Below are positions 1 through 64,000 of a stretch of 64,000 bases of DNA, in pieces. The stretch spans positions 186,001 through 250,000 of the forward strand of contig CAJXGN010000001.1 of assembly GCA_913053875.1 (NCBI GenBank), given 5' to 3'. The stretch comes from an uncultured Agromyces sp. Its GTDB lineage: Bacteria; Actinomycetota; Actinomycetes; Actinomycetales; Microbacteriaceae. How positions within the stretch are numbered: the stretch's first letter is position 1; every line of letters begins with the position of its first letter. Under the pieces are notes generated by a model, which was not told the origin of the DNA, ran no database searches, and saw nothing but the letters and a program-made list of their open reading frames with translations. A program made the translations under genes and the position numbers.

Positions 1-1041
1 CTCCGCGGCGGCGAGCGACTCGACGGTCAGCGCGCCCGGCCCCGGCTCGAACGCGTCGACGACGGCCTGCACGGTGTCGACGATGCCGGTGAAGCCGATG
101 CGCCCGTCGTGGAACGCGGCGACCGCCTGCTCGTTGGCGGCGTTGAACACCGCGGGGAACGCGCCGCCCGCGCGCCCGACCGCCTTGGCGAGCGCGACCG
201 CCGGGAACGCGGTCTCGTCGAGCGGCTCGAACGCCCACGACTGCGCGGTCGTGAAGTCGAGCGGGCGCCCGACCCCCGCGACCCGGTGCGGCCAGTCCAG
301 CCCGAGCGAGATGGGCAGCCGCATGTCGGGCGGGGAGGCCTGCGCGATGGTGGAACCGTCGACGAACTCGACCATCGAGTGCACGATCGACTGGGGGTGC
401 ACGACCACGTCGATGCGGTCGTAGTCCACGTCGAACAGCAGGTGCGCCTCGATGACCTCGAGGCCCTTGTTCACGAGCGTGGCGGAGTTCGTGGTGACGA
501 CGAGCCCCATGTCCCAGGTGGGGTGCGCGAGTGCGTCGGCCGGCGTCACGTCGGCGAGCTCGGCGCGGGTGCGCCCGCGGAACGGCCCGCCCGAGGCGGT
601 GAGCACGAGCCGGCGGATCTCGTCGTGCGTGCCGGCGTGCAGCGCCTGCGCGATCGCGCTGTGCTCGGAGTCGACCGGCACGATCTGGCCGGGAGCGGCG
701 ATGCCGGTGACGAGCTCGCCGCCGACGATGAGCGACTCCTTGTTCGCGAGCGCGAGCGTGCGGCCCTCCTCGAGCGCGGCGAGGGTCGGCGCCAGCCCGA
801 CCGAGCCCGTGATGCCGTTCAGCACCACGTCGGCCTCGACGTCGCGCACCAGCGCGACGGCCTCGTCGACGCCGACCGCGGTGTGCTCGACGCCGAACCG
901 CTCGGCCTGCGCGGCGAGCCCGTCGACGTCGCTGCCGACGCCCAGGCCGACCACGCGGAAGCGATCGGGCGCGCCCGCGATGACGTCGAGCGCCTGCGTG
1001 CCGATGGAGCCGGTGGAACCGAGGATGAGGACGCTGCGCAC
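1..1041 (-). CDS. dxr: 1-deoxy-D-xylulose 5-phosphate reductoisomerase (3' end cut by window edge)
   Basis: Dxr converts 1-deoxyxylulose 5-phosphate to methylerythritol 4-phosphate with NADPH in the cytosolic MEP isoprenoid pathway. The visible 347 codons start at a GTG (1041) and open with the NADPH-binding segment [18 protein letters not shown]. They continue through [31 protein letters not shown] and the catalytic loop with [12 protein letters not shown], all hallmarks of the family. The C-terminal end lies beyond base 1, so completeness cannot be judged. The next gene upstream on the same strand starts at 1758 and ends 84 bases away. Identity is certain from the motifs; the GTG start is well placed because the Rossmann strand begins at once. 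Confidence 0.95.
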
Positions 1042-1125
1042 GACCCCACCCTACGGGTCGGTCACCCCTCGGTCACCGTATGTCGCGTCGGGCTCGGATG
1101 CTCGTGGGCGGCGCGGCCGCGGCCG

Positions 1126-1758
1126 TCAACCGAGCACGGCGACGGCGGCCACCCAGCCGCCGCCGACCGGCACGCCGTGGAACTCGGGCGCGGCGCCGAG
1201 CGCGTCGAACTCGGGAACCGAGCGCTCCATGCGCCCCGGCGCGTCGTCGGGCATCGAGAGCGCGATGCGCGCCGGCTCGAGGAACCGCGTGTGCCCGACC
1301 GCGCGCAGCAGCGCGGCCTTGCGCGCCCAGAGTGCGGCGCGCGCGACCCGCCGCTCCTCGTCGCCCATCGCGTCGAGCGCGGTACGCTCGGTCGGATGGA
1401 ACGCGGCGAGGTCGATCGCCGGTGCGTCGACGAGGTCGACGGGCTCGATCGCGAGGCCCACCGTGCGACGTCGGTCGACGACCGCGACCCCCAGCCGCGG
1501 TGCGGCCGCAGCGTCGGCGTACCAGCGCCCGCCGGACGCGGTGGTCGGGTATCCGACGACGGGGGCCGCATGGCGCGCGCCGCACGCCGTGCACGACCAG
1601 TCGAGCTCGATGTCGTCGGACGGCACCTCGGCGCGGTCGGCGAGCAGTGCGCGCAGCACCGCCGTGGCCGAGGGCGCCCGCCGCGCGGTGCGATGCACGA
1701 AGACGCTCGGCCCGCGCTCGCCGAGCTCGAACCGATCACCGTCCTGCGTCGCATCCAT
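1126..1758 (-). CDS. 4'-phosphopantetheinyl transferase-like protein, active site apparently degenerate
   Basis: This 210-residue protein has the layout of Sfp-type phosphopantetheinyl transferases, which load CoA-derived arms onto carrier proteins. The start ATG at 1758 is chosen because the reading frame upstream runs into the plsC gene. The Mg-binding GVDIE-type motif appears as VGLAIE at about residue 100, so the usual Asp is Ala. The WxxKEA-type motif appears as WARKAALLR, so the catalytic Glu is Ala while the Lys is kept. The fold call is therefore by analogy, and catalytic activity is doubtful. It is followed by dxr in the same direction, an unrelated pathway. An alternative is an unrelated small protein. 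Confidence 0.65.
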   Translation of the reverse strand: MDATQDGDRFELGERGPSVFVHRTARRAPSATAVLRALLADRAEVPSDDIELDWSCTACGARHAAPVVGYPTTASGGRWYADAAAAPRLGVAVVDRRRTVGLAIEPVDLVDAPAIDLAAFHPTERTALDAMGDEERRVARAALWARKAALLRAVGHTRFLEPARIALSMPDDAPGRMERSVPEFDALGAAPEFHGVPVGGGWVAAVAVLG

Positions 1759-1840
1759 CGCTCCATGATGCCGTGTCGCGGCGCCCGAACCCGTGCGCCC
1801 CGCTCTCCACCGCATGGCGGGCACCGCATGCACCCGCGGG

Positions 1841-1846
1841 TAGGGT
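1841..1846 (+). promoter_or_regulatory. -10-like hexamer (TAGGGT) placed for leaderless plsC mRNA
   Basis: TAGGGT ends 6 bases before the GTG start at 1853, so transcription would begin at or within a base or two of the start codon. No clear Shine-Dalgarno sequence lies upstream of the GTG. No convincing -35 is seen. Confidence 0.4.
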
Positions 1847-1852
1847 CGTCGC

Positions 1853-2560
1853 GTGACCGCTCCGAGCGCGCGCCGCGCCACCCGACCCGGACTCGTCTAC
1901 TACGTGGTGCGCGGCATCCTGCGACCGCTGGCGCTGCTGCTGTACCGCCCCACGATCACGGGTCGCGAGCACGTGCCCCGCACCGGCCCGGTGATCATCG
2001 CCAGCAACCACCTCTCGCTGATCGACAGCATCGTCATCCCCCTCGTCGCGCCCCGGCCCGTGCAGTTCCTCACGAAGTCGGACTACTTCACCGGCACGGG
2101 GTTCTCGGGCTGGGTCTCGCGCACGTTCTTCGAGGCGATCGGCGCGGTGGCGGTCGAGCGCGGCGCGGGCAGCCAGGCGCAGGCGGCGCTCGACCGCGGC
2201 CGCGACGTGCTCGAGTCGGGCAGCGCGTTCGCGATCTACCCCGAGGGCAGCCGCTCCACCGACGGGCTGCTGTACCGCGGCCGCACGGGCGTCGCGTGGC
2301 TGTCGCTCGCCACGGGCGCGCCGGTCGTGCCGGTCGGGCTCATCGGCACCGAGGCGATCCAGCCCGTGGGCACCCGTTGGCCTCGCGTGCGCCCGGTCGC
2401 CGTGCACTTCGGTCCGCCGATCGCGCCGGACCCCGATGCGCCGGCGACCTCGGGTCGGGCCCGCCGCGAGCTCACCGAGGCGGTCATGGCGGGCATCCAC
2501 GCGCTCTCCGGGCAGGAGCTCGCGGGCCGCTACAACGACCGCCCGCTCATCGACGGCTGA
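1853..2560 (+). CDS. 1-acyl-sn-glycerol-3-phosphate acyltransferase family protein
   Basis: A PlsC-type acyltransferase of 235 residues that would acylate lysophosphatidate or a related acceptor at the inner face of the membrane. The catalytic HX4D motif is seen as NHLSLID around residue 60. The acceptor-binding motif YPEGSRSTDG lies around residue 130, followed by the conserved PVVPVGLIGTEAI stretch. A basic start and hydrophobic stretch before the HX4D motif suit membrane association. The GTG start at 1853 has a -10-like TAGGGT only 6 bases upstream, which suggests a leaderless message. It stands between divergent and co-directional unrelated genes, so the exact acceptor cannot be told. Confidence 0.88.
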   Translation: MTAPSARRATRPGLVYYVVRGILRPLALLLYRPTITGREHVPRTGPVIIASNHLSLIDSIVIPLVAPRPVQFLTKSDYFTGTGFSGWVSRTFFEAIGAVAVERGAGSQAQAALDRGRDVLESGSAFAIYPEGSRSTDGLLYRGRTGVAWLSLATGAPVVPVGLIGTEAIQPVGTRWPRVRPVAVHFGPPIAPDPDAPATSGRARRELTEAVMAGIHALSGQELAGRYNDRPLIDG

Positions 2561-2588
2561 TTCACGGCCGGCTCACGGTGCCCGCGCG

Positions 2589-2594
2589 TAGGGT
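2589..2594 (+). promoter_or_regulatory. -10-like hexamer (TAGGGT) for the lipoprotein gene
   Basis: TAGGGT lies 7 bases before the ATG at 2602 in the 41-base gap after the acyltransferase gene. This spacing would give a leaderless or nearly leaderless transcript. Confidence 0.4.
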
Positions 2595-2601
2595 TCGCAC
2601 G

Positions 2602-3510
2602 ATGCCGCTCAGATCACTCGCCGTCGCAGCCGCCGCCGTGGTGGTGCTGCTCGCGACCGCCGGATGCACCGCGGAGGAGCCCGAACCGCCGCCGGTGCCG
2701 CGCTACGCGAGCCTGCTGCCCGACCCCGACCCGGACGACTTCGACCCGGGCCTGATCGTCAGCGACGACAGCTTCTACAACGCCGACGCGATGACGGCCA
2801 CCCAGGTGCAGCACTTCTTCGAGTCGCGCCGCTGCACGCCGAGCGACGGCGTGCCGTGCCTCGCCGACTACCGCGAGGACACGACCGACAAGGCGGCCGA
2901 GGAGGACGGCCACTGCGACGCCTACGAGGGCACCCGCCGCGAGCTCGCGTCGACGATCATCGCGAAGGTCGCGCAGGCGTGCGGGGTCAGCCCGCGCGCG
3001 CTGCTCGTGCTGCTGCAGAAGGAGCAGTCGCTCGTCACGCATCCGTCGGCGTACGGCTACGACCGCGCCACGGGCTACGCATGCCCCGACGGGGCGGACT
3101 GCGACACCCGGTACTTCGGATTCTTCAACCAGGTCTACGCGGCCGCCTGGCAGTTCCGGCAGTACACGCAGTACACCGAGCGGCGATACGAGGTCGGTGC
3201 GAACGACGTGCAGTTCCATCCGGATCCCGGCTGCGGCGCGGCATCCGTCGTCATTCGCAACCAGGCGACCGCGGGGCTCTACAACTACACGCCGTACCAG
3301 CCGAACGAGGCGACGCTCGACGATCCCGGGTCGGGCGACGGATGCTCCGCCTGGGGCAACTTCAACTTCTGGCGCATCTGGCACCGGTGGTTCGGCGACC
3401 CGCTCGCCGAGCGCTTCGACGCGTTCTTCCCGCCGTGCGCGAACCTCGCCGACGGGCAGCCGTGCCCCGTCGAGCCGGCCTGGCCGCTGGGCACCGCCGG
3501 GCGCGGCTGA
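2602..3510 (+). CDS. Secreted lipoprotein with lysozyme-like KEQSL motif, function unknown
   Basis: A 302-residue exported protein. Residues 1-22 form a signal peptide ending in a lipobox (LLATAGC), so Cys22 should be lipid-modified and the protein held on the outer face of the membrane. After an acidic linker comes an all-coding globular region with paired cysteines and the stretch LLVLLQKEQSLVT around residue 140. That resembles the helix carrying the catalytic Glu in lytic transglycosylase folds, followed by a YGY/GYACP and FGFFNQVYAAAWQF segment rich in aromatics. I infer a cell-wall-acting or wall-binding protein; the enzymatic role is unproven. It converges on the OsmC gene 18 bases away. 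Confidence 0.75.
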   Translation: MPLRSLAVAAAAVVVLLATAGCTAEEPEPPPVPRYASLLPDPDPDDFDPGLIVSDDSFYNADAMTATQVQHFFESRRCTPSDGVPCLADYREDTTDKAAEEDGHCDAYEGTRRELASTIIAKVAQACGVSPRALLVLLQKEQSLVTHPSAYGYDRATGYACPDGADCDTRYFGFFNQVYAAAWQFRQYTQYTERRYEVGANDVQFHPDPGCGAASVVIRNQATAGLYNYTPYQPNEATLDDPGSGDGCSAWGNFNFWRIWHRWFGDPLAERFDAFFPPCANLADGQPCPVEPAWPLGTAGRG

Positions 3511-3528
3511 GCTCCTGCCGGGCCGCGA

Positions 3529-4005
3529 TCAGTCCGCGACGACGACCTCGGGCTCGTGGCGCACCGGGAAGGCGACGGATGCCGCGATGAAGCACTTCTC
3601 CGCGGCCTCGGCGTGCAGCGCAGCAGCGCGTTCGGCCATGTCCGCGTCGCGCACGACCACGCGCGGGTGCAGCGTCACCTCGGTGAAGGCGCCCCCGCCG
3701 CGGCCGTCTTCGCGCATGGTGCCGGTCGCGCGGTCGGTGTAGCCGACGACCACCACGCCGTGGTTGGTGGCGACGTGCAGGTACGAGAGCATGTGGCACT
3801 GGCTGAGCGCGCCGACGAGGAGCTCCTCCGGGTTCCAGCGCTCACGATCGCCGTGGAAGACCCGGTCGGACGAGCCCTCGATCGGATGCAGCTTGCCCGC
3901 CGCCTCCAGCCGGTGCGCGCGCCCGTAGGCGCGGTAGCTCGCGGTGCCCTCGCCCCGGTTCCCCAGCCAGTCGAGCTCCACCTCGTAGGAGTGCACGTCC
4001 CTCAT
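3529..4005 (-). CDS. OsmC family protein
   Basis: A 158-residue protein of the OsmC/Ohr superfamily, which reduces organic hydroperoxides through paired cysteines. The core is visible: NPEELLVGALSQCHMLSYL carries the first redox Cys after the helix-starting NPEELL motif, and AAEKCFIAASVAFPV carries the second near the C terminus. It belongs to the YhfA/OsmC-like branch rather than clear Ohr, so peroxidase activity is likely but the substrate is open. Start ATG 4005 follows a GAGGAT element 6 bases upstream, which can be read either as a weak -10 or as a ribosome site. It is divergent from the GABA aminotransferase gene. Confidence 0.88.
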   Translation of the reverse strand: MRDVHSYEVELDWLGNRGEGTASYRAYGRAHRLEAAGKLHPIEGSSDRVFHGDRERWNPEELLVGALSQCHMLSYLHVATNHGVVVVGYTDRATGTMREDGRGGGAFTEVTLHPRVVVRDADMAERAAALHAEAAEKCFIAASVAFPVRHEPEVVVAD

Positions 4006-4068
4006 CGGGCCATCCTCGCACGCGCGTGCACGCCCGCGGCGGTGGCCGGCGCGCGTGGGTCCCGGCGG

Positions 4069-4074
4069 TAGGCT
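4069..4074 (+). promoter_or_regulatory. -10-like hexamer (TAGGCT) for the gabT-type gene
   Basis: TAGGCT sits 9 bases before ATG 4084 in the 78-base divergent gap shared with the OsmC gene. The predicted transcript start is within about 3 bases of the ATG. Confidence 0.4.
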
Positions 4075-4083
4075 GGGCGCACC

Positions 4084-5463
4084 ATGACCAACACGATCAA
4101 CGCGCCCGCCTCGGGGGCCGCGGCACCCGTCTTCACCATCCCGCAGGAGCGGCGGATCGTCACCGCGATCCCCGGCCCGAAGTCGCAGGAGCTGCACGCC
4201 CGACGCGTCGAGGTCGTCTCGGCCGGCGTCTCCTCGGTGCTGCCCGTCTACATCGCGCGCGCCAACGGCGCGGTGCTCGAGGACGTCGACGGCAATCGAT
4301 TCCTCGACTTCGGCGCGGGCATCGGCGTGACGACGATCGGCCACACCGAGGCATCCGTCGTCGCCGCCGCGGCCGACCAGCTGCAGGACGTCATCCACAC
4401 CCTCTTCACCATCACGCCCTACGAGGAGTACGTGCGGGTCGCCGAGTGGCTCGCGAAGCTGAGTCCCGGCGACTTCGCCAAGCGCTCGGTGCTCGTGAAC
4501 TCGGGCGCAGAGGCGGTCGAGAACGGCGTGAAGATCGCGCGGCGGTTCACGCGCAAGTGGGCCGTCGCGGTGCTCGACCACGCGTACCACGGCCGCACCA
4601 ACCTCACGATGGCCATGAACTACAAGGCGCACCCGTACGCGACCGGGTACGGCCCGCTCGCCGGCGACGTCTACCACGCGCCCGGTTCCTACCCGTACCG
4701 CGACGGGCTGAGCGGGGCGGATGCCGCGAAGCGCACGATCTCGTACCTCGAGAAGGCCGTCGGGGCCGACGACCTCGCGTGCCTCGTGGTGGAGCCCATC
4801 CAGGGCGAGGGCGGCTTCATGGTGCCGGCCGACGGCTACCTCCCCGCGCTGCAGGAGTGGTGCACGGCCAACGACGTGGTCATGATCGCCGACGAGATCC
4901 AGAGCGGCATGGCGCGCACGGGTCGCGTCTTCGCGAGCGAGCACTTCGGCTGGGTGCCCGACCTCGTGCTCTCGGCCAAGGGCATCGCGGGCGGGCTGCC
5001 CCTCGCGGCCGTCACGGGTCGCGCCGAGGTCATGGACGCGTCGCAGCCCGGCGGGCTCGGCGGCACCTTCGGCGGCAACCCCGTCGCGTGCGCGGCGGCC
5101 GTCGCCGTGTTCGAGGCGATCGACCGCGGCGAGCTGCTCGCCGCCGGGCAGCGCATCGAGGCCGCGCTCACGGCCGGGCTCGAGCGGTTGCGCGAGCGGT
5201 ACGACATCATCGGCGACGTGCGCGGCCGCGGTGCGATGCAGGCCATCGAGCTCGTGCGCCCGGGCACCGCGGAGACCACGAAGGAGCCGAACCCCGAGGC
5301 CGTGCAGGCGCTCGTCGCCTTCGCCGCGCAGCGGGGCGTGCTGTTCCTCTCAGCGGGCACGTTCGGCAACGTGCTGCGGTTCCTGCCGAGCCTGGCCGTC
5401 ACCGACGAGCTCATCGCCGACGCGCTGTCGGTGCTCGACGACGCCTTCGCGTCGCTGGACTGA
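4084..5463 (+). CDS. gabT: 4-aminobutyrate (GABA) aminotransferase
   Basis: A class III pyridoxal-phosphate aminotransferase of 459 residues that moves the amino group of GABA to 2-oxoglutarate, giving succinate semialdehyde and glutamate. Family signatures are the cofactor-binding LVNSGAEAVENGVKIAR, the Asp-containing MIADEIQSGMARTG, and the Schiff-base lysine in LSAKGIAGGLPLAAVTGR. Length and N-terminal IPGPKSQELHARR match GabT better than ornithine or diaminobutyrate enzymes. The asparaginase gene follows after only 3 bases, so the two are probably co-transcribed. A separate polyamine-to-GABA gene group sits about 19 kb to the right, and this enzyme could take its product. Confidence 0.92.
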   Translation: MTNTINAPASGAAAPVFTIPQERRIVTAIPGPKSQELHARRVEVVSAGVSSVLPVYIARANGAVLEDVDGNRFLDFGAGIGVTTIGHTEASVVAAAADQLQDVIHTLFTITPYEEYVRVAEWLAKLSPGDFAKRSVLVNSGAEAVENGVKIARRFTRKWAVAVLDHAYHGRTNLTMAMNYKAHPYATGYGPLAGDVYHAPGSYPYRDGLSGADAAKRTISYLEKAVGADDLACLVVEPIQGEGGFMVPADGYLPALQEWCTANDVVMIADEIQSGMARTGRVFASEHFGWVPDLVLSAKGIAGGLPLAAVTGRAEVMDASQPGGLGGTFGGNPVACAAAVAVFEAIDRGELLAAGQRIEAALTAGLERLRERYDIIGDVRGRGAMQAIELVRPGTAETTKEPNPEAVQALVAFAAQRGVLFLSAGTFGNVLRFLPSLAVTDELIADALSVLDDAFASLD

Positions 5464-5466
5464 GCC

Positions 5467-6456
5467 GTGACCGGTACCTTCGGCGTCGCCGACGCGGTCG
5501 AGCTGGCCGTGGTCGAACGCAACGGATTCGTCGAGTCCCGCCACGCGGGTTCGGCGCTCGTGCTCTCGCCCGACGGCGAGGTCGTCCGCACGCTCGGCGA
5601 CGTCACGACGCCGATCCTGCCCCGCTCGAGCCTCAAGCCGTTCCAGGCGGTCGCGGTCATGTCGACCGGGGTGAGCCTGCGCGGCGAGGACGCGGCGATC
5701 GCGACCGCCAGCCACAGCGGCACCGCGGGCCACGTCGCACTGGTGCGCGGGCTGCTCGGCCGCGCGGGCATCCCCGCGTCGATGCTCGCCTGCCCGCCCG
5801 AGAAGCCGTCCGACCGGGACACGAGGGAGCGCCTCGCACGCGCCGGCGGCGGCGCGGAGCGCATCACCATGAACTGCTCGGGCAAGCACGCGGCCATGCT
5901 GCTCGCGTGCGCCGCGAACGACTGGCCGCTCGAGGGCTACCTCGACCCGGAGCACCCCGTGCAGCGACGGATCCTCGACGTGGTCGAGCGGCTCACCGGC
6001 GAGCGGCCCGCGGCGACGGCGATCGACGGCTGCGGCGCACCCGTGCACGCGCTCTCGCTCGAGGCGCTCGGGCGGGGCGTGCAGCGCATCACGACCGCGC
6101 AGGCCTCGTCGCCGTTCGCGCTGTACCGCGAGGCGAGCGCACTGACCGTGGCCGTGCGGGCGAACGGATGGGTCGTCGCGGGGCCCGGACGGCCCGACTC
6201 GATCGCGATCGACCGGCTCGGCGTGTTCGCCAAGCACGGCGCGGAGGGCGTCATGGTCATGACCGCACCCGACGGCACGACCGTCGCGCTCAAGGTGCTC
6301 GACGGCAGCGGCCGGGCGGCGGCCGTCGTCGCGCTGCGACTGCTCGCGGCAGCGGGCGCACTCGCCGCCCAGGCCGTCGACGACGTGGTCGAGGAGCTCG
6401 ACCTGCGCGTGCTCGGCGGCGGCGTCCGCGTCGGCGGCATCCGCGCGACCGTCTGA
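5467..6456 (+). CDS. L-asparaginase II family protein
   Basis: This 329-residue protein matches the bacterial asparaginase family first seen in Rhizobium (Pfam PF06089, asparaginase II), which hydrolyses asparagine to aspartate and ammonia. Seen here are the N-terminal VERNGFVESRHAGSALVL with LPRSSLKPFQA, the middle ASHSGTAGHV and MNCSGKHAAMLLAC segments, and DGCGAPVHALSLEALG. These Ser, Thr, Cys and Lys positions are the conserved ones of the family. No signal peptide is present, so it is cytosolic. It starts with GTG only 3 bases after the gabT stop, suggesting a two-gene nitrogen-scavenging operon, and converges on the FtsK-like gene. Confidence 0.9.
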   Translation: MTGTFGVADAVELAVVERNGFVESRHAGSALVLSPDGEVVRTLGDVTTPILPRSSLKPFQAVAVMSTGVSLRGEDAAIATASHSGTAGHVALVRGLLGRAGIPASMLACPPEKPSDRDTRERLARAGGGAERITMNCSGKHAAMLLACAANDWPLEGYLDPEHPVQRRILDVVERLTGERPAATAIDGCGAPVHALSLEALGRGVQRITTAQASSPFALYREASALTVAVRANGWVVAGPGRPDSIAIDRLGVFAKHGAEGVMVMTAPDGTTVALKVLDGSGRAAAVVALRLLAAAGALAAQAVDDVVEELDLRVLGGGVRVGGIRATV

Positions 6457-6467
6457 CGGGCCGCCGC

Positions 6468-9284
6468 TCAGTCCGGCCAGGCGCACCGGCGGGTCTCCCG
6501 CCCGGGCTCGCGACTCCAGCACATGTCGGAGTCGACGTCGAGCAGCGGCGGCAGCTCGCGGTCGCCGGTGAGCGCGCGCAGGTTCGCCGGGACGCCGTCG
6601 GCCAGCAGCGTCGCCGACTCGCGCTGCGCGGCCACGACGCCCCAGCTCGAGGCCCACGCCCCCGCGTCGCCCACGACGAGGAGGGGCCCGGCGGTGTCGG
6701 AGCGCGGTCCCGCAGCGGTGCGCGCGGCGACGGCCTGCCGCGCGCCGTGATCCGCGGGGTCGAGCAGCAGCGCCTCACCGCCGGTCGCGTCACGCCACCG
6801 CTCGGCGAACGCGCGCGGCGACGCGCTGCACGCGAGCGCCACGCCGCCGCGCGGGAGCGACACCGGCGCCACGCCCCGTGCCGGGTCTCCGGCGCCGCGC
6901 AGCCGGACATGTCGGCCCGTGGGCCCGGGCTCGGTGCGCAGGGCGTGGAAGCGCAGCCCGTGCCACTGGCCCGTCCCCGGCGGGTCGTCGTGCGCCCAGA
7001 GCTCGGGGTCGCCGCCCGCCGCGCGCACGTCCTGCGCGCTCGGCTGGCGCAGCAGCACCGTCTCGCGGAACAGGGCGCCGAGCCTCGACGCGCCGAGCGT
7101 CGACACGGGCCGGCGCGTGCTCGCCGCCACCGCGACCCCGCGCGTGCGCAGCAGGCGGTCGAGCGCCGGCTGCGCCTCCGCCCGGTACTCCTCGCCCCAG
7201 CCGTCGAACAGGTCGTCGAGGTCGTCGATCACCACGCCCAGCGGCCCCCGCTCCCCCGGCCGTCGCAGCACGTCCCAGACGAGGCTGCGCGGCGCGGCGG
7301 GCGACAGCTCGACCACCGTGCGCCCGGCGCGCAGGCCGGCGCGCACGGCCGCCAGCAACGTCGACCGACCGCTGCCGACGCCGCCGGCGACCAGCAGCGC
7401 CCCGGCCGACGGCTGCCAGCAGGCGGCCACGTGCCGCTGGCGATCGACGTCGTCGGCGAGGCCGAGCGGGATGCGGTCGGGCCCGACGGGTGCGCCGAGC
7501 GCCGCCGAGACGAGCGCGGGCGTCACCTCGCCCGGCAGCGGTGGCGCCCAGGGCGGCGGCGGCACCGGGGCATCCGCGTGCCTGCGACCGATCGCGTCGA
7601 GGTCGGCCTCGCCGACCAGGGCGCTGCGGAACGGCGCGACCGTGCCGTCGCCGCCGTCCACGAGCCCGCTGCCGGGTGCGCCCACCGGGATGCGGGCCGC
7701 CTCGGGCGTGCCGAGCATCGCGATGCTCTCCGACGGCTGCAGCACCCGGAGGCACGCGCGCACGCCCGCGTTCGCGCGGATCGCCTCGCCGATCGCCGCG
7801 CTCGGGCGCTGGGTGCCGAGCACGAGGTGCATGCCGAGCGACCGGCCGCGCGAGGACAGGTCGGCGAAGACGGCGGCGGCCTCGGGGATGCGGCGCGCGA
7901 ACTCCTGGTACTCGTCGACGACCACCACGAGTCGCGGGAGCGCCCGCGGCGGGAGCGCGTCGACGGTCGGGACCCCGGCGTCGCGCAGCAGCGCCTCGCG
8001 CCGGCGCACCTCCGCGGGCAGGCTGCGGACGAGCCGCCGCGCGGCCGGTTCGTCGAGGTCGGTGAAGACGCCCGCCACGTGGGGCAGCCGCTCGAGCGGG
8101 CCGAACGCCGCGGCGCCCTTGAAGTCGACGAGCACGAGCGTGAGCTCCTCGGGTGTGCGCGACGCGGCCATGGCGGCCGCCCACGCGACCAGGAACCCGC
8201 TCTTGCCGCTGCCGGTCGTGCCGGCGACCAGCGCGTGCGGGCCCGCGGCCAGGTCGAGCAGGGCGGGGCCCTCTCCGGAGACGCCGACGCACGCGGTCAG
8301 GCCGGGCCCGCCGGACTGGCCGACGTCGAACGGCACCGGTCCGGGAGCCGCGGCCGCCGGTTCGGCGACACGAGCGGCCGCCTCGCGCGCCCACGACCGC
8401 GACTCCGGTTCGCCGAGCAGCACGGGCGCGCACGTCGCGACCTCGCCGTCGGCGTGGGACACGCGGGCCGCCCCGGGGCCGTCGAGCTCCACGACCGCGC
8501 CGACCCGTGCGACGAGCCGGTCGCGGCGGTCGGCGAGCACGAGCGTCGCGCCGGCGGCCGCGGCCGGCCCCGAGGCATCCGCCCCGCCCTCGACCACGCG
8601 GAGCGACCGGTCGGCGGCCGACCCGACGTGCGGGAGCGCTCGGGCCCACGACCACGCCGGCCCGCCCGGCAGGTGGACCGCGAGTTCGTCGGGTGCGGCG
8701 GCGTGGCACGCCTGCACCAGCATGCCGCGAGCGAGCGCCCGCCCGAGCGCCACGGGCCCCACGATGCCGATGCCCCGGGCGGCGTCGACCACCACGGGCG
8801 CGCGGGGCAGCCGCCCCGCCTCGCGGACGATCGCGATCGCCGCGTCGTCGACGGCCTCGCCCTCGAGCCGCACCGTGCTGCGCACCTCGCCGACGCCCAC
8901 CACGACCCGCATCGGCTCGGGGCCCGTCCACGGCAGCCGCGACACCGAGCCGTCGACGATCGCGCGCGGGCCCGGGTCGGCGCGCCACCCCGCGGCCCGC
9001 TCCAGGTCGTGCGCCGCGACGACCTCGGCCCGCAGTCGCTCGAGCGCGCGTGCTCGCCCGGCGTCGGCGCGACGCGACGCGCGCCGTGCGCCCCGGCGGC
9101 GATCGAGCACGCCCGCGATCGCGACGAGCGGGCCGAGCAGCGCGAACACGAGCGCGAACGGCGAGCCCGTGACCAGCCAGAGCACGACCGAGCCGACGAC
9201 GGGGGCGACGGTCGCGAGCACGGGGAACGGGGCCCGCGCGGGCGGGCTGACGGGCGGTGGCAGGCGCAGTCCGTGGTCGGTCAC
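6468..9284 (-). CDS. FtsK/SpoIIIE-type (EccC-like) membrane ATPase
   Basis: A 938-residue P-loop ATPase. Two membrane spans are predicted at about residues 21-39 and 41-60, then a basic coiled stretch, like the N terminus of type VII secretion EccC/EssC. The first ATPase domain is intact: GTTGSGKS at about 355-362, LVLVDFKG near 383 and VVVVDEYQEF near 453. The second domain has GGVGSGRS near 634, where the Walker A Lys is Arg, so it is probably inactive. A third, more degenerate domain fills the C terminus. It is the last gene of the kinase/MoxR cluster, 94 bases after the transglutaminase-fold gene. No EsxA/B-like or EccB/D/E gene is visible, so a true ESX system is not shown here. The start is GTG 9284. 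Confidence 0.85.
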   Translation of the reverse strand: MTDHGLRLPPPVSPPARAPFPVLATVAPVVGSVVLWLVTGSPFALVFALLGPLVAIAGVLDRRRGARRASRRADAGRARALERLRAEVVAAHDLERAAGWRADPGPRAIVDGSVSRLPWTGPEPMRVVVGVGEVRSTVRLEGEAVDDAAIAIVREAGRLPRAPVVVDAARGIGIVGPVALGRALARGMLVQACHAAAPDELAVHLPGGPAWSWARALPHVGSAADRSLRVVEGGADASGPAAAAGATLVLADRRDRLVARVGAVVELDGPGAARVSHADGEVATCAPVLLGEPESRSWAREAAARVAEPAAAAPGPVPFDVGQSGGPGLTACVGVSGEGPALLDLAAGPHALVAGTTGSGKSGFLVAWAAAMAASRTPEELTLVLVDFKGAAAFGPLERLPHVAGVFTDLDEPAARRLVRSLPAEVRRREALLRDAGVPTVDALPPRALPRLVVVVDEYQEFARRIPEAAAVFADLSSRGRSLGMHLVLGTQRPSAAIGEAIRANAGVRACLRVLQPSESIAMLGTPEAARIPVGAPGSGLVDGGDGTVAPFRSALVGEADLDAIGRRHADAPVPPPPWAPPLPGEVTPALVSAALGAPVGPDRIPLGLADDVDRQRHVAACWQPSAGALLVAGGVGSGRSTLLAAVRAGLRAGRTVVELSPAAPRSLVWDVLRRPGERGPLGVVIDDLDDLFDGWGEEYRAEAQPALDRLLRTRGVAVAASTRRPVSTLGASRLGALFRETVLLRQPSAQDVRAAGGDPELWAHDDPPGTGQWHGLRFHALRTEPGPTGRHVRLRGAGDPARGVAPVSLPRGGVALACSASPRAFAERWRDATGGEALLLDPADHGARQAVAARTAAGPRSDTAGPLLVVGDAGAWASSWGVVAAQRESATLLADGVPANLRALTGDRELPPLLDVDSDMCWSREPGRETRRCAWPD

Positions 9285-9378
9285 ACCCTCAGTGCACCGC
9301 GGGCCCGACCCGTCCGGCCGGACGCGCGACGATCCGCCGCATCCGCACCGCTCGTCGACACGATGTGGAGGAGCGGCG

Positions 9379-11643
9379 TCACTGCTCCCGTCGGCCGCGC
9401 GCCTCGCGCGTGAAGCTCGACAGCGAGACCGCCGCCCGCAGTCGCCGCCAGCGGCCGCGGCGCGCCGAGATGCGCCCGCGCGCCTCGTCGACGACGCCCC
9501 AGACGGCCGTCGCCTGGTCGTCGTCCGGGCCGCCGGGCGCGAACAGCGAACGCTCCACCGCGGACGCCAGCACCAGGGCCTGCATGCCGCCGACCGCTGC
9601 AGCCTGCTCGGAGCGGGTCGCCTCGGCGGGAACGGCGTAGCCGTGGTCGGTCGCCGCGTCGGCGAACTCGTTCCAGCCGCCCGCGATACGCGCCTCGGGT
9701 GTCGACGCCGATCGCCGCAGCCGGCGCCGACGCAGCTTCGCCGCGATCACCGCGAGGAACGGGCTCACCAGCAGGGCGAGCGCGAGCAGCACCCACCCGG
9801 CCCCGCGGAGCACGGCGAGCAGCGCCTCCACGAACGGCGACAGCGCGTCGTCGGACGTGTCGTCGGCCGCCTCGGGCTCGGGGACCGTGCGCTCGACCGG
9901 GGTGCGCTCGGCAGGCGGCGGCAGCACCGACTGCGGCCGCGAGACGACGGTCGGCTCGTCGGGCTCGGCCTCGGGAACCGGTCGCGGCTCGGGGTTCGGG
10001 TCGATCGCGAACCACGTGCCGTCGGCGTCCTGCACCTCGATCCACGCCGACATGTCGCCGCCGGTCACGACCACCGCGCCGTCGGCCCCGCGTGCGTCGT
10101 CGCCCGGGTCGAACCCTATGACGACGCGGGCGGGGAAGCCGATCTCGCGCGCGAGGAGCGCCGCCGCGACCGCGTACTGCTCGGCGTCGCCGAGCATGGG
10201 GCGGTCGGTCGCGAGCTGCGTCATGCGGTCGGCCGAGTGCCCCGAGCGGCTCGGGGGCTCGTCGTCGCTCACGCCGTGGCTGACGTAGCCGTCGGCGCGG
10301 AGCCCCTCGACGACGCCGGCGAGGCGCGCACCCGGCGTCTCCGACGCGGGGGCCCAGCGATCGAGCAGCCGGTCGAGCCCCTCGGGCAGGGCTGCCGTCG
10401 CCGGCAGCACCGCCTGGCCCGGGCGCAGCTCCGCCACGTCGTCGGCATCGGGCACGGCGACCGCGACGGCGACGTACTCGTCGTCGTCGCGCAGGCCCTC
10501 CGCGACCGCCGCGGTGCCCGTGGCGTCGTTGTAGAAGAACGACGCGCCGAGGGCCTCGGCGCGCTCGCCGCCGAACGCGATCGACTCGATCCGGCCCACG
10601 CCGGGCAGCCAGATGCCCTCGTAGCCGAGCACGCGCACCCGGATCTCGCGCTCGAGCTCGGGCGGCGCGTCCTGGTCGAGCCGGTACGGCAGCCGGGTGA
10701 ACGAGCCGGACGCCTCGGCGCCGTCGGGCCCGCCCACCGAGTAGACGATGCCGTCGTAGGTGTCGAGCACGGCCACGCGCAGCCGCTCGCCGGGCGCCAG
10801 GCCGCGCACGGCGAGCATCGGCGCCTCCGACCGCTCGATGCGATGCCACGCGCGGAAGCCCGCGAGCGGGCTGTCGGCCTCCCGCGGGTCGAACGGCTGC
10901 TGCACGTAGGCGCGCACGACCTCGCGCTCCGTGCCCGGGGCGAGCGCGACCGCGGCGCCCGCGCCGACGAGCACCGCGACGAGCGCGACCCCGAGCGCGC
11001 CCAGCACCCGGCGCGCCGAGACCGCGCGACGCGGCGCGTCCGGGGTGCGCGGCAGGCGCCGCACGGCGACCAGCCAGGCGAGGGTCGCACCGACCATCGC
11101 GACGCCGCCGACGATCCCCCAGGCCGACTCGCGCGGACCGAGCAGGATGCCGGCGAGGAACATCCCGACCGGCGGGAGCACCGCGAGCGCGGGCCGACGG
11201 GTCCGCAGGGCGATGCTCGCGGCACCGGCCGACGCGGCGAGGGTGCTGGCGAGCACCGGTACGAGGAGCGCCTGGTAGGTGCCCACCGGGAGCACGATGG
11301 TCACGAGCCGCGGCCAGGAGAGGGCGGTGCCGGCGAGGAGCTCGACGAGTCCGCCCGGGGTCGGCAGCACGCCCGACAACGCCGCTCCGGGCACCGCGAG
11401 CGGAACGCCGACGACCAGGTACGCCGCGACGCAGGCCAGCAGCACGAGCCAGGCGGGCCAGCCGCGCACGGCGCCCGCCGTGGCCACGGCGAAGCCGACG
11501 ACGGCGCCGACCCCGACGACCACGAGCAGGTGCAGGGCCTCGTGGATCGGCCACCACGGCACCGCGGCCGCGGCGACGGCGAACGCCAGCAGCGGGAACA
11601 CCCACCACCGCAGCGGTCGCCTGCTCGCAGCCGTGTCGCTCAT
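9379..11643 (-). CDS. TgpA-type transglutaminase-fold membrane protein lacking catalytic Cys and His
   Basis: A 754-residue membrane protein. About six hydrophobic spans fill residues 11-230, a large extracytoplasmic part follows, and one more span lies near 613-635 before a basic cytoplasmic tail. The transglutaminase core is at about 480-550. In active members a Cys sits in a GDCEQ-type motif, then a His in HAW, then an Asp in a DPT-type motif. Here they read GDAEQY (Ala487), SAWIEV (Ser532) and IDPNPE (Asp548 kept), so a Cys protease or transglutaminase mechanism is not possible. TgpA homologues usually pair with DUF58 and MoxR, as here. The ATG overlaps the DUF58 stop by 4 bases. Role: probably structural or binding. 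Confidence 0.85.
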   Translation of the reverse strand: MSDTAASRRPLRWWVFPLLAFAVAAAAVPWWPIHEALHLLVVVGVGAVVGFAVATAGAVRGWPAWLVLLACVAAYLVVGVPLAVPGAALSGVLPTPGGLVELLAGTALSWPRLVTIVLPVGTYQALLVPVLASTLAASAGAASIALRTRRPALAVLPPVGMFLAGILLGPRESAWGIVGGVAMVGATLAWLVAVRRLPRTPDAPRRAVSARRVLGALGVALVAVLVGAGAAVALAPGTEREVVRAYVQQPFDPREADSPLAGFRAWHRIERSEAPMLAVRGLAPGERLRVAVLDTYDGIVYSVGGPDGAEASGSFTRLPYRLDQDAPPELEREIRVRVLGYEGIWLPGVGRIESIAFGGERAEALGASFFYNDATGTAAVAEGLRDDDEYVAVAVAVPDADDVAELRPGQAVLPATAALPEGLDRLLDRWAPASETPGARLAGVVEGLRADGYVSHGVSDDEPPSRSGHSADRMTQLATDRPMLGDAEQYAVAAALLAREIGFPARVVIGFDPGDDARGADGAVVVTGGDMSAWIEVQDADGTWFAIDPNPEPRPVPEAEPDEPTVVSRPQSVLPPPAERTPVERTVPEPEAADDTSDDALSPFVEALLAVLRGAGWVLLALALLVSPFLAVIAAKLRRRRLRRSASTPEARIAGGWNEFADAATDHGYAVPAEATRSEQAAAVGGMQALVLASAVERSLFAPGGPDDDQATAVWGVVDEARGRISARRGRWRRLRAAVSLSSFTREARGRREQ

Positions 11644-12956
11644 GCGGCCGCCGACCGTGCCAGGATCGCCCGCAGGTCGTCGAGCTGCCCGATCGAGAGC
11701 ACCTGCAGGCCGCCGACCCGGCGGTTCGCCGGCGCGGCGCCGCGATGGCAGACGACGCCGACGACCTCGACGCCCGGACGCGCCTGCGCCGCGGCGGCCC
11801 GGAGGGCGCCCACGCCCGCGGCCGACCCGGTCACGACGAAGGCGAGCGAGATGCCGAGCACGGCCTCCGCGGTCATCCGCATCGCATCGACCAGCTGCGG
11901 CGCGCGCGCGTCCTGCTCGACGGCGCAGAGCGCGTCCAGCAGGCGATCGCGCGAGACCGTGGCGAGGTCGAGCAGGCCGCGCATGCCCGCGCGCGCCGGG
12001 GTCGGGGCGGAGGTCGGCACGATGACCGATGCGCCGCGGGCGTCGCGGATCGCGCGGACGCCGAGCGAGCCGACGGCGCTCACCGCGAGCTCGAACTCGT
12101 CGGGGTCGGCGTAGTGCGTCGGCTCGGCATCGAGCACGATCATCATGTGGCTGCGCCGGGTCTCCTCGAACTGGCGCACCATGAAGGTGCCGGTCTTGGC
12201 CGAGCTGCGCCAGTGGATGTGCCGCCGTTCGTCGCCCGGCACGTACTCGCGGAGGGCGTGGAACGCCACGTCGCTCGCCGTCAGGTCACGGGTCGGCGAA
12301 CCCTCCAGGTCGCGCACGAATCCCGTGCTGATGGCCGGGATGGGGATGGTGCGCGGATGCACGTAGAGGCGCGACTGCTCGGCCCACACGACCTCGCGCC
12401 GCACGAGCCCGATCGGGTCGGCGCGCACGGTGCGCACCGGGCCGAGCTCGACGACCCCGCGGCGGCCGGTCGGGATCTCGACCGCACGTCGCTCGGCGAC
12501 GCCCGCGGCGAGGTGCGCGACCGAGAGCGCGATGGTGCCGGCGCCCACCTGCACCTCGACGCCGACGCCGACCGCGCGGCGCCGGCCCGCGTTGGTCACG
12601 ACCACGGCGGCCTCGGCGGGATCGCCGACGACCACCCGCGGCTCGGGCAGCTCGAGCCCGACGACGAACGCGCTCCGGCCGACGAGGTACAGGAAGGCGC
12701 CGGCCATCGCGACGACGAGGGCCCAGCCGATCACGACGGCCTCGAGCCAGCCGAGCAGGTAGCCGGCGACGAGCGCGCCGACGGCAACGGCCGCGACGCA
12801 CCAGCCGGTGGTGGTCACGACCTGCCGCACCGCGGCGGCCGCGCGCGCCAGCCCCGATCGGGTCGCCTGGCCCGCGCCGACGACCGCGCCGACGGCCTCG
12901 GCGAGCGCGCCGTCGCGCCCGCGGGCCTCGGCGGTCGGAGCCGGTTCGGTCGTCAC
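11640..12956 (-). CDS. DUF58 domain protein
   Basis: A 438-residue protein with two adjacent membrane spans at about residues 50-95, a beta-rich periplasmic-type section, and the DUF58 signature REYVPGDERRHIHWRSSAK at about residue 240. That is followed by a von Willebrand A-like segment beginning MMIVLDAEPT. DUF58 proteins accompany MoxR ATPases and are thought to be assembly or chaperone partners; the biochemical activity is not established. Genes on both sides overlap it by 4 bases (MoxR stop/GTG start and TgpA-like ATG), so translation is likely coupled in the fixed order MoxR, DUF58, TgpA-like. Confidence 0.88.
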   Translation of the reverse strand: MTTEPAPTAEARGRDGALAEAVGAVVGAGQATRSGLARAAAAVRQVVTTTGWCVAAVAVGALVAGYLLGWLEAVVIGWALVVAMAGAFLYLVGRSAFVVGLELPEPRVVVGDPAEAAVVVTNAGRRRAVGVGVEVQVGAGTIALSVAHLAAGVAERRAVEIPTGRRGVVELGPVRTVRADPIGLVRREVVWAEQSRLYVHPRTIPIPAISTGFVRDLEGSPTRDLTASDVAFHALREYVPGDERRHIHWRSSAKTGTFMVRQFEETRRSHMMIVLDAEPTHYADPDEFELAVSAVGSLGVRAIRDARGASVIVPTSAPTPARAGMRGLLDLATVSRDRLLDALCAVEQDARAPQLVDAMRMTAEAVLGISLAFVVTGSAAGVGALRAAAAQARPGVEVVGVVCHRGAAPANRRVGGLQVLSIGQLDDLRAILARSAAA

Positions 12957-13924
12957 ACGGCCTGCCTCGTGTTCGGCGGCGGCGTCTCCAGGAGCACCTG
13001 CGCGACGACGCTCGACGCGTTCACGCCGTCGAACTCGGCCTCGGGCTCGAGGATCAGGCGGTGCGCGAGCACCGGCTCGGCGAGGGCCTTGACGTCGTCG
13101 GGCACCACGAAGTGGCGTCCCCGGCTCGCCGCGTGGGTCTTCGCCGCGCGGATGAGCCCCAGCGCGCCGCGCACGCTCGCGCCGAGCCGCACCTCGACCG
13201 CCGAGCGGGTCGCGTCGACGAGTCGCGAGACGTAGTCGTGGATGGTCGCGTCGACGTACACCTGGCGCGCCTGTGCGGCGAGCTCGATGACCTCGTCGGC
13301 GCGCACGATGCCGCGCACCGCCTGCTCGTGCGCGCGGTGGTCCGCTCCCTCGAGGATGCGGATGGTCGACGCGTGGTCGGGGTACCCGATCGAGGTGCGC
13401 AGCAGGAAGCGGTCGAGTTGCGCCTCGGGCAGCCGATAGGTGCCGGCCTGCTCGATCGGGTTCTGCGTGGCGATGACCATGAACGGCGCCTGGACCGGGT
13501 GGGTGACGCCGTCGACGGTGACCTGCAGCTCCTCCATGACCTCGAGCAGCGCGGACTGCGTCTTGGGGCTCGCGCGGTTGATCTCGTCGGCGAGCACGAT
13601 GTTCGCGAACACGGGGCCGCCATGGAACTCGAACGCGCCCGACCGCTGGTCGTAGACGCTCATGCCGGTGATGTCGCCCGGCAGCAGGTCGGGGGTGAAC
13701 TGCACGCGGTTGCTCGACCCGGCGACCGACTGGGCCATCGCCCGTGCGAGCGACGTCTTGCCCGTGCCGGGCACGTCCTCCAGCAGCAGGTGTCCCTCGG
13801 TGAGCAGCGCGGTGAACGCCAGCCGGATGACGTGGCTCTTGCCGAGGAGCACCTGCTCCACGCCCGCGACGAGGCGGTCGAAGGTGTCGGCGAACTCGGT
13901 GGCCTGCTCGGGTGTCATCGTCAT
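12953..13924 (-). CDS. MoxR-family AAA+ ATPase
   Basis: A 323-residue AAA+ ATPase of the MoxR branch, which is held to act as a chaperone activating or assembling protein complexes. Visible are Walker A in LLLEDVPGTGKTSLARAMAQ, Walker B in NIVLADEINRASPKTQSALLEVMEE, and sensor 1 in VIATQNPIEQAGTYRLPEAQLDRFLL. The start ATG at 13924 is fixed by an AGGAG sequence 7 bases upstream; the frame stays open further but overlaps the Ig/Fn3 gene. It lies 19 bases after that gene and overlaps the DUF58 gene by 4 bases. Context makes it the motor of the MoxR-DUF58-TgpA-like trio. Confidence 0.94.
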   Translation of the reverse strand: MTMTPEQATEFADTFDRLVAGVEQVLLGKSHVIRLAFTALLTEGHLLLEDVPGTGKTSLARAMAQSVAGSSNRVQFTPDLLPGDITGMSVYDQRSGAFEFHGGPVFANIVLADEINRASPKTQSALLEVMEELQVTVDGVTHPVQAPFMVIATQNPIEQAGTYRLPEAQLDRFLLRTSIGYPDHASTIRILEGADHRAHEQAVRGIVRADEVIELAAQARQVYVDATIHDYVSRLVDATRSAVEVRLGASVRGALGLIRAAKTHAASRGRHFVVPDDVKALAEPVLAHRLILEPEAEFDGVNASSVVAQVLLETPPPNTRQAV

Positions 13925-13943
13925 CTGCGTGCTCCTCGCATGA

Positions 13944-16900
13944 TCAGTCGCTCTCGTATCGTTTCGTGACGCCGCCGACGGTGACGTCGAGCCAGGCGCT
14001 GCCCGAACCGCCGCCGGTGACGGTGCAACTGGTCTCCGCCTCGGCGGCCGTGCCGTTGCCGTTCCCGCTGCCGCAGCGGAAGGTGGCCGCGAGCGATCCG
14101 TTGTCGGGCGCATTGGTCCAGGTCCAGCGCCGTGCGCCCTCGTCCCAGCGGCGGCTGGGCATGGCGAAGTCGAGCGACGGCTCGGCGGATGCCGGCTGCA
14201 CCTCGCTCCACGGACCGCAGCTGCCCCACGGGGCGCAGGCCCGCAGCTGGAACCGGACGGCCTCGCCGAACGGCCGGTCGAGGATCTCGCGGGGCCACCC
14301 GGAACCGCCGAACGACTGCACGGTGCCGGCGAGCTGCACGCCTGCGGCGTCGACCGCGACGATCTCGTAGCGGCTCGCGCGGGGGGTCACCGAGCTCACC
14401 CGGTAGTCCCAGGCGAGCCCGTCGCCGGTCCATCGCATCTCGCCGCGCACCTCGTCGATGACCCGATCGAAGGGGCGCGGGGTGACGACGAGCACGGGAC
14501 TCGAGGCGCAGCCCGCACGGTTGTAGCCCCAGACCACGAACGCGTACTCGGTGTTCTCGGCCGAGAGCCCCTCGAACCGGGTCGAGCGCGCGTCGGGGCC
14601 GAGCGCACGGGTCTCCTCGACGCCCGCGCCGTTGGTCGGCGCCTGCACGGTGCCCGGGGCCGGGGAACTGACGGTGCAGGCCTGCGGTCCGGTCGGCAGC
14701 GTGCGGCTGCCCACCGCGAGCCGCTGCACGTAGTAGCCCCGGATCGCGTCGCCGTTGCCGTCGAAGCCGCTCCAGGTGACCGTGACGGCGCCCGCGTTGG
14801 CGTCGCCGACCGCGTCCGCGCTCGCGGCGCGGGGCGCGCCGAAGGGCGTTCCGGTGACGGATGCCTCGCGCCAGGTCGACAGCGCGGGGTACGCATCGTT
14901 GCGCGGGCTGATCGCCACCGGCACCGCACTGCCGTTGGCGAGGCCGTCGCGGTCGAGCACGCATGCCGTCGCGGAGCAGATGGACGCGGCGGAGACCTCG
15001 CCGATCTGGCCGGCGACGGCGATCACGTACCGAGTCACGGGGGTCCCGCCCCCGTCGGGCACGACCGGCGTCCACGTGACGCGCAGCCCGCCGTCGAGGG
15101 GCGCCGCCCGCAGGTCGCCCGGCGCGCCGGGCACCACGTCGGACCAGATCGGCTCGGGCAGCCGGGCCGCGTCGGAGAGGCCGACGCCGTTGCGGGCGCG
15201 CACCTCGACGACCACCTGGTTGGTGCGGCCGTTGCCGGGCGTCGGGACCGTGCAGTCGGTGGCCGCGCAGGAGTGGGTCGCGAGCACGTCGCCGCTGCCG
15301 GGAGCGCGCAGGCGCACCTCGTAGTCGGTGATGGGCGAGTTGTTCGCCGCCCCCGGCACGAAGCCGATGCTGATCGAGCGATCGCCGAACCCGGTCGCGC
15401 GCACCTCCGCGACGGGCTCGGGGCGGTCCTGGACCGAGATCGTCACGACGCCCCAGGCGTACCGACCGGCATCGCCGGTGGCATCCGCCACCTGGTACTG
15501 GATCGTGCTGTTCACCGGCTCGGCACCCTCGTCGACCGTGACGCGCAGCGAGGACCGGTCGGCGCTCGGCATGACGCGCACGCCCGCCGGCAGGCTCGCG
15601 TCGTCGGCTCCGCGCACGCGGATGACCCGCAGCGGCACCTCGGGGAACGGGTTGGTCGCCTCGTCGTTCGCGAGCACGTCGATCACGGACGTGGAGCCGC
15701 GCGGCGCGACCGCCTGGTCGGCGGCCGGCACCGCGAGCGGGCGGGTGGACGGCACGACCCGCAGCTCGATGCGCCCGGCGCGCCCGTCGCCCGCGGCATC
15801 CTGCACCGCGATCGTGACGGCGGCCCGGGTGCCCGCGAGCGTGCCCGCGGCAGTCGAGACGCGCAGCTGCGTGTCGTCGAGCGAGACGTCGAAGCCCTCC
15901 GGCAGGGGTTCGACGAGCCGGTACCCGAGCTGGTCGAGGTCGGCCGGGTACGGGTAGCTGGTCAGGCGCAGCAGGTCGATCTCGCGCTCCTGGCCGGGCT
16001 CGAACTCGATGAGCCCGCCGGTGAACGACGGCGGCTGGTTCTCGCGCGGCAGCACCGTGATCGGCAGCACGATGGTCGCGGTGCGCGCGTCGGGATCGTC
16101 GGCGGAGGAGCCGTCGGTCACGACGAAGGAGACCGATGCCGGGCCGAAGTACTCGTCCGCGCTGCGGAAGCGCACGGTGTCGGCGTCGACCACGAGCTCG
16201 CCGCCGTCGCCGTTGGACGCGCGCACGGTCGCCTCGTCGGTGATCCGCACGGGGCGCCCGCCGACCGCGACCACGTGCTCGTTGATCTCGATGAGCACCT
16301 CCTGCTCGCTCTGCACGATGATCGGCGGGGCGTCCAGGCGCAGCTGCGGGAGGGCGTCCTCGAAGCCGGGCACGCGGATGAAGGCGTACGCGTCGAGCTC
16401 CGGGTCGTCTGGGTGCACCACGCGGAAGGGAATGATCTGCTGCCGGTCGGCGAGCGTGACGCGGATCGTCCCGTCGCTGCGCACCGCGGCGCCCGACTCC
16501 CAGCCGGGCACGAGCGACACCCCGAGCAGCTCCGAGGGGCCGTCGGCGAAGAAGACGTTCTCGCGCACGTCGACGTCGACCCAGGACCGGTCGAGGATGT
16601 CGGAGAGCGAGAGCACCGTATCGCCGGCCTCGGGCCGTGCCAGCGGCGCCTCGGCGCTCACCTCGACGACGAGGAAGTTCGAGTCGATCGCCTGGCCCTC
16701 GTTGCGGATCGTGTACACGAACGTGTGCTGCCCCTCGGCGTTCGGCACCGCGACGCGCACGACGTCGCCGTCGACGGTCGCCTCGGCCGACCCGTTCGTG
16801 AGCTCCACGTCCACGATCGTGAGCGGCCCACCGTCGGGATCGGAGTCGTTGTCGAGCACGCGCACCGCGATCTCGCCGCCCGGTCGCGCCCGCACCTCGT

Positions 16901-19808
16901 CCTCCACCGCGATCGGCGCGCGCACCCCGTCGAGCCGGGGGGCGATGCCGACGCGCACGGTCCCCGTCGCCCGCGCGCCCAGCGCGTCGACCACCGCGTA
17001 GCGGAACGTGTCGGTACCCGCCGAGTACTCGCCGGCCTGGTACTCGATCCAGTCGACGCCCGTGCGCACCACGATGCCCCGCTCGGGCGGGGTCTCCTGT
17101 CCGATCAGCTGCACCGAGTCGCCGTCGGGATCGATGCCGAGCAGCGGGATGCGGATGCGCACCGTCTCCCCCGCGAGCACGCGGGAGTCGACCACGCGCG
17201 GCACGGGGGCCGCGTTGTCGTCGGCGTCGACGTCGTTGACGGCGATCCGCACGGTCGCGGTATCGAACTGCCCGTCGGGCGCCTCGACCCGGTAGACGGC
17301 GCTGACCGTGCCCGGCCGATCGGGCGCGAGGAAGCGCAGCACGTCGCCGGACGCGAAGAGGAGCCCCTCGTCGTCGGCGGGCGGCTCGACCAGCTCGGCC
17401 GCCAGCGCGATCGGCTCGTCGTCGGGGTGCCGGTCGTTCACGAGCACCGGGATGTCGATGACGTCGCCGACGCGCACGGAGACCGTGTCGTCGTTCGCCA
17501 CGGGGGCCTGGACGATCTCGGGATCGGGGATGCCGATGACCCGCACGGTGCCGGTCGCCTCCGCCCGGCCGTTGCTCACCGTGTAGTCGAAGTCGGCCGT
17601 GCCGTCCTCGAGCGGGTCGGTGAGGGTCACGCGCAGTACGCGGTGCTCGATCACCTCGACCCGCAGGCCAGGGGTGTCGTCGTCCGCGCCCGTGATGACG
17701 AGCACGCCGCCGGTCGGGTCGATGTCGGTCGCGAGCACGTCGACGTCGGCGGGCTTGCCGACGCGCAGGAACGCGGTGTGCGGCACGGTCACCGGGGTGG
17801 TGTCCGCGTCGGGCGGAGCCGCCACGTCGACCCGGACCACGCCGACCGCGGTCTGGTCGCCGTCGGCCACCGTGTACTCGAGGTAGTGCGTGCCCACCGC
17901 GTCGCTCGTGAACCGGAAGGTGCCGCGGTCGAAGTCGGGCACCAGCTCCACGTCGGGCTTCGCGGGCACGGCCGTGAGCCGCGGCGACCCGCTGCCGCCG
18001 CGAACGTGCTGGAGCGGCGAGATGGTGCGCTCCTCCCCCGCCGCGGCGAGCACTGCGAACGGCTCGGCCACGAGCGGCACCGAGCCGGGTGCACGCACCG
18101 CCACCGACAGGGTGCCGGCGCCGATCGCCCGGCCGTCGGACACCGACAGGCCCACGGTGCGGACCGGACCGCGACCCCCGCGCTCGGTGAACACGACCTC
18201 ACCGCCCGGCGTGAAGGTCGCCGCGTCGGGCTCGGCCGTCGACGCGCCGGACAGGTAGAACGGGTCGCCGTCGGGGTCGTACCAGTCGGCCAGCACGTCG
18301 GTGGCGACCCGTCCGCTGGCCTCCACGACGGCCGACGCGCCGCGCGCCTGCACGGGCGGCGCATTCTCGTCGTCGCCGCGCACGGTGATGCGCACGACCG
18401 CGGACGCGCTGCCGCCGCGGCCGTCGTCGATCGTGTAGTCGAGCGCGATCGTGCCCGCCGCGTCGCCCGGCAGCGTCACCTGGAGCTGCTGGTCGTTGCT
18501 CACCAGGTCGACCTCGACGCCGTCTGGCACGGCGCCCACCGACGCGATCGCCAGCACGTCGCCGTTGGCGTCGTAGTCGTTCAGCAGCACCGGCAGGATC
18601 GTCGTGCGCAGCGGCCGGGCGCCGAACTCGTCGTCGACCGCGACCGGCGGCACCTGCACGCGCTCGAGCGTGGGCGGCGTGGACGGGTCGTTCTCCTCGA
18701 CCACGCGCTCGTCGGTCTCCGCGCGCACGAGCGCGTCCCAGTCGTCGACGAGCGCCCAGCCGTCGCGCACCGACCACGAGCGCCCCGAGCCCGCGTCGTT
18801 CAGCACGAGGGCGTCGCCGTTGCTGCGGAAGGCGAGGCCGGTCGTCGCGCCGCCCTCGAGCACGGCATCGGCCGGTCCGCACGACGTCCAGCCCGAGGCA
18901 TCCGCCCAGGCCGCGAAGCTGCAGTCGTCGGATGCCACGGGCGCGGCCGGCTCCCCCGACCGCCCCTCGACCAGCACGACGGGTTCGCCGGCGTCGAACG
19001 GCACCGAGAGCAGCCCGCCGCGGTGGGCGACGAGCACCGCGTCGCCCGACACGGACGGCTCCTGGAGCACGACGCCGCCGCCCGCGGCCACGAGCCCGCC
19101 GAGCGGGACCGCGCCGCCCTCGACGTGCAGCACCCCGTTCGTTGCGTCGAGCAGCGCCCAGTGCCCGCCGACCGTCGTGACCGACCAGTCCGCGTCGGCA
19201 GGCACGTCTCCCGACACCTGCCACGTGCCCTCGACCGCCGTGCCGCCGCTCGCGTCGATGCGTGCGACGCGGGCGGTCGACGGCGTGAACGCGACCAGCA
19301 TGCCGTCGGCGTCGGTGGCGGTGACGGTGCCGGCGCCGAACGTGAGATCGGGGTCGCGCTGGCTGTCGAACTCGGCGAACTCGTCGATCGGCGTCGACCA
19401 GACGTCGCCGTCCGAGGCGATGACGACCCGCTCGCCCGCGAGCGACACCTCGGGTCGCACGGGCGGGATCGCGACGCTCCCGGCGATCGTCGCGGTCGCC
19501 GGGTCGAGCACGTCGAGGTTCGCGCGCTCGGCGTCGACGACCAGCACGGTCGCGCCGCGCTGGACGAGCTCGGGCGCCGCGACCCCGGTCTCGACGGCGG
19601 TGTCGAGCTCGCGCACGGCCGTGTTGAGGCGCCCGACCGACTCGAGGCCGGCGTTCGCCACCCAGACGGACGCGTCGCCGAGGTCGACGCGCTGCGACGT
19701 GTAGCCGCCGCTCGCGACCGCGACGCCCGCCACGAGCGCGACGGTCGCCGTGCTCGCCGCCGCCGTGAGCACGCCGGAGCGATGCGCGCGGAACCAGTCG
19801 GCGATCAC
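13944..19808 (-). CDS. Giant membrane-anchored protein with tandem Ig-like modules and C-terminal Fn3 domains
   Basis: A 1954-residue surface protein. After a short basic start, residues about 13-34 form one membrane span, leaving the rest outside. Residues about 40-370 look like a beta-propeller (repeated VWVANAG, VLVVDAE, LDPATATI stretches). Next I count about 11 modules of roughly 90 residues of the Ig-like/cadherin-like type, with recurring NDxDxxGD and DYTIDDGRG-type ends (for example LPVLLNDYDANGD, IDPDGDSV, LDNDSDPDGG). The last third has about four fibronectin III domains with close Cys pairs (SCAATDC, CAPWGSC). The GTG start overlaps the kinase stop by 4 bases (GTGA), with GGAG upstream. 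It probably spans or binds the cell wall and may be a target or ligand partner of the kinase. Confidence 0.9.
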   Translation of the reverse strand: MIADWFRAHRSGVLTAAASTATVALVAGVAVASGGYTSQRVDLGDASVWVANAGLESVGRLNTAVRELDTAVETGVAAPELVQRGATVLVVDAERANLDVLDPATATIAGSVAIPPVRPEVSLAGERVVIASDGDVWSTPIDEFAEFDSQRDPDLTFGAGTVTATDADGMLVAFTPSTARVARIDASGGTAVEGTWQVSGDVPADADWSVTTVGGHWALLDATNGVLHVEGGAVPLGGLVAAGGGVVLQEPSVSGDAVLVAHRGGLLSVPFDAGEPVVLVEGRSGEPAAPVASDDCSFAAWADASGWTSCGPADAVLEGGATTGLAFRSNGDALVLNDAGSGRSWSVRDGWALVDDWDALVRAETDERVVEENDPSTPPTLERVQVPPVAVDDEFGARPLRTTILPVLLNDYDANGDVLAIASVGAVPDGVEVDLVSNDQQLQVTLPGDAAGTIALDYTIDDGRGGSASAVVRITVRGDDENAPPVQARGASAVVEASGRVATDVLADWYDPDGDPFYLSGASTAEPDAATFTPGGEVVFTERGGRGPVRTVGLSVSDGRAIGAGTLSVAVRAPGSVPLVAEPFAVLAAAGEERTISPLQHVRGGSGSPRLTAVPAKPDVELVPDFDRGTFRFTSDAVGTHYLEYTVADGDQTAVGVVRVDVAAPPDADTTPVTVPHTAFLRVGKPADVDVLATDIDPTGGVLVITGADDDTPGLRVEVIEHRVLRVTLTDPLEDGTADFDYTVSNGRAEATGTVRVIGIPDPEIVQAPVANDDTVSVRVGDVIDIPVLVNDRHPDDEPIALAAELVEPPADDEGLLFASGDVLRFLAPDRPGTVSAVYRVEAPDGQFDTATVRIAVNDVDADDNAAPVPRVVDSRVLAGETVRIRIPLLGIDPDGDSVQLIGQETPPERGIVVRTGVDWIEYQAGEYSAGTDTFRYAVVDALGARATGTVRVGIAPRLDGVRAPIAVEDEVRARPGGEIAVRVLDNDSDPDGGPLTIVDVELTNGSAEATVDGDVVRVAVPNAEGQHTFVYTIRNEGQAIDSNFLVVEVSAEAPLARPEAGDTVLSLSDILDRSWVDVDVRENVFFADGPSELLGVSLVPGWESGAAVRSDGTIRVTLADRQQIIPFRVVHPDDPELDAYAFIRVPGFEDALPQLRLDAPPIIVQSEQEVLIEINEHVVAVGGRPVRITDEATVRASNGDGGELVVDADTVRFRSADEYFGPASVSFVVTDGSSADDPDARTATIVLPITVLPRENQPPSFTGGLIEFEPGQEREIDLLRLTSYPYPADLDQLGYRLVEPLPEGFDVSLDDTQLRVSTAAGTLAGTRAAVTIAVQDAAGDGRAGRIELRVVPSTRPLAVPAADQAVAPRGSTSVIDVLANDEATNPFPEVPLRVIRVRGADDASLPAGVRVMPSADRSSLRVTVDEGAEPVNSTIQYQVADATGDAGRYAWGVVTISVQDRPEPVAEVRATGFGDRSISIGFVPGAANNSPITDYEVRLRAPGSGDVLATHSCAATDCTVPTPGNGRTNQVVVEVRARNGVGLSDAARLPEPIWSDVVPGAPGDLRAAPLDGGLRVTWTPVVPDGGGTPVTRYVIAVAGQIGEVSAASICSATACVLDRDGLANGSAVPVAISPRNDAYPALSTWREASVTGTPFGAPRAASADAVGDANAGAVTVTWSGFDGNGDAIRGYYVQRLAVGSRTLPTGPQACTVSSPAPGTVQAPTNGAGVEETRALGPDARSTRFEGLSAENTEYAFVVWGYNRAGCASSPVLVVTPRPFDRVIDEVRGEMRWTGDGLAWDYRVSSVTPRASRYEIVAVDAAGVQLAGTVQSFGGSGWPREILDRPFGEAVRFQLRACAPWGSCGPWSEVQPASAEPSLDFAMPSRRWDEGARRWTWTNAPDNGSLAATFRCGSGNGNGTAAEAETSCTVTGGGSGSAWLDVTVGGVTKRYESD

Positions 19809-21184
19809 GGAGTCGGCTCCGGGAGGACCTCCACGCACCGCTCGGCGCTCGGGTCGCCGACGCGACCCGCGCGCGTGACCGTGACGGTGGCGCACACGAC
19901 CGACTGCTCGCCCGCGTCGAGGCGGTACTCGGTCGCGACCTGCATGCTCGACGGCCGGCCGTCGACCGTCACGACGTACGCGTCGTCGTCGGTCACGCCC
20001 GGGTCGTCCCAGCGGAACACGACGGTGCCGTCGTCGACCGATGCGCGCACGTCGGTCACCTGCGGGATCTCGGTCTGGGCGGGCGGACGGGGCACGAGCA
20101 GCACCGCCGCGATCGCCGCCGCGGCACCCGCGGCGAGCACGCCGCCGACCGTCCACCACGCGGCGCGCCGCCGCCGGGACCCGCGTCGGGCGGCTGCGGT
20201 CGCGGCCGCCACGGCCTCGCCCGGCGCGCGCAGCGCGGTGCGGTCGTCGACGTCGATCGCGGTGGCCTGCGCCCACTCGTCCATGCGCGCCTCGATGGGC
20301 GTCTGCGGCAGCTCGAGCTCGGCCTCGACCTCCTGCAGCTCGCGCAGCAGCTCCTCGATGCTCGCCTGCCGGTCGGCGGGCCTGCGCGACATCGAGCGGC
20401 GCAGCACCGCCTCGAGGGTGTCGGGCACGTCGGCGCGTCCGATCTCGGGGGGCGACGCGGCGGAGATGCGCTGGACGAGCTCGTAGGCGGAGTTGTCGCC
20501 GCCCGGCACCTCGAACGGCGAACGGCCGGCGAGCAGCGAGTACACGGTCGCACCGAGCGACCACACCTCGGAGGCGACGCTGCCACCGTCCTCGTCGGCG
20601 AGCACCTCGGGCGCCGACCAGGGCACCGACACGCCGATCGACTCGTCGTCGTCGGCCTCCCCGCGCGTCGCCGCGATGCCGAAGTCGCTCAGCACGGGGT
20701 GCCCGAAGGCGGTCATGAGGATGTTCGACGGCTTGATGTCGCGATGCAGCACGCCCTCGCGGTGCGCGCTCTCGATCGCGGAGCCGATGCGGATGCCCAC
20801 CTCGAGCGCCTCGGCGACGGGCAGCGGGTCGGCGCGGTAGCGCTGCGCCATCGCGGACGAGCAGTACTCCATGACGAGGTAGGGCCGGCCGTCGGCGGCG
20901 ACGCTCGCGGCGTAGACCGTGAGCACGGCGGGGTGCGAGCTCAGTCGGGCCATCAGGTTGGCCTCGGCGCGGAACATGCGCCGCAGCTGCTCGTTCACGA
21001 CCTCGGCGAGCAGCACCTTCACGGCGACGGGGCGCTTCGGCAGCTGCTGCTCGTAGAGGAACACGTCGGCGAAGCCGCCCGTGCCGAGCACGCGGACGAA
21101 CGCGAATCCCGGGATCGTCGGCGGCGTCGAGGGCAGGCGCCTGGTCACGCGACCTCCCTCGGTCCCCGCCGCCGCCGACGTCAC
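19805..21184 (-). CDS. Transmembrane serine/threonine protein kinase with extracellular Fn3-like domain
   Basis: A eukaryotic-type Ser/Thr kinase (Pkn family), 459 residues from GTG 21184. Kinase motifs are the glycine loop VLGTGGFADVFL, VAVKVL (catalytic Lys about 56), HRDIKPSN near 147, SDFGIA near 166 and SAPEVL. One membrane span lies at about 344-364. The outer 95 residues include RWDDPGVTDDDAYVVTVDG, which resembles a fibronectin III strand pair, and two cysteines. PASTA repeats are absent. Start choice: an upstream ATG at 21214 overlaps a near-consensus -10 (TAGAAT), whereas GTG 21184 has GGAGG 7 bases upstream; a GTG at 21148 is another option. It shares a 4-base overlap with the Ig/Fn3 gene, and its neighbours PP2C and FHA complete a phospho-signalling set. 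Confidence 0.93.
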   Translation of the reverse strand: MTSAAAGTEGGRVTRRLPSTPPTIPGFAFVRVLGTGGFADVFLYEQQLPKRPVAVKVLLAEVVNEQLRRMFRAEANLMARLSSHPAVLTVYAASVAADGRPYLVMEYCSSAMAQRYRADPLPVAEALEVGIRIGSAIESAHREGVLHRDIKPSNILMTAFGHPVLSDFGIAATRGEADDDESIGVSVPWSAPEVLADEDGGSVASEVWSLGATVYSLLAGRSPFEVPGGDNSAYELVQRISAASPPEIGRADVPDTLEAVLRRSMSRRPADRQASIEELLRELQEVEAELELPQTPIEARMDEWAQATAIDVDDRTALRAPGEAVAAATAAARRGSRRRRAAWWTVGGVLAAGAAAAIAAVLLVPRPPAQTEIPQVTDVRASVDDGTVVFRWDDPGVTDDDAYVVTVDGRPSSMQVATEYRLDAGEQSVVCATVTVTRAGRVGDPSAERCVEVLPEPTP

Positions 21185-21212
21185 CGGCGTGCCTCCGGCG
21201 GGTTCCGCACCC

Positions 21213-21218
21213 ATTCTA
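21213..21218 (-). promoter_or_regulatory. -10 element TAGAAT upstream of the kinase gene
   Basis: Read on the minus strand, TAGAAT matches the TATAAT consensus at five of six positions and overlaps the upstream ATG at 21214. A transcript from it would begin near 21206 and carry a GGAGG ribosome site ahead of GTG 21184. This suggests the kinase-to-FtsK part of the cluster has its own promoter. Confidence 0.45.
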
Positions 21219-21271
21219 GGGTCGACGCCGCCGCGGAACCGCTCGCGACGACGGGCCGGTGGATGCCTCGG

Positions 21272-22087
21272 TCAGCCCGCGGCCGGGGACTCGTCGCCGG
21301 GCTCGCCGGCGCGGATGCGGAGCACGTCGAGCACCACGACCGTGACGTTGTCGCGACCGCCGTTGCCGAGCGCCGCGTCCATGAGCGCGCGCGCCGCCGC
21401 CTCCGGCTTCGGCGAGCCGAGCAGGAAGTGCCGGATGCCGTACGGGGTGAGCTCCTTCGTGAGGCCGTCGGAGCAGACGAGCAGGCGCATGCCCTCGACG
21501 ACCGGCACCGTGCGGTAGTCGGGCACGGGCGTCTCGTGGAAGCCGACCGCACGCGTGATCACGTTGCTGTGCGGGTGCACCTCCGCCTCCTCCTGGGTGA
21601 TGTGCCCGGCGTCGACGAGTTCCTGCACGATCGAGTGGTCGACCGTGAGCTGCTCGAGCTCGCCCTCGAGGAGGCGGTAGACCCGCGAGTCCCCGATGTT
21701 GAACACGGACCAGGCGGGCGCGCCCTCGTCGGTCATCAGCGCGACGCCGGTGACGGTGGTGCCGCTCCCCTCGTCGGTGACGCCGATGCTGCGCTCCATG
21801 TCGCCGACCGCGGCGGTCAGCGAACGACCGATCTCAGCGGGCCGCACCGTGCTGCGCCCGCCGTGCTCGGCGAGCCGGGTGACGACCGCCGCGCTCGCGA
21901 AGTCGCCGGCCGCGTGGCCGCCCATGCCGTCCGCGACGGCGAAGACCGGCGGGCGGGCCACGAACGAGTCCTCGTTGACCTCCCGGCGCAGGCCGGTGTC
22001 GGTCAGCGCGGCCCAGGCGAGGGTGACCTCGGTGCCGTTCGGCAGGGTCACCGTCGTTCCGGGGTTGCCGTGTCCGATCTGCGTCAC
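21272..22087 (-). CDS. PP2C-family protein phosphatase
   Basis: A soluble 271-residue PPM/PP2C Ser/Thr phosphatase that would oppose the adjacent kinase. Metal-binding and family motifs are seen: NEDSFVA, VFAVADGMGGHAAGD, FNIGDSRVYRL, LTVDHS, LLVCSDGLTKEL and GGRDNVTVVVLDV. There is no membrane span, unlike PstP-type phosphatases of mycobacteria. The GTG start (22087) overlaps the FHA gene stop by 4 bases (GTGA), so the two are likely translated together. The kinase gene follows after a gap of about 90 bases that contains a -10 element. Confidence 0.94.
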   Translation of the reverse strand: MTQIGHGNPGTTVTLPNGTEVTLAWAALTDTGLRREVNEDSFVARPPVFAVADGMGGHAAGDFASAAVVTRLAEHGGRSTVRPAEIGRSLTAAVGDMERSIGVTDEGSGTTVTGVALMTDEGAPAWSVFNIGDSRVYRLLEGELEQLTVDHSIVQELVDAGHITQEEAEVHPHSNVITRAVGFHETPVPDYRTVPVVEGMRLLVCSDGLTKELTPYGIRHFLLGSPKPEAAARALMDAALGNGGRDNVTVVVLDVLRIRAGEPGDESPAAG

Positions 22088-23091
22088 GTGCCTGGTCCTT
22101 CGTCGGTGAGGGGCTCGCGGACTCGGTCCTCCGCGACTGCGAGGATCTCGACCACTGTACCGCCGATGTCGAGGCGCGACCCGGCGCCCACGACGACCGA
22201 CTCGCCGCCGCGGAGCCGCCGCCTGGCGCCCGCCGCGCCGATGACGGTGGTGCCGTTGCGCGAGTGCAGGTCGGTGACCACGACGGTGCGGCCGACGGGG
22301 CGGAGCTCCACGTGGGTCGACGACACGGCCGGCAGCGCGGCCGGCACCGCGTAGAGCCGGGGCGCGTCCCCGCTCGGGATGCGCGGCGGACTCGGACGGC
22401 GGCCGACGTAGACGGGGCCGTCGAGGGGCTCGGATGCCCCGTCGCCGATGCGGAACGCCGTGGCGGACGTGCGCGCGGGCAGGACCGGTTCGATGCCGCC
22501 CGCGGGGGTGTCGGGCGCCGGCGGCGCCGGGATCGGCAGGACGAGCTGCGTGTCGGTCGTCGGCGCGCGGCGCGCACGGGTCTCCTCGTCGACGTCGACC
22601 GCCGCGTGCGCGGCATCGCAGGCCCAGCCGACGATCGACGCGCGCGCCGTCGCGCCCGGTCCGCCCACCGGCTCGCCGTCGTGCGGTCCGTCGAGGCCGG
22701 CCGACGGCGAGCGGATCAGGAGGCTCGTGACGTCGCCGAACTCGGCGAGGTGGAACGGGCGGATGCCGCGGTCGTCGAACCGGCGGCTGCCGCCGGGCGA
22801 GCGCAGGTCGACCGCCGCGTCGCCGCGCACGACGACGGTCGCGCGGCGCGGACCGGCACCGTCGTCGTCGAAGCGCACGAGCGCGAAGCCCGCGGCATCC
22901 GCTGCACCTGTCGGCAGCGCGCCGACCAGTTCCTCGACCAGCGCGCCCGGGTCGTCGGCGAGCCGCCGCAGGCCCGCGAGCGTGCGATCGTCCGCCGGCG
23001 CGGCGACGGCGGCCACGAACACGCGCCCGACGACGACGTCCCACTCGGGGAGCCCGTCGGCGGTGCCGATGAAGACCCGCGCCTCGCCCAT
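22084..23091 (-). CDS. FHA domain protein
   Basis: A 335-residue protein whose last 100 residues form a forkhead-associated domain, which binds phosphothreonine. The signature residues are present: VYVGRRPSPPRIPS, VSSTHVELRP and DLHSRNGTTVIG. The N-terminal 200 residues have no family I can name and include acidic and Pro/Ala-rich linkers. The start is set at ATG 23091 because a CAGACT -10-like element lies exactly 6 bases upstream; a GTG directly before it (23094) is possible. It is the first gene of the kinase cluster and overlaps the phosphatase gene by 4 bases. It is probably a reader of the kinase's phosphorylation. Confidence 0.88.
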   Translation of the reverse strand: MGEARVFIGTADGLPEWDVVVGRVFVAAVAAPADDRTLAGLRRLADDPGALVEELVGALPTGAADAAGFALVRFDDDGAGPRRATVVVRGDAAVDLRSPGGSRRFDDRGIRPFHLAEFGDVTSLLIRSPSAGLDGPHDGEPVGGPGATARASIVGWACDAAHAAVDVDEETRARRAPTTDTQLVLPIPAPPAPDTPAGGIEPVLPARTSATAFRIGDGASEPLDGPVYVGRRPSPPRIPSGDAPRLYAVPAALPAVSSTHVELRPVGRTVVVTDLHSRNGTTVIGAAGARRRLRGGESVVVGAGSRLDIGGTVVEILAVAEDRVREPLTDEGPGT

Positions 23092-23097
23092 CACCCC

Positions 23098-23103
23098 AGT
23101 CTG
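23098..23103 (-). promoter_or_regulatory. -10-like hexamer (CAGACT) at the head of the FHA/PP2C/kinase cluster
   Basis: CAGACT on the minus strand ends 6 bases before ATG 23091, in the 35-base gap after the aldehyde dehydrogenase stop. Spacing fits a leaderless transcript. Confidence 0.35.
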
Positions 23104-23126
23104 TCACCGACGGGCGCCGGAACGGC

Positions 23127-24563
23127 TCAGGCGCCGATGTAGCTCATGACGTGCTTGACGCGCGTGTAGTCCTCGAAGCCGTACTGCGAGAGGTCCTTGC
23201 CGTAGCCGGAGTGCTTGAACCCGCCGTGCGGCATCTCGGCGACGATCGGGATGTGCGTGTTGATCCACACGCAGCCGAAGTCGAGGTGCTTCGCGAAGCG
23301 CATCGCCCGACCGTGGTCCTTCGTCCAGACGCTGGAGGCGAGCCCGTACTGCACGCCGTTCGCCCACTCGAGCGCCTGCGCCTCGTCGGTGAACTTCTGC
23401 ACGGTGATGACCGGGCCGAAGATCTCGCGCTGGATCGCCTCGTCGTCCTGGCGCAGGCCCGAGACGACGGTGGCCTCCCAGAAGTAGCCGCGGTCGCCCT
23501 GGCGCCGCCCGCCGAGCGCGATGTCGGCGTGGTCGGGCAGGCGCTCGATGAAGCCCGAGACCTGGGCGAGCTGGTTCGCGTTGTTGACGGGGCCGTAGTA
23601 CACGCCGTCCTCGCGCGGCGCGCCGGTGCGGGCGTTGACCCGGGCATGCTCGGCCAGCGCGGCGACGAACTCGTCGTGGATGCCCGCCTGCACGAGCACG
23701 CGGGTCGCGGCCGTGCAGTCCTGGCCGGCGTTGAAGTAGCCGGCCGCGGCGATGCCCTCGACCGCGGCGGGGATGTCGGCGTCGTCGAACACCACCACGG
23801 GGGCCTTGCCGCCGAGCTCGAGGTGCACGCGCTTGAGGTCGGATGCCGCTTCGCGGGCGACCTCCATGCCGGCGCGCACCGAACCCGTGATGGCGACCAT
23901 CTGGGGCGTCGGATGCTGCAGCAGCGCAGCGCCCGTTCCGCGGTCGCCGGTGACGACGTTGAGCACGCCCGCCGGGAGGAACTCGGCCGCGACCTCCGCC
24001 AGCAGGAGCGTCGCGAGCGGCGTGGTGTCGGACGGCTTCAGCACGATGGAGTTGCCGGCGGCGATGGCGGGCGCGACCTTCCAGACCGCCATGTTGAGCG
24101 GGTAGTTCCACGGGGTCACCTGGCCGATGACGCCGATCGGCTCGCGCCGGATGAACGACGTGTGGTCGGGCATGTACTCGCCGCCCGCTCGCCCCTCGAG
24201 GTTGCGCGCCGCACCCGCGAAGAAGCGCAGCTGGTCGACCGAGAGCAGGATCTCGTCCTCGACGAGGCTCGCACGGGGCTTGCCCGTGTCCTGCGACTCG
24301 AGGTCGGCGAACTCCCCGGCGCGCGCCTCCATCGCGTCGGCGATGCGGAACAGCGCGAGCTGCCGCTCCGCCGGCGTCGACTGGCCCCAGGTGGCGAATG
24401 CCGTCGAGGCGGCGTCGTAGGCGGCGTCGATGTCGGCGGCACCCGAGATCGGGCTCGTCGCGTAGACGTCCTCGGTCGCGGGGTCGACGAGGTCGAGCGC
24501 CCCGTCGCCACGGGCGTCGACGAACTCGCCGCCGATGAAGTTGCGCAGCTCACGCACGGACAT
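23127..24563 (-). CDS. Gamma-aminobutyraldehyde dehydrogenase-like aldehyde dehydrogenase
   Basis: A 478-residue NAD(P)-dependent aldehyde dehydrogenase. Seen are the cofactor loop VTPWNYPLNMAVWKVAPAI, the general-base Glu in HLELGGKAPVVV, and the nucleophile Cys in GYFNAGQDCTAATR. Length and the NFIGGEFVDA start fit the PatD/Prr branch that oxidises 4-aminobutanal to GABA. The start ATG 24563 has GAGGAGG 8 bases upstream. It is divergent from an Lrp-type regulator followed by a polyamine aminotransferase and a PuuB-like oxidase, which supports the substrate assignment. Exact specificity is inferred from context. Confidence 0.88.
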   Translation of the reverse strand: MSVRELRNFIGGEFVDARGDGALDLVDPATEDVYATSPISGAADIDAAYDAASTAFATWGQSTPAERQLALFRIADAMEARAGEFADLESQDTGKPRASLVEDEILLSVDQLRFFAGAARNLEGRAGGEYMPDHTSFIRREPIGVIGQVTPWNYPLNMAVWKVAPAIAAGNSIVLKPSDTTPLATLLLAEVAAEFLPAGVLNVVTGDRGTGAALLQHPTPQMVAITGSVRAGMEVAREAASDLKRVHLELGGKAPVVVFDDADIPAAVEGIAAAGYFNAGQDCTAATRVLVQAGIHDEFVAALAEHARVNARTGAPREDGVYYGPVNNANQLAQVSGFIERLPDHADIALGGRRQGDRGYFWEATVVSGLRQDDEAIQREIFGPVITVQKFTDEAQALEWANGVQYGLASSVWTKDHGRAMRFAKHLDFGCVWINTHIPIVAEMPHGGFKHSGYGKDLSQYGFEDYTRVKHVMSYIGA

Positions 24564-24638
24564 GGAAGGGCCTCCTCGGGATCGCGTGCGGCCCATGCTA
24601 ACGGCCGAACGCGGCATCCGAAACCCGGAACCACCATT

Positions 24639-24674
24639 GAATCCGTTGCAGATTCGTGAAATCACGACGGAATC
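24639..24674. promoter_or_regulatory. Inverted-repeat cluster, candidate operator for the Lrp-type regulator
   Basis: In the 148-base divergent gap GAATC (24639) is followed by GATTC (24651) and again GAATC (24670), making two nested inverted repeats. Between them is CGTGAAATCACG (24655-24666), a perfect 5-bp palindrome around AA. The AT-rich core amid GC-rich DNA suits an Lrp/AsnC binding region covering both promoters. Binding is inference. Confidence 0.4.
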
Positions 24675-24699
24675 GCTTGCCGGAGGCATCCGTCACTGA

Positions 24700-24705
24700 C
24701 AGAAT
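24700..24705 (+). promoter_or_regulatory. -10-like hexamer (CAGAAT) for the Lrp-type gene
   Basis: CAGAAT lies 6 bases before ATG 24712, consistent with a leaderless transcript. It is about 25 bases from the inverted repeats. Confidence 0.4.
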
Positions 24706-24711
24706 CGACGC

Positions 24712-25194
24712 ATGACGAACGCGGGGCGCAACCACGGCGGCCGGCCGGTGCTGCTCGACGAGGTCTCCAAGAAGATCATCGAGCAGCTGCAGGCCGACGG
24801 CCGTCGCTCGTACGCCGACATCGGCAAGGCCGTCGGACTCTCCGAGGCCGCGGTGCGCCAGCGCGTGCAGAAGCTCACCGAGGCGGGCGTCATGCAGATC
24901 GTCGCGGTGACCGACCCCATGCAGCTCGGGTTCACCCGGCAGGCCATGATCGGCATCCGCGCCTCCGGCGACACCCGCGACCTCGCCGACCGGCTCGCCG
25001 AGATCCCGGAGATCGACTACGTCGTCCTCACCGCCGGCAGCTTCGACCTGCTCGCCGAGGTCGTCTGCGAGGACGACGACGAGCTGATCGAGCTGCTCAA
25101 CACCAGCATCCGCAACCTCGACGGCGTCCTCACCACCGAGACGTTCGTCTACCTGAAGCTCCGCAAGCAGTTCTACAACTGGGGAACACGATAG
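24712..25194 (+). CDS. Lrp/AsnC-family transcriptional regulator
   Basis: A 160-residue regulator with an N-terminal winged helix-turn-helix (residues about 15-65, IIEQLQADGRRSYADIGKAV then SEAAVRQRVQKL) and a C-terminal ligand-binding RAM domain (IDYVVLTAGSFDLLAEVVC). Such proteins form octamers that sense amino acids or amines. It is divergent from the aldehyde dehydrogenase and is followed 3 bases later by the aminotransferase gene, so it most likely controls this polyamine catabolic group. Inverted repeats in the divergent gap are candidate sites. Confidence 0.92.
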   Translation: MTNAGRNHGGRPVLLDEVSKKIIEQLQADGRRSYADIGKAVGLSEAAVRQRVQKLTEAGVMQIVAVTDPMQLGFTRQAMIGIRASGDTRDLADRLAEIPEIDYVVLTAGSFDLLAEVVCEDDDELIELLNTSIRNLDGVLTTETFVYLKLRKQFYNWGTR

Positions 25195-25197
25195 GAA

Positions 25198-26598
25198 ATG
25201 AGCACCATGACCCGTACCGTCGCCGATGTCGACGTCGCCGCGCTGCAGCAGAAGGCGAAGGACCACCTCTGGATGCACTTCTCGCGCCAGTCGACCATGG
25301 AGCAGGGCGTGCCGATCATCACCCGCGGTGAGGGCCACCACATCTGGGACGCGCAGGGCAAGCAGTACATCGACGGCCTCTCCGGCCTGTTCGTGGTGAA
25401 CGCCGGGCACGGCCGCGCCCGGCTCGCCGAGGTCGCGCGCAAGCAGGCCGAGGAGCTCGCGTTCTTCCCGATCTGGTCCTACGCGCACCCGTCGGCGATC
25501 GAGCTCGCCGACCGGCTGGCCGACTACGCGCCGGGCGAGCTGAACCGCGTGTTCTTCTCCACCGGCGGCGGCGAGGCCGTCGAGACGGCGTTCAAGCTCG
25601 CGAAGTACTACTGGAAGCTGAAGGGGCGCCCCACCAAGCACAAGGTCATCTCGCGCTCGGTGGCGTACCACGGCACCCCCCAGGGCGCGCTCGCCATCAC
25701 GGGCATCCCCGCCATGAAGGAGATGTTCGAGCCGGTCACCCCCGGCGGCTTCCGGGTGCCGAACACCAACTTCTACCGCGCCGCCGAGATGGGCGGACCG
25801 AGCGACGACCTCGAGGCGTTCGGCCTCTGGGCCGCGAACCGCATCGAGGAGATGATCGAGTTCGAGGGCCCCGAGACGGTCGCCGCGGTCTTCCTCGAGC
25901 CGGTGCAGAACTCGGGCGGATGCTTCCCGCCGCCGCCCGGGTACTTCCAGCGCGTGCGCGAGATCTGCGACAAGCACGACGTGCTGCTCGTCTCCGACGA
26001 GGTCATCTGCGCGTTCGGCCGCCTGGGCTCGATGTTCGCGTGCGAGCAGTACGGCTATCAGCCCGACATGATCACCTGCGCCAAGGCGATGACGAGCGGC
26101 TACTCCCCCATCGGCGCCACGATCGTGAGCGAGGAGATCTACGAGCCCTTCGCGCACGGCGACACGTCGTTCTACCACGGCTACACGTTCGCCGGACACC
26201 CGGTCTCGGCGGCCGTCGCGCTCGAGAACCTCGACATCTTCGAGGAGGAGGGCCTGAACGAGCGCGTGCGCGAGAACTCCCCGCTCTTCCGCGCCGAGCT
26301 CGAGCAGCTGCTCGACCTGCCGATCGTCGGCGACGTGCGCGGCGACGGGTACTTCTTCGGCATCGAACTGGTCAAGGACAAGGCGACCAAGGAGACCTTC
26401 GACGAGGACGAGTCGGAGCGCCTGCTGCGCGGCTTCCTCTCCAAGGCGCTCTTCGACGCCGGGCTCTACTGCCGTGCCGACGACCGCGGCGACCCCGTGA
26501 TCCAGCTCGCGCCGCCGCTGACCATCGGGCCGAGCGAGTTCGCGGAGATCGGGCAGATCCTGCGCGGCGTGCTCACCGAGGCCGGCAACCGGCTCTGA
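25198..26598 (+). CDS. Class III aminotransferase, probably putrescine/polyamine:pyruvate
   Basis: A 466-residue pyridoxal-phosphate aminotransferase of the SpuC-like omega group. Seen are FFSTGGGEAVETAFKLAKYY at the phosphate site, LLVSDEVICAFGRLG with the cofactor Asp, and the Schiff-base Lys in MITCAKAMTSGYSPIGA. These differ from the GabT motifs of the 4084 gene and match transaminases acting on diamines or beta-alanine with pyruvate. ATG 25198 lies 3 bases after the Lrp stop; ATG 25207 is an alternative with AGGAAATGAG before it. The next gene, a flavin oxidase, overlaps by one base. Product would be 4-aminobutanal for the divergent dehydrogenase. Confidence 0.87.
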   Translation: MSTMTRTVADVDVAALQQKAKDHLWMHFSRQSTMEQGVPIITRGEGHHIWDAQGKQYIDGLSGLFVVNAGHGRARLAEVARKQAEELAFFPIWSYAHPSAIELADRLADYAPGELNRVFFSTGGGEAVETAFKLAKYYWKLKGRPTKHKVISRSVAYHGTPQGALAITGIPAMKEMFEPVTPGGFRVPNTNFYRAAEMGGPSDDLEAFGLWAANRIEEMIEFEGPETVAAVFLEPVQNSGGCFPPPPGYFQRVREICDKHDVLLVSDEVICAFGRLGSMFACEQYGYQPDMITCAKAMTSGYSPIGATIVSEEIYEPFAHGDTSFYHGYTFAGHPVSAAVALENLDIFEEEGLNERVRENSPLFRAELEQLLDLPIVGDVRGDGYFFGIELVKDKATKETFDEDESERLLRGFLSKALFDAGLYCRADDRGDPVIQLAPPLTIGPSEFAEIGQILRGVLTEAGNRL

Positions 26599-28034
26599 TG
26601 GCGGACGCGTTCGCGGCGGTCGGCGGTGCGCCGTACCGCGGCGTGAGCTTCTGGCTCGACGCCCTCGTCGAGCAGGGCCTCGACGACCTGGCCCCGCGGC
26701 CGAGCCTCGGAGGCGACCTCGACGCCGACGTCTGCGTGATCGGCGGCGGGCTCACCGGGCTCTGGTCGGCGTACTACCTGTCGCAGCTGCGGCCGGAGCT
26801 GTCGATCGTCGTCGTCGAGCGGGAGATCGCGGGCTTCGGGGCCTCCGGCCGCAACGGCGGCTGGTGCTCGGCGCTGTTCCCGCAGTCGAGCGCCGCGCTC
26901 GAGCGCCGGCACGGCAGCGAGGCCGCGGTCGCGATGCGCCACGCGATGATCGACACGGTCGACGAGGTCGGCCGCGTCGCGGACGCGGAGGGCATCGACT
27001 GCGACTTCGTCCGCGGCGGCACGGTCGTGTTCGCCCGCGGCGAGGCGCAGGCGCGGAGCGCGCGAGCCGACGCCGCCGAGGCCGCACGCTTCGGCACCGA
27101 CCCCGTCGAGCTCTGGGAGGGCGACCGCCTCGACCGGTTCGGCGTGAGCGGCCTGTCGGGTGGCAGCGCGGACGCGGCGGTGTTCGACCCGTCGTGTGCG
27201 CGAGTGCAGCCCGCCAAGCTCGTGCGCGGGCTCGCGCGCGTCGTCGAGGAGCGCGGCGTGCGCATCGCCGAGCGCACGGAGGTCGTCGACTGGGAGCCCG
27301 GCCGCGTGCGGTTCCGGGCGGCCGACGGGGCGACCGGCACCGTCCGGGCGCGGCACGTGCTCGTCGCGACCGAGGGGTACGGAGCCGCGCTGCCGCACGT
27401 CGGGCGCCGCATCCTGCCGCTGTACTCGCTCATGATCGCCACGGAGCCGCTGTCGGCGGACGTCTGGGACGAGATCGGCCTCGCGCACGGCGAGACGTTC
27501 AGCGACTACCGGCACCTGCTGATCTACGGGCAGCGCACCGCCGACGACCGCATCGCGTTCGGCGGTCGCGGCGCCCGCTACCACTGGGGCAGCGCCGTCA
27601 GGCCGGAGTTCGACCGCGACGACCGGGTGTTCGCGCACCTCGCCGAGGCGCTCGCCGACCTGATGCCCGCGGCCGCCGACGCACGCGTCACGCACCGCTG
27701 GGGCGGGCCGCTCGGCGTGCCCCGCGACTGGCACGCGTCGGCCTCGTACAACCCCGCCAACGGGGTCGGCTTCGCGGGCGGGTACGTCGGCGACGGTCTC
27801 AGCACGACGAACCTCGCCGGACGCACGCTCGCCGACCTCGTGCTCGGCCGCGACACCGACCTGGCGCGGTTGCCCTGGGTCGGACACCGCTCGCCTCGCT
27901 GGGAGCCCGAACCGCTGCGCTTCCTGGGCGCCAACCTCGGGCTCACCGGCATCGGGCTCGGCGACGTCGAGGAACGGGTCACCGGGCGACCGTCGGTGGC
28001 GGCCAGGCTGCTCGGGCCGCTGATCGGGTCCTGA
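26598..28034 (+). CDS. FAD-dependent oxidoreductase (DAO/PuuB-like)
   Basis: A 478-residue flavoprotein of the D-amino acid oxidase-like fold. The FAD dinucleotide motif is DVCVIGGGLTGLWSAYYL near residue 45, followed by VVVEREIAGFGASGRNGGW, a stretch typical of gamma-glutamylputrescine oxidase (PuuB) and related amine oxidases. The C terminus has GGYVGDGLSTTNLAGRTLAD, also usual for the group. The ATG overlaps the aminotransferase stop by one base (TGATG), so translation is coupled. It likely oxidises an amine intermediate of polyamine use. No PuuA-type glutamylputrescine synthase is seen in the window, so the exact substrate is open. Confidence 0.87.
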   Translation: MADAFAAVGGAPYRGVSFWLDALVEQGLDDLAPRPSLGGDLDADVCVIGGGLTGLWSAYYLSQLRPELSIVVVEREIAGFGASGRNGGWCSALFPQSSAALERRHGSEAAVAMRHAMIDTVDEVGRVADAEGIDCDFVRGGTVVFARGEAQARSARADAAEAARFGTDPVELWEGDRLDRFGVSGLSGGSADAAVFDPSCARVQPAKLVRGLARVVEERGVRIAERTEVVDWEPGRVRFRAADGATGTVRARHVLVATEGYGAALPHVGRRILPLYSLMIATEPLSADVWDEIGLAHGETFSDYRHLLIYGQRTADDRIAFGGRGARYHWGSAVRPEFDRDDRVFAHLAEALADLMPAAADARVTHRWGGPLGVPRDWHASASYNPANGVGFAGGYVGDGLSTTNLAGRTLADLVLGRDTDLARLPWVGHRSPRWEPEPLRFLGANLGLTGIGLGDVEERVTGRPSVAARLLGPLIGS

Positions 28035-28062
28035 CGACCACCCGGTCGCGCGACGCCGCGGC

Positions 28063-29274
28063 TCAGGGCGAACGCACGAGGGCGTCGTCGGGCTCGAGGT
28101 ACGACCAGTCGGGCACGCGACCCGATCCGATGAGCGTGCCGAGCAGGTCGGTCATGCCGTGTGCCGGGTCGATCTCGCCCGCGCGGTCGAGGTAGGCCCC
28201 CGCGACCGAACCACGACCACGCGCCCACGCCAGCCAGGCGAGCACGCAGTACGGGTCGACGCGGTCCTCGGGTTCGGCGCAGGCGACGACCAACCGCAGC
28301 AGCTCGATCGAGGCGTCGATGCGCTCCGCATCGGGAACGCGCGGCCCGACCCCCAGCAGGAGCTCGGACAGCGCACGGTCGTCGGCCTGCTGGCCCTGCG
28401 CGTGCTCGTCGGCCACGTACTCGTCCATGGAACGCCCGCTCACGAGCTGCCGGAACAGGTGGACCTCCTGACGCTCGGCGGCCAGGAGCCCGACCTCGAG
28501 TCCGAACGCGATCTGCAGCAGCACGACGTCGCGGAGCACGGGGAACTGGAGCACCGCGAGGAACCGCCCGAGCGCCTCCGGATCGCGCCGGTCGGGCGCA
28601 CCACCCAGGAGTTCCTCGGTGACCGCCACCGGGTCGAGTCGGTCCGCCGCCGCGATCGCCGACGCGCCGACCGTCGCGGCTGGCCCGAACGCGGCACCGC
28701 GGGCGGAGCCCAGCGGATCGAGCGCACGATCGCACGCCGCGCGCACCGCTGCCGCGAGGGCGTCGTCGACGGGCGGGAGCATGGCGAGCGTGTCAGCCGT
28801 GTACGCCGATCGCACCGTCTGCCGCTCGGTGAGCGGGGACGCGTCGATCTCCGTGAGCGGACGGCCCTCCCGGGGGCATCCGTCGTCGAGGTAGCTGCCC
28901 CAGCCGTCGGCCGCCGCGCACAGCACGTCGAGCACCGGGTGGCCGGCGCGTTCGAGCGCCGCATGCACCGAGCGTCCGAGCGACGGCCGAGGAATGCCGT
29001 GCTCCGACGCGAAGGTCTCGGGCGCGTAGACGACCACCACGACCCCGCGGACCTCGCCGACGCGCTGCAGCATCGCGTCGAGCGCCCGCACCACGGCGCG
29101 CTCCCCCGCCCGTCGGCGGGGATCGGCGGGCAGGTCGAGGCGCATCGCCGCGGTGCGGTGATCGCCACGCGTGGCGATGCAGACGACGCTGCGCTCGGGG
29201 CGGAAGCCGACGAGCTCGGCGGCGACGGCGAGGAGGTCCTGGGGCTGGCGGATGCGGAAGTCGGGCTCGGTCAT
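28063..29274 (-). CDS. DUF4192 domain protein
   Basis: A 403-residue protein that fits DUF4192, an actinobacterial family with no known activity. The recognisable opening is RIRQPQDLLAVAAELVGFRPERSVVCI, followed by VRALDAMLQRVGEVRGVVVVVY. The C-terminal third has helical repeats resembling tetratricopeptide units (CVLAWLAWARGRGSVAGAYLDRAGEIDP). It has no signal peptide or membrane span. It converges on the flavin oxidase gene 28 bases away. The aldo-keto reductase is upstream on the same strand with a 91-base gap containing nothing recognised except one GGCATCCG octamer. Confidence 0.85.
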   Translation of the reverse strand: MTEPDFRIRQPQDLLAVAAELVGFRPERSVVCIATRGDHRTAAMRLDLPADPRRRAGERAVVRALDAMLQRVGEVRGVVVVVYAPETFASEHGIPRPSLGRSVHAALERAGHPVLDVLCAAADGWGSYLDDGCPREGRPLTEIDASPLTERQTVRSAYTADTLAMLPPVDDALAAAVRAACDRALDPLGSARGAAFGPAATVGASAIAAADRLDPVAVTEELLGGAPDRRDPEALGRFLAVLQFPVLRDVVLLQIAFGLEVGLLAAERQEVHLFRQLVSGRSMDEYVADEHAQGQQADDRALSELLLGVGPRVPDAERIDASIELLRLVVACAEPEDRVDPYCVLAWLAWARGRGSVAGAYLDRAGEIDPAHGMTDLLGTLIGSGRVPDWSYLEPDDALVRSP

Positions 29275-29365
29275 GCCGACAGCGTCGCGGTTCCGGCACG
29301 GGCGTCGACGGCGGCATCCGCCCGCCCCACCCGCTGCGGGGTCGCCGAGCGCTGTGGAGGACGCG

Positions 29366-30319
29366 TCAGGCGAAGATGGCCGACACCGTGCGCACGTCGT
29401 CGTCCGTCGGCGTCCACGCGGTCGCCGCGGCCGCGTTCTGGCGCACCTGCTCGGGGCGGGTGGCGCCCGCGATCACGCTGCCCATCGACGGCTGGGCGAG
29501 CAGCCAGCCGAACGTCGCGTCGAGCATCGAGACCCCGCGCTCGTCGCAGAACGCGGCGTACGCGTCGAGCCGCTCCCACGGCGCCTGCTCCACCAGGTGC
29601 GGCCGCTGGCGCATGATCCGCGAGTCCTCGGGACCGCCCGTGCGCGTGAACTTGCCCGTGAGCAGCCCGTTGGCGAGCGGGAAGAACGGCAGCAGCCCGA
29701 CGCCGAAGTGCCGCGCGGCGGGCAGCAGCTCGCGCTCCGCGTCGCGGGCGAGCAGGCTGTACTCGTTCTGCGCCGACACGAACCGCTCGGTGCCGAGCTG
29801 GCGCGCCACGAGCTCGGCCTCCGCCAGCTGCCAGCCGCTCAGGTTGGAGTGGCCGAGGTAGCGCACCTTGCCCTCGTCGACGAGCTCGCCCAGCGCGGCG
29901 AGGGTCTCGGCGATGGGCGTCAGCGGGTCGGGCTCGTGGATCTGGTAGAGGTCGATCCAGTCGGTCTGCAGACGGCGAAGGGATGCCTCGACGGCGAGCC
30001 GCACGTACCGGCGGGACCCCTTCGCGCCCCACGACGGCACACCGACGTCGACCTTCGTGTGCCCGAACTTCGTCGCGAGCACGACCTCGTCGCGCCGGTC
30101 GCGCAGGGCGTGGCCGAGCAGTTCCTCGCTCCGACCCGGTGCCCCGCCGTAGATGTCGGCCGTGTCCACGAGCGTGACCCCCGCGTCGAGCGCCGCGCCG
30201 ATCACCGCATCCGTCCCCGCCTGGTCCTCGGTGGCCGTGCCCGGCCGCCCGAAGTTGTTCCCGCCGAGGCCGACCGCCGAGACGCGAAGACCTGATCCAC
30301 CGAGGCTGCGATACTCCAT
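29366..30319 (-). CDS. Aldo/keto reductase
   Basis: A 317-residue NADPH-dependent reductase with the (beta/alpha)8 aldo/keto fold. The catalytic Asp and Tyr sit in LVDTADIYGGAPGRSEELLG, the Lys in LATKFGHTK and the His in VRYLGHSNLSGWQ. The opening MEYRSLGGSGLRVSAVGLG is that of the YhdN/YajO branch. Physiological substrate is unknown. Its ATG has a TAGGCT -10-like element 6 bases upstream, divergent from ogt. Confidence 0.92.
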   Translation of the reverse strand: MEYRSLGGSGLRVSAVGLGGNNFGRPGTATEDQAGTDAVIGAALDAGVTLVDTADIYGGAPGRSEELLGHALRDRRDEVVLATKFGHTKVDVGVPSWGAKGSRRYVRLAVEASLRRLQTDWIDLYQIHEPDPLTPIAETLAALGELVDEGKVRYLGHSNLSGWQLAEAELVARQLGTERFVSAQNEYSLLARDAERELLPAARHFGVGLLPFFPLANGLLTGKFTRTGGPEDSRIMRQRPHLVEQAPWERLDAYAAFCDERGVSMLDATFGWLLAQPSMGSVIAGATRPEQVRQNAAAATAWTPTDDDVRTVSAIFA

Positions 30320-30325
30320 GCCACC

Positions 30326-30331
30326 AGCCTA
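30326..30331 (-). promoter_or_regulatory. -10-like hexamer (TAGGCT) for the aldo/keto reductase
   Basis: Minus-strand TAGGCT is separated by 6 bases from ATG 30319; no Shine-Dalgarno sequence is present, which favours a leaderless transcript. Confidence 0.4.
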
Positions 30332-30439
30332 GGGCGGCCGGGAGCAGGGTCAGCGCACGCTCCTCTCCTCCACAGCCGCCGCGCCGAGCACGCGGCACGG
30401 CGTGTCCGATTCCCGCCGGTCGGGCTCGGCCGCCGCGAC

Positions 30440-30445
30440 TAGCCT
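30440..30445 (+). promoter_or_regulatory. -10-like hexamer (TAGCCT) for ogt
   Basis: TAGCCT ends 6 bases before ATG 30452, repeating the spacing seen at several other starts in this window. Confidence 0.35.
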
Positions 30446-30451
30446 CGGAGC

Positions 30452-30943
30452 ATGACCACCACCCACGTCATCCGGGTCGACTCCCCCGTCGGCCGTATCG
30501 AGGTCGTCGCGAACGACTCCGCGATCACCGCCCTCGCCATCGAATGCGACGGCGCGCTCCCGCACGACGGGCTCCCCGAATCCGAGGTGCCCGTGCTCGT
30601 CGAAGCACGACGGCAGCTCGACGAGTACTTCTCCGGTGCGCGCACCGCGTTCGATCTCCCCCTCGAACTGCGGGGCACGCCGTTCCAGCGCGACGTGTGG
30701 CGCGAGCTCCGACGTCTCGACTGGGGGGAGGCCGTCTCCTACGGCGCACTCGCGACCGCCGTCGGCCGGCCCGGCTCCGCGCGCGCCATCGGCGGCGCGG
30801 TCGGTGCGAACCCGGTGCCCATCATCGTCGGCTGCCACCGGGTGCTCGCCTCCGATGGTCGCATCACGGGCTACAGCGGCGGGCAGGGCGTGCCGACGAA
30901 GATGTGGCTGCTCGGCCACGAGCGCATCGGCTTCGCCGCGTGA
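30452..30943 (+). CDS. ogt: Methylated-DNA--[protein]-cysteine S-methyltransferase
   Basis: A 163-residue suicide repair protein that takes methyl or alkyl groups from O6-guanine onto its own Cys. The DNA-binding and active-site segments are clear: GTPFQRDVWRELRRL, SYGALATAVGRPGSARAIGGA and NPVPIIVGCHRVLASDGRI, ending in GYSGGQGVPTKMWLL. The Pro that normally comes before the reactive Cys (PCHR) is Gly here. The helix-turn-helix Arg finger region (GSARAIG) is normal. The stop overlaps the start of the glycosylase gene by 4 bases (GTGA), forming a two-gene alkylation repair operon. There is no Ada-type regulatory domain. Confidence 0.93.
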   Translation: MTTTHVIRVDSPVGRIEVVANDSAITALAIECDGALPHDGLPESEVPVLVEARRQLDEYFSGARTAFDLPLELRGTPFQRDVWRELRRLDWGEAVSYGALATAVGRPGSARAIGGAVGANPVPIIVGCHRVLASDGRITGYSGGQGVPTKMWLLGHERIGFAA

Positions 30944-31665
30944 GCGGGGCGGATGCCTCGGGGGTCCCGGGCCCGACTGCGGCGCCCGTCGACGCCGACG
31001 GGGTCGTCCGCTGCGGTTGGGCGGCCGGCGACGAGGAGTACCGGCGCTACCACGACGAGGAGTGGGGCGTGCCGCAGCGCGATCCGGGCGCGCTCTACGA
31101 GAAGCTGTGCCTCGAGGGCTTCCAGGCCGGGCTGTCGTGGATCACGATCCTGCGGCGTCGAGAGGGGTTCCGCGCCGCCTTCCACGGCTTCGAGCCCGAG
31201 CGCGTCGCCCGGATGGACGACGACGACGTGGAGCGCCTGCTCGCGGACACCGGCATCATCCGCAATCGCGCGAAGATCGAGGCGACCATCGGCAACGCGC
31301 GTGCGCTGCTCGAGCTCGACGAGCCGCTCGACGAGCTCATGTGGCGTTTCGCCCCGGAGCCCGGACGCCGGCCGTCGAGCCTGTCGGAGGTCCCCGCGAC
31401 GACCGCGGAGTCGACCGCGCTCAGCCGTGAGCTGCGCCGTCGCGGTTTCCGCTTCGTCGGGCCGACCACCGTCTACGCCCTCATGCAGTCGACCGGCATG
31501 GTCGACGACCACGTGGCGGACTGCTTCCGGGCCGCCGGCTCACACCAGCAGTTCGACCTCCGCGATCCCGCCGGGCCCGACGTGCGCCGTGCGCGCGAAG
31601 CGATGGCCGTGCGCATCGCCCCAGTCGAGCAGTCCGTCGAGGTCGTCGATCCGGGCGCGCGATGA
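30940..31665 (+). CDS. tag: DNA-3-methyladenine glycosylase I
   Basis: A 241-residue base-excision enzyme that removes 3-methyladenine. Family marks are RCGWAAGDEEYRRYHDEEWG with the zinc-binding Cys and the conserved His/Glu, YEKLCLEGFQAGLSWITIL, and FVGPTTVYALMQSTGMVDDH. The N terminus carries about 20 extra residues, and the C terminus continues some 45 residues past the usual end. That tail overlaps the convergent yaaA gene by 126 bases. The GTG start at 30940 overlaps the ogt stop and indicates coupled translation. Confidence 0.92.
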   Translation: MSGADASGVPGPTAAPVDADGVVRCGWAAGDEEYRRYHDEEWGVPQRDPGALYEKLCLEGFQAGLSWITILRRREGFRAAFHGFEPERVARMDDDDVERLLADTGIIRNRAKIEATIGNARALLELDEPLDELMWRFAPEPGRRPSSLSEVPATTAESTALSRELRRRGFRFVGPTTVYALMQSTGMVDDHVADCFRAAGSHQQFDLRDPAGPDVRRAREAMAVRIAPVEQSVEVVDPGAR

Positions 31666-32301
31666 CACGAGCGCGGCCACGAGGTGCCCCTTCGCCTGCT
31701 TGTTGAAGTGCGCGAGGGCACGCCGCGTGCCGTCGCCGTCCTCCGTGACCACGCGCACGTACGCGGCGTTCGCACCCGCGTCGATCGGTCCGAGCGCCGC
31801 GTAGCCCTCCGACCGGAGGTCGATCAGCAGCCCGGACGGCCGCGCCAGTGCGGCCCCCGCGGCCGACGACCAGTGCGCACGCAGCCGCAGCCCGGGGAGC
31901 CGGGAGTCGTGCGACAGCCGATACGCGGGAATGGCGTCGAGCGCCGCGATCGGCCCGAACAGCGCCGACTGGACCAGCACGTGCTCGTGCGCGAACGCGC
32001 GATCGCCCGCCGACCACCGGTCGGCCGCGAGCGCGTCGTAGAGCACGCCCGTGTAGCGATCGATCGCCGGCATGGTCGGCGCCGACCGCAGGGCGGCGTT
32101 GCGCGCGATCTCGGTGAGCTGGGTGCGCCCGAGCTTGAGCGCCCGCACCGACGCATCCTCGTCGGCCGACAGGGCCACGAGTGCATCCAGCACCGCGTCG
32201 CGGCGCTCGCCCAGCTCCGGGAAGGCGAGCGTCGACACGTCGAGCGCCCGATCGTGCCCCCCGTCGCGCTTGGTCTCGGAGGGCGGCAGGACGACGCGCA
32301 T
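31540..32301 (-). CDS. yaaA: YaaA-family peroxide stress protein
   Basis: A 253-residue DUF328/YaaA protein. In E. coli YaaA limits free iron and damage under peroxide stress and binds DNA. Recognisable parts are the opening MRVVLPPSETKR, PAIDRYTGVLYDAL, VLVQSALFGPIAALDAIPAYRL and the late HFNKQAKG motif. Its start overlaps the P-loop kinase stop by one base (TGATG). Its last 126 bases overlap the 3' end of tag on the other strand, and both reading frames look genuine there. Confidence 0.9.
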   Translation of the reverse strand: MRVVLPPSETKRDGGHDRALDVSTLAFPELGERRDAVLDALVALSADEDASVRALKLGRTQLTEIARNAALRSAPTMPAIDRYTGVLYDALAADRWSAGDRAFAHEHVLVQSALFGPIAALDAIPAYRLSHDSRLPGLRLRAHWSSAAGAALARPSGLLIDLRSEGYAALGPIDAGANAAYVRVVTEDGDGTRRALAHFNKQAKGHLVAALVSSRARIDDLDGLLDWGDAHGHRFARTAHVGPGGIAEVELLV

Positions 32302-32879
32302 CAGTCGTCGAGGAAGGCGAACGCCTGATCGACGTTCACGCCGAGCGCGTCGACCGTGTCGAGCGTCACGCGCGGCAGCGCAGCGGCCGGTCCGCCCCAG
32401 GGCTGGTAGCCGTCGACGCTCTGCTCGACCGCCCGCCAGGTCACCTCGTCGAGGTGCGGGAGGTTCCTCGTGCGCTTCGCGAGCCGCTCGCGGTGCAGGT
32501 CCGCGTCGGAGCAGACCACCTCGATCACGCGCAGCGCGACACCGCTCCGCGCGGCCAGGTCGCGCCACTGCAGGCGCGCCGCCTCCACGGCGTTCACCGC
32601 GTCCACGATCACCGTGCGGCCCGACGCGAGGACCCCCTCGGCGATCGTCTCGGCCACGAGGTACGCGGCGAGGCCGGTCGGCTGCTCGGACGAGATGCCC
32701 GCGCGCAGGATCGCCGACTCGATCGGGTCGACCGACACCACCGGCGCGCCCAGCCGTCCGCCGAGCACCTCGGCGATCGTGGACTTGCCGGCGCCCGGCA
32801 GGCCCGCCATCGCGATCAGCCGTGGCACCCGGAGCTCGTCGAACTGGCGCTCCCCGGGCACCTCGGCCGCATTCGTCAT
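32301..32879 (-). CDS. P-loop nucleotide kinase-like protein
   Basis: A 192-residue AAA/zeta-toxin-like P-loop protein. Walker A is IAMAGLPGAGKSTIAEVLGG at about residue 21. VSVDPIESAIL could position the substrate, and VIVDAVN is a Walker B-like strand. A lid-like basic stretch (RERLAKRTRNLPHL) follows. Small kinases of this group phosphorylate sugars or antibiotics, or repair nucleic acid ends; the substrate here is not evident. It lies 4 bases after atpC and one base before yaaA, so it appears to be transcribed at the tail of the ATP synthase operon. Confidence 0.8.
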   Translation of the reverse strand: MTNAAEVPGERQFDELRVPRLIAMAGLPGAGKSTIAEVLGGRLGAPVVSVDPIESAILRAGISSEQPTGLAAYLVAETIAEGVLASGRTVIVDAVNAVEAARLQWRDLAARSGVALRVIEVVCSDADLHRERLAKRTRNLPHLDEVTWRAVEQSVDGYQPWGGPAAALPRVTLDTVDALGVNVDQAFAFLDD

Positions 32880-32883
32880 CGTG

Positions 32884-33150
32884 TCAGGCGAGCTCGACCC
32901 GCGAGGCGACGACGCGGACCGTGTTCTCCTCGACGGAGAGGAAGCCCTCGTCGGCGTGCGCGGTGACGCGCTCGCCGCCTTCGACCGTCACCCGGACCTC
33001 GCCCTTGGCGAGGATCGCGAGCATGGGCTCGTGACCCGGCAGGATGCCGATCTCGCCCTCGACGGTCTTCGCGACCACCATCGTCGCGTCGTCGCTCGCC
33101 CAGACCTCGCGGTCGGCCGAGACGACGCGCACTCGGAACGGCTCGGCCAT
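32884..33150 (-). CDS. atpC: ATP synthase epsilon subunit, short form
   Basis: An 88-residue epsilon subunit of the F1 rotor. The N-terminal beta-sandwich is complete (RVRVVSADREVWASDDATMV, GEIGILPGHEPMLAILAKGEV). The protein stops right after the sandwich at RVVASRVELA, so the C-terminal helical hairpin that brakes ATP hydrolysis in E. coli (about 138 residues in total) is missing. Short forms are known in some actinobacteria. It is last of the canonical atp genes, 2 bases after atpD. Confidence 0.93.
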   Translation of the reverse strand: MAEPFRVRVVSADREVWASDDATMVVAKTVEGEIGILPGHEPMLAILAKGEVRVTVEGGERVTAHADEGFLSVEENTVRVVASRVELA

Positions 33151-33152
33151 GA

Positions 33153-34640
<1,488 letters not shown>

Positions 34641-35540
34641 TTACTTGGACGACGACAGCGCGTCTGCGCCGCCCACGATCTCGGCGATCTGCTGGGTGAT
34701 CTCGGACTGGCGAGCGTTGTTCGCGAGTCGCTGGTAGTCGAGGATGAGCTTGTCGGCATTGTCGCTCGCCGACTTCATCGCCTTCTGGGTCGCGGCGTGC
34801 TTGGCCGCGGCCGACTCGAGCAGCGTGGCGTAGATGCGGCTCTCGAGGTACACCGGCAGCAGTGCGTCGAGCACCGTCTCGGCGTCCGGCTCGAACTCGT
34901 ACAGGGGGTACACCGTGGCCGGGCCGGCGTCCGGCTCCTCGTCCACCAGCCGGATCGGCAGCAGTCGCCGCACCTCGGGCGACTGGGTGATCATGCTGAC
35001 GAATCGGTTGAAGACGAGGTGGATCTCGTCGACGCCGCCGTCCTCCGCGTCGCGCAGGAACGCCTCGAGCACCGCGTCGGAGATCTCCTTGGCGAGCTCG
35101 TACTCGGGGTTGTCCGTACTGCCGGTCCACGACCGCTCCGACGCGCGGCGCCGGAACGTGAAGTAGCCGGTCGCCTTGCGGCCCACGAGGAAGTACGCGA
35201 CCTCCTTGCCCTCGCTGCGCAGCAGCTCGGAGAGGCGGTCGGCCTCACGGAGCACCTGCGAGTTGAAGGCGCCCGCGAGACCGCGGTCGGATGCGAAGAT
35301 GACGACCGCGGCGCGCTTGACCGTCTCGGGCTCGGTGGTGAGCACGTGGTCCACGTTGGAGTGCGTGGCCACGGCCGCCACCGCGCGACCGATGGCGTGC
35401 GCGTACGGCGTCGAGGCCTTCACGCGACCGAGCGCCTTCTGGATGCGCGAGGCGGAGATCAGCTCCATGGCGCGGGTGATCTTCTTCGTCGTCTGCGCCG
35501 TCTTGATCTTCTGCCGGTAGACGCGGAGTTGCGCTCCCAT
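34641..35540 (-). CDS. atpG: ATP synthase gamma subunit
   Basis: The 299-residue central stalk subunit that turns inside the alpha/beta ring. N-terminal [28 protein letters not shown] and C-terminal [21 protein letters not shown] are the coiled-coil halves conserved in gamma. [19 protein letters not shown] is the usual Rossmann-like part. It sits between atpA and atpD as in nearly all bacteria. Confidence 0.97.
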
Positions 35541-35588
35541 GTGTCTCCTGTGTGTCCTGTCCTGTGGTGCGGATCGTCGAGGCGCGCG

Positions 35589-37226
<1,638 letters not shown>

Positions 37227-37303
37227 TTGTCTGTTCCTTCTTCTGCACCGGGTCGGTGCCGGTGGGACGCTGTCGGGCCGAGTCGGCCGGGGTGGTGCCG
37301 GCC

Positions 37304-38095
37304 TCAGCCGGCGAGCTTCTGCCTCAGGTCGGTGAGGCGGGCGGACACGCTGCCGTCGATGACGTCGTCACCGATCTGGATGCGGAGACCGCCGACGAGG
37401 GACGGGTCGATCACGAGGTTGAACCGGACGTCGCGGCCGTACTGGCTCGCGAGCTGGCGCTCGAGTCGCTGCAGCTGTGCGGCGGTGAGCGGGCCGGCCG
37501 AGGTGACGGTCGCGACCGCGTAGCCGCGCTCGTCGGCCACGATCGCGGCGGCGCCGCGCAGCAGCTCGCCGATGCGGCGGCCGCGCGGCTGCTCGACCAG
37601 GTGGCGCACGATCGCCGCGGCCTGCGGCGACGCGTTGCCGGCGAGCAGCCGGTCGGCGAGGGCGACCTTCGATGCGGTCGGGCTGAGCTTGCTGCCGAGC
37701 GCGAGCTCGAGCTCGGCGTTCGAGGAGACGATGCGCCCGAACTCGAAGAGCTCCGACTCGACCGGCTTCGCAGCGGCCGAGCGCGCAGCGGCGCGCAGGC
37801 CGAGCTCCTCGATGCCCTGCAGCAGGTCATCGGCGCTCGACCAGCGGCTGGCGGCGATGCCGCCGAGCAGCTCGAGCGCGACCGGGCCGATCCGGCCGCC
37901 GAAGACGCCGTTCACGAGCCCGCGGGTGCGGACCGGGTCTGCGTCGGGGTCGGTCAGCGCCGACCGCAGCTGCGCGGAGCGCCCGACGACGCGGCCCGCC
38001 GCGAACAGGTCCTCCGCGACCTGGAGGTCGACGGAGCGCTGCGCGGCCAGCGCCGCCTTCGCGGCGGCGGTCGCTTCCCTCGTGGCACTGCCCAT
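37304..38095 (-). CDS. atpH: ATP synthase delta subunit
   Basis: A 263-residue delta subunit of the outer stalk, longer than the E. coli form (177) as usual in high-GC Gram-positives. The C-terminal half has the conserved [20 protein letters not shown] and [20 protein letters not shown] motifs that join F1 to the b subunits. It is separated from atpF by 3 bases. Confidence 0.95.
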
Positions 38096-38098
38096 GGG

Positions 38099-38659
38099 CT
38101 ACTTCTTCTCCCCTGCGGCTTCCGACGCCTCGAGGTCCGCGAGGAAGCGGTCCACGAGGGCGCTGGCCTTGGCGTCGTCGGAGAGGCTCTCGCCGATCAC
38201 GCCGGACGCGAGGTCGATCGCGAGGGTGCCGACATCGCTGCGGAGCGACACGAGCGCGGCCTGGCGCTCGGCCTCGATCTGCGCCTGCGCCGACGCGGTC
38301 ACGCGCGCGGCCTCGGCGGTCGCCTGGTCCTTTGCCTCGGCCACGATCTTCTTGCCGTCCTCACGGGCGGACTCGCGGATGCTGCCGGCCTCGGCGCGCG
38401 CCTCGGCGAGCTGGGCCGTGTACTGCTCGAGCGCGGCCTCGGCCTTGCGCTGCGCCTCGTCGGCCTTGGCGATGTTGCCCTCGATGGCCTCGGCGCGCTC
38501 GTCGAGCAGCTTCTGCATGCGCGGGAGCACGTTGAACCAGAAGAAGACGAGGATGATGACGAAGCAGACCGCCGACCAGACGATGTCGTACGTCGCCGGG
38601 AGCAGCGGGTTCTGCGTCTCGGCAGACTCCTCCGCAGCCCTGACTAGTGCGTGAAGCAC
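38099..38659 (-). CDS. atpF: ATP synthase b subunit
   Basis: A 186-residue peripheral stalk subunit: one membrane span (about residues 27-45, IVWSAVCFVIILVFFWF) followed by a long Ala/Glu/Arg-rich coiled coil. The GTG start at 38659 has a perfect AGGAGG with 5 bases of spacing, which decides the start. Confidence 0.96.
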   Translation of the reverse strand: MLHALVRAAEESAETQNPLLPATYDIVWSAVCFVIILVFFWFNVLPRMQKLLDERAEAIEGNIAKADEAQRKAEAALEQYTAQLAEARAEAGSIRESAREDGKKIVAEAKDQATAEAARVTASAQAQIEAERQAALVSLRSDVGTLAIDLASGVIGESLSDDAKASALVDRFLADLEASEAAGEKK

Positions 38660-38688
38660 AGTGGCCTCCTAATTGCCGGCGGGTCGGA

Positions 38689-38970
<282 letters not shown>

Positions 38971-39768
38971 TCAGTGCTCTTCGGCGACGGCCAGCTGGAT
39001 GTAGACGGCCGTGAGGAGTGCGAAGACGTAGGCCTGCAGCACGGCGACGAGGATCTCGAAGACCGTGAAGACGAAGCCGAACGCGAGCGTGCCGACACCG
39101 AGTGCGGTGTACCAGCCGCCGAGCGTGAAGATGAAGAACTGCGTCGCGGCGAAGAACAGCACGAGCAGCAGGTGCCCGACGACCATGTTCATGAGCAGTC
39201 GCAGCGTGAGCGTCACCGGGCGGATCACGAACGTCGAGATGAGCTCGATCGGCGTGACGATGATGTAGACCGGCCACGGCACGCCCGCCGGGAACAGCGA
39301 ATTCTTGAAGAAGTTCTTCGGGCTCTTCTTGATGCCCGCGTAGATGAACGTCACGTAGGAGACGATCGCGAGCACGAGCGGCACGCCGATGACGGACGTA
39401 CCGGCGATGTTCAGGAACGGGATGATGCCCGTCAGGTTCATGAACAGCACCATGAAGAAGATGGTGGTGAGCAGCGGCAGGAAGCGACGGCCGTCGGTCT
39501 TGCCGAGCAGGTCCTCGGCGACGTTGACGCGCACGAAGTCGAGGCCCATCTCGACGACCGACTGGAAGCGGCCGGGCACGACGCGCATGCGTCGCGTGCC
39601 GAGCCAGAAGACCAGGATCAGTGCCGCGACCGCGATGAAGCGGACCAGCATGATGCGGTTGATCTCGAATGGCGTTCCCTCGAAGAGGAACCCGGGCGGG
39701 AAGAACTCTGCGATCGACGGACCGTGGAACTCGCCATCTTCGGCAGCGGTCGGAACCAGCAGGTTCAC
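38971..39768 (-). CDS. atpB: ATP synthase a subunit
   Basis: A 265-residue membrane subunit making the proton half-channels. The essential Arg is in STFVIRPVTLTLRLLMNM, and GTLAFGFVFTVFEILVAVLQAY forms the last helix. The start is set at GTG 39768, giving an N terminus NLLVPTAAEDGEFHGPS like that of relatives. A good AGGAG site lies 21 bases further up, nearer a CTG codon, so the true start could be slightly longer and non-standard. Confidence 0.94.
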   Translation of the reverse strand: MNLLVPTAAEDGEFHGPSIAEFFPPGFLFEGTPFEINRIMLVRFIAVAALILVFWLGTRRMRVVPGRFQSVVEMGLDFVRVNVAEDLLGKTDGRRFLPLLTTIFFMVLFMNLTGIIPFLNIAGTSVIGVPLVLAIVSYVTFIYAGIKKSPKNFFKNSLFPAGVPWPVYIIVTPIELISTFVIRPVTLTLRLLMNMVVGHLLLVLFFAATQFFIFTLGGWYTALGVGTLAFGFVFTVFEILVAVLQAYVFALLTAVYIQLAVAEEH

Positions 39769-39890
39769 AGCGTGTACTAGCAGCGCTATCTCCTGTTTCG
39801 GGGCGTCGAGCAGGTGCTCTCGCGTCGACGAACATTCAGCGGAATCTCGGCACACCTGTGGCGCATCGAGAACCGGGGGGATCGGTCATG

Positions 39891-39899
39891 ATCCTAGCA
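39891..39899 (-). promoter_or_regulatory. Extended -10 element (TGCTAGGAT), likely atp operon promoter
   Basis: In the 216-base gap between the AtpI-like gene and atpB the minus strand reads TGCTAGGAT, a TGn extended -10 followed by TAGGAT. It would start a transcript with about 110 bases of leader before atpB. The leader holds an AGGAG near 39790. No good -35 is seen. The gap also has one CGGATGCC octamer near 39945. Confidence 0.4.
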
Positions 39900-39984
39900 A
39901 GAGAACCGCGACAGGAGCGAATCCGAGACGCTCCGGTCCGATCGGATGCCTCCAGCGGCACGTATCCCGCCGACGCCCGGCGCC

Positions 39985-40461
39985 TCAGTCGTCGGTCGGC
40001 GCCTTCGGCAGTTCGACGTCGCTCGCGTACGGCACCCGCGAGCGCAGCACGACGACCACGTCGACGACGAGCGAGGCGATGACGCCCGCGACGATCGCGA
40101 GGAAGAGCACGGTGGGGTCGAGCCACGGCTGCTCCCGGAGCAGCACCACGAGCACGATGAACAGCACGAACTTCAACAGCCAGCCGCCCAGCACGATGCC
40201 GAAGAAGGCGCCGACGAACAGGTCGCTCGCGGCGAACCGGTTGGCCAGCAGGATGCTCGCCGCGGTGATGCCCATGAACCCGATCGCGATCACGGTGCCG
40301 AGCAGCGCGCTCGTCAGTCCGACCGTGCCGGCGACGAGCCAGCCGAGCAGGCCCCCCACGAGGGCGATCGCGAGGGCGCACACGCCGCCCCACTTCAGCG
40401 CCTCCCGGAGCACGGGCCCCGAGGTCGGCTGGCGGTCGGCGGGCGGGCGTGCGTCGTTCAT
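39985..40461 (-). CDS. AtpI-like small membrane protein
   Basis: A 158-residue protein with four predicted membrane spans (for example GGVCALAIALVGGLLGWLVA and TVLFLAIVAGVIASLVVDVV). Its place directly before atpB fits the poorly conserved AtpI/UncI role in c-ring assembly or cation supply, though sequence alone is weak. The ATG overlaps the WecA-like gene stop by 4 bases, so it is translated with that gene. Confidence 0.7.
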   Translation of the reverse strand: MNDARPPADRQPTSGPVLREALKWGGVCALAIALVGGLLGWLVAGTVGLTSALLGTVIAIGFMGITAASILLANRFAASDLFVGAFFGIVLGGWLLKFVLFIVLVVLLREQPWLDPTVLFLAIVAGVIASLVVDVVVVLRSRVPYASDVELPKAPTDD

Positions 40462-41675
40462 CGGTCTCCAGTGGGGTGCGTCGAGAGTCTACCGCCGCTC
40501 GCATCGGCGTCGTCTGGGAGCTCGTCGTCGCCCGCGAGGTCGGCGCGCAGTGCCCCGCGGCGTCGCCTCGTGAGCGGCGCGAGGGTGAGCGCCGCGCAGG
40601 CCACGAAGCCGACGCCGAGGAAGACGAACGCCCAGGCGCGGTCGAGGTCGGTGTACGCCGGCAGCACGAAGCTCAGCAGGAAGCCGACCGAGGCGACGCC
40701 GGTCCACGCGTACAGGATGAGGACGGCGTGCAGGTGCGTGTGCCCCATGTCGAGGAGCCGGTGGTGCAGGTGCCCGCGGTCGGCGGAGAACGGCGACTTG
40801 CCGGCGCGCAGCCGGCGGATCACCGCGAGCGTGAAGTCGAGCAGCGGGATCACGAGCACCGCGAACGGCAGGATCACGGGGATGAACGCCGGGAAGAGGT
40901 CGCCGGCGCCGATGGAGCCGGGGTTGATCTGGCCGGTGACGGCGATGGCCGAGGTGGCCATGAGCAGCCCGATGAGCAACGCACCCGCGTCGCCCATGAA
41001 GAGTTTCGCGGGATGCCAGTTCAGCGGCAGGAATCCGGCGCACGCGCCCACGATGAGGACGGCGATGAGTGACGCGAGGTTGAAGTAGTTGGTGGGCGAG
41101 GTCTGCTGCACGAGCAGGTACGTGTAGACGAAGAAGGTGCCGTTGGCGATGAGCGCCACGCCCGCGACCAGGCCGTCGAGTCCGTCGATGAAGTTGACCG
41201 CGTTCATCACGAGCACGATGGCGAAGACCGTGACGGTGGCCGAGAGCCAGGACGAGCCGACGGTCACGCCGCCGATCGGCAGCGAGAGGATCGACACGCC
41301 CTGCCACGCGACGAGCCCGGCAGCGAGGAACTGGCCGGCGAGCTTGGTCAGCCAGTCGAGGTCCCAGATGTCGTCGGCGACCCCGAGCAGCACGATGAGC
41401 AGCGCGGCGCCGAGGATCGCCAGGATCTGGCTGCGGTCGGCGAAGACGATGGCGAGCGGTGCGATCGAGGACGAGACGAGGGATGCCACGCCGAACGCCG
41501 TCACGATGCCCAGGAACATGGCAATGCCGCCGAGTCGGGGCGTGGGGCGCGTGTGCACGTCGCGCTCGCGGATCTTCGGGTAGAGCCGGTACCGCAGGCT
41601 GAGCTTCCAGATGACGATCGACAGGACGAGCGTCACCACGGCGGTGACGAGCGCGAGCCCGAGGAACGCCCTCAT
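40458..41675 (-). CDS. WecA/TagO-type undecaprenyl-phosphate sugar-1-phosphate transferase
   Basis: A 405-residue MraY/WecA superfamily enzyme with about eleven membrane spans. It moves GlcNAc-1-phosphate or a similar sugar phosphate from UDP onto undecaprenyl phosphate, the first step for wall glycopolymers. Family motifs are GVADDIWDLDW (Mg-binding Asp pair), NAVNFIDGLDGLVAG, MGDAGALLIG and RGHLHHRLLDMG. The opening RPTPRLGGIAMFLG is also typical. Its start overlaps the Sua5 gene stop by 4 bases. Confidence 0.92.
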   Translation of the reverse strand: MRAFLGLALVTAVVTLVLSIVIWKLSLRYRLYPKIRERDVHTRPTPRLGGIAMFLGIVTAFGVASLVSSSIAPLAIVFADRSQILAILGAALLIVLLGVADDIWDLDWLTKLAGQFLAAGLVAWQGVSILSLPIGGVTVGSSWLSATVTVFAIVLVMNAVNFIDGLDGLVAGVALIANGTFFVYTYLLVQQTSPTNYFNLASLIAVLIVGACAGFLPLNWHPAKLFMGDAGALLIGLLMATSAIAVTGQINPGSIGAGDLFPAFIPVILPFAVLVIPLLDFTLAVIRRLRAGKSPFSADRGHLHHRLLDMGHTHLHAVLILYAWTGVASVGFLLSFVLPAYTDLDRAWAFVFLGVGFVACAALTLAPLTRRRRGALRADLAGDDELPDDADASGGRLSTHPTGDR

Positions 41676-42454
41676 GCGGTGTCGGCCTCCGGGGCGGCAT
41701 CCGCCTCGGCCGTCGCAGCGGCGTCCGCGCCGGGTGCCGCGGCGTCTGCGGACACGACCGCGACCGGTTCCATGAGGTCCTCGCTCACGACCTCCGTGAT
41801 CTGCTCGCGCGTGATGACGCCGGCGCGCACGATGCGGAGCCGGCCGTCGGTGCGCGACAGTCCGGTCGCGTCGACGATGGTCGACGACAGGTCGCCCGGC
41901 CGCTCCCCCACCGCCTCGTACCCGGCGCCGGAGGTGCCGCCGTCGAGGTACACCTCGACCGAGTCGCCCAGCATCTCCTCGGCAGCCTGCGCGGTGGTCG
42001 CGGCCGGCTGCCCCGAGAGGTTCGCCGACGACACCGCGAGCGGGCCGGTCTCGGCGAGCAGCTCGAGCGCGATGGGGTGGTCGGGCATGCGGAGCGCGAC
42101 GGTGCCTCGGGTCTCCCCCAGGTCCCAGCGCAGCGACGGCTGGGCCTCGAGGATCACCGTGAGTCCGCCCGGCCAGAACGCCTCGACGAGTGCGCGCACC
42201 GGGTCGGGCACGTCGGCGGCGAGCGCATCGAGCGTGGGGATGCCGGGGATCAGCACGGGCGGCGGGGCGGTGCGGTCGCGCCCCTTCGCGTCGAGCAGCC
42301 GCTGCACCGCGTTCGCGTCGAACGCGTCGGCGGCGAGGCCGTACACGGTGTCGGTCGGCAGCACGACGAGCCGCCCCCGGCCGAGGGCCTGGCGGGCCAG
42401 CCGCATGCCGGTCATCAGGCCGGTGCCGACCGAGGTGTCGTGGATGCGTGTCAT
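41672..42454 (-). CDS. L-threonylcarbamoyladenylate synthase (Sua5/TsaC family)
   Basis: A 260-residue enzyme that makes threonylcarbamoyl-AMP for the t6A37 modification of tRNAs reading ANN codons. The YrdC fold is seen in VVLPTDTVYGLAADAFD, KGRDRTAPPPVLIP and GPLAVSSANLSGQPA. The last 60 residues are Ala/Asp-rich and less conserved than a full Sua5 domain. A TAGACT -10-like element (42464-42469) lies 9 bases before the ATG. The next gene to the right is divergent. Confidence 0.92.
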   Translation of the reverse strand: MTRIHDTSVGTGLMTGMRLARQALGRGRLVVLPTDTVYGLAADAFDANAVQRLLDAKGRDRTAPPPVLIPGIPTLDALAADVPDPVRALVEAFWPGGLTVILEAQPSLRWDLGETRGTVALRMPDHPIALELLAETGPLAVSSANLSGQPAATTAQAAEEMLGDSVEVYLDGGTSGAGYEAVGERPGDLSSTIVDATGLSRTDGRLRIVRAGVITREQITEVVSEDLMEPVAVVSADAAAPGADAAATAEADAAPEADTA

Positions 42455-42511
42455 GACCGCACGAGTCTAGTGGAGCGGGCCGGGATCCTTCGCAGCGCGC
42501 CCCCGGGCTGG

Positions 42512-42517
42512 GATACT
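42512..42517 (+). promoter_or_regulatory. -10-like hexamer (GATACT) for the HAD gene
   Basis: GATACT lies 6 bases before GTG 42524 in the 69-base divergent gap shared with the Sua5 gene, whose own -10-like TAGACT is at 42464-42469 on the other strand. Confidence 0.4.
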
Positions 42518-42523
42518 GGTCGC

Positions 42524-43153
42524 GTGGCGACGGTGCTGTACCTGTTCGACTTCGACAAGACGCTCTACGCGTACGACTTCCGCGAGCGCCTCCCCGCCCT
42601 CGCGCGCCTGACCGGCACGAGCGAGTACCACCTCGCCAAGTCGTGGTGGTCCGAGGGCCACGAGGCCGCCGCCGAGGCCGGCGAGTACGCGACGACCGAC
42701 GAGTACCTCGAGGCGTTCGGCGAGGTCACCGGCACCCGCCTCACGCTCGAGCAGTGGGTGCAGGCCCGTCAGGCCGCGATGACGCCGATCCCGGCATCGA
42801 TCGCGGTGCTGCGCCGCGCGGCGGAGCTCGGCACCGTGTCACTGCTGTCGAACAATCCGATCATCTTCCGCGACGCGCTGCCCGTGCTCGCGCCCGAGGT
42901 GCACGAGATCCTCGGCGGCAACGACCTCGTCTCGGCGGCACTCGGCGCCCGGAAGCCAGAGCGGCGCATCTACACGCGCGCCTGCGACCGCTTCGGCGTG
43001 CCGCCCGAACGCGCGTTCCTCGTCGACGACTCGGGCGCGAACGTGCGCGGCGCCGCCGACGCGGGGCTCGAGGCGTTCGAGTTCCTCCCCGTCGGCCACG
43101 GCTACAACACCGCGCACCTGCTCGAGGCGGTCGAGTCGTTCGCGACGGCCTGA
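42524..43153 (+). CDS. HAD-family hydrolase
   Basis: A 209-residue phosphatase-like protein. HAD motif I is LFDFDKTLYAYDF with the nucleophile Asp, motif II is LLSNNP, motif III uses the Lys of GARKPERRIYTRA, and motif IV is FLVDDSGANVRGA. The helical cap between motifs I and II resembles beta-phosphoglucomutase/REG-2 types. Substrate is unknown. It is a single plus-strand gene between prmC and sua5, which in many actinobacteria are adjacent. Confidence 0.87.
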   Translation: MATVLYLFDFDKTLYAYDFRERLPALARLTGTSEYHLAKSWWSEGHEAAAEAGEYATTDEYLEAFGEVTGTRLTLEQWVQARQAAMTPIPASIAVLRRAAELGTVSLLSNNPIIFRDALPVLAPEVHEILGGNDLVSAALGARKPERRIYTRACDRFGVPPERAFLVDDSGANVRGAADAGLEAFEFLPVGHGYNTAHLLEAVESFATA

Positions 43154-43171
43154 GCGGGCGGATGCCCCCGG

Positions 43172-44053
43172 TCAGCGCAGCGCGGTCGTGGCGCGGTCGC
43201 GCCCGGTGAGGTCGCGGTGGTGCGCGATCGCCCGCCAGCCGTCGGCGACGAGCAGGGTGCCGATCGCGGCGGACTGCTGCTCGCCGTGCTCGATCACGAG
43301 CAGGCCGCCCGGCCGCAGCAGTCGGAGCCCCGTGCGCGAGACGTCGCGGACGACGTCGAGCCCGTCGGCACCGCCGTAGAGCGCCGCCTCGGGGTCGTGC
43401 AGGCGCACCTCGGGGTCGCGCGGCAGCGCGTCGTCGGGGATGTACGGCGGGTTCGAGATGACGACCGAGAGGGTGCCGTCGAGCTGGGTGAGCGCGTCGG
43501 CGAGGTCGCCGAAGACGAGCTCGAGGTTCGCGGCGCCGATGCGGCGGGCGTTCGCGCGCGCCCAGCGGAACGCGGCCGGGGACTTCTCGACGGCCCAGAC
43601 CCGCGCGTGCGGCACCTCGGTGGCCATCGCGAGCGCGATCGCGCCGGTGCCCGTGCCGAGGTCGACCGCGCGCGGCTCGGGGTCGGCGACCGCGCGCAGC
43701 GCGTCGATCGCGTGCTGGGCCACCTGCTCGGTCTCGGGCCGCGGCACGAACACGCCGGGGCCCACCTCGAGCTCGAGGGACCGGAACGCGGCCCGGCCGG
43801 TGAGGTGCTGCAGCGGCTCGCGCGCCGCGCGCCGCGCGACGAGGGACTCCAGCGCAGCGGCATCCGCCTCGCCCAGCACACCGCCGAGCACCATGCGGGC
43901 CTGCACCTCGCCGCGGCCGAGGCCGAGCACGTGGCCGATCAGCAGGTCGGCGTCGACCTCGGCATCCGCGATGCCGGCGAGCAGCAGGCGCTGCGCCACG
44001 TCGTCGCGCGCCGCGCGCAGGTCGCGGGCGTCGTTCGGCTGGGTCGCATCCAC
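43172..44053 (-). CDS. prmC: Peptide chain release factor N5-glutamine methyltransferase
   Basis: A 293-residue SAM-dependent enzyme that methylates the Gln of the GGQ motif in release factors. The helical N-terminal domain is followed by [14 protein letters not shown], the SAM loop [17 protein letters not shown] and the catalytic SNPPYIP. GTG 44053 is the start; TACATT 8 bases upstream could be its -10. Its substrate PrfA is encoded 1.7 kb to the right, with cysK-cysE between the two. Confidence 0.93.
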
Positions 44054-44096
44054 GAGGGACGAATGTAACGCACTCGCCCGGGAACGCGCCCCACCG

Positions 44097-44102
44097 TATG
44101 CT
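44097..44102 (+). promoter_or_regulatory. -10-like hexamer (TATGCT) for cysK
   Basis: TATGCT lies in the 94-base divergent gap, 45 bases before the cysK ATG, leaving room for a short leader with GAGAGGAC as ribosome site. Confidence 0.35.
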
Positions 44103-44147
44103 CGGATGCGGCGCGCGACGACGCGCACGAGCGAGAGGACGGGCACC

Positions 44148-45089
44148 ATGGGACAGGTCTACGGCAGCATCACCGAGGCGTTCGGGAAGACCCCGCTCGT
44201 GCGCCTGAACCGGGTCACCGACGGCGCGGCCGCCGAGGTGCTCGGCAAGCTCGAGTTCTACAACCCCTCGGCGAGCGTCAAGGACCGCCTCGGCATCGCC
44301 ATCGTCGACGCCGCCGAGGCGTCGGGCGAGCTGAAGCCCGGCGGCACCATCGTCGAGGCGACCAGCGGCAACACCGGCATCGCGCTCGCGATGGTCGGCG
44401 CGGCCCGCGGCTGCCGGGTCATCCTCACCATGCCCGAGACCATGAGCATCGAGCGGCGCCAGCTGCTGAAGGCGTACGGCGCCGAGCTCGTGCTGACCCC
44501 CGGCCCCGTCGGCGTGAAGGGCGCGGTCGAGAAGTCGGAGGAGATCGCCGCCGGCATCGAGGGCGCGGTACTCGCGCGCCAGTTCGAGAACGAGGCGAAC
44601 CCGGCCATCCACCGCCGCACCACCGCCGAGGAGGTCTGGGACGACACCGACGGCGGCGTCGACATCTTCGTCTCCGGCATCGGCACGGGCGGCACCATCA
44701 CGGGCGTCGGCCAGGTGCTCAAGGAGCGCAAGCCGGGCGTGCAGGTCATCGGCGTCGAGCCGGCCGAGTCGCCGATCCTGAACGGCGGATCGCCCGCGCC
44801 GCAGAAGATCCAGGGCATCGGCCCGAACTTCATCCCGCCGATCCTCGACCGCGAGGTCTACGACGAGATCTTCGACGTGGACATCGACCAGGCCGTCGCC
44901 ATGGCGCGCCGGCTCGGCATGGAGGAGGGGATCCTCGGCGGACTCAGCTCGGGCGCGACCGTGCACGCCGCCGTGGAGATCGCCAAGCGCCCGGAGAACG
45001 CCGGCAAGACGATCGTCGTGATCCTCGCCAGCTACGGCGAGCGCTACCTCTCGACCGTGCTGTACGAGGGCCTGCTGGACGAGGGCTGA
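44148..45089 (+). CDS. cysK: Cysteine synthase A
   Basis: A 313-residue pyridoxal-phosphate enzyme joining O-acetylserine and sulfide to cysteine. The cofactor Lys is in [11 protein letters not shown], the substrate loop is [15 protein letters not shown], and the phosphate loop is [14 protein letters not shown]-terminal [11 protein letters not shown] is also conserved. The ATG at 44148 follows GAGAGGAC. Serine acetyltransferase follows 35 bases later, so the pair supplies and uses O-acetylserine. Confidence 0.96.
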
Positions 45090-45124
45090 GCGTTCCCTCA
45101 GGAGCGGTCTGATTGGATGGGCCG

Positions 45125-45694
45125 GTGAAGCTCGTCTCCCGTGTCCGCGAGGACCTCGCCACCGCACGCGCCCACGACCCCGCGTCGCGCAGCGCGTTCG
45201 AGATCTTCCTCGCCTACTCGGGCGTGCACGCCGTCTGGGGGCACCGTGTCGCGCACGCGCTCTGGCGTCGCGGGTTCCGGCTGCTCGCGCGCGTGCTCTC
45301 GCAGCTGAACCGCTTCCTCACCGGCATAGAGATCCACCCCGGCGCGACCATCGGCCGCCGCTTCTTCATCGACCACGGCATGGGCGTCGTGATCGGCGAG
45401 ACCGCGGTGCTCGGCGACGACGTCATGCTGTACCACGGCGTCACGCTCGGCGGGAAGGCGAAGCGCGGCGCGGGACGCGGCACCAAGCGGCATCCGACCC
45501 TCGAGGACGGCGTGACGGTCGGCGCCGGCGCGAAGCTGCTGGGCGACATCACCATCGGCGCGGGGTCGACGGTCGGCGCCAACGCGGTCGTGACGCACGA
45601 CGCTCCCCCGCACTCGCTGGTCGTGGGCATCCCGGCGCAGTTCCGGCCGTTGGCGGATGCCACGGCCGACGCGGCACGCGGCGTGCACGACTGA
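45125..45694 (+). CDS. cysE: Serine O-acetyltransferase
   Basis: A 189-residue left-handed beta-helix acetyltransferase that makes O-acetylserine. Hexapeptide repeats run from [20 protein letters not shown] to [17 protein letters not shown], with the catalytic His in [17 protein letters not shown]. The short N terminus matches the compact type. Start choice: GTG 45125 gives the family-like [11 protein letters not shown] and has TTGGAT 6 bases upstream, fitting a leaderless start. A TTG at 45113 with AGGAG 8 bases upstream is the alternative. The C-terminal tail that binds CysK (ending in Ile in E. coli) ends here in RGVHD. Confidence 0.93.
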
Positions 45695-45740
45695 CGCGCC
45701 GACGCGCGACGCATGCGCCGCGAGGCATCCGCACTCGCGT

Positions 45741-46820
45741 CTAGGACTCGTCGCCGATCTGGGCGAGCCTGGCCTCCTCGTCGGCCTGCACGGCTGACTC
45801 GATGACGGGGTCGAGCGCGCCGTTCATCACGTGGTCGAGGTTGTACGCCTTGTAGCCCGTGCGGTGGTCGGCGATGCGGTTCTCGGGGAAGTTGTAGGTG
45901 CGGATGCGCTCGGAGCGGTCCATCGACCGGATCTGCGACTTGCGGGCGTCCGACGCCGCCGCCGCGAGCTCCTCCTGCTGGCGCGCGAGCAGGCGCGCGC
46001 GCAGCACGCGCATCGCCGCCTCGCGGTTCTGCAGCTGCGACTTCTCGTTCTGCATCGACACCACGATGCCGGTCGGCAGGTGCGTGATGCGCACGGCCGA
46101 GTCGGTCGTGTTCACCGACTGCCCGCCCGGGCCCGACGAGCGGTAGACGTCGACCTTGAGGTCGTTCTGGTTGATGTCGACCTCCTCGGGCTCGTCCACC
46201 TCGGGGAACACGAGCACGCCCGTGGTCGAGGTGTGGATGCGGCCCTGGGCCTCGGTGACCGGCACGCGCTGCACGCGGTGCACGCCGCCCTCGTACTTCA
46301 GGTGCGCCCAGACGCCCTCCGACGGGTCGGAGGCGTTCGACTTGATCGCGACCTGCACGTTCTTGTAGCCTCCGAGGTCGGATTCGTCGGACTCGAGGAG
46401 CTCGGTCTTCCAGCCCTTCGACGCCGCGTACTGCAGGTACATGCGCAGCAGGTCGGCCGCGAACAGCGCACTCTCGGCGCCGCCCTCGCCGCCCTTGATC
46501 TCCATGATCACGTCGCGGCCGTCGTCGGGGTCGCGCGGGATGAGCAGGCGCCGCAGGTGCTCCTGCGACTCGGCGAGCTGCGCCTCGAGACCCGGCACCT
46601 CCTCGGCGAACGCCTCGTCCTCGGCGGCCAGCTCGCGCGCGGCCTCGAGGTCGTCGTTCGCCTGGCTCCACGCGTCGTGCGCGGCCACGATGCGGCTGAG
46701 CTCGGCGTAGCGGCGGTTCACCTTGCGCGAGCGCGCGGGGTCGGCGTGCAGCGCCGGGTCGGCCAGCTCCTCCTGGAGCTGGCCGTGCTCGGCGCGCAGC
46801 GCCTGGACGGACTCGAACAC
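45741..46820 (-). CDS. prfA: Peptide chain release factor 1
   Basis: A 359-residue RF1 that ends translation at UAA and UAG. The codon-reading tripeptide is PVT in [14 protein letters not shown], which marks RF1 rather than RF2, and the catalytic GGQ is in [18 protein letters not shown]. It begins 5 bases after rho; the rpmE gene often found between the two in actinobacteria is not there. The 46-base gap after it contains a GGCATCCG octamer. Confidence 0.97.
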
Positions 46821-46825
46821 CGGCG

Positions 46826-48874
46826 TCAGCGGTGGTCGTTCTCGTGGCCGTGGCGGTGGGCCTCGCCGTGGCCGTTGCCCGCGACCGGGGCAGACTTCTG
46901 CATGAGCAGCAGGAACTCGGTGTTCGACTGGGTCTCCTTGAGCCGGCCGAGCACCGCCTCGAGCGCCTGCTGCGGCTCGAGCCCGGCGAGCGCACGACGC
47001 AGCTTCCAGGTGATCTTGACCTCGTCGTTCGACAGCAGCATCTCCTCCCGGCGGGTGGACGACGCGTTCACGTCGACCGCCGGGAAGATGCGCTTGTCGG
47101 CGAGCTGGCGCGACAGGCGCAGCTCGGAGTTGCCGGTGCCCTTGAACTCCTCGAAGATCACCTCGTCCATCTTCGACCCGGTCTCGACGAGCGCAGTGGC
47201 GAGGATGGTGAGCGAGCCGCCGTTCTCGATGTTGCGGGCCGCACCGAAGAAGCGCTTCGGCGGGTACAACGCGCTCGCGTCGACGCCACCCGAGAGGATG
47301 CGGCCGGAGGCCGGCGCCGCGAGGTTGTACGCGCGCCCCAGGCGCGTGATCGAGTCGAGCAGCACGACCACGTCGTGGCCCAGCTCGACCAGGCGCTTGG
47401 CGCGCTCGATCGCGAGCTCGGCGACCGTCGTGTGGTCCTCGGCGGGGCGGTCGAAGGTCGAGGCGATGACCTCGCCCTTGACCGTGCGCTGCATGTCGGT
47501 GACCTCCTCGGGACGCTCGTCGACGAGCACGACCATGAGGTGGACCTCGGGGTTGTTCTGCGAGATCGCGTTGGCGATCTGCTGCAGCACGATCGTCTTG
47601 CCCGCCTTCGGCGGCGCCACGATCAGGCCGCGCTGGCCCTTGCCGATGGGCGCGACGAGGTCGATGATGCGCTGCGTGAGCTTCGTGGGCTCGGTCTCGA
47701 GGCGCAGGCGGTCCTGCGGGTAGAGCGGGGTCAGCTTCTGGAAGTCGACCCGCTCGCCCGAGGCATCCGGTGCCTGGCCGTTGATCGAGTCGACCTTCAC
47801 CAGGGCGTTGTACTTCTGGCGGCTGTTGCCCTCGCCCTCGCGCGGCTGCTTGATGGCGCCGACGACCGCGTCGCCCTTGCGCAGGTGGTACTTCTTCACC
47901 TGGCCGAGCGAGACGTACACGTCGCTCGGGCCGGGGAGGTAGCCGGTGGTGCGCACGAACGCGTAGTTGTCGAGGACGTCGAGGATGCCCGCGACGGGGA
48001 TCAGCACGTCGTCGTCGAGGATCTCGGGCTCGGCCTCGTCGCCGCCGCCACCGCCGCGGCGCTTGCGGTCGCGGTACCGGCTGCGCCGGCCGCCGCCCTC
48101 GCCGTCGCCCTGGTCGGCGTTGCCGCCGCGGCCGCCCTGGCCCTGCTGGCCCTTCTGGCGGCCGCCGTCGTCCTGCGCGTCGTCCTGCTTCTGCTGGCGC
48201 TGGCCGTTGCCCTGGCCCTTGCCGCCCTGGCCCTGCTGGCCCTTCTGACGGCCGCCGTCGTTCTTCTGCGCCTGGCCGCCCTCGTCGCCGGACTCGCCGT
48301 CGCGCTGGTCGCCGGACGACGCCTGCTGGTCGCCACCGCCACCACCGCGGTTGCGACGGTTGCGGCTCCGGCTGCGGCCGGAACGCTGCTGGCCGTCGCC
48401 GGAGTCCTTGCCCGAGCGGTCGTCGCCGTCGGACGGCTCGGCACCCGACTCGCCGGACTGCTTCCGGTCGGCCTGCTTCTCGTCCGACGGCTTCTCGGCG
48501 GACCGCTGCTCGGCGGCAGGCTGCTCGTCGGCCCGCTTCCCGTCCGCCTCGGGGGCCGGTGCGGATGCGTCGGCCGGAATGAGGCTGTCGAGGCCGGTGT
48601 CGCCCGAGTTGACGTGGGCGCCGGCGGCGGTGCCGGCGCTCGTCGCACGTCGGGACGCACGGCGCGGGGCGCCCTCGCCGGAGGCGGAGCCGGAGTCAGG
48701 GGACGAGCCGGAGCCGCGGCGGTCGGAGATCGCCTCGACCAGCTCGCCCTTGCGGAGCTTGTTCGCGCCCGCGATGCCGAGGTCGGTGGCGAGCTGCTGC
48801 AGCTCCGCGACCTTGAGACCGGACAGGGGGGCGCCGTTGGCCACGCCCGAGGCGTGGTCGGTTGCGTTGGTCAC
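46826..48874 (-). CDS. rho: Transcription termination factor Rho with long disordered N-terminal insert
   Basis: A 682-residue Rho helicase, against 419 in E. coli. Residues about 15-55 are a Rho-N helical domain ([20 protein letters not shown]). Residues about 57-280 are a low-complexity Asp/Gly/Gln/Arg/Asn-rich insert with a 30-residue duplication. Then come the RNA-binding cold-shock-like domain ([20 protein letters not shown]) and the RecA-type ATPase with Walker A APPKAGKT near 420 and [11 protein letters not shown]. Such inserts are known in actinobacteria such as Micrococcus and Mycobacterium, and alter RNA binding. The start GTG 48874 is preceded by GGAAAGGAAAC. Confidence 0.96.
48131..48270. 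repeat. Imperfect direct repeat, 90-bp period, within rho
   Basis: About 46 bases beginning GCCGCCCTGGCCCTGCTGGC at 48131 recur at 48221 with only a few changes. The spacing of 90 bases keeps the reading frame and duplicates the peptide [13 protein letters not shown] in the disordered insert of Rho. Confidence 0.75.
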
Positions 48875-49098
48875 TGGGTATGTTTCCTTTCCCCCGGCGT
48901 TCGGGAATGGGCCGGGAGAGCTGATGCGCCCGCACGCGCCGAGTCCTGCGCTGGAGCGCGGATGCACGCATGGGCGTGAGCAATGAGTTGCTGAAGAATC
49001 GCACGATGCGGCCGGTTCGCGGTTCCCGCGTGCCTGCCGGGTGCTGCCTGCGAGTTTACCACCGCGAACGGGGTGCCCCGGCACCTGTGGACTGCGTG
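48875..49098. other. Gap between rho and thrB: rho leader and possible thrB terminator
   Basis: This 224-base stretch holds the presumed 5' leader of rho; TAAACT (49058 down to 49053 on the minus strand) could be a -10. Next to thrB is GGTGCC-CC-GGCACC at 49072-49085, a tight hairpin about 14 bases after the thrB stop, without a T-run. No gene or tRNA is seen. Confidence 0.35.
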
Positions 49099-50055
49099 TC
49101 AGTCCTCGGCGACCGCCGTCGCGCCCCGGAAGTCGACCGCCGGCATGAGCGCCTGCCACGGCGAGTCCGCCTCGCGTTCCACCAGTTCCGCCGCGTCGAG
49201 CCGCTCCGCGGGGTTGCTCGCGAGCACCAGGATCGACGGGCCCGCACCCGACACGACCGCCGCATGGCCCGCGTCGCGGAGCACGCGGATGAGGCGCTCC
49301 GTCTCGGGCATCGCCGAGGCCCGGTAGCTCTGGTGGAGCTTGTCCTCGGTGGCGGCGAGCAGCAGCTCGGGGCTCTGGGTCAGGGCCGCGACGAGCAGCG
49401 CCGAACGCGACAGGTTGAAGACCGCGTCCTCGTGCGGCACGTGCTTCGGCTGCAGCGACCGGGCGAGCGCCGTCGACATGACGTGCTCGGGCACCAGGAC
49501 GAGCGGGGACACGCCGCGGTGCACGATGAGCTTCTTGTGCTGCGGCCCCTGGTCGGTGGTCCAGGCGATCGTGAGCCCGCCGAACAGCGCCGGCGCGACG
49601 TTGTCGGGGTGGCCCTCGAGGTCGGTCGCGAGGGCGAGCAGGGTCGCCGAGTCGAGCTCGACGGTGCCCTCGAGCAGGCCCTTCGCGGCCATCACGCCCG
49701 CGACGACCGCGGCGCCCGACGAGCCGAGGCCACGACTGTGCGGGATGGTGTTGTGCGCGTGGAGGCGGATCGGCGGGAGCGCGTAGCCCTGCGCCGCGAG
49801 GCTGTGCGCCATCGCGCGGACCACGAGGTGCGACTCGTCGAGCGGCACCTCGCCCTCGCCCACGCCCTCGACGACGATCTCGAGGCCCGGGTGGTCGAGC
49901 ACCGTGATGTCGAGGTCGTCGTACAGCGCGAGCCCGAGGCCGAGGGTATCGAAGCCGGGGCCGAGGTTCGCGGTGGTCGCCGGGACCTTGACGTGCACGG
50001 TCGTGCCCGGCTCCAGGTCGAGCGCGCGCAGGCTCCCCACGACGGCCTCCGTCAT
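49099..50055 (-). CDS. thrB: Homoserine kinase
   Basis: A 318-residue GHMP kinase that phosphorylates homoserine, the next-to-last step to threonine. The phosphate loop is [20 protein letters not shown] near residue 105, and [17 protein letters not shown] is the N-terminal GHMP motif; GAGPSILVL is motif 3. The ATG overlaps the thrC stop by 4 bases (ATGA). It is the last gene of lysA-hom-thrC-thrB. Confidence 0.95.
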
Positions 50056-51149
50056 GACGCCAGTCCGAGCACGTCGGCGATCGCGGCGGTGTCGACCGGC
50101 ACGACGGTCGGGCTCACGTCGGAGCCGTCGGCGGCGCGGAGCGCCCACTGCGGGTCCTTCAGGCCGTGGCCGGTCACGGTCAGCACCACGGTCGAGCCCG
50201 CCGGGATCGCACCGGCCTCGGAGCGCTCGAGCAGGCCGGCGACGCTGATCGCCGACGCCGGCTCGACGAACACGCCGACCTCCGCGGAGAGGATGCGGTG
50301 CGCCTCGAGGATCTTCTCGTCGGTGATCGCGCCGAAGTAGCCGTCGCTGTCGTCGCGAGCCGACAGGGCGAGCTCCCACGAGGCGGGGTTGCCGATGCGG
50401 ATGGCGCTCGCGATCGTGTCGGGGTCGCGCACGGGCTCGCCGCGCACGATCGGCGCCGAGCCCGCCGCCTGGAAGCCGAACATGCGCGGCAGCCGCGTCG
50501 CCTCGCCGCGCTCGACCTCCTCGCGGTAGCCGCGGTGGTACGCGGTGTAGTTGCCGGCGTTGCCGACCGGCACCAGGTGGAAGTCGGGTGCATCGCCGAG
50601 CGCCTCGACGACCTCGAACGCCGCCGTCTTCTGCCCCTCGATGCGGTCGTTGTTCACCGAGTTCACGAGGTGCACGGGGTAGTTCGCCGAGAGGTCGCGC
50701 GCGATGTCGAGGCAGTCGTCGAAGTTGCCCTGCACCTGCAGCAGCTCCGCGCCGTGGGCGATCGCCTGCGCTAGCTTGCCCATGGCGATCTTGCCCTCGG
50801 GCACGAGCACCGCCGACTGGATGCCCGCGTGCGTGGCGTACGCCGCGGCACTGGCCGAGGTGTTGCCGGTCGACGCGCAGATGACGACCTTCGCGCCGTG
50901 CTCGACCGCCTTGGACACGGCCATGGTCATGCCGCGGTCCTTGAACGAGCCGGTCGGGTTCATGCCCTCGAACTTCACCCAGACGTTCGCGCCGGTGCGG
51001 TCCGAGAGCGCCCGGGCGGGGATCAGCGGGGTGCCGCCCTCGCCGAGGGTCACGATCGGGGTGGCATCCGAGACGTCGAGCCGGTCCGCGTATTCGCGGA
51101 TGACCCCGCGCCACTGGCGGGAGTTCGGCTTCGGAGTGGGGTGTTCCAC
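50052..51149 (-). CDS. thrC: Threonine synthase
   Basis: A 365-residue pyridoxal-phosphate enzyme of the shorter fold-II type, which converts phosphohomoserine to threonine. The cofactor Lys is in [35 protein letters not shown] is the phosphate-binding part, and [16 protein letters not shown] closes the site. The GTG start at 51149 overlaps the hom stop by one base. Confidence 0.95.
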
Positions 51150-52456
51150 TATGCTCCTTCGACTCGGAGGACGGACGTGACCTGGTCGACCACGGGATCT
51201 GCGGCGAGCGCCGCGACGGTGTCGGCCAGGGAGGACTCGCGTGCCTCGTGGGTGCCGATCACAAGGGTAGCCCGCCCGGCGTCGTCGCTGAGCGTCTGCT
51301 CGAGCTGCTCGACGGAGACGCCGTGGGCGGCGAAGATCTGCGCGATCGCGGCGAGCACGCCGGGCTGGTCGAGCACCTCGATGGTGACCGCGTACCGGGT
51401 CGTGACCTGGCCGATGTCGAGCACGGGCAGCTCGGCGTGGGTCGACTCGGCGATGCCGGGGCCGCCCGCGACGTGACGCCGCACGACGGCGACGAGGTCG
51501 CCCAGCACGGCCGACGCGGTCTCGGCCCCGCCGGCGCCCGCGCCGTAGAACATGAGGTCGCCGGCGGCGGATGCCTCGACGAAGACCGCGTTGTTCGCCC
51601 CGTGCACGGCCGCGAGCGGGTGCCCCCGGTCGACCATCGCCGGGTAGACGCGGGCCGAGACGGCCTCGTCGCCCGTGTCGGGGTCGCGCAGTCGCTCGCA
51701 GATCGCGAGCAGCTTGACGACGTACCCGGCCTTCTTCGCCGACTCGACCTGCGCGGCGGTGACGCCCGTGATGCCCTCGCGGTGCACCTGCTCGACGGGC
51801 ACGAGGGTGTGGAACGCGAGGCTCGCGAGGATCGCGGCCTTCTGCGCGGCGTCGTATCCCTCGATGTCCGCGGTCGGGTCGGCTTCGGCGTAGCCGAGCG
51901 CGGTCGCCGCGGCGAGCGCCGACTCGAGGCTGTCGCCCGTCGAGTCCATGCGGTCGAGGATGTAGTTGGTCGTGCCGTTGACGATGCCGAGGATGCGGTC
52001 CACGGTGTCGCCGGCCATGCTGTCGCGGAGCGGCCGGATGATCGGGATCGCCCCGCCCACGGCCGCCTCGTAGGCGAGCTGCGCGCCGACCTGCTCGGCC
52101 GCCTCGAACAGCTCCGGGCCGTGGGTGGCCAGCAGCGCCTTGTTCGCGGTGACCACGTCGGCGCCCGAGTTGATCGCCTGCAGCACCAGGGTGCGCGCGG
52201 GCTCGAGGCCGCCGATGAGCTCGACGACGATGTCGGCCCCGAGGATCAGCGACGAGGCATCCGTCGTGAACAGGTCGTGCGGCAGGTCGACGTCGCGCTT
52301 GGCGTCGACGTCGCGCACGGCGATGCCCGTGAGCTCGATGCGTGCGCCCGCGCGCGCGGCGAGCTCGTCGGCGTGTTCGAGCAGCAGCCTCGCGACCTGC
52401 GAGCCCACCGTGCCGCCGCCCAGCAGGGCGACGCGCAGGGAACGGTATTCGATCAT
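51149..52456 (-). CDS. hom: Homoserine dehydrogenase
   Basis: A 435-residue NAD(P)-dependent enzyme reducing aspartate semialdehyde to homoserine. The Rossmann start is [31 protein letters not shown] and [10 protein letters not shown] are catalytic-domain hallmarks, and the last 85 residues are an ACT domain ([20 protein letters not shown]) for threonine feedback. The start ATG 52456 is favoured by GAGGA just upstream. A longer frame to 52498 would overlap lysA and has no ribosome site. Confidence 0.95.
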
Positions 52457-52481
52457 GCGATCCTCATCCGTGTCAGCGTCC

Positions 52482-53864
52482 TTACGTGATTCCGGCATCG
52501 CGCGCGAGGAGGTCCGCCTCGGTCTCGCCGCGCACGATGACCCGTGCCTCGCCGCCCTCGACGGCCACCACGGCCGGGCGCGCGAGCAGGTTGTAGTTGC
52601 TGGAGAGCGCCCAGCAGTAGGCGCCGGTCGCGGCGACCGCGACCAGGTCGCCCGGGCGCACGTCGCCGGGCAGGTAGTCGGCGTCGACGAGGATGTCGCC
52701 CGACTCGCAGTGCTTGCCGGCGAGGCGCACCAGCACCGGGTCCGCGTCCGACGTGCGCGAGGCGAGGCGCACCGTGTAGTCGGCGCCGTAGAGCGACGGC
52801 CTGGCGTTGTCGCTCATGCCGCCGTCGACGGCGACGTAGCGGCGGATGCCCCCCGAGACGGGCACGTCCTTGATGGCGCCGACCTCGTACAGGGTGACGC
52901 CGGGCGGGCCGACGATGGAGCGGCCGGGCTCGAACGCGAGCACCGGCACGGGGATGCCGAGCGCGTCGCAGCGCTCCGCGACCGCGGTGACGATGCCGCG
53001 CGCGAGCACCTCGACGGGCGTCGGGTCGTCGGCGCTCGTGTACGCGATGCCGAAGCCGCCGCCGAGGTTCAGCTCGGGCACGTCTCCACCGTCGAGCAGC
53101 TCGGCGTGCACGGCGAGGAGCCGCTCGGCCGACTCGGCGAACCCGCCGGCGTCGAAGATCTGCGAGCCGATGTGGCAGTGCAGGCCGAGGAACCGGAGCG
53201 AGCCGCGCTCGCGGATCGCGGCGACGACGCCGGCCGCGTCGGCCAGGGGCACGCCGAACTTCTGGTCGTCGTGCGCGGTCGCGAGGAACTCGTGGGTGTG
53301 CGCGTGCACGCCGCTGTTCACGCGCAGGCGCACCGCCTGCACGATGCCCGCGCGCTCGGCCGCATCGGCGACGCGGTCGACCTCGGCACGGCTGTCGAGC
53401 ACGATCGAGCCGACGCCCGCGGCCACCGCACGCGCGATCTCGGCGTCGGACTTGTTGTTGCCGTGGAAGCCGATCGAGGCGGCGGGAACGCCCGCGGCCA
53501 GCGCGACGGCGAGCTCTCCCCCGCTCGCGACGTCGACGCGCAGTCCGGCCTCGACGACCCAGCGCGCGACCTCGGCCGACAGGAAGGCCTTGCCCGCGTA
53601 GTAGACGTGCGCGTCGGACCCGACGGCGCGGGCCTCTGACCCGAACGCCTCGCGCGCGGCGGCGGCGCGTGCGCGCACGTCGGCCTCGTCGAGGACGTAG
53701 AGCGGGGTGCCGAAGCGCGCCGCGAGTTCGGTCGCGGCCACGCCCCCGACCGTGAGCACGCCGGCACCCGAGCGGTGCGCCGAGGCCGGCCAGACGCGCG
53801 CGTCGAGCGCGTCGGCGTCGGTCGGGACGCGCAACCACGCCGGGGCGATGACGTCGGTGGCCAC
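52482..53864 (-). CDS. lysA: Diaminopimelate decarboxylase
   Basis: A 460-residue pyridoxal-phosphate enzyme making lysine from meso-diaminopimelate. The cofactor Lys is in HVYYAGKAFLS, GLHCHIGSQIFD and LNLGGGFGIAY bind phosphate, and the CxxxD-type Cys is in AGKHCESGDILV. The GTG 53864 start has GAGG 8 bases upstream, whereas the frame extends to 53945 with no site. Hom follows after about 25 bases; together they draw on and branch from aspartate semialdehyde. Confidence 0.95.
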   Translation of the reverse strand: MATDVIAPAWLRVPTDADALDARVWPASAHRSGAGVLTVGGVAATELAARFGTPLYVLDEADVRARAAAAREAFGSEARAVGSDAHVYYAGKAFLSAEVARWVVEAGLRVDVASGGELAVALAAGVPAASIGFHGNNKSDAEIARAVAAGVGSIVLDSRAEVDRVADAAERAGIVQAVRLRVNSGVHAHTHEFLATAHDDQKFGVPLADAAGVVAAIRERGSLRFLGLHCHIGSQIFDAGGFAESAERLLAVHAELLDGGDVPELNLGGGFGIAYTSADDPTPVEVLARGIVTAVAERCDALGIPVPVLAFEPGRSIVGPPGVTLYEVGAIKDVPVSGGIRRYVAVDGGMSDNARPSLYGADYTVRLASRTSDADPVLVRLAGKHCESGDILVDADYLPGDVRPGDLVAVAATGAYCWALSSNYNLLARPAVVAVEGGEARVIVRGETEADLLARDAGIT

Positions 53865-53980
53865 GATGGGAACCTCACGGGGTGCGGAACGGTGGATCGC
53901 TGCGCGGCGAGCGAACCCGGATTGGTTCCTGAAGCCGGCCTGCAAGGGGGTGCGCCGGCGGGGGCCGGGCAGGCCCGACC

Positions 53981-54010
53981 ATGCTATCGGGGCGCCCGAG
54001 CGGCGGCCAA
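53981..54010 (-). promoter_or_regulatory. Candidate lysA promoter (TTGGCC - 18 bp - TAGCAT)
   Basis: On the minus strand TTGGCC (54010-54005) and TAGCAT (53986-53981) are 18 bases apart, each matching consensus at four of six positions. The leader to the lysA GTG would be about 110 bases, and includes a GC-rich inverted stretch near 53950-53970. Confidence 0.35.
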
Positions 54011-54013
54011 TCG

Positions 54014-54032
54014 CGTGACACGGGCCGTCACG
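54014..54032 (-). terminator. Hairpin after the DUF2993 gene, possible terminator
   Basis: CGTGAC and GTCACG form a perfect 6-bp stem with a 7-base loop, starting 28 bases past the DUF2993 stop. There is no T-run, so it may only pause polymerase or aid Rho; it also sits beside the suggested lysA -35. Confidence 0.3.
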
Positions 54033-54059
54033 GACGACCCGGAACGGCGTCGGGAGCGC

Positions 54060-54941
54060 TCAGTCGCAGGAGCCGGTGCGCTCCAGCAGCGCCTCGTCGA
54101 GCACGAGGTCCTCGCCCTCGAGCACGACGGTCACGACGCCGCCCTCCCACGCGAGCTCGTCCACCTGGGCGCCGTCGGGCAGGAACTGCGCCACGCAGAC
54201 CGGGATGGGGTCGATGCGCAGCAGGTCCTCGGCGATGCCGCCGAGCTCGAACTCGGCCGAGCCGCCGACGATGCGCACCGACTCCGGGGTGATCAGCACG
54301 GTGTCGCCGTCGGCCTCGACGGTCGCATCGGCGCGGTACTCGATCGGGAACCCGAGGATCTCGACCGTGCCGGTGAACGCGACCCGGCCGTCCTCGAAGC
54401 GGAGGCCGTCGCCCACGCCCGGGATCGGGATGAGCTCCGACACGGCCGCCTCGCTCAGGGCGATGGTCGCCGTGGCGCGATCGGTCGGCTGGGAGCGGTC
54501 GCGGGGCGTGCCCTCGAGCACGACCTCGACGTCGAGGATCGCGCCGTTCACGTCGAGCTCCGGGGCGCTCACCTGCACCCGGTCGAACCGGCCGATGAAG
54601 AGCTGCCAGAGCATGCTCGTGCCGCCGATCGTCACGTCGACGTCGCCGGAGACCCCCTCGGGCAGCTCCTGCTCGATCTGTGCGGCGACCTGCCGCTCGC
54701 TCGCACCGCGCAGCCAGATGTCCGTCACGACGGTCGCGATCGCGAGCACCAGCAGCGAGGCGGCGACGATCGCGCCGACCAGCAGTCCGCGGCGCGGACG
54801 GCGCTCCGGCGGGGCATCCGCCTGCTGCTCCATCGGCGGGATCGGCTGCGTGTCCGAGGCATCCGCTCGCCCGTGCAGCTCCTCGTCGCCGTAGGGGCGG
54901 GTGTCGCCCGGCCCGTGCTCGCCCTGCCGATCGTCGGTCAT
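54060..54941 (-). CDS. DUF2993 (LmeA-like) membrane-anchored lipid-binding protein
   Basis: A 293-residue protein. Residues 1-50 are acidic and cytosolic, 51-72 form one membrane span (LLVGAIVAASLLVLAIATVV), and the rest is extracytoplasmic. The outer part fits DUF2993, the family of mycobacterial LmeA, which binds phospholipids and takes part in lipomannan maturation. Two cysteines near the C terminus (VCVAQF and TGSCD) may pair. It starts one base after the argS stop, so it is probably co-transcribed with argS. Function here is by family only. Confidence 0.85.
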   Translation of the reverse strand: MTDDRQGEHGPGDTRPYGDEELHGRADASDTQPIPPMEQQADAPPERRPRRGLLVGAIVAASLLVLAIATVVTDIWLRGASERQVAAQIEQELPEGVSGDVDVTIGGTSMLWQLFIGRFDRVQVSAPELDVNGAILDVEVVLEGTPRDRSQPTDRATATIALSEAAVSELIPIPGVGDGLRFEDGRVAFTGTVEILGFPIEYRADATVEADGDTVLITPESVRIVGGSAEFELGGIAEDLLRIDPIPVCVAQFLPDGAQVDELAWEGGVVTVVLEGEDLVLDEALLERTGSCD

Positions 54942-54942
54942 G

Positions 54943-56616
54943 TCACATCCGTTCGGGCGCCGAGACGCCGATGAGGCCCAGGCCGTTGCGGAGCACGGTG
55001 CCGGTGGCGTCGTTCAGCCAGAGGCGCGTGCGCTGGAGGTCGCCGACGGGCTCGTCGCCGAGCGGCAGCACGCGGCAGGTGTCGTACCAGCGGTGGAACA
55101 GGCCCGCGAGCTCCTCGATGTAGCGCGCGATGCGGTGCGGCTCGCGCAGCTCGGCGGCCTGCGCGACGATGCGCGGGAACTCCTGGAGCGCACCGAGCAG
55201 CGCCGACTCCGACTCGTGGTCGAGCAGCTCGGGCACGAAGGTCGAGCGGTCGACGCCGACGGATGCCGCGTTGCGGGCCACGGCCGCGGTGCGGGCGTGC
55301 GCGTACTGCACGTAGAAGACGGGGTTGTCGTTGGTGCGCCGCTGCAGCACCTCGGGGTCGATCGCCAGCGGCGAGTCGGCCGGGTAGCGCGCGAGCGTGT
55401 AGCGGAGCGCATCGGTGCCGAGCCAGGCCTGCAGGTCGTCGAGCTCGATGATGTTGCCCGCGCGCTTGGAGAGCCGGGCGCCGTCGACGCTCACGAGCTG
55501 GCCGATGAGCACCTCGATGTCGCGGTCGGGGTCGTCACCGGCCGCGCCCGCGAGCGCCTTCAGGCGGTGCACGTAGCCGTGGTGGTCGGCGCCGAGCAGG
55601 TAGATCTTGTGCTCGAAGCCGCGGTCGCCCTTGTCGAGGTAATAGGCCGCGTCGGCGGCGAAGTACGTGTAGACGCCGTTGGCACGGCGGATGACGCGGT
55701 CCTTGTCGTCGCCGAAGTCGGTGGTGCGCACCCAGACGGCGCCGTCACGATCGAAGACGTGCCCCTGCTCGCGCAGGCGATCGACGGCCAGGTCGATCGC
55801 GCTGCGGCCCTGCTCCCCCGTCGCGTGCAGCGTGCGCTCGGAGAACCAGACGTCGAAGTGCACGTTGAAGCGCTCGAGCGACGCGCGGATCTCGTCGAGC
55901 TGGATGCGGTACGCACCCTCGCGCACGATGACGAGCTGCTCGTCGGCGGGCAGCTCCAGGAGGTCGGGGCGCTGCTCGAGCACCCGACGGCCGAGGTCGT
56001 CGATGTACGCGCCCCGGTAGCCGTTCTCAGGAGCAGGCGCGCCGGTGATCGCCGCGAGCACGGACGCCGCGAACGTGTCCATCTGGTTGCCGGCGTCGTT
56101 GATGTAGAACTCGGTGGCGACCTCGGCACCCGCGGCGCGGAGCACTCGTCCCAGCGAGTCGCCGAGCGCGGCCCAGCGGGTGTGGCCGATGTGCAGCGGG
56201 CCCGTGGGGTTGGCCGAGACGAACTCGAGGTTCACGACCCGGCCCGCCAGCGCGTCGCCGCTGCCGAAGGCCCCACCGGCCTCGACGATGGTGCGCGCGA
56301 GCGCGCCCGCCGCACCCGCCTCGAGGCGCACGTTGATGAACCCAGGGCCCGCGACCTCGGCGCTCGCGACGCCGGGCACGTCGGCGAGGCCCGCGGCGAG
56401 CTCGTCGGCGATCTGCCGCGGCGGCATGCCGAGCGGCTTCGCGAGCCGCAGCGCGATGCTCGAGGCCCAGTCGCCGTGCTCGCGCAGCTTCGGGCGCTCG
56501 ATCACGACGTCGGCCGGTGCGAGCTCCAGCGAGACCTCCGCGCCCTGCTCGCGTCGGCGCTCGACGAGGGCCGTCGCGAGGGCGTGCAGGGAGGTCTGGA
56601 GATCTGCGGGAGTCAC
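54943..56616 (-). CDS. argS: Arginyl-tRNA synthetase
   Basis: A 557-residue class I synthetase. The N-terminal tRNA D-loop-binding domain is followed by the HIGH motif in NPTGPLHIGHTRWAALGD and a KMSKS-like VDGARLSKRAGN late in the catalytic domain. The helical anticodon domain ends in NGLGLIGVSAPERM. The start GTG 56616 has TAGGAT 7 bases upstream and is therefore likely leaderless. The tRNA-Arg gene lies 0.7 kb away on the other strand. Confidence 0.96.
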   Translation of the reverse strand: MTPADLQTSLHALATALVERRREQGAEVSLELAPADVVIERPKLREHGDWASSIALRLAKPLGMPPRQIADELAAGLADVPGVASAEVAGPGFINVRLEAGAAGALARTIVEAGGAFGSGDALAGRVVNLEFVSANPTGPLHIGHTRWAALGDSLGRVLRAAGAEVATEFYINDAGNQMDTFAASVLAAITGAPAPENGYRGAYIDDLGRRVLEQRPDLLELPADEQLVIVREGAYRIQLDEIRASLERFNVHFDVWFSERTLHATGEQGRSAIDLAVDRLREQGHVFDRDGAVWVRTTDFGDDKDRVIRRANGVYTYFAADAAYYLDKGDRGFEHKIYLLGADHHGYVHRLKALAGAAGDDPDRDIEVLIGQLVSVDGARLSKRAGNIIELDDLQAWLGTDALRYTLARYPADSPLAIDPEVLQRRTNDNPVFYVQYAHARTAAVARNAASVGVDRSTFVPELLDHESESALLGALQEFPRIVAQAAELREPHRIARYIEELAGLFHRWYDTCRVLPLGDEPVGDLQRTRLWLNDATGTVLRNGLGLIGVSAPERM

Positions 56617-56623
56617 CTGCGGA

Positions 56624-56648
56624 ATCCTACCCTCGCCGTTGATACAGT
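56624..56648. promoter_or_regulatory. Two opposed -10 elements in the 38-bp argS/lipoprotein gap
   Basis: The minus strand has TAGGAT (56629-56624), 7 bases before the argS GTG; the plus strand has TACAGT (56643-56648), 6 bases before the ATG at 56655. The inner ends are 13 bases apart, so polymerases could not occupy both at once. Confidence 0.5.
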
Positions 56649-56654
56649 CGCTCC

Positions 56655-57293
56655 ATGCCACCGCGCCCGACACGCCTCGAACGCCCCCTCCGACTGCTCG
56701 TCGTACCGCTCGTGGCGGCAGCCGTCGTCGTGGGCCTGGCCGCGTGCGCGCCGGAGGAGACGACCGCGACGCCGACCGCGACACCCGAGGAGACGGCCGC
56801 GCAGACCGAGGCGCCCGAGGAGACGGATGCGGCCACGCCGACGCCCACCCCGACGCCCACGGGCGCGCCGGTCGGCCTCGCCTGCGACGAGCTGCTCACG
56901 CTCGACCAGATGTACGCCTTCAACCCGAACTACGGCACGGACCCCGGCTACGCCCCGACCGGTGAGCCGGCCGTGTTCTCCGCGTCGATCGACGGCGTCG
57001 CGTGCGGCTGGCTGAACCAGTCCAGCGGGGAGACCATCGAGGTGTCGGTCGCGCGCCCCGTCGGCGACACCATGGAGGACCGCCTCAACGAGGCCGTGCT
57101 CTCCGGCCAGGCGGTGCCCACGTACGGCACGCCGCCGGAGGTGGAGGGGTACTACGGGCGCATCGCGGGCGTCGGCACCGCGCAGGCGTTCGCCGACGGC
57201 TACTGGGTCACCGCCGCATCCGTCGCCTTCTTCGAGCCGGGCGACGCGCAGCCCCTCGTGGAGGCGATGCTGACCAACGTGACGGGCGGCTGA
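56655..57293 (+). CDS. Lipoprotein of unknown function
   Basis: A 212-residue exported protein with a basic start, hydrophobic core and lipobox VGLAAC, so Cys31 should be acylated. A Thr/Pro/Glu-rich stalk (to about residue 72, with TPTPTPT) leads to a compact domain with two more cysteines (LACDELL and GVACGW), which could form a disulfide. No family is recognised. It is divergent from argS and followed 44 bases later by tRNA-Arg. Its -10-like TACAGT is 6 bases before the ATG. Confidence 0.8.
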   Translation: MPPRPTRLERPLRLLVVPLVAAAVVVGLAACAPEETTATPTATPEETAAQTEAPEETDAATPTPTPTPTGAPVGLACDELLTLDQMYAFNPNYGTDPGYAPTGEPAVFSASIDGVACGWLNQSSGETIEVSVARPVGDTMEDRLNEAVLSGQAVPTYGTPPEVEGYYGRIAGVGTAQAFADGYWVTAASVAFFEPGDAQPLVEAMLTNVTGG

Positions 57294-57321
57294 CCCGGTC
57301 GGGAGGCCCGTCGCGGGGTGG

Positions 57322-57327
57322 TAGTCT
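57322..57327 (+). promoter_or_regulatory. -10-like hexamer (TAGTCT) before tRNA-Arg
   Basis: TAGTCT lies 10 bases before the first base of the mature tRNA, within the 44-base gap after the lipoprotein gene. Confidence 0.35.
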
Positions 57328-57337
57328 CTTGCGGTGC

Positions 57338-57410
57338 GCCTCCGTAGCTCAGGGGATAGAGCGCCGGTTTCCGGTACCGTAGGTCGGGGGTTCGAATCCC
57401 TCCGGGGGCA
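57338..57410 (+). tRNA. tRNA-Arg (anticodon CCG)
   Basis: A 73-base cloverleaf. The acceptor GCCTCCG pairs with CGGGGGC (one G-U), the D arm is GCTC/GAGC, the anticodon stem CCGGT/ACCGT encloses loop TTCCGGT with anticodon CCG at 57371-57373, and the T arm GGGGG-TTCGAAT-CCCTC is followed by acceptor and discriminator A at 57410. The CCA end is not encoded. Position 27:43 is a C-U mismatch. It reads CGG codons, which are frequent in this GC-rich DNA. Confidence 0.95.
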
Positions 57411-57473
57411 CGTTTCGACGAGGGTCGCCGACGGCGTCCGGTGAGTGATTCCCGGCCCCGTGGGGACATCGGT

Positions 57474-58133
57474 GTGACGGACCGCAGCGCTGAGCGCGAG
57501 GACATGATCGCGTGGCACCTCGAGCCGCGCGGCATCCGCGACCCCGCCGTGCTCGACGCCATGCGCGCCGTGCCGCGGGAGGCCTTCCTGCCCGCCCGGC
57601 TGCGCGACGAGGCGTACGCCGACCACCCGCTGCCGATCGGCGACGGGCAGACCATCTCGCAGCCGTACGTCGTCGCGCTGACGGCGCAGGCGGCGCGCAT
57701 CCGCCCCGGCGACCGGGTGCTCGAGGTCGGCACCGGGTCGGGCTACGCGGCGGCGGTGCTCGCCCGACTGGCCGGCGAGGTGTGGACCGTCGAGCGGATG
57801 CCGTCGCTGGCGACGGGAGCCGCCGAGGCGCTCGCCGCGGCCGGCGTGCGCAACGTGCACGTCGTCACGGGCGACGGGACGCTCGGGCTCCCCGACCACG
57901 CGCCGTTCGACGCGATCGTCGCAGCGGCGGCCGGGCCCGACGTGCCGCTCCCCTGGCTGGACCAGCTCGCCGACGGCGGCTGCATCGTGATGCCGCTCGA
58001 GCAGGGCGGAGGCCAGCACCTCGTGCGCGTCACGCGCCCGACCGACGGCGAGCCGGTGATCGAGCGGCTCGAGTCGGTGCGCTTCGTGCCGCTCGTGGGC
58101 GAGCACGGCTGGCATCGCGACGCCCGATCGTGA
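57474..58133 (+). CDS. pcm: Protein-L-isoaspartate O-methyltransferase family protein
   Basis: A 219-residue SAM-dependent enzyme that repairs isoaspartyl residues in aged proteins. The family pattern is clear: GIRDPAVLDAMRAVPREAFL, the substrate loop PLPIGDGQTISQPYVVA and the SAM motif VLEVGTGSGYAAAVLA. GTG 57474 is preferred since GGGGA is 7-8 bases upstream and the length then fits; GTG 57441 is also in frame. It follows the tRNA by 63 bases and precedes a sigma factor gene. Confidence 0.88.
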   Translation: MTDRSAEREDMIAWHLEPRGIRDPAVLDAMRAVPREAFLPARLRDEAYADHPLPIGDGQTISQPYVVALTAQAARIRPGDRVLEVGTGSGYAAAVLARLAGEVWTVERMPSLATGAAEALAAAGVRNVHVVTGDGTLGLPDHAPFDAIVAAAAGPDVPLPWLDQLADGGCIVMPLEQGGGQHLVRVTRPTDGEPVIERLESVRFVPLVGEHGWHRDARS

Positions 58134-58140
58134 CCGCGAC

Positions 58141-58175
58141 GCAACGTTCCGGCGCCCCCGTTCGTCTCGTACAGT
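58141..58175 (+). promoter_or_regulatory. Candidate ECF-type promoter of the sigma factor gene
   Basis: GCAACGTT (58141) and CGTACAGT (58168) are separated by 19 bases, similar to the AAC / CGT pattern used by extracytoplasmic-function sigma factors. They stand 46 bases before the sigma gene start, as expected for self-activation. Confidence 0.35.
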
Positions 58176-58220
58176 GACGGGCAGCGTGCCCGTCGCCGGG
58201 CGGACGCGACGGAGGTGACG

Positions 58221-58805
58221 ATGGCGGGCGGATGGCAGGAAGCCGTCGAGGACCTCGTCGCGCGCCGCGGCGCCGCGCTGACCCGCTTCGCGGTGCTCGT
58301 GTGCGGGAACGAGGACGACGCGGCCGACATCGTGCAGGAGTCGCTCGCGCGCGCCTGGGCGAGGCCGGGCCGCGCCGTCGACCCGCAGCGCGCCGAGGCC
58401 TACGTGCGACGGACGATCGCGAACGCGGTGATCGACGGGCAGCGGCGCGGCGGGCGCTGGCGGCGCATCCGCCACCTGATCGCCGAGCCGGTGGTGCACG
58501 AGGCCGACACGGATGCCTCGGACGAGCGCCTCGAACTGCTGCGACGCCTGGGCGACCTGCCGCCGCGGCAGCGCGCCTGCCTGGTGCTGCGCTACTACGA
58601 GGACCGCACGGTCGACGAGATCGCGCGCCTGCTGGGCATCCGGCCGGGGTCCGTCAAGCGCTACCTGTCGGACGGGCTGGACGCGCTGTTCGCCGCGCTG
58701 GACCCGGCCGCGGCGGCAGCCGGGGTGCGCCGCGCCGACCTGCGCGGCGCGTCGGGGGCGATCGGGGCGGGCGACGTGCGCGAACGACGGGGGGCGGGGG
58801 CATGA
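58221..58805 (+). CDS. ECF RNA polymerase sigma factor (SigE-type family)
   Basis: A 194-residue group 4 sigma factor. Region 2 is seen in LTRFAVLVCGNEDDAADIVQ and YVRRTIANAVIDGQRR; region 4 in LPPRQRACLVLRYYEDRTVD with the recognition helix around GIRPGSVKRYLSDGLDAL. Its N-terminal pattern matches the actinobacterial SigE family. ATG 58221 has GGAGG 5 bases upstream. The next gene, a membrane protein, overlaps by 4 bases and is the likely partner. Confidence 0.92.
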   Translation: MAGGWQEAVEDLVARRGAALTRFAVLVCGNEDDAADIVQESLARAWARPGRAVDPQRAEAYVRRTIANAVIDGQRRGGRWRRIRHLIAEPVVHEADTDASDERLELLRRLGDLPPRQRACLVLRYYEDRTVDEIARLLGIRPGSVKRYLSDGLDALFAALDPAAAAAGVRRADLRGASGAIGAGDVRERRGAGA

Positions 58806-59527
58806 GCACCACGACGGGCGGCGGGCGCCGCGAGGACGAGCTGCGCGAGGCGCTGCGGGGGCGGGCGGATGCCGCGGAGCCGGCGCTCGACGTCGACGCG
58901 ATCGCCGCGCGGGGCGCGCGCATCCGCCGGGCGCGGCGGCAGGGTGTCGTCGCGGTCGCGGCGGGCGTGTTCGCCGTCGCGGCGCTGGGCGGCGTCGTGT
59001 GGGCCACGCTGCCCGGTTCGGGTGGCGACACGATCGCCGCGAGCGCGCCCGACGAGCGCGCCGAGGAGGAGTCGGCGGACGACGCGGCCGGGTCGGGCCT
59101 CGCCGACGGGGACGCGGCGGCCGTCGAGGAGGCGGCGGGCGCATGCGCGGTCGACTCCGCCGCACCGGCGCCGGGACTCGTGGTGACGAGCGCGCTCCCC
59201 GACGTGCTCGCCGCCGACGCGCCCGTCGCGGGCCGGGTCGAGGTGCGCAACGACTCGGACGAGGCGCTGGCGGGCGCCGTCGACCTGCGGGTCGAGCTGC
59301 TCGCGCGCGACGGCACGCTGCTCGCGGCGGGCGACGGCGGCACCGTGCGGATCGACCTGGCGGCCGGCGCGTCCGCGGAGTTCGACCTGGTCGCGGCGCC
59401 GGTGCCGTGCGGCGACGGGCCGATCACCGCGGCCGCCGCGGTGCGCGCGGTGGCGACCGTGCAGCCGGACGACGGGAGCGAGCCGCTGCGCGCCGACGGC
59501 GCGGCCGAGCCGGTGCGCGTCGACTGA
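58802..59527 (+). CDS. Membrane protein paired with the sigma factor, possible anti-sigma factor
   Basis: A 241-residue protein with a cytosolic N terminus of about 47 residues, one membrane span (VVAVAAGVFAVAALGGVVWA) and an outer acidic domain with two cysteines. The start pattern (LREALRGRADAAEPALDVDAIAARGARIRRARR) is common in proteins next to SigE-type sigma genes. There is no HXXXCXXC zinc motif, so it is not a standard ZAS anti-sigma factor. The ATG overlaps the sigma stop by 4 bases. Confidence 0.75.
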   Translation: MSTTTGGGRREDELREALRGRADAAEPALDVDAIAARGARIRRARRQGVVAVAAGVFAVAALGGVVWATLPGSGGDTIAASAPDERAEEESADDAAGSGLADGDAAAVEEAAGACAVDSAAPAPGLVVTSALPDVLAADAPVAGRVEVRNDSDEALAGAVDLRVELLARDGTLLAAGDGGTVRIDLAAGASAEFDLVAAPVPCGDGPITAAAAVRAVATVQPDDGSEPLRADGAAEPVRVD

Positions 59528-59541
59528 CGCCCGGGCTCGAT

Positions 59542-59557
59542 ATGCTCCACTGAGCAT
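59542..59557. promoter_or_regulatory. Palindrome ATGCTC-CACT-GAGCAT, candidate ROK operator
   Basis: A perfect 6-bp inverted repeat with 4-base spacer, overlapping a -10-like TATGCT (59541-59546), 36 bases before the ROK gene start. The position fits autoregulation. Confidence 0.4.
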
Positions 59558-59593
59558 GCGCCGGACCGCGGCGCACACTCGGGGGAGGCGCGG

Positions 59594-60769
59594 ATGACGG
59601 ATGCCACGGCCAAGGGCACGCCGGCCTGGCTCGGCGCCGTCAACGACCGCGCGGGCCTGTCGGTGCTGCTCGAGCACGGACCGCTGACCCGGCAGCGCAT
59701 CTGCGAGCTGGTCGGCGTCTCCAAGCCCACCGCGTCGCTCATCATGCAGCGCCTCATCACGGGCGGCTTCATCGAGGAGCGCGGCCGCCTCGCACGCTCG
59801 GCCGGCCCGAGCGCCGTGGTGTACGCCGCCCGGCTCGACCGCCGGCTCGGCGTCGCGGTCGACCTCGACGCCGCCGAGCTGCGGGCGCGCGTCGTGGACG
59901 CCGCCGGCACGGACCACCCCGTCGTGCGCCGTGCCCTGCCCGCGGACCCCGGAGCCCGCGACGCGGTCGCCGAGCTCCGGGACGCGATCGACGAGGCGTG
60001 CGCGGCGGCCGGCGCGGACGCGGCCTCGGTGCGGACCGTGTGCCTCGGCATCCCCGGCTACGTCGATCCGGGCCGCGACGGCGAGCTGTTCAGCGAGACG
60101 CTGCCCGGCTGGCCGACCCGCGGGCTGCACGGGGTGCTCGAGGACGCGCTCGGACGCGACGTGCTCATCGAGAACGACGTCGACCTCGCCGCGCTCGCCG
60201 AGCGTGCGCTCGGCGAACGCGAGGACGCGTTCGCCCTGCTCTGGTTCGGCAACGGCGTCGGCGCGGCGTTCGACGCCGCCGGGGAGCTGCACCGCGGCAG
60301 CTTCGGCGGCGCGGGTGAGATCGGCTTCCTGCCGGCGCCCGCGACCGCGGCGGCGATCGACCCCGGGGCCGGCACCCTGCAGGACCTCGTCGGCGCGCGC
60401 GCCGTGGCGACGCTCGCCTCCCGCCACGGCCTCGCACCCGGCACGGAACCGCTCGCCGGGCTCGACGACTCCCCCGCGCGCGACGCGATCCTCGCCGAGC
60501 TGGCCGACCGCGTGGCGCTCGCGGCGCTGCCGGTGCTCGCAGTGCTCGACCCGGCGGCGCTCGTGCTCGCCGGGCCCACGGCGGCGGCCGGCGGCGACGC
60601 GCTGGCCGCGGCCGTGCAGGAGCGCGTCCGCGCCACGAGCCGTTGGTATCCCGAGGTGACGGCGAGCGCGGTCGGCGACGCGCCCGTGCTCGCGGGTGCC
60701 TCGGTGCTCGCGCAGCGTCGCGTGCGGCGTGCCCTGCTCGACGAGATCGCGGCGGTCGGCGACGACTGA
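59594..60769 (+). CDS. ROK-family transcriptional regulator
   Basis: A 391-residue protein: an N-terminal winged helix-turn-helix (LLEHGPLTRQRICELVGVSK then TASLIMQRL) followed by a ROK sugar-kinase-like domain (VCLGIPGYVDP, LIENDVDLAALAERALGE, WFGNGVGAAFDAAGEL). The CXCGXXGC zinc motif of true ROK kinases is absent: after GGAGEIGFLPAP comes a Cys-free stretch. It is therefore most likely a sugar-responsive repressor of the NagC/XylR type. No sugar transport or catabolic gene is next to it in the window, so the ligand is unknown. Confidence 0.9.
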   Translation: MTDATAKGTPAWLGAVNDRAGLSVLLEHGPLTRQRICELVGVSKPTASLIMQRLITGGFIEERGRLARSAGPSAVVYAARLDRRLGVAVDLDAAELRARVVDAAGTDHPVVRRALPADPGARDAVAELRDAIDEACAAAGADAASVRTVCLGIPGYVDPGRDGELFSETLPGWPTRGLHGVLEDALGRDVLIENDVDLAALAERALGEREDAFALLWFGNGVGAAFDAAGELHRGSFGGAGEIGFLPAPATAAAIDPGAGTLQDLVGARAVATLASRHGLAPGTEPLAGLDDSPARDAILAELADRVALAALPVLAVLDPAALVLAGPTAAAGGDALAAAVQERVRATSRWYPEVTASAVGDAPVLAGASVLAQRRVRRALLDEIAAVGDD

Positions 60770-60803
60770 ACCCGGCACGGTGGACGCTGCGAACGGCCGT
60801 GCC

Positions 60804-60809
60804 TAGACT
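60804..60809 (+). promoter_or_regulatory. -10-like hexamer (TAGACT) before the leader ORF and arginase-family gene
   Basis: TAGACT would start a transcript near 60816, carrying the AGGAGGG ribosome site at 60826-60832 and the leader ORF at 60841. Confidence 0.4.
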
Positions 60810-60840
60810 CGGCTCAGACGACTGCAGGAGGGTGGCGACG

Positions 60841-60891
60841 ATGTCCCGAGAGCGATCGGCACCGGTGCCGGCACCGGTGCGGACGCGGTAG
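60841..60891 (+). CDS. Short leader peptide MSRERSAPVPAPVRTR
   Basis: A 16-codon ORF with an ideal ribosome site (AGGAGGG, 8 bases before ATG) and a TAG stop 6 bases before the GTG of the arginase-family gene, which itself has only a weak site. Four of 16 residues are Arg, two of them at codons 14 and 16 next to the stop. Codons 7-13 lie in two tandem copies of the palindrome GCACCGGTGC (60859-60868, 60871-60880) that can fold as a hairpin. This looks like a regulatory or coupling leader. It may alternatively be chance; no protein homologue is known to me. Confidence 0.45.
   Translation: MSRERSAPVPAPVRTR
60857..60880 (+). repeat. Tandem 10-bp palindromes inside the leader ORF
   Basis: GCACCGGTGC occurs at 60859-60868 and 60871-60880, each self-complementary, with CG between. 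The copies can pair with each other as one stem of about 9 bp, or each be a protein-binding half. They end 18 bases before the arginase-family start. Confidence 0.6.
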
Positions 60892-60897
60892 GCGCAC

Positions 60898-61731
60898 GTG
60901 CCCGCGACCTTCCTGGTGGTGCCCGTCTGGCAGGGCTCGAACAGCGCCCGTGCGCTGCAGCTCGTCGACGGCGCGGAGGCGATCCGGGGCGACCTGCCCG
61001 CGTCCGCGACCCGCACGATCGAGGTGCCGCCGGGGGCCGGCGACGCCCTCGGCAGCGGCGTCAAGCGACTCACCGCGGTGCGCACGGTGCGCGAGCGCAT
61101 CGAGCGCGAGCTGCGCGAGGTCGCCGGCCCGGCGATCGTCGTCGGCGGCGACTGCGGCGCGAGCCTCGGCGCCGTCGCGCACGCCGCCCGGGTGCACGGT
61201 CCGCGCCTCGGGATGCTCTGGCTCGACGCCCACGCCGACCTGCACACGCCGGACACCTCCCCATCGGGCGCGTTCGGCGGCATGGCGCTCGGCGCCGTGC
61301 TCGGTCACGGCGCCGACGGACTCGCCCTGGACGAGGGGCGGGCGGTGCCGGCGGCGAACGTCGTGCTGGGCGGCGCGCGCGACCTCGACGACGCGGAGGC
61401 GGAGCTGCTCGAGGCATCCGACGTCACCGTCGTCGACGTCGACGGGCTCGCCCGCGTCGAGCACGTGCTCGACGCGTTCGCCCGCGCGGGCGTCGAACAG
61501 GTCTACGTGCACATCGACCTCGACGTGCTCGACCCGGCAACGTTCGCGGGCGTGGCCGACGCGGTGCCGTTCGGCGCGTCGCCCGCCGACGTGGCGGACC
61601 TGCTGCGCGCGGTGCTCGCCCGCCACGGGCTCGCGGGCGCGACCATCGCGGGCTTCGCGCCCGCCGACGCCGTGACGGCGGGCGACGACCTGCCGACGAT
61701 CCTGCGCCTCATCGGCGCGCTCACGTCCTGA
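60898..61731 (+). CDS. Arginase/agmatinase/formiminoglutamase-family hydrolase
   Basis: A 277-residue ureohydrolase-family protein. Metal motifs are WLDAHADLHT and HIDLDVLDP, both intact. The first motif, usually GGDHS, reads VVGGDCGASLG, so one Mn-binding His is Cys. Length suits a bacterial arginase or a related guanidino hydrolase, and the substrate cannot be fixed. Start GTG 60898 has a poor ribosome site (AGG), and the leader ORF stop lies 6 bases upstream, which suggests reinitiation. A flavoprotein gene follows 41 bases later. Confidence 0.83.
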   Translation: MPATFLVVPVWQGSNSARALQLVDGAEAIRGDLPASATRTIEVPPGAGDALGSGVKRLTAVRTVRERIERELREVAGPAIVVGGDCGASLGAVAHAARVHGPRLGMLWLDAHADLHTPDTSPSGAFGGMALGAVLGHGADGLALDEGRAVPAANVVLGGARDLDDAEAELLEASDVTVVDVDGLARVEHVLDAFARAGVEQVYVHIDLDVLDPATFAGVADAVPFGASPADVADLLRAVLARHGLAGATIAGFAPADAVTAGDDLPTILRLIGALTS

Positions 61732-61772
61732 CGGTCGCCGAAACGCCGTCGGGCCCGACCGGGAGGAGCCGG

Positions 61773-63218
61773 ATGGAGACCACGACCACCGACGTCATCG
61801 TGATCGGCGCGGGCGCCGTCGGCGAGAACGTCGTCGACCGCGTGATCGCGGGAGGCCTCGAGGCGATCGTCGTCGAGCACGAGCTCGTCGGCGGGGAGTG
61901 CTCGTACTGGGCGTGCGAGCCCTCGAAGACGCTGCTGCGCTCGGGCGCGGCGCTGCGGGCCGCGCAGCGCGTGCCCGGTGCGGCCGAGGCCGTCACCGGC
62001 CCGCTCGATGCGGACGCCGTGCTCGCCCGGCGCAACGCGCGCGTGGGCGACTGGGACGACTCCGGCCAGGTGCGCTGGCTCGAGGGCGTCGGCGCCACGC
62101 TCGTGCGCGGCCACGCCCGCCTCGACGGCGAGCGCCGTGTGCGGGTGGCCGGCGCCGACGGCGAGGAGCGCCTGCTCGAGGCCCGGCATGCGGTGGTCGT
62201 CGCCACGGGGTCGGCGCCGAAGCTGCCCGACATCGACGGCCTCGCGCTGGTGCGACCGTGGACGAGCCGCGAGGCCACCAGCGCCCAGCAGGTGCCGGGG
62301 CGACTCGCGATCATCGGCGGCGGCGTCGTCGGCTGCGAGATGGCCACCGCATGGGCGTCGCTCGGCTCGGAGGTCACCCTGCTCTCGCGCAGCGGCCTGC
62401 TGTCGAAGTTCGAGCCGTTCGCGGGCGATGCGGTGACCGCCGGCATCCGCTCGCTCCGGGTCGACGTGCGCACCGGCTGCACGCCCACCGCGGTGCACCG
62501 CGACGCCGACGACCGGGTCGTGCTCGCCCTGCCGGACGGCGAGGAGCTGGTGGCCGACGAGGTGCTCGTCGCGACCGGTCGCCGGGCGCGGGTCGAGGAC
62601 GTCGGGCTCGAGACCGTCGGTCTCGACACCGAGGGCTGGATCGAGGTCGACGACACCCTGCGCGTGCGCGCCGGCGGGCTCGACTGGCTGTACGCCGCGG
62701 GCGACGTGACGGGCCGCGCGCTGCTCACCCACCAGGGCAAGTACCAGGCGCGGGCGGCGGGCGACGCGATCGCGGCCCGCGCTGCCGGCGCCGAGGTCGA
62801 CGACGCCGCCTGGGGCGCGCACGTCGCCACGGCCGACCACGCCGCGGTGCCGCAGGTCGCGTTCACCGAGCCCGAGGCCGCCACGGTCGGCCTCACCGCC
62901 GCCGACGCGGAGCAGCGGGGCATCCGCACCCGTGTCGTCGAGTACGACCTGGGTTGGGTGGCCGGCGCCACCGACCGCGCCGACGGCTACGAGGGCCGCG
63001 CGAACCTCGTCGTCGACGAGGACCGTCGCGTCGTCGTCGGGGCGACCTTCGTCGGGCAGGACGTCGCCGAGCTCCTGCACGCCGCGACGATCGCCGTCGT
63101 CGGCGAGGTGCCGATCGACCGGCTCTGGCACGCCGTGCCGTCGTTCCCCACGCTCAGCGAGGTGTGGCTGCGACTGCTCGAGGCCTACGGCCGCCCGGGC
63201 CACGAGGGCGACGCATGA
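61773..63218 (+). CDS. FAD-dependent pyridine nucleotide-disulfide oxidoreductase
   Basis: A 481-residue flavoprotein of the dihydrolipoamide dehydrogenase/mercuric reductase group. FAD motif: VIVIGAGAVGENVVDRV; redox disulfide: GGECSYWACEPSKTLLR (CX4C); NAD(P) motif: LAIIGGGVVGCEMATAWASL; second FAD motif: LYAAGDVTGRALLTHQGKY. The dimer domain ends with AVPSFPTLSEVWLRLLE, including the region of the catalytic His-Glu pair of the family (here AVPSFPTLSE). There is no lipoyl or heavy-metal domain, so the partner is unknown. GGGAGGAG precedes the ATG. The next gene overlaps by 4 bases. Confidence 0.9.
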   Translation: METTTTDVIVIGAGAVGENVVDRVIAGGLEAIVVEHELVGGECSYWACEPSKTLLRSGAALRAAQRVPGAAEAVTGPLDADAVLARRNARVGDWDDSGQVRWLEGVGATLVRGHARLDGERRVRVAGADGEERLLEARHAVVVATGSAPKLPDIDGLALVRPWTSREATSAQQVPGRLAIIGGGVVGCEMATAWASLGSEVTLLSRSGLLSKFEPFAGDAVTAGIRSLRVDVRTGCTPTAVHRDADDRVVLALPDGEELVADEVLVATGRRARVEDVGLETVGLDTEGWIEVDDTLRVRAGGLDWLYAAGDVTGRALLTHQGKYQARAAGDAIAARAAGAEVDDAAWGAHVATADHAAVPQVAFTEPEAATVGLTAADAEQRGIRTRVVEYDLGWVAGATDRADGYEGRANLVVDEDRRVVVGATFVGQDVAELLHAATIAVVGEVPIDRLWHAVPSFPTLSEVWLRLLEAYGRPGHEGDA

Positions 63219-63613
63219 TCCGGCGGGTGCTGCTCGACTCCCCCGTGAGCCGGGCCGGGTTCTGGTACGCGCACCTGGTCGGGCTCGCCTGGGGCTTCCT
63301 CTGGAGCACCGGCCGGGTCGAGAAGGAGGGCGGGCTGGTCGTCTTCCGCGGCATGCCGAAGTGGACCTTCGGTCGCGGCGGCTCGTGCGTCGGAGCCTGC
63401 TATCTCACGAACGAGAACGTCTCCGAGCCCGTGCTGCGGCACGAGCGCGTGCACGTGGCGCAGTGGCGGCGGTACGGCATGCTCTTCCCGTTCCTGTACC
63501 TGCTGTCGGGCCGGAACCCGCTGCGGAACCGGTTCGAGATCGAGGCCGGGCTGGAGGACGGCGGGTACGTGAAGCGGACGCGCCGCACGACGCCGCGCCG
63601 CACGACGGGCTGA
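63215..63613 (+). CDS. Small conserved-looking protein with HEXXH-type motif, function unknown
   Basis: A 132-residue protein. Residues about 14-30 are hydrophobic (FWYAHLVGLAWGFLW) and 84-98 again (GMLFPFLYLL). Between them is LRHERVHVAQWRRYG, which contains HERVH, the HEXXH zinc-metalloprotease pattern, and a Gln/Arg rather than an obvious third ligand; Glu of FEIEAG further on could serve. The C terminus is Arg/Thr-rich. Two Cys (SCVGAC) precede the motif. Its ATG overlaps the flavoprotein stop by 4 bases. Catalysis is not proven. Confidence 0.7.
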   Translation: MIRRVLLDSPVSRAGFWYAHLVGLAWGFLWSTGRVEKEGGLVVFRGMPKWTFGRGGSCVGACYLTNENVSEPVLRHERVHVAQWRRYGMLFPFLYLLSGRNPLRNRFEIEAGLEDGGYVKRTRRTTPRRTTG

Positions 63614-63691
63614 GGCTGCCGGCGGGAACGGCGACGGCCGGGCGGCGCCTGCGGGAGGCATCCGCCCGGCCGTGCACCGGGTCGCGGGAGG

Positions 63692-64000
63692 TCAGTCGAG
63701 CGCGGCCTGCAGCGACTCGACCAGCTCGGGCATGCCGCCCGACCAGGTGACGCTGAGCGCGGTGGGCGGCGACACGGCCGACACCTTCACCGGGTCGTAG
63801 ACCTGCGCGACGCGGCCCGCGGCGACGGCTGGGATCGCCTGGAGCTCGGACTTCTCGAGGAACGCGGCGGCCTCGTCCTCGGTGCTGTGGTAGCTGACGA
63901 TGACGTCGGCGTCGAGCTTGTCGAGCTCCTCGTAGCTCAGCTCGTAGAAGAATCCGCCGTCGGAGGTGTCGAGCTCGGTCACGCTCGGGGCGATCTCGAA
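63692..64000 (-). CDS. Siderophore/iron-type ABC transporter substrate-binding protein (N-terminal part outside window)
   Basis: The last 102 codons of a FecB/FepB-like binding protein (PF01497 type). Visible are the late part of the fold: YEELDKLDADVIVSYHSTED, then AIPAVAAGRVAQVYD, a pattern common to this family, and the terminal helix ELVESLQAAL. It would capture ferric siderophores or a similar ligand outside the membrane. The signal sequence and the ligand site are past base 64000. It converges on the HEXXH gene with a 78-base gap containing a GGCATCCG octamer. Confidence 0.85.
   Translation of the reverse strand, partial: FEIAPSVTELDTSDGGFFYELSYEELDKLDADVIVSYHSTEDEAAAFLEKSELQAIPAVAAGRVAQVYDPVKVSAVSPPTALSVTWSGGMPELVESLQAALD

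Follow-up and report, generated by a model that had tools for sequence, protein, structure and literature searches.

How is an arginase-family gene of an uncultured Agromyces sp. translated when it lacks a good Shine-Dalgarno (SD) sequence and begins 6 nt after the stop codon of a short open reading frame (ORF)? The original prediction had placed a TAGACT box, an AGGAGGG ribosome site, a 16-codon ORF, two GCACCGGTGC palindromes and a gene start with a weak ribosome site close together at this locus, and each of these elements was found again in its place (Table 1). The two palindromes were the only exact copies of GCACCGGTGC in the window, that is, in the whole 64-kb stretch of DNA analysed. 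The leader ORF and the arginase-family gene were in the same frame, separated by the TAG and two codons. The possibility that a protein with an N-terminal extension is split by a nonsense mutation or a sequencing error was considered and rejected, since the TAG was present in all four genomes found to carry the leader and the relatives begin exactly at the GTG position, the GTG being aligned with their ATG (MPATF). Neither an intrinsic terminator nor a known riboswitch was found: the leader showed no terminator-like site, and the Rfam search of 60700-61050 (E up to 1) was empty. A generic sigma-70 scan called no promoter at TGGACG/TAGACT; the GGTGGAC and TAGACT of the putative promoter were invariant in the four leader-bearing genomes.

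Table 1. Features of the leader region and of the neighbouring genes (positions in the window).
Feature	Position	Strand	Remarks
ROK-family gene, directly upstream	59594-60769	+	PF00480 E 3.3e-22; N-terminal winged HTH PF13412 E 4.3e-5
Putative promoter TGGACG - 17 nt - TAGACT	60781-60809	+	Read from sequence; TAGACT at 60804-60809
Leader-ORF Shine-Dalgarno AGGAGGG	60826-60832	+	Read from sequence
Leader ORF	60841-60891	+	16 codons, MSRERSAPVPAPVRTR, plus TAG; ATG at 60841, TAG at 60889-60891; putative as a translated ORF
First GCACCGGTGC palindrome	60859-60868	+	Read from sequence; not conserved
Second GCACCGGTGC palindrome	60871-60880	+	Invariant in 4/4 leader-bearing genomes
23-nt invariant stretch GCACCGGTGCGGACGCGGTAGGC	60871-60893	+	Second palindrome, last Arg codons and stop; 4/4
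Arginase-family gene	60898-61731	+	PF00491 E 3.1e-29; GTG start; no good SD (by eye); GGDC metal-site variant
Early arginase codons 4-6, ACCTTCCTG	60907-60915	+	Predicted to pair with the leader SD in 4/4
Pyridine-nucleotide disulphide oxidoreductase, downstream	61773-63218	+	PF07992 E 1.3e-48; possible operon partner

To compare the anatomy of the leader with chance, the 128 nt preceding the gene were dinucleotide-shuffled 5000 times. An SD-led upstream ORF (uORF) of 8-40 codons, ending between -20 and +10 nt of the gene start, was obtained in 73 of the 5000 shuffles, at least one exact palindrome in 6 and two palindromes in none. The leader anatomy exceeds chance, and conservation is stronger evidence for it than the shuffles.

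The arginase-family gene was detected in 58 of the 60 genomes that made up our genus sample, with no match at E up to 1e-40 in G455 and G026. Searching the same 60 genomes with the leader DNA (E up to 0.001) gave matches in 13. In four of them (G000, G005, G015 and G023), the match was located at the arginase-family gene and covered 106 or more of 111 bases; the nine others were short, lay around the palindromes and were located away from the gene. The sequence upstream of the gene was read in 57 of the 58 gene-bearing genomes, a fragment without a start (L129) being excluded, and the leader was present in 4 and absent in 53. Thus, the short ORF expected upstream of orthologues was conserved in four genomes and was missing from 54 of the 58 that carry the gene, its absence having been established in 53 by reading the upstream sequence and surveyed in all 60 genomes by DNA search. 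Lack of conservation upstream of orthologues had been named as grounds for refutation, and the outcome on this point was mixed. In the genome to which the window belongs, 22 further matches were obtained at E up to 1, each of them short and weak. A draw of 398 genomes from the family, which included nine other members of the genus and in which G005, G015 and G023 were not represented, returned the window itself and one 32-nt match (E up to 1e-6, at most two candidates scored per genome). A wider leader family elsewhere was rejected, as the own-genome, genus and family searches gave short matches beyond the four.

Among the four leaders, the length, start, stop and frame of the ORF, the 6-nt gap between its stop and the gene start, and the 57-nt distance from its ATG to the gene start were identical, with no indel. 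The corresponding peptides were MSRERSAPVPAPVRTR in G000 and G005, MSRVRARAVSAPVRTR in G023 and MSRMRSGPVPAPVRTR in G015, and an SD-like purine run preceded every ATG (AGGAGGG, AGGAGGG, GGGAAGG and GGGGAGGG). Forty-four of the 57 leader columns were invariant, as were 31 of the 38 columns from TAGACT to the ATG (six of these being the anchor TAGACT itself), 25 of the 45 just upstream of TAGACT and 19 of the 51 in the spacer between the arginase-family and oxidoreductase genes. In the arginase-family gene, 583/831 columns and 45/105 four-fold sites were invariant. Taking columns as independent, the invariance of the leader departed from the four-fold rate with a binomial probability of 1.4e-7; set against the whole-gene invariance of 0.70, it was unremarkable (P 0.15). 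Since the leaders of two of the four genomes share 98% identity, the independent evidence amounts to about three lineages.

The conservation was unevenly distributed along the leader. Its invariant run of 23 nt, third codon positions included, was longer than any among the 831 gene columns, where the maximum was 20. The first palindrome site diverged, reading GCTCCGGTGC in G005, GGACCGGTGC in G015 and CGTGCGGTGT in G023. The two palindromes are therefore present here, but their tandem arrangement is not kept in the relatives, and the tandem was rejected as a functional unit because the second copy alone is invariant. Five of the 16 codons changed amino acid, and the variable columns were spread 5/2/4 by codon position, which leaves the peptide without a coding signature. 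This pattern indicates that the frame, the signals and the 3' element have been kept, and that the middle of the peptide has not.

Within the arginase-family gene, G000 and G005 were 0.67 identical at gene positions 481-540 and 0.80 identical at 541-600 (61378-61497 of the window), with 0.90-1.00 in the other 60-nt bins. At positions 481-540, G005 was nearer to G015 (0.92). The divergence over positions 481-600 looks like recombination.

Most of the genus has another signal in front of this gene. In 49 of the 53 leader-free members (loci among L005-L135), an [ACG]ATACT box was located 6-9 nt before the ATG, and the remaining loci, L027, L029, L116 and L122, had neither the leader nor the box. 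A -10 box at such a short distance from the start codon usually marks a leaderless transcript. Judging by the position of this -10-like box, the gene looks leaderless in these 49 members and hence in most of the genus. The start-proximal box was absent from the leader-bearing gene of the window. As for other genera, a similar box was seen by eye in several loci, uncounted, and Microbacterium loci were often arranged otherwise.

The gene of the window has no good SD and no start-proximal -10 box, and an SD-led ORF stops 6 nt before it, which makes coupling the economical reading. We consider it probable that the leader is a lineage-specific, translated uORF driving the arginase-family gene by translational coupling, chiefly through termination and reinitiation. 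Transcription from TAGACT would produce a short 5' leader; ribosomes would load at AGGAGGG and translate the 16 codons, opening the internal hairpin on the way; after termination at TAG they would reinitiate at the GTG, 6 nt further on. In all four genomes, the leader ORF is served by a ribosome site of its own and the gap from its stop to the gene start is +6 nt, inside the span of about -4 to +40 nt expected of coupled uORFs. Coupling is described as peaking at gaps of -4 to +3 nt and as persisting, at lower efficiency, up to about +40 nt (PMC12548453, in excerpt), so the leader falls outside the optimum. An internal SD is dispensable in some gene pairs, and its removal cut reinitiation substantially in four of five E. 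coli pairs (PMC6728339, in excerpt). In Mycobacterium tuberculosis, the SD-less ppe2 requires its uORF, mainly by termination-reinitiation, with a tight stop-start overlap being needed (PMC11260477, in excerpt). Reinitiation set by the leader was already part of the original prediction, and an SD-led ORF that ends 6 nt before a weak-SD start, with a stable hairpin predicted inside it in all four genomes, suits this part.

RNA folding predicted a hairpin within the leader of -20.3 (G000), -16.1 (G005), -19.4 (G023) and -16.2 (G015) kcal/mol; both palindromes contribute to it in G000, and in G023 it consists of the second one only, extended. The folding z-scores over 120 nt were -3.00 for G000, -3.26 for G023, -2.41 for G005 and -0.23 for G015. 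Sequence conservation was too high for a covariation test to be decisive, one of 38 consensus pairs showing a double change. The leader SD was predicted in all four genomes to pair with ACCTTCCT of arginase codons 4-6: the predicted probability of a free SD was 0.56-0.72 when 12 nt of the gene were included and fell to 0.01-0.02 when 18 nt were. Once these codons have been transcribed, the uORF SD would thus be paired, and loading would favour nascent or already translated mRNA. When the first gene codons were recoded synonymously, the fractions at or below the real value were 0.060, 0.023, 0.150 and 0.173; these values are low, not exceptional, and SD sequestration goes only weakly beyond the synonymous controls. 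With the leader removed, the predicted probability that the gene start codon is unpaired was 0.37, 0.22, 0.00 and 0.56. The start codon would be mostly paired even without the leader, so opening of the hairpin alone would not free it, and the folding models do not favour a simple unmasking of the gene start.

The neighbourhood of the leader brings in another possibility. With up to 1.5 kb compared on each side, the upstream ROK-family gene was matched in the four leader-bearing loci and in none of the 51 others; since it is limited to 4/55 loci, the leader goes with a different upstream neighbourhood. An oxidoreductase homologue was found beyond the arginase match in 45 of the 55 loci (up to 1.5 kb compared). 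The ROK-family protein could regulate the operon. Because the strongest conservation is the 23 nt over the second palindrome and the stop, with no codon-position signature, the main rival to coupling is an element acting at the nucleotide level. This could be an RNA hairpin with an effect on initiation or on the stability of the mRNA, or else a DNA operator, which the neighbouring ROK-family protein perhaps recognises; the short ORF would then be a by-product or just serve to keep the hairpin open. Invariance of that stretch at third positions as well, the lack of codon-position bias, a stable predicted hairpin in 4/4 and the restriction of the ROK gene to these four of 55 loci are all in keeping with such an element. 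Taken alone, however, it leaves the joint conservation of ATG, TAG, length and SD unexplained; measured from the guessed transcription start, the second palindrome would be about 55 nt downstream, an unusual place for an operator; the genome itself offers just the short, weak matches mentioned above besides the region; and the Rfam search was blank. We regard this explanation as rather unlikely and retain the coupled uORF as the working model.

A separate question is whether the coupled uORF could respond to arginine, to which the identity of the enzyme is relevant. The protein belongs to PF00491, matching the family profile and keeping the metal-site motifs DAHxD and DLDVxDP. GGDC was invariant in 18 of 18 aligned relatives, at a place where the arginase 2ef4 has GGDH, and the protein scored 88.9 bits with the arginase model TIGR01229 (rocF), whose cut-off is 227.6. 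The enzyme is not a confirmed arginase and probably belongs to the ureohydrolases. The best named relatives were from Microbacterium and Frigoribacterium (records near the window's own genome were possibly left out), which makes the Microbacteriaceae the probable family of the genome. Among the alignments listed, chain 6ksy shared GGDC and the PQWQG start with the enzyme. Chains of the DcsB type (N-omega-hydroxy-L-arginine amidinohydrolase, an enzyme with a Cys ligand; 6lug, which we take to be DcsB) matched by profile at E 1.7e-29. The idea that DcsB is the closest relative with GGDC was rejected, as the arginase chains 2ef4 and 2eiv ranked first in the profile search.

An arginine or Arg-tRNA attenuator, in which translation of the arginase-family gene depends on how ribosomes advance over the Arg codons, had been put forward for this leader. 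Arg residues 3, 5, 14 and 16 were kept in all four genomes with the same codons (CGA, CGA, CGG and CGG), and CGA accounts for 7.4% of Arg codons in 37 ORFs of the window picked by base composition; these kept positions, two of them with the less used CGA, are the best remaining hint for arginine. Four Arg in 15 codons had a P of 0.033 against gene codon usage (Arg 8.5%), and a lowering of a catabolic enzyme at low arginine would be a sensible direction of control. Against this, when the leader's own bases were shuffled, 4909 of 16627 stop-free sequences (about 30%) had at least four Arg, the Arg codons are scattered with no run, and two of the four lie in the stretch that is invariant at every base. 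No terminator-like site accompanies them, and the enzyme has GGDC in place of GGDH and lies far below the arginase cut-off. A 2005 comparative study reported no conserved RNA structure upstream of the arginine operons of the Actinobacteria it included (PMC1262725, in excerpt), and no arginine-sensing leader for a bacterial arginase-family gene was among the literature matches listed, which covered few subscription papers. The proposed link to arginine was thus unsupported: the Arg density is that of the leader's base composition, the first palindrome is unconserved and the enzyme falls below the cut-off. We judge such an attenuator improbable, arginine control of the gene being unproven and weakly motivated.

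The same Arg residues form R-x-R at codons 3-5 and 14-16, at both places in 4/4 (x being E, E, V and M in the first). Both match the +X+ context at which ketolides arrest the ribosome (PMC8298421, in excerpt), and the leader could on this basis be a sensor of drugs or ribosome stress, with the two motifs as arrest sites for ketolides or macrolides. However, the arginase-family gene and the oxidoreductase are not recognised as resistance genes. The motif itself is short, with its second copy falling inside the invariant stretch, and we give this idea very little credence. A broader form, in which the gene, after a switch in one group from the leaderless expression seen as typical of the genus, would be gated by ribosome progress or arrest in an SD-led uORF with two conserved R-x-R motifs, whether through charged Arg-tRNA or exit-tunnel ligands, also seems unlikely.

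Overall, the locus carries a conserved, lineage-specific leader that most likely acts as a coupled uORF. If it is translated, it provides a natural experiment in which the same gene is apparently leaderless in most of the genus and uORF-coupled in one group, allowing two initiation modes to be compared on orthologues, and it would add an arginase-family case to the actinobacterial genes controlled by uORFs. If it is just an RNA or DNA element, it would be an ordinary lineage-specific regulatory region.

Several known systems resemble this arrangement in part. The SpeFL leader of speF in enterobacteria acts by ornithine-dependent nascent-chain arrest; likened by description, it shares with our locus a leader ORF before a gene of arginine/ornithine breakdown. 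In mycobacteria, polycysteine-encoding leaderless short ORFs located upstream reportedly attenuate an operon (Canestrari, in 2020, as cited in PMC9031893). Going by the title of that work, those ORFs are leaderless, whereas the leader described here has an SD and no codon run. The trp, ilv, leu and cys leader peptides of Actinobacteria are also short ORFs, placed ahead of amino-acid genes and in some cases with RNA structure; in the LEU element, codons of the leader are predicted to base-pair with the SD of leuA (PMC1262725, in excerpt). Those leaders contain repeats or runs of the sensed codon, whereas here Arg is scattered at the density of the base composition, and the excerpted text of the same study reports no leader peptide for arginine. 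The macrolide/ketolide-arrest leader ermDL has R-x-R in a short leader in common with ours; unlike at ermDL, the genes downstream here include no recognised resistance gene, and the motif is known from sequence alone (PMC8298421, in excerpt). In the uPPE2-ppe2 pair of M. tuberculosis, the uORF and the gene overlap by 4 nt (AUGA), out of frame and with a B12 riboswitch, compared with a gap of +6 nt, a common frame and no Rfam match here, and ppe2 expression needs its uORF (PMC11260477, in excerpt), whereas the Agromyces leader has been read in DNA only. What both have in common is a high-GC actinobacterial host and an SD-led short ORF that immediately precedes a gene with no SD of its own.
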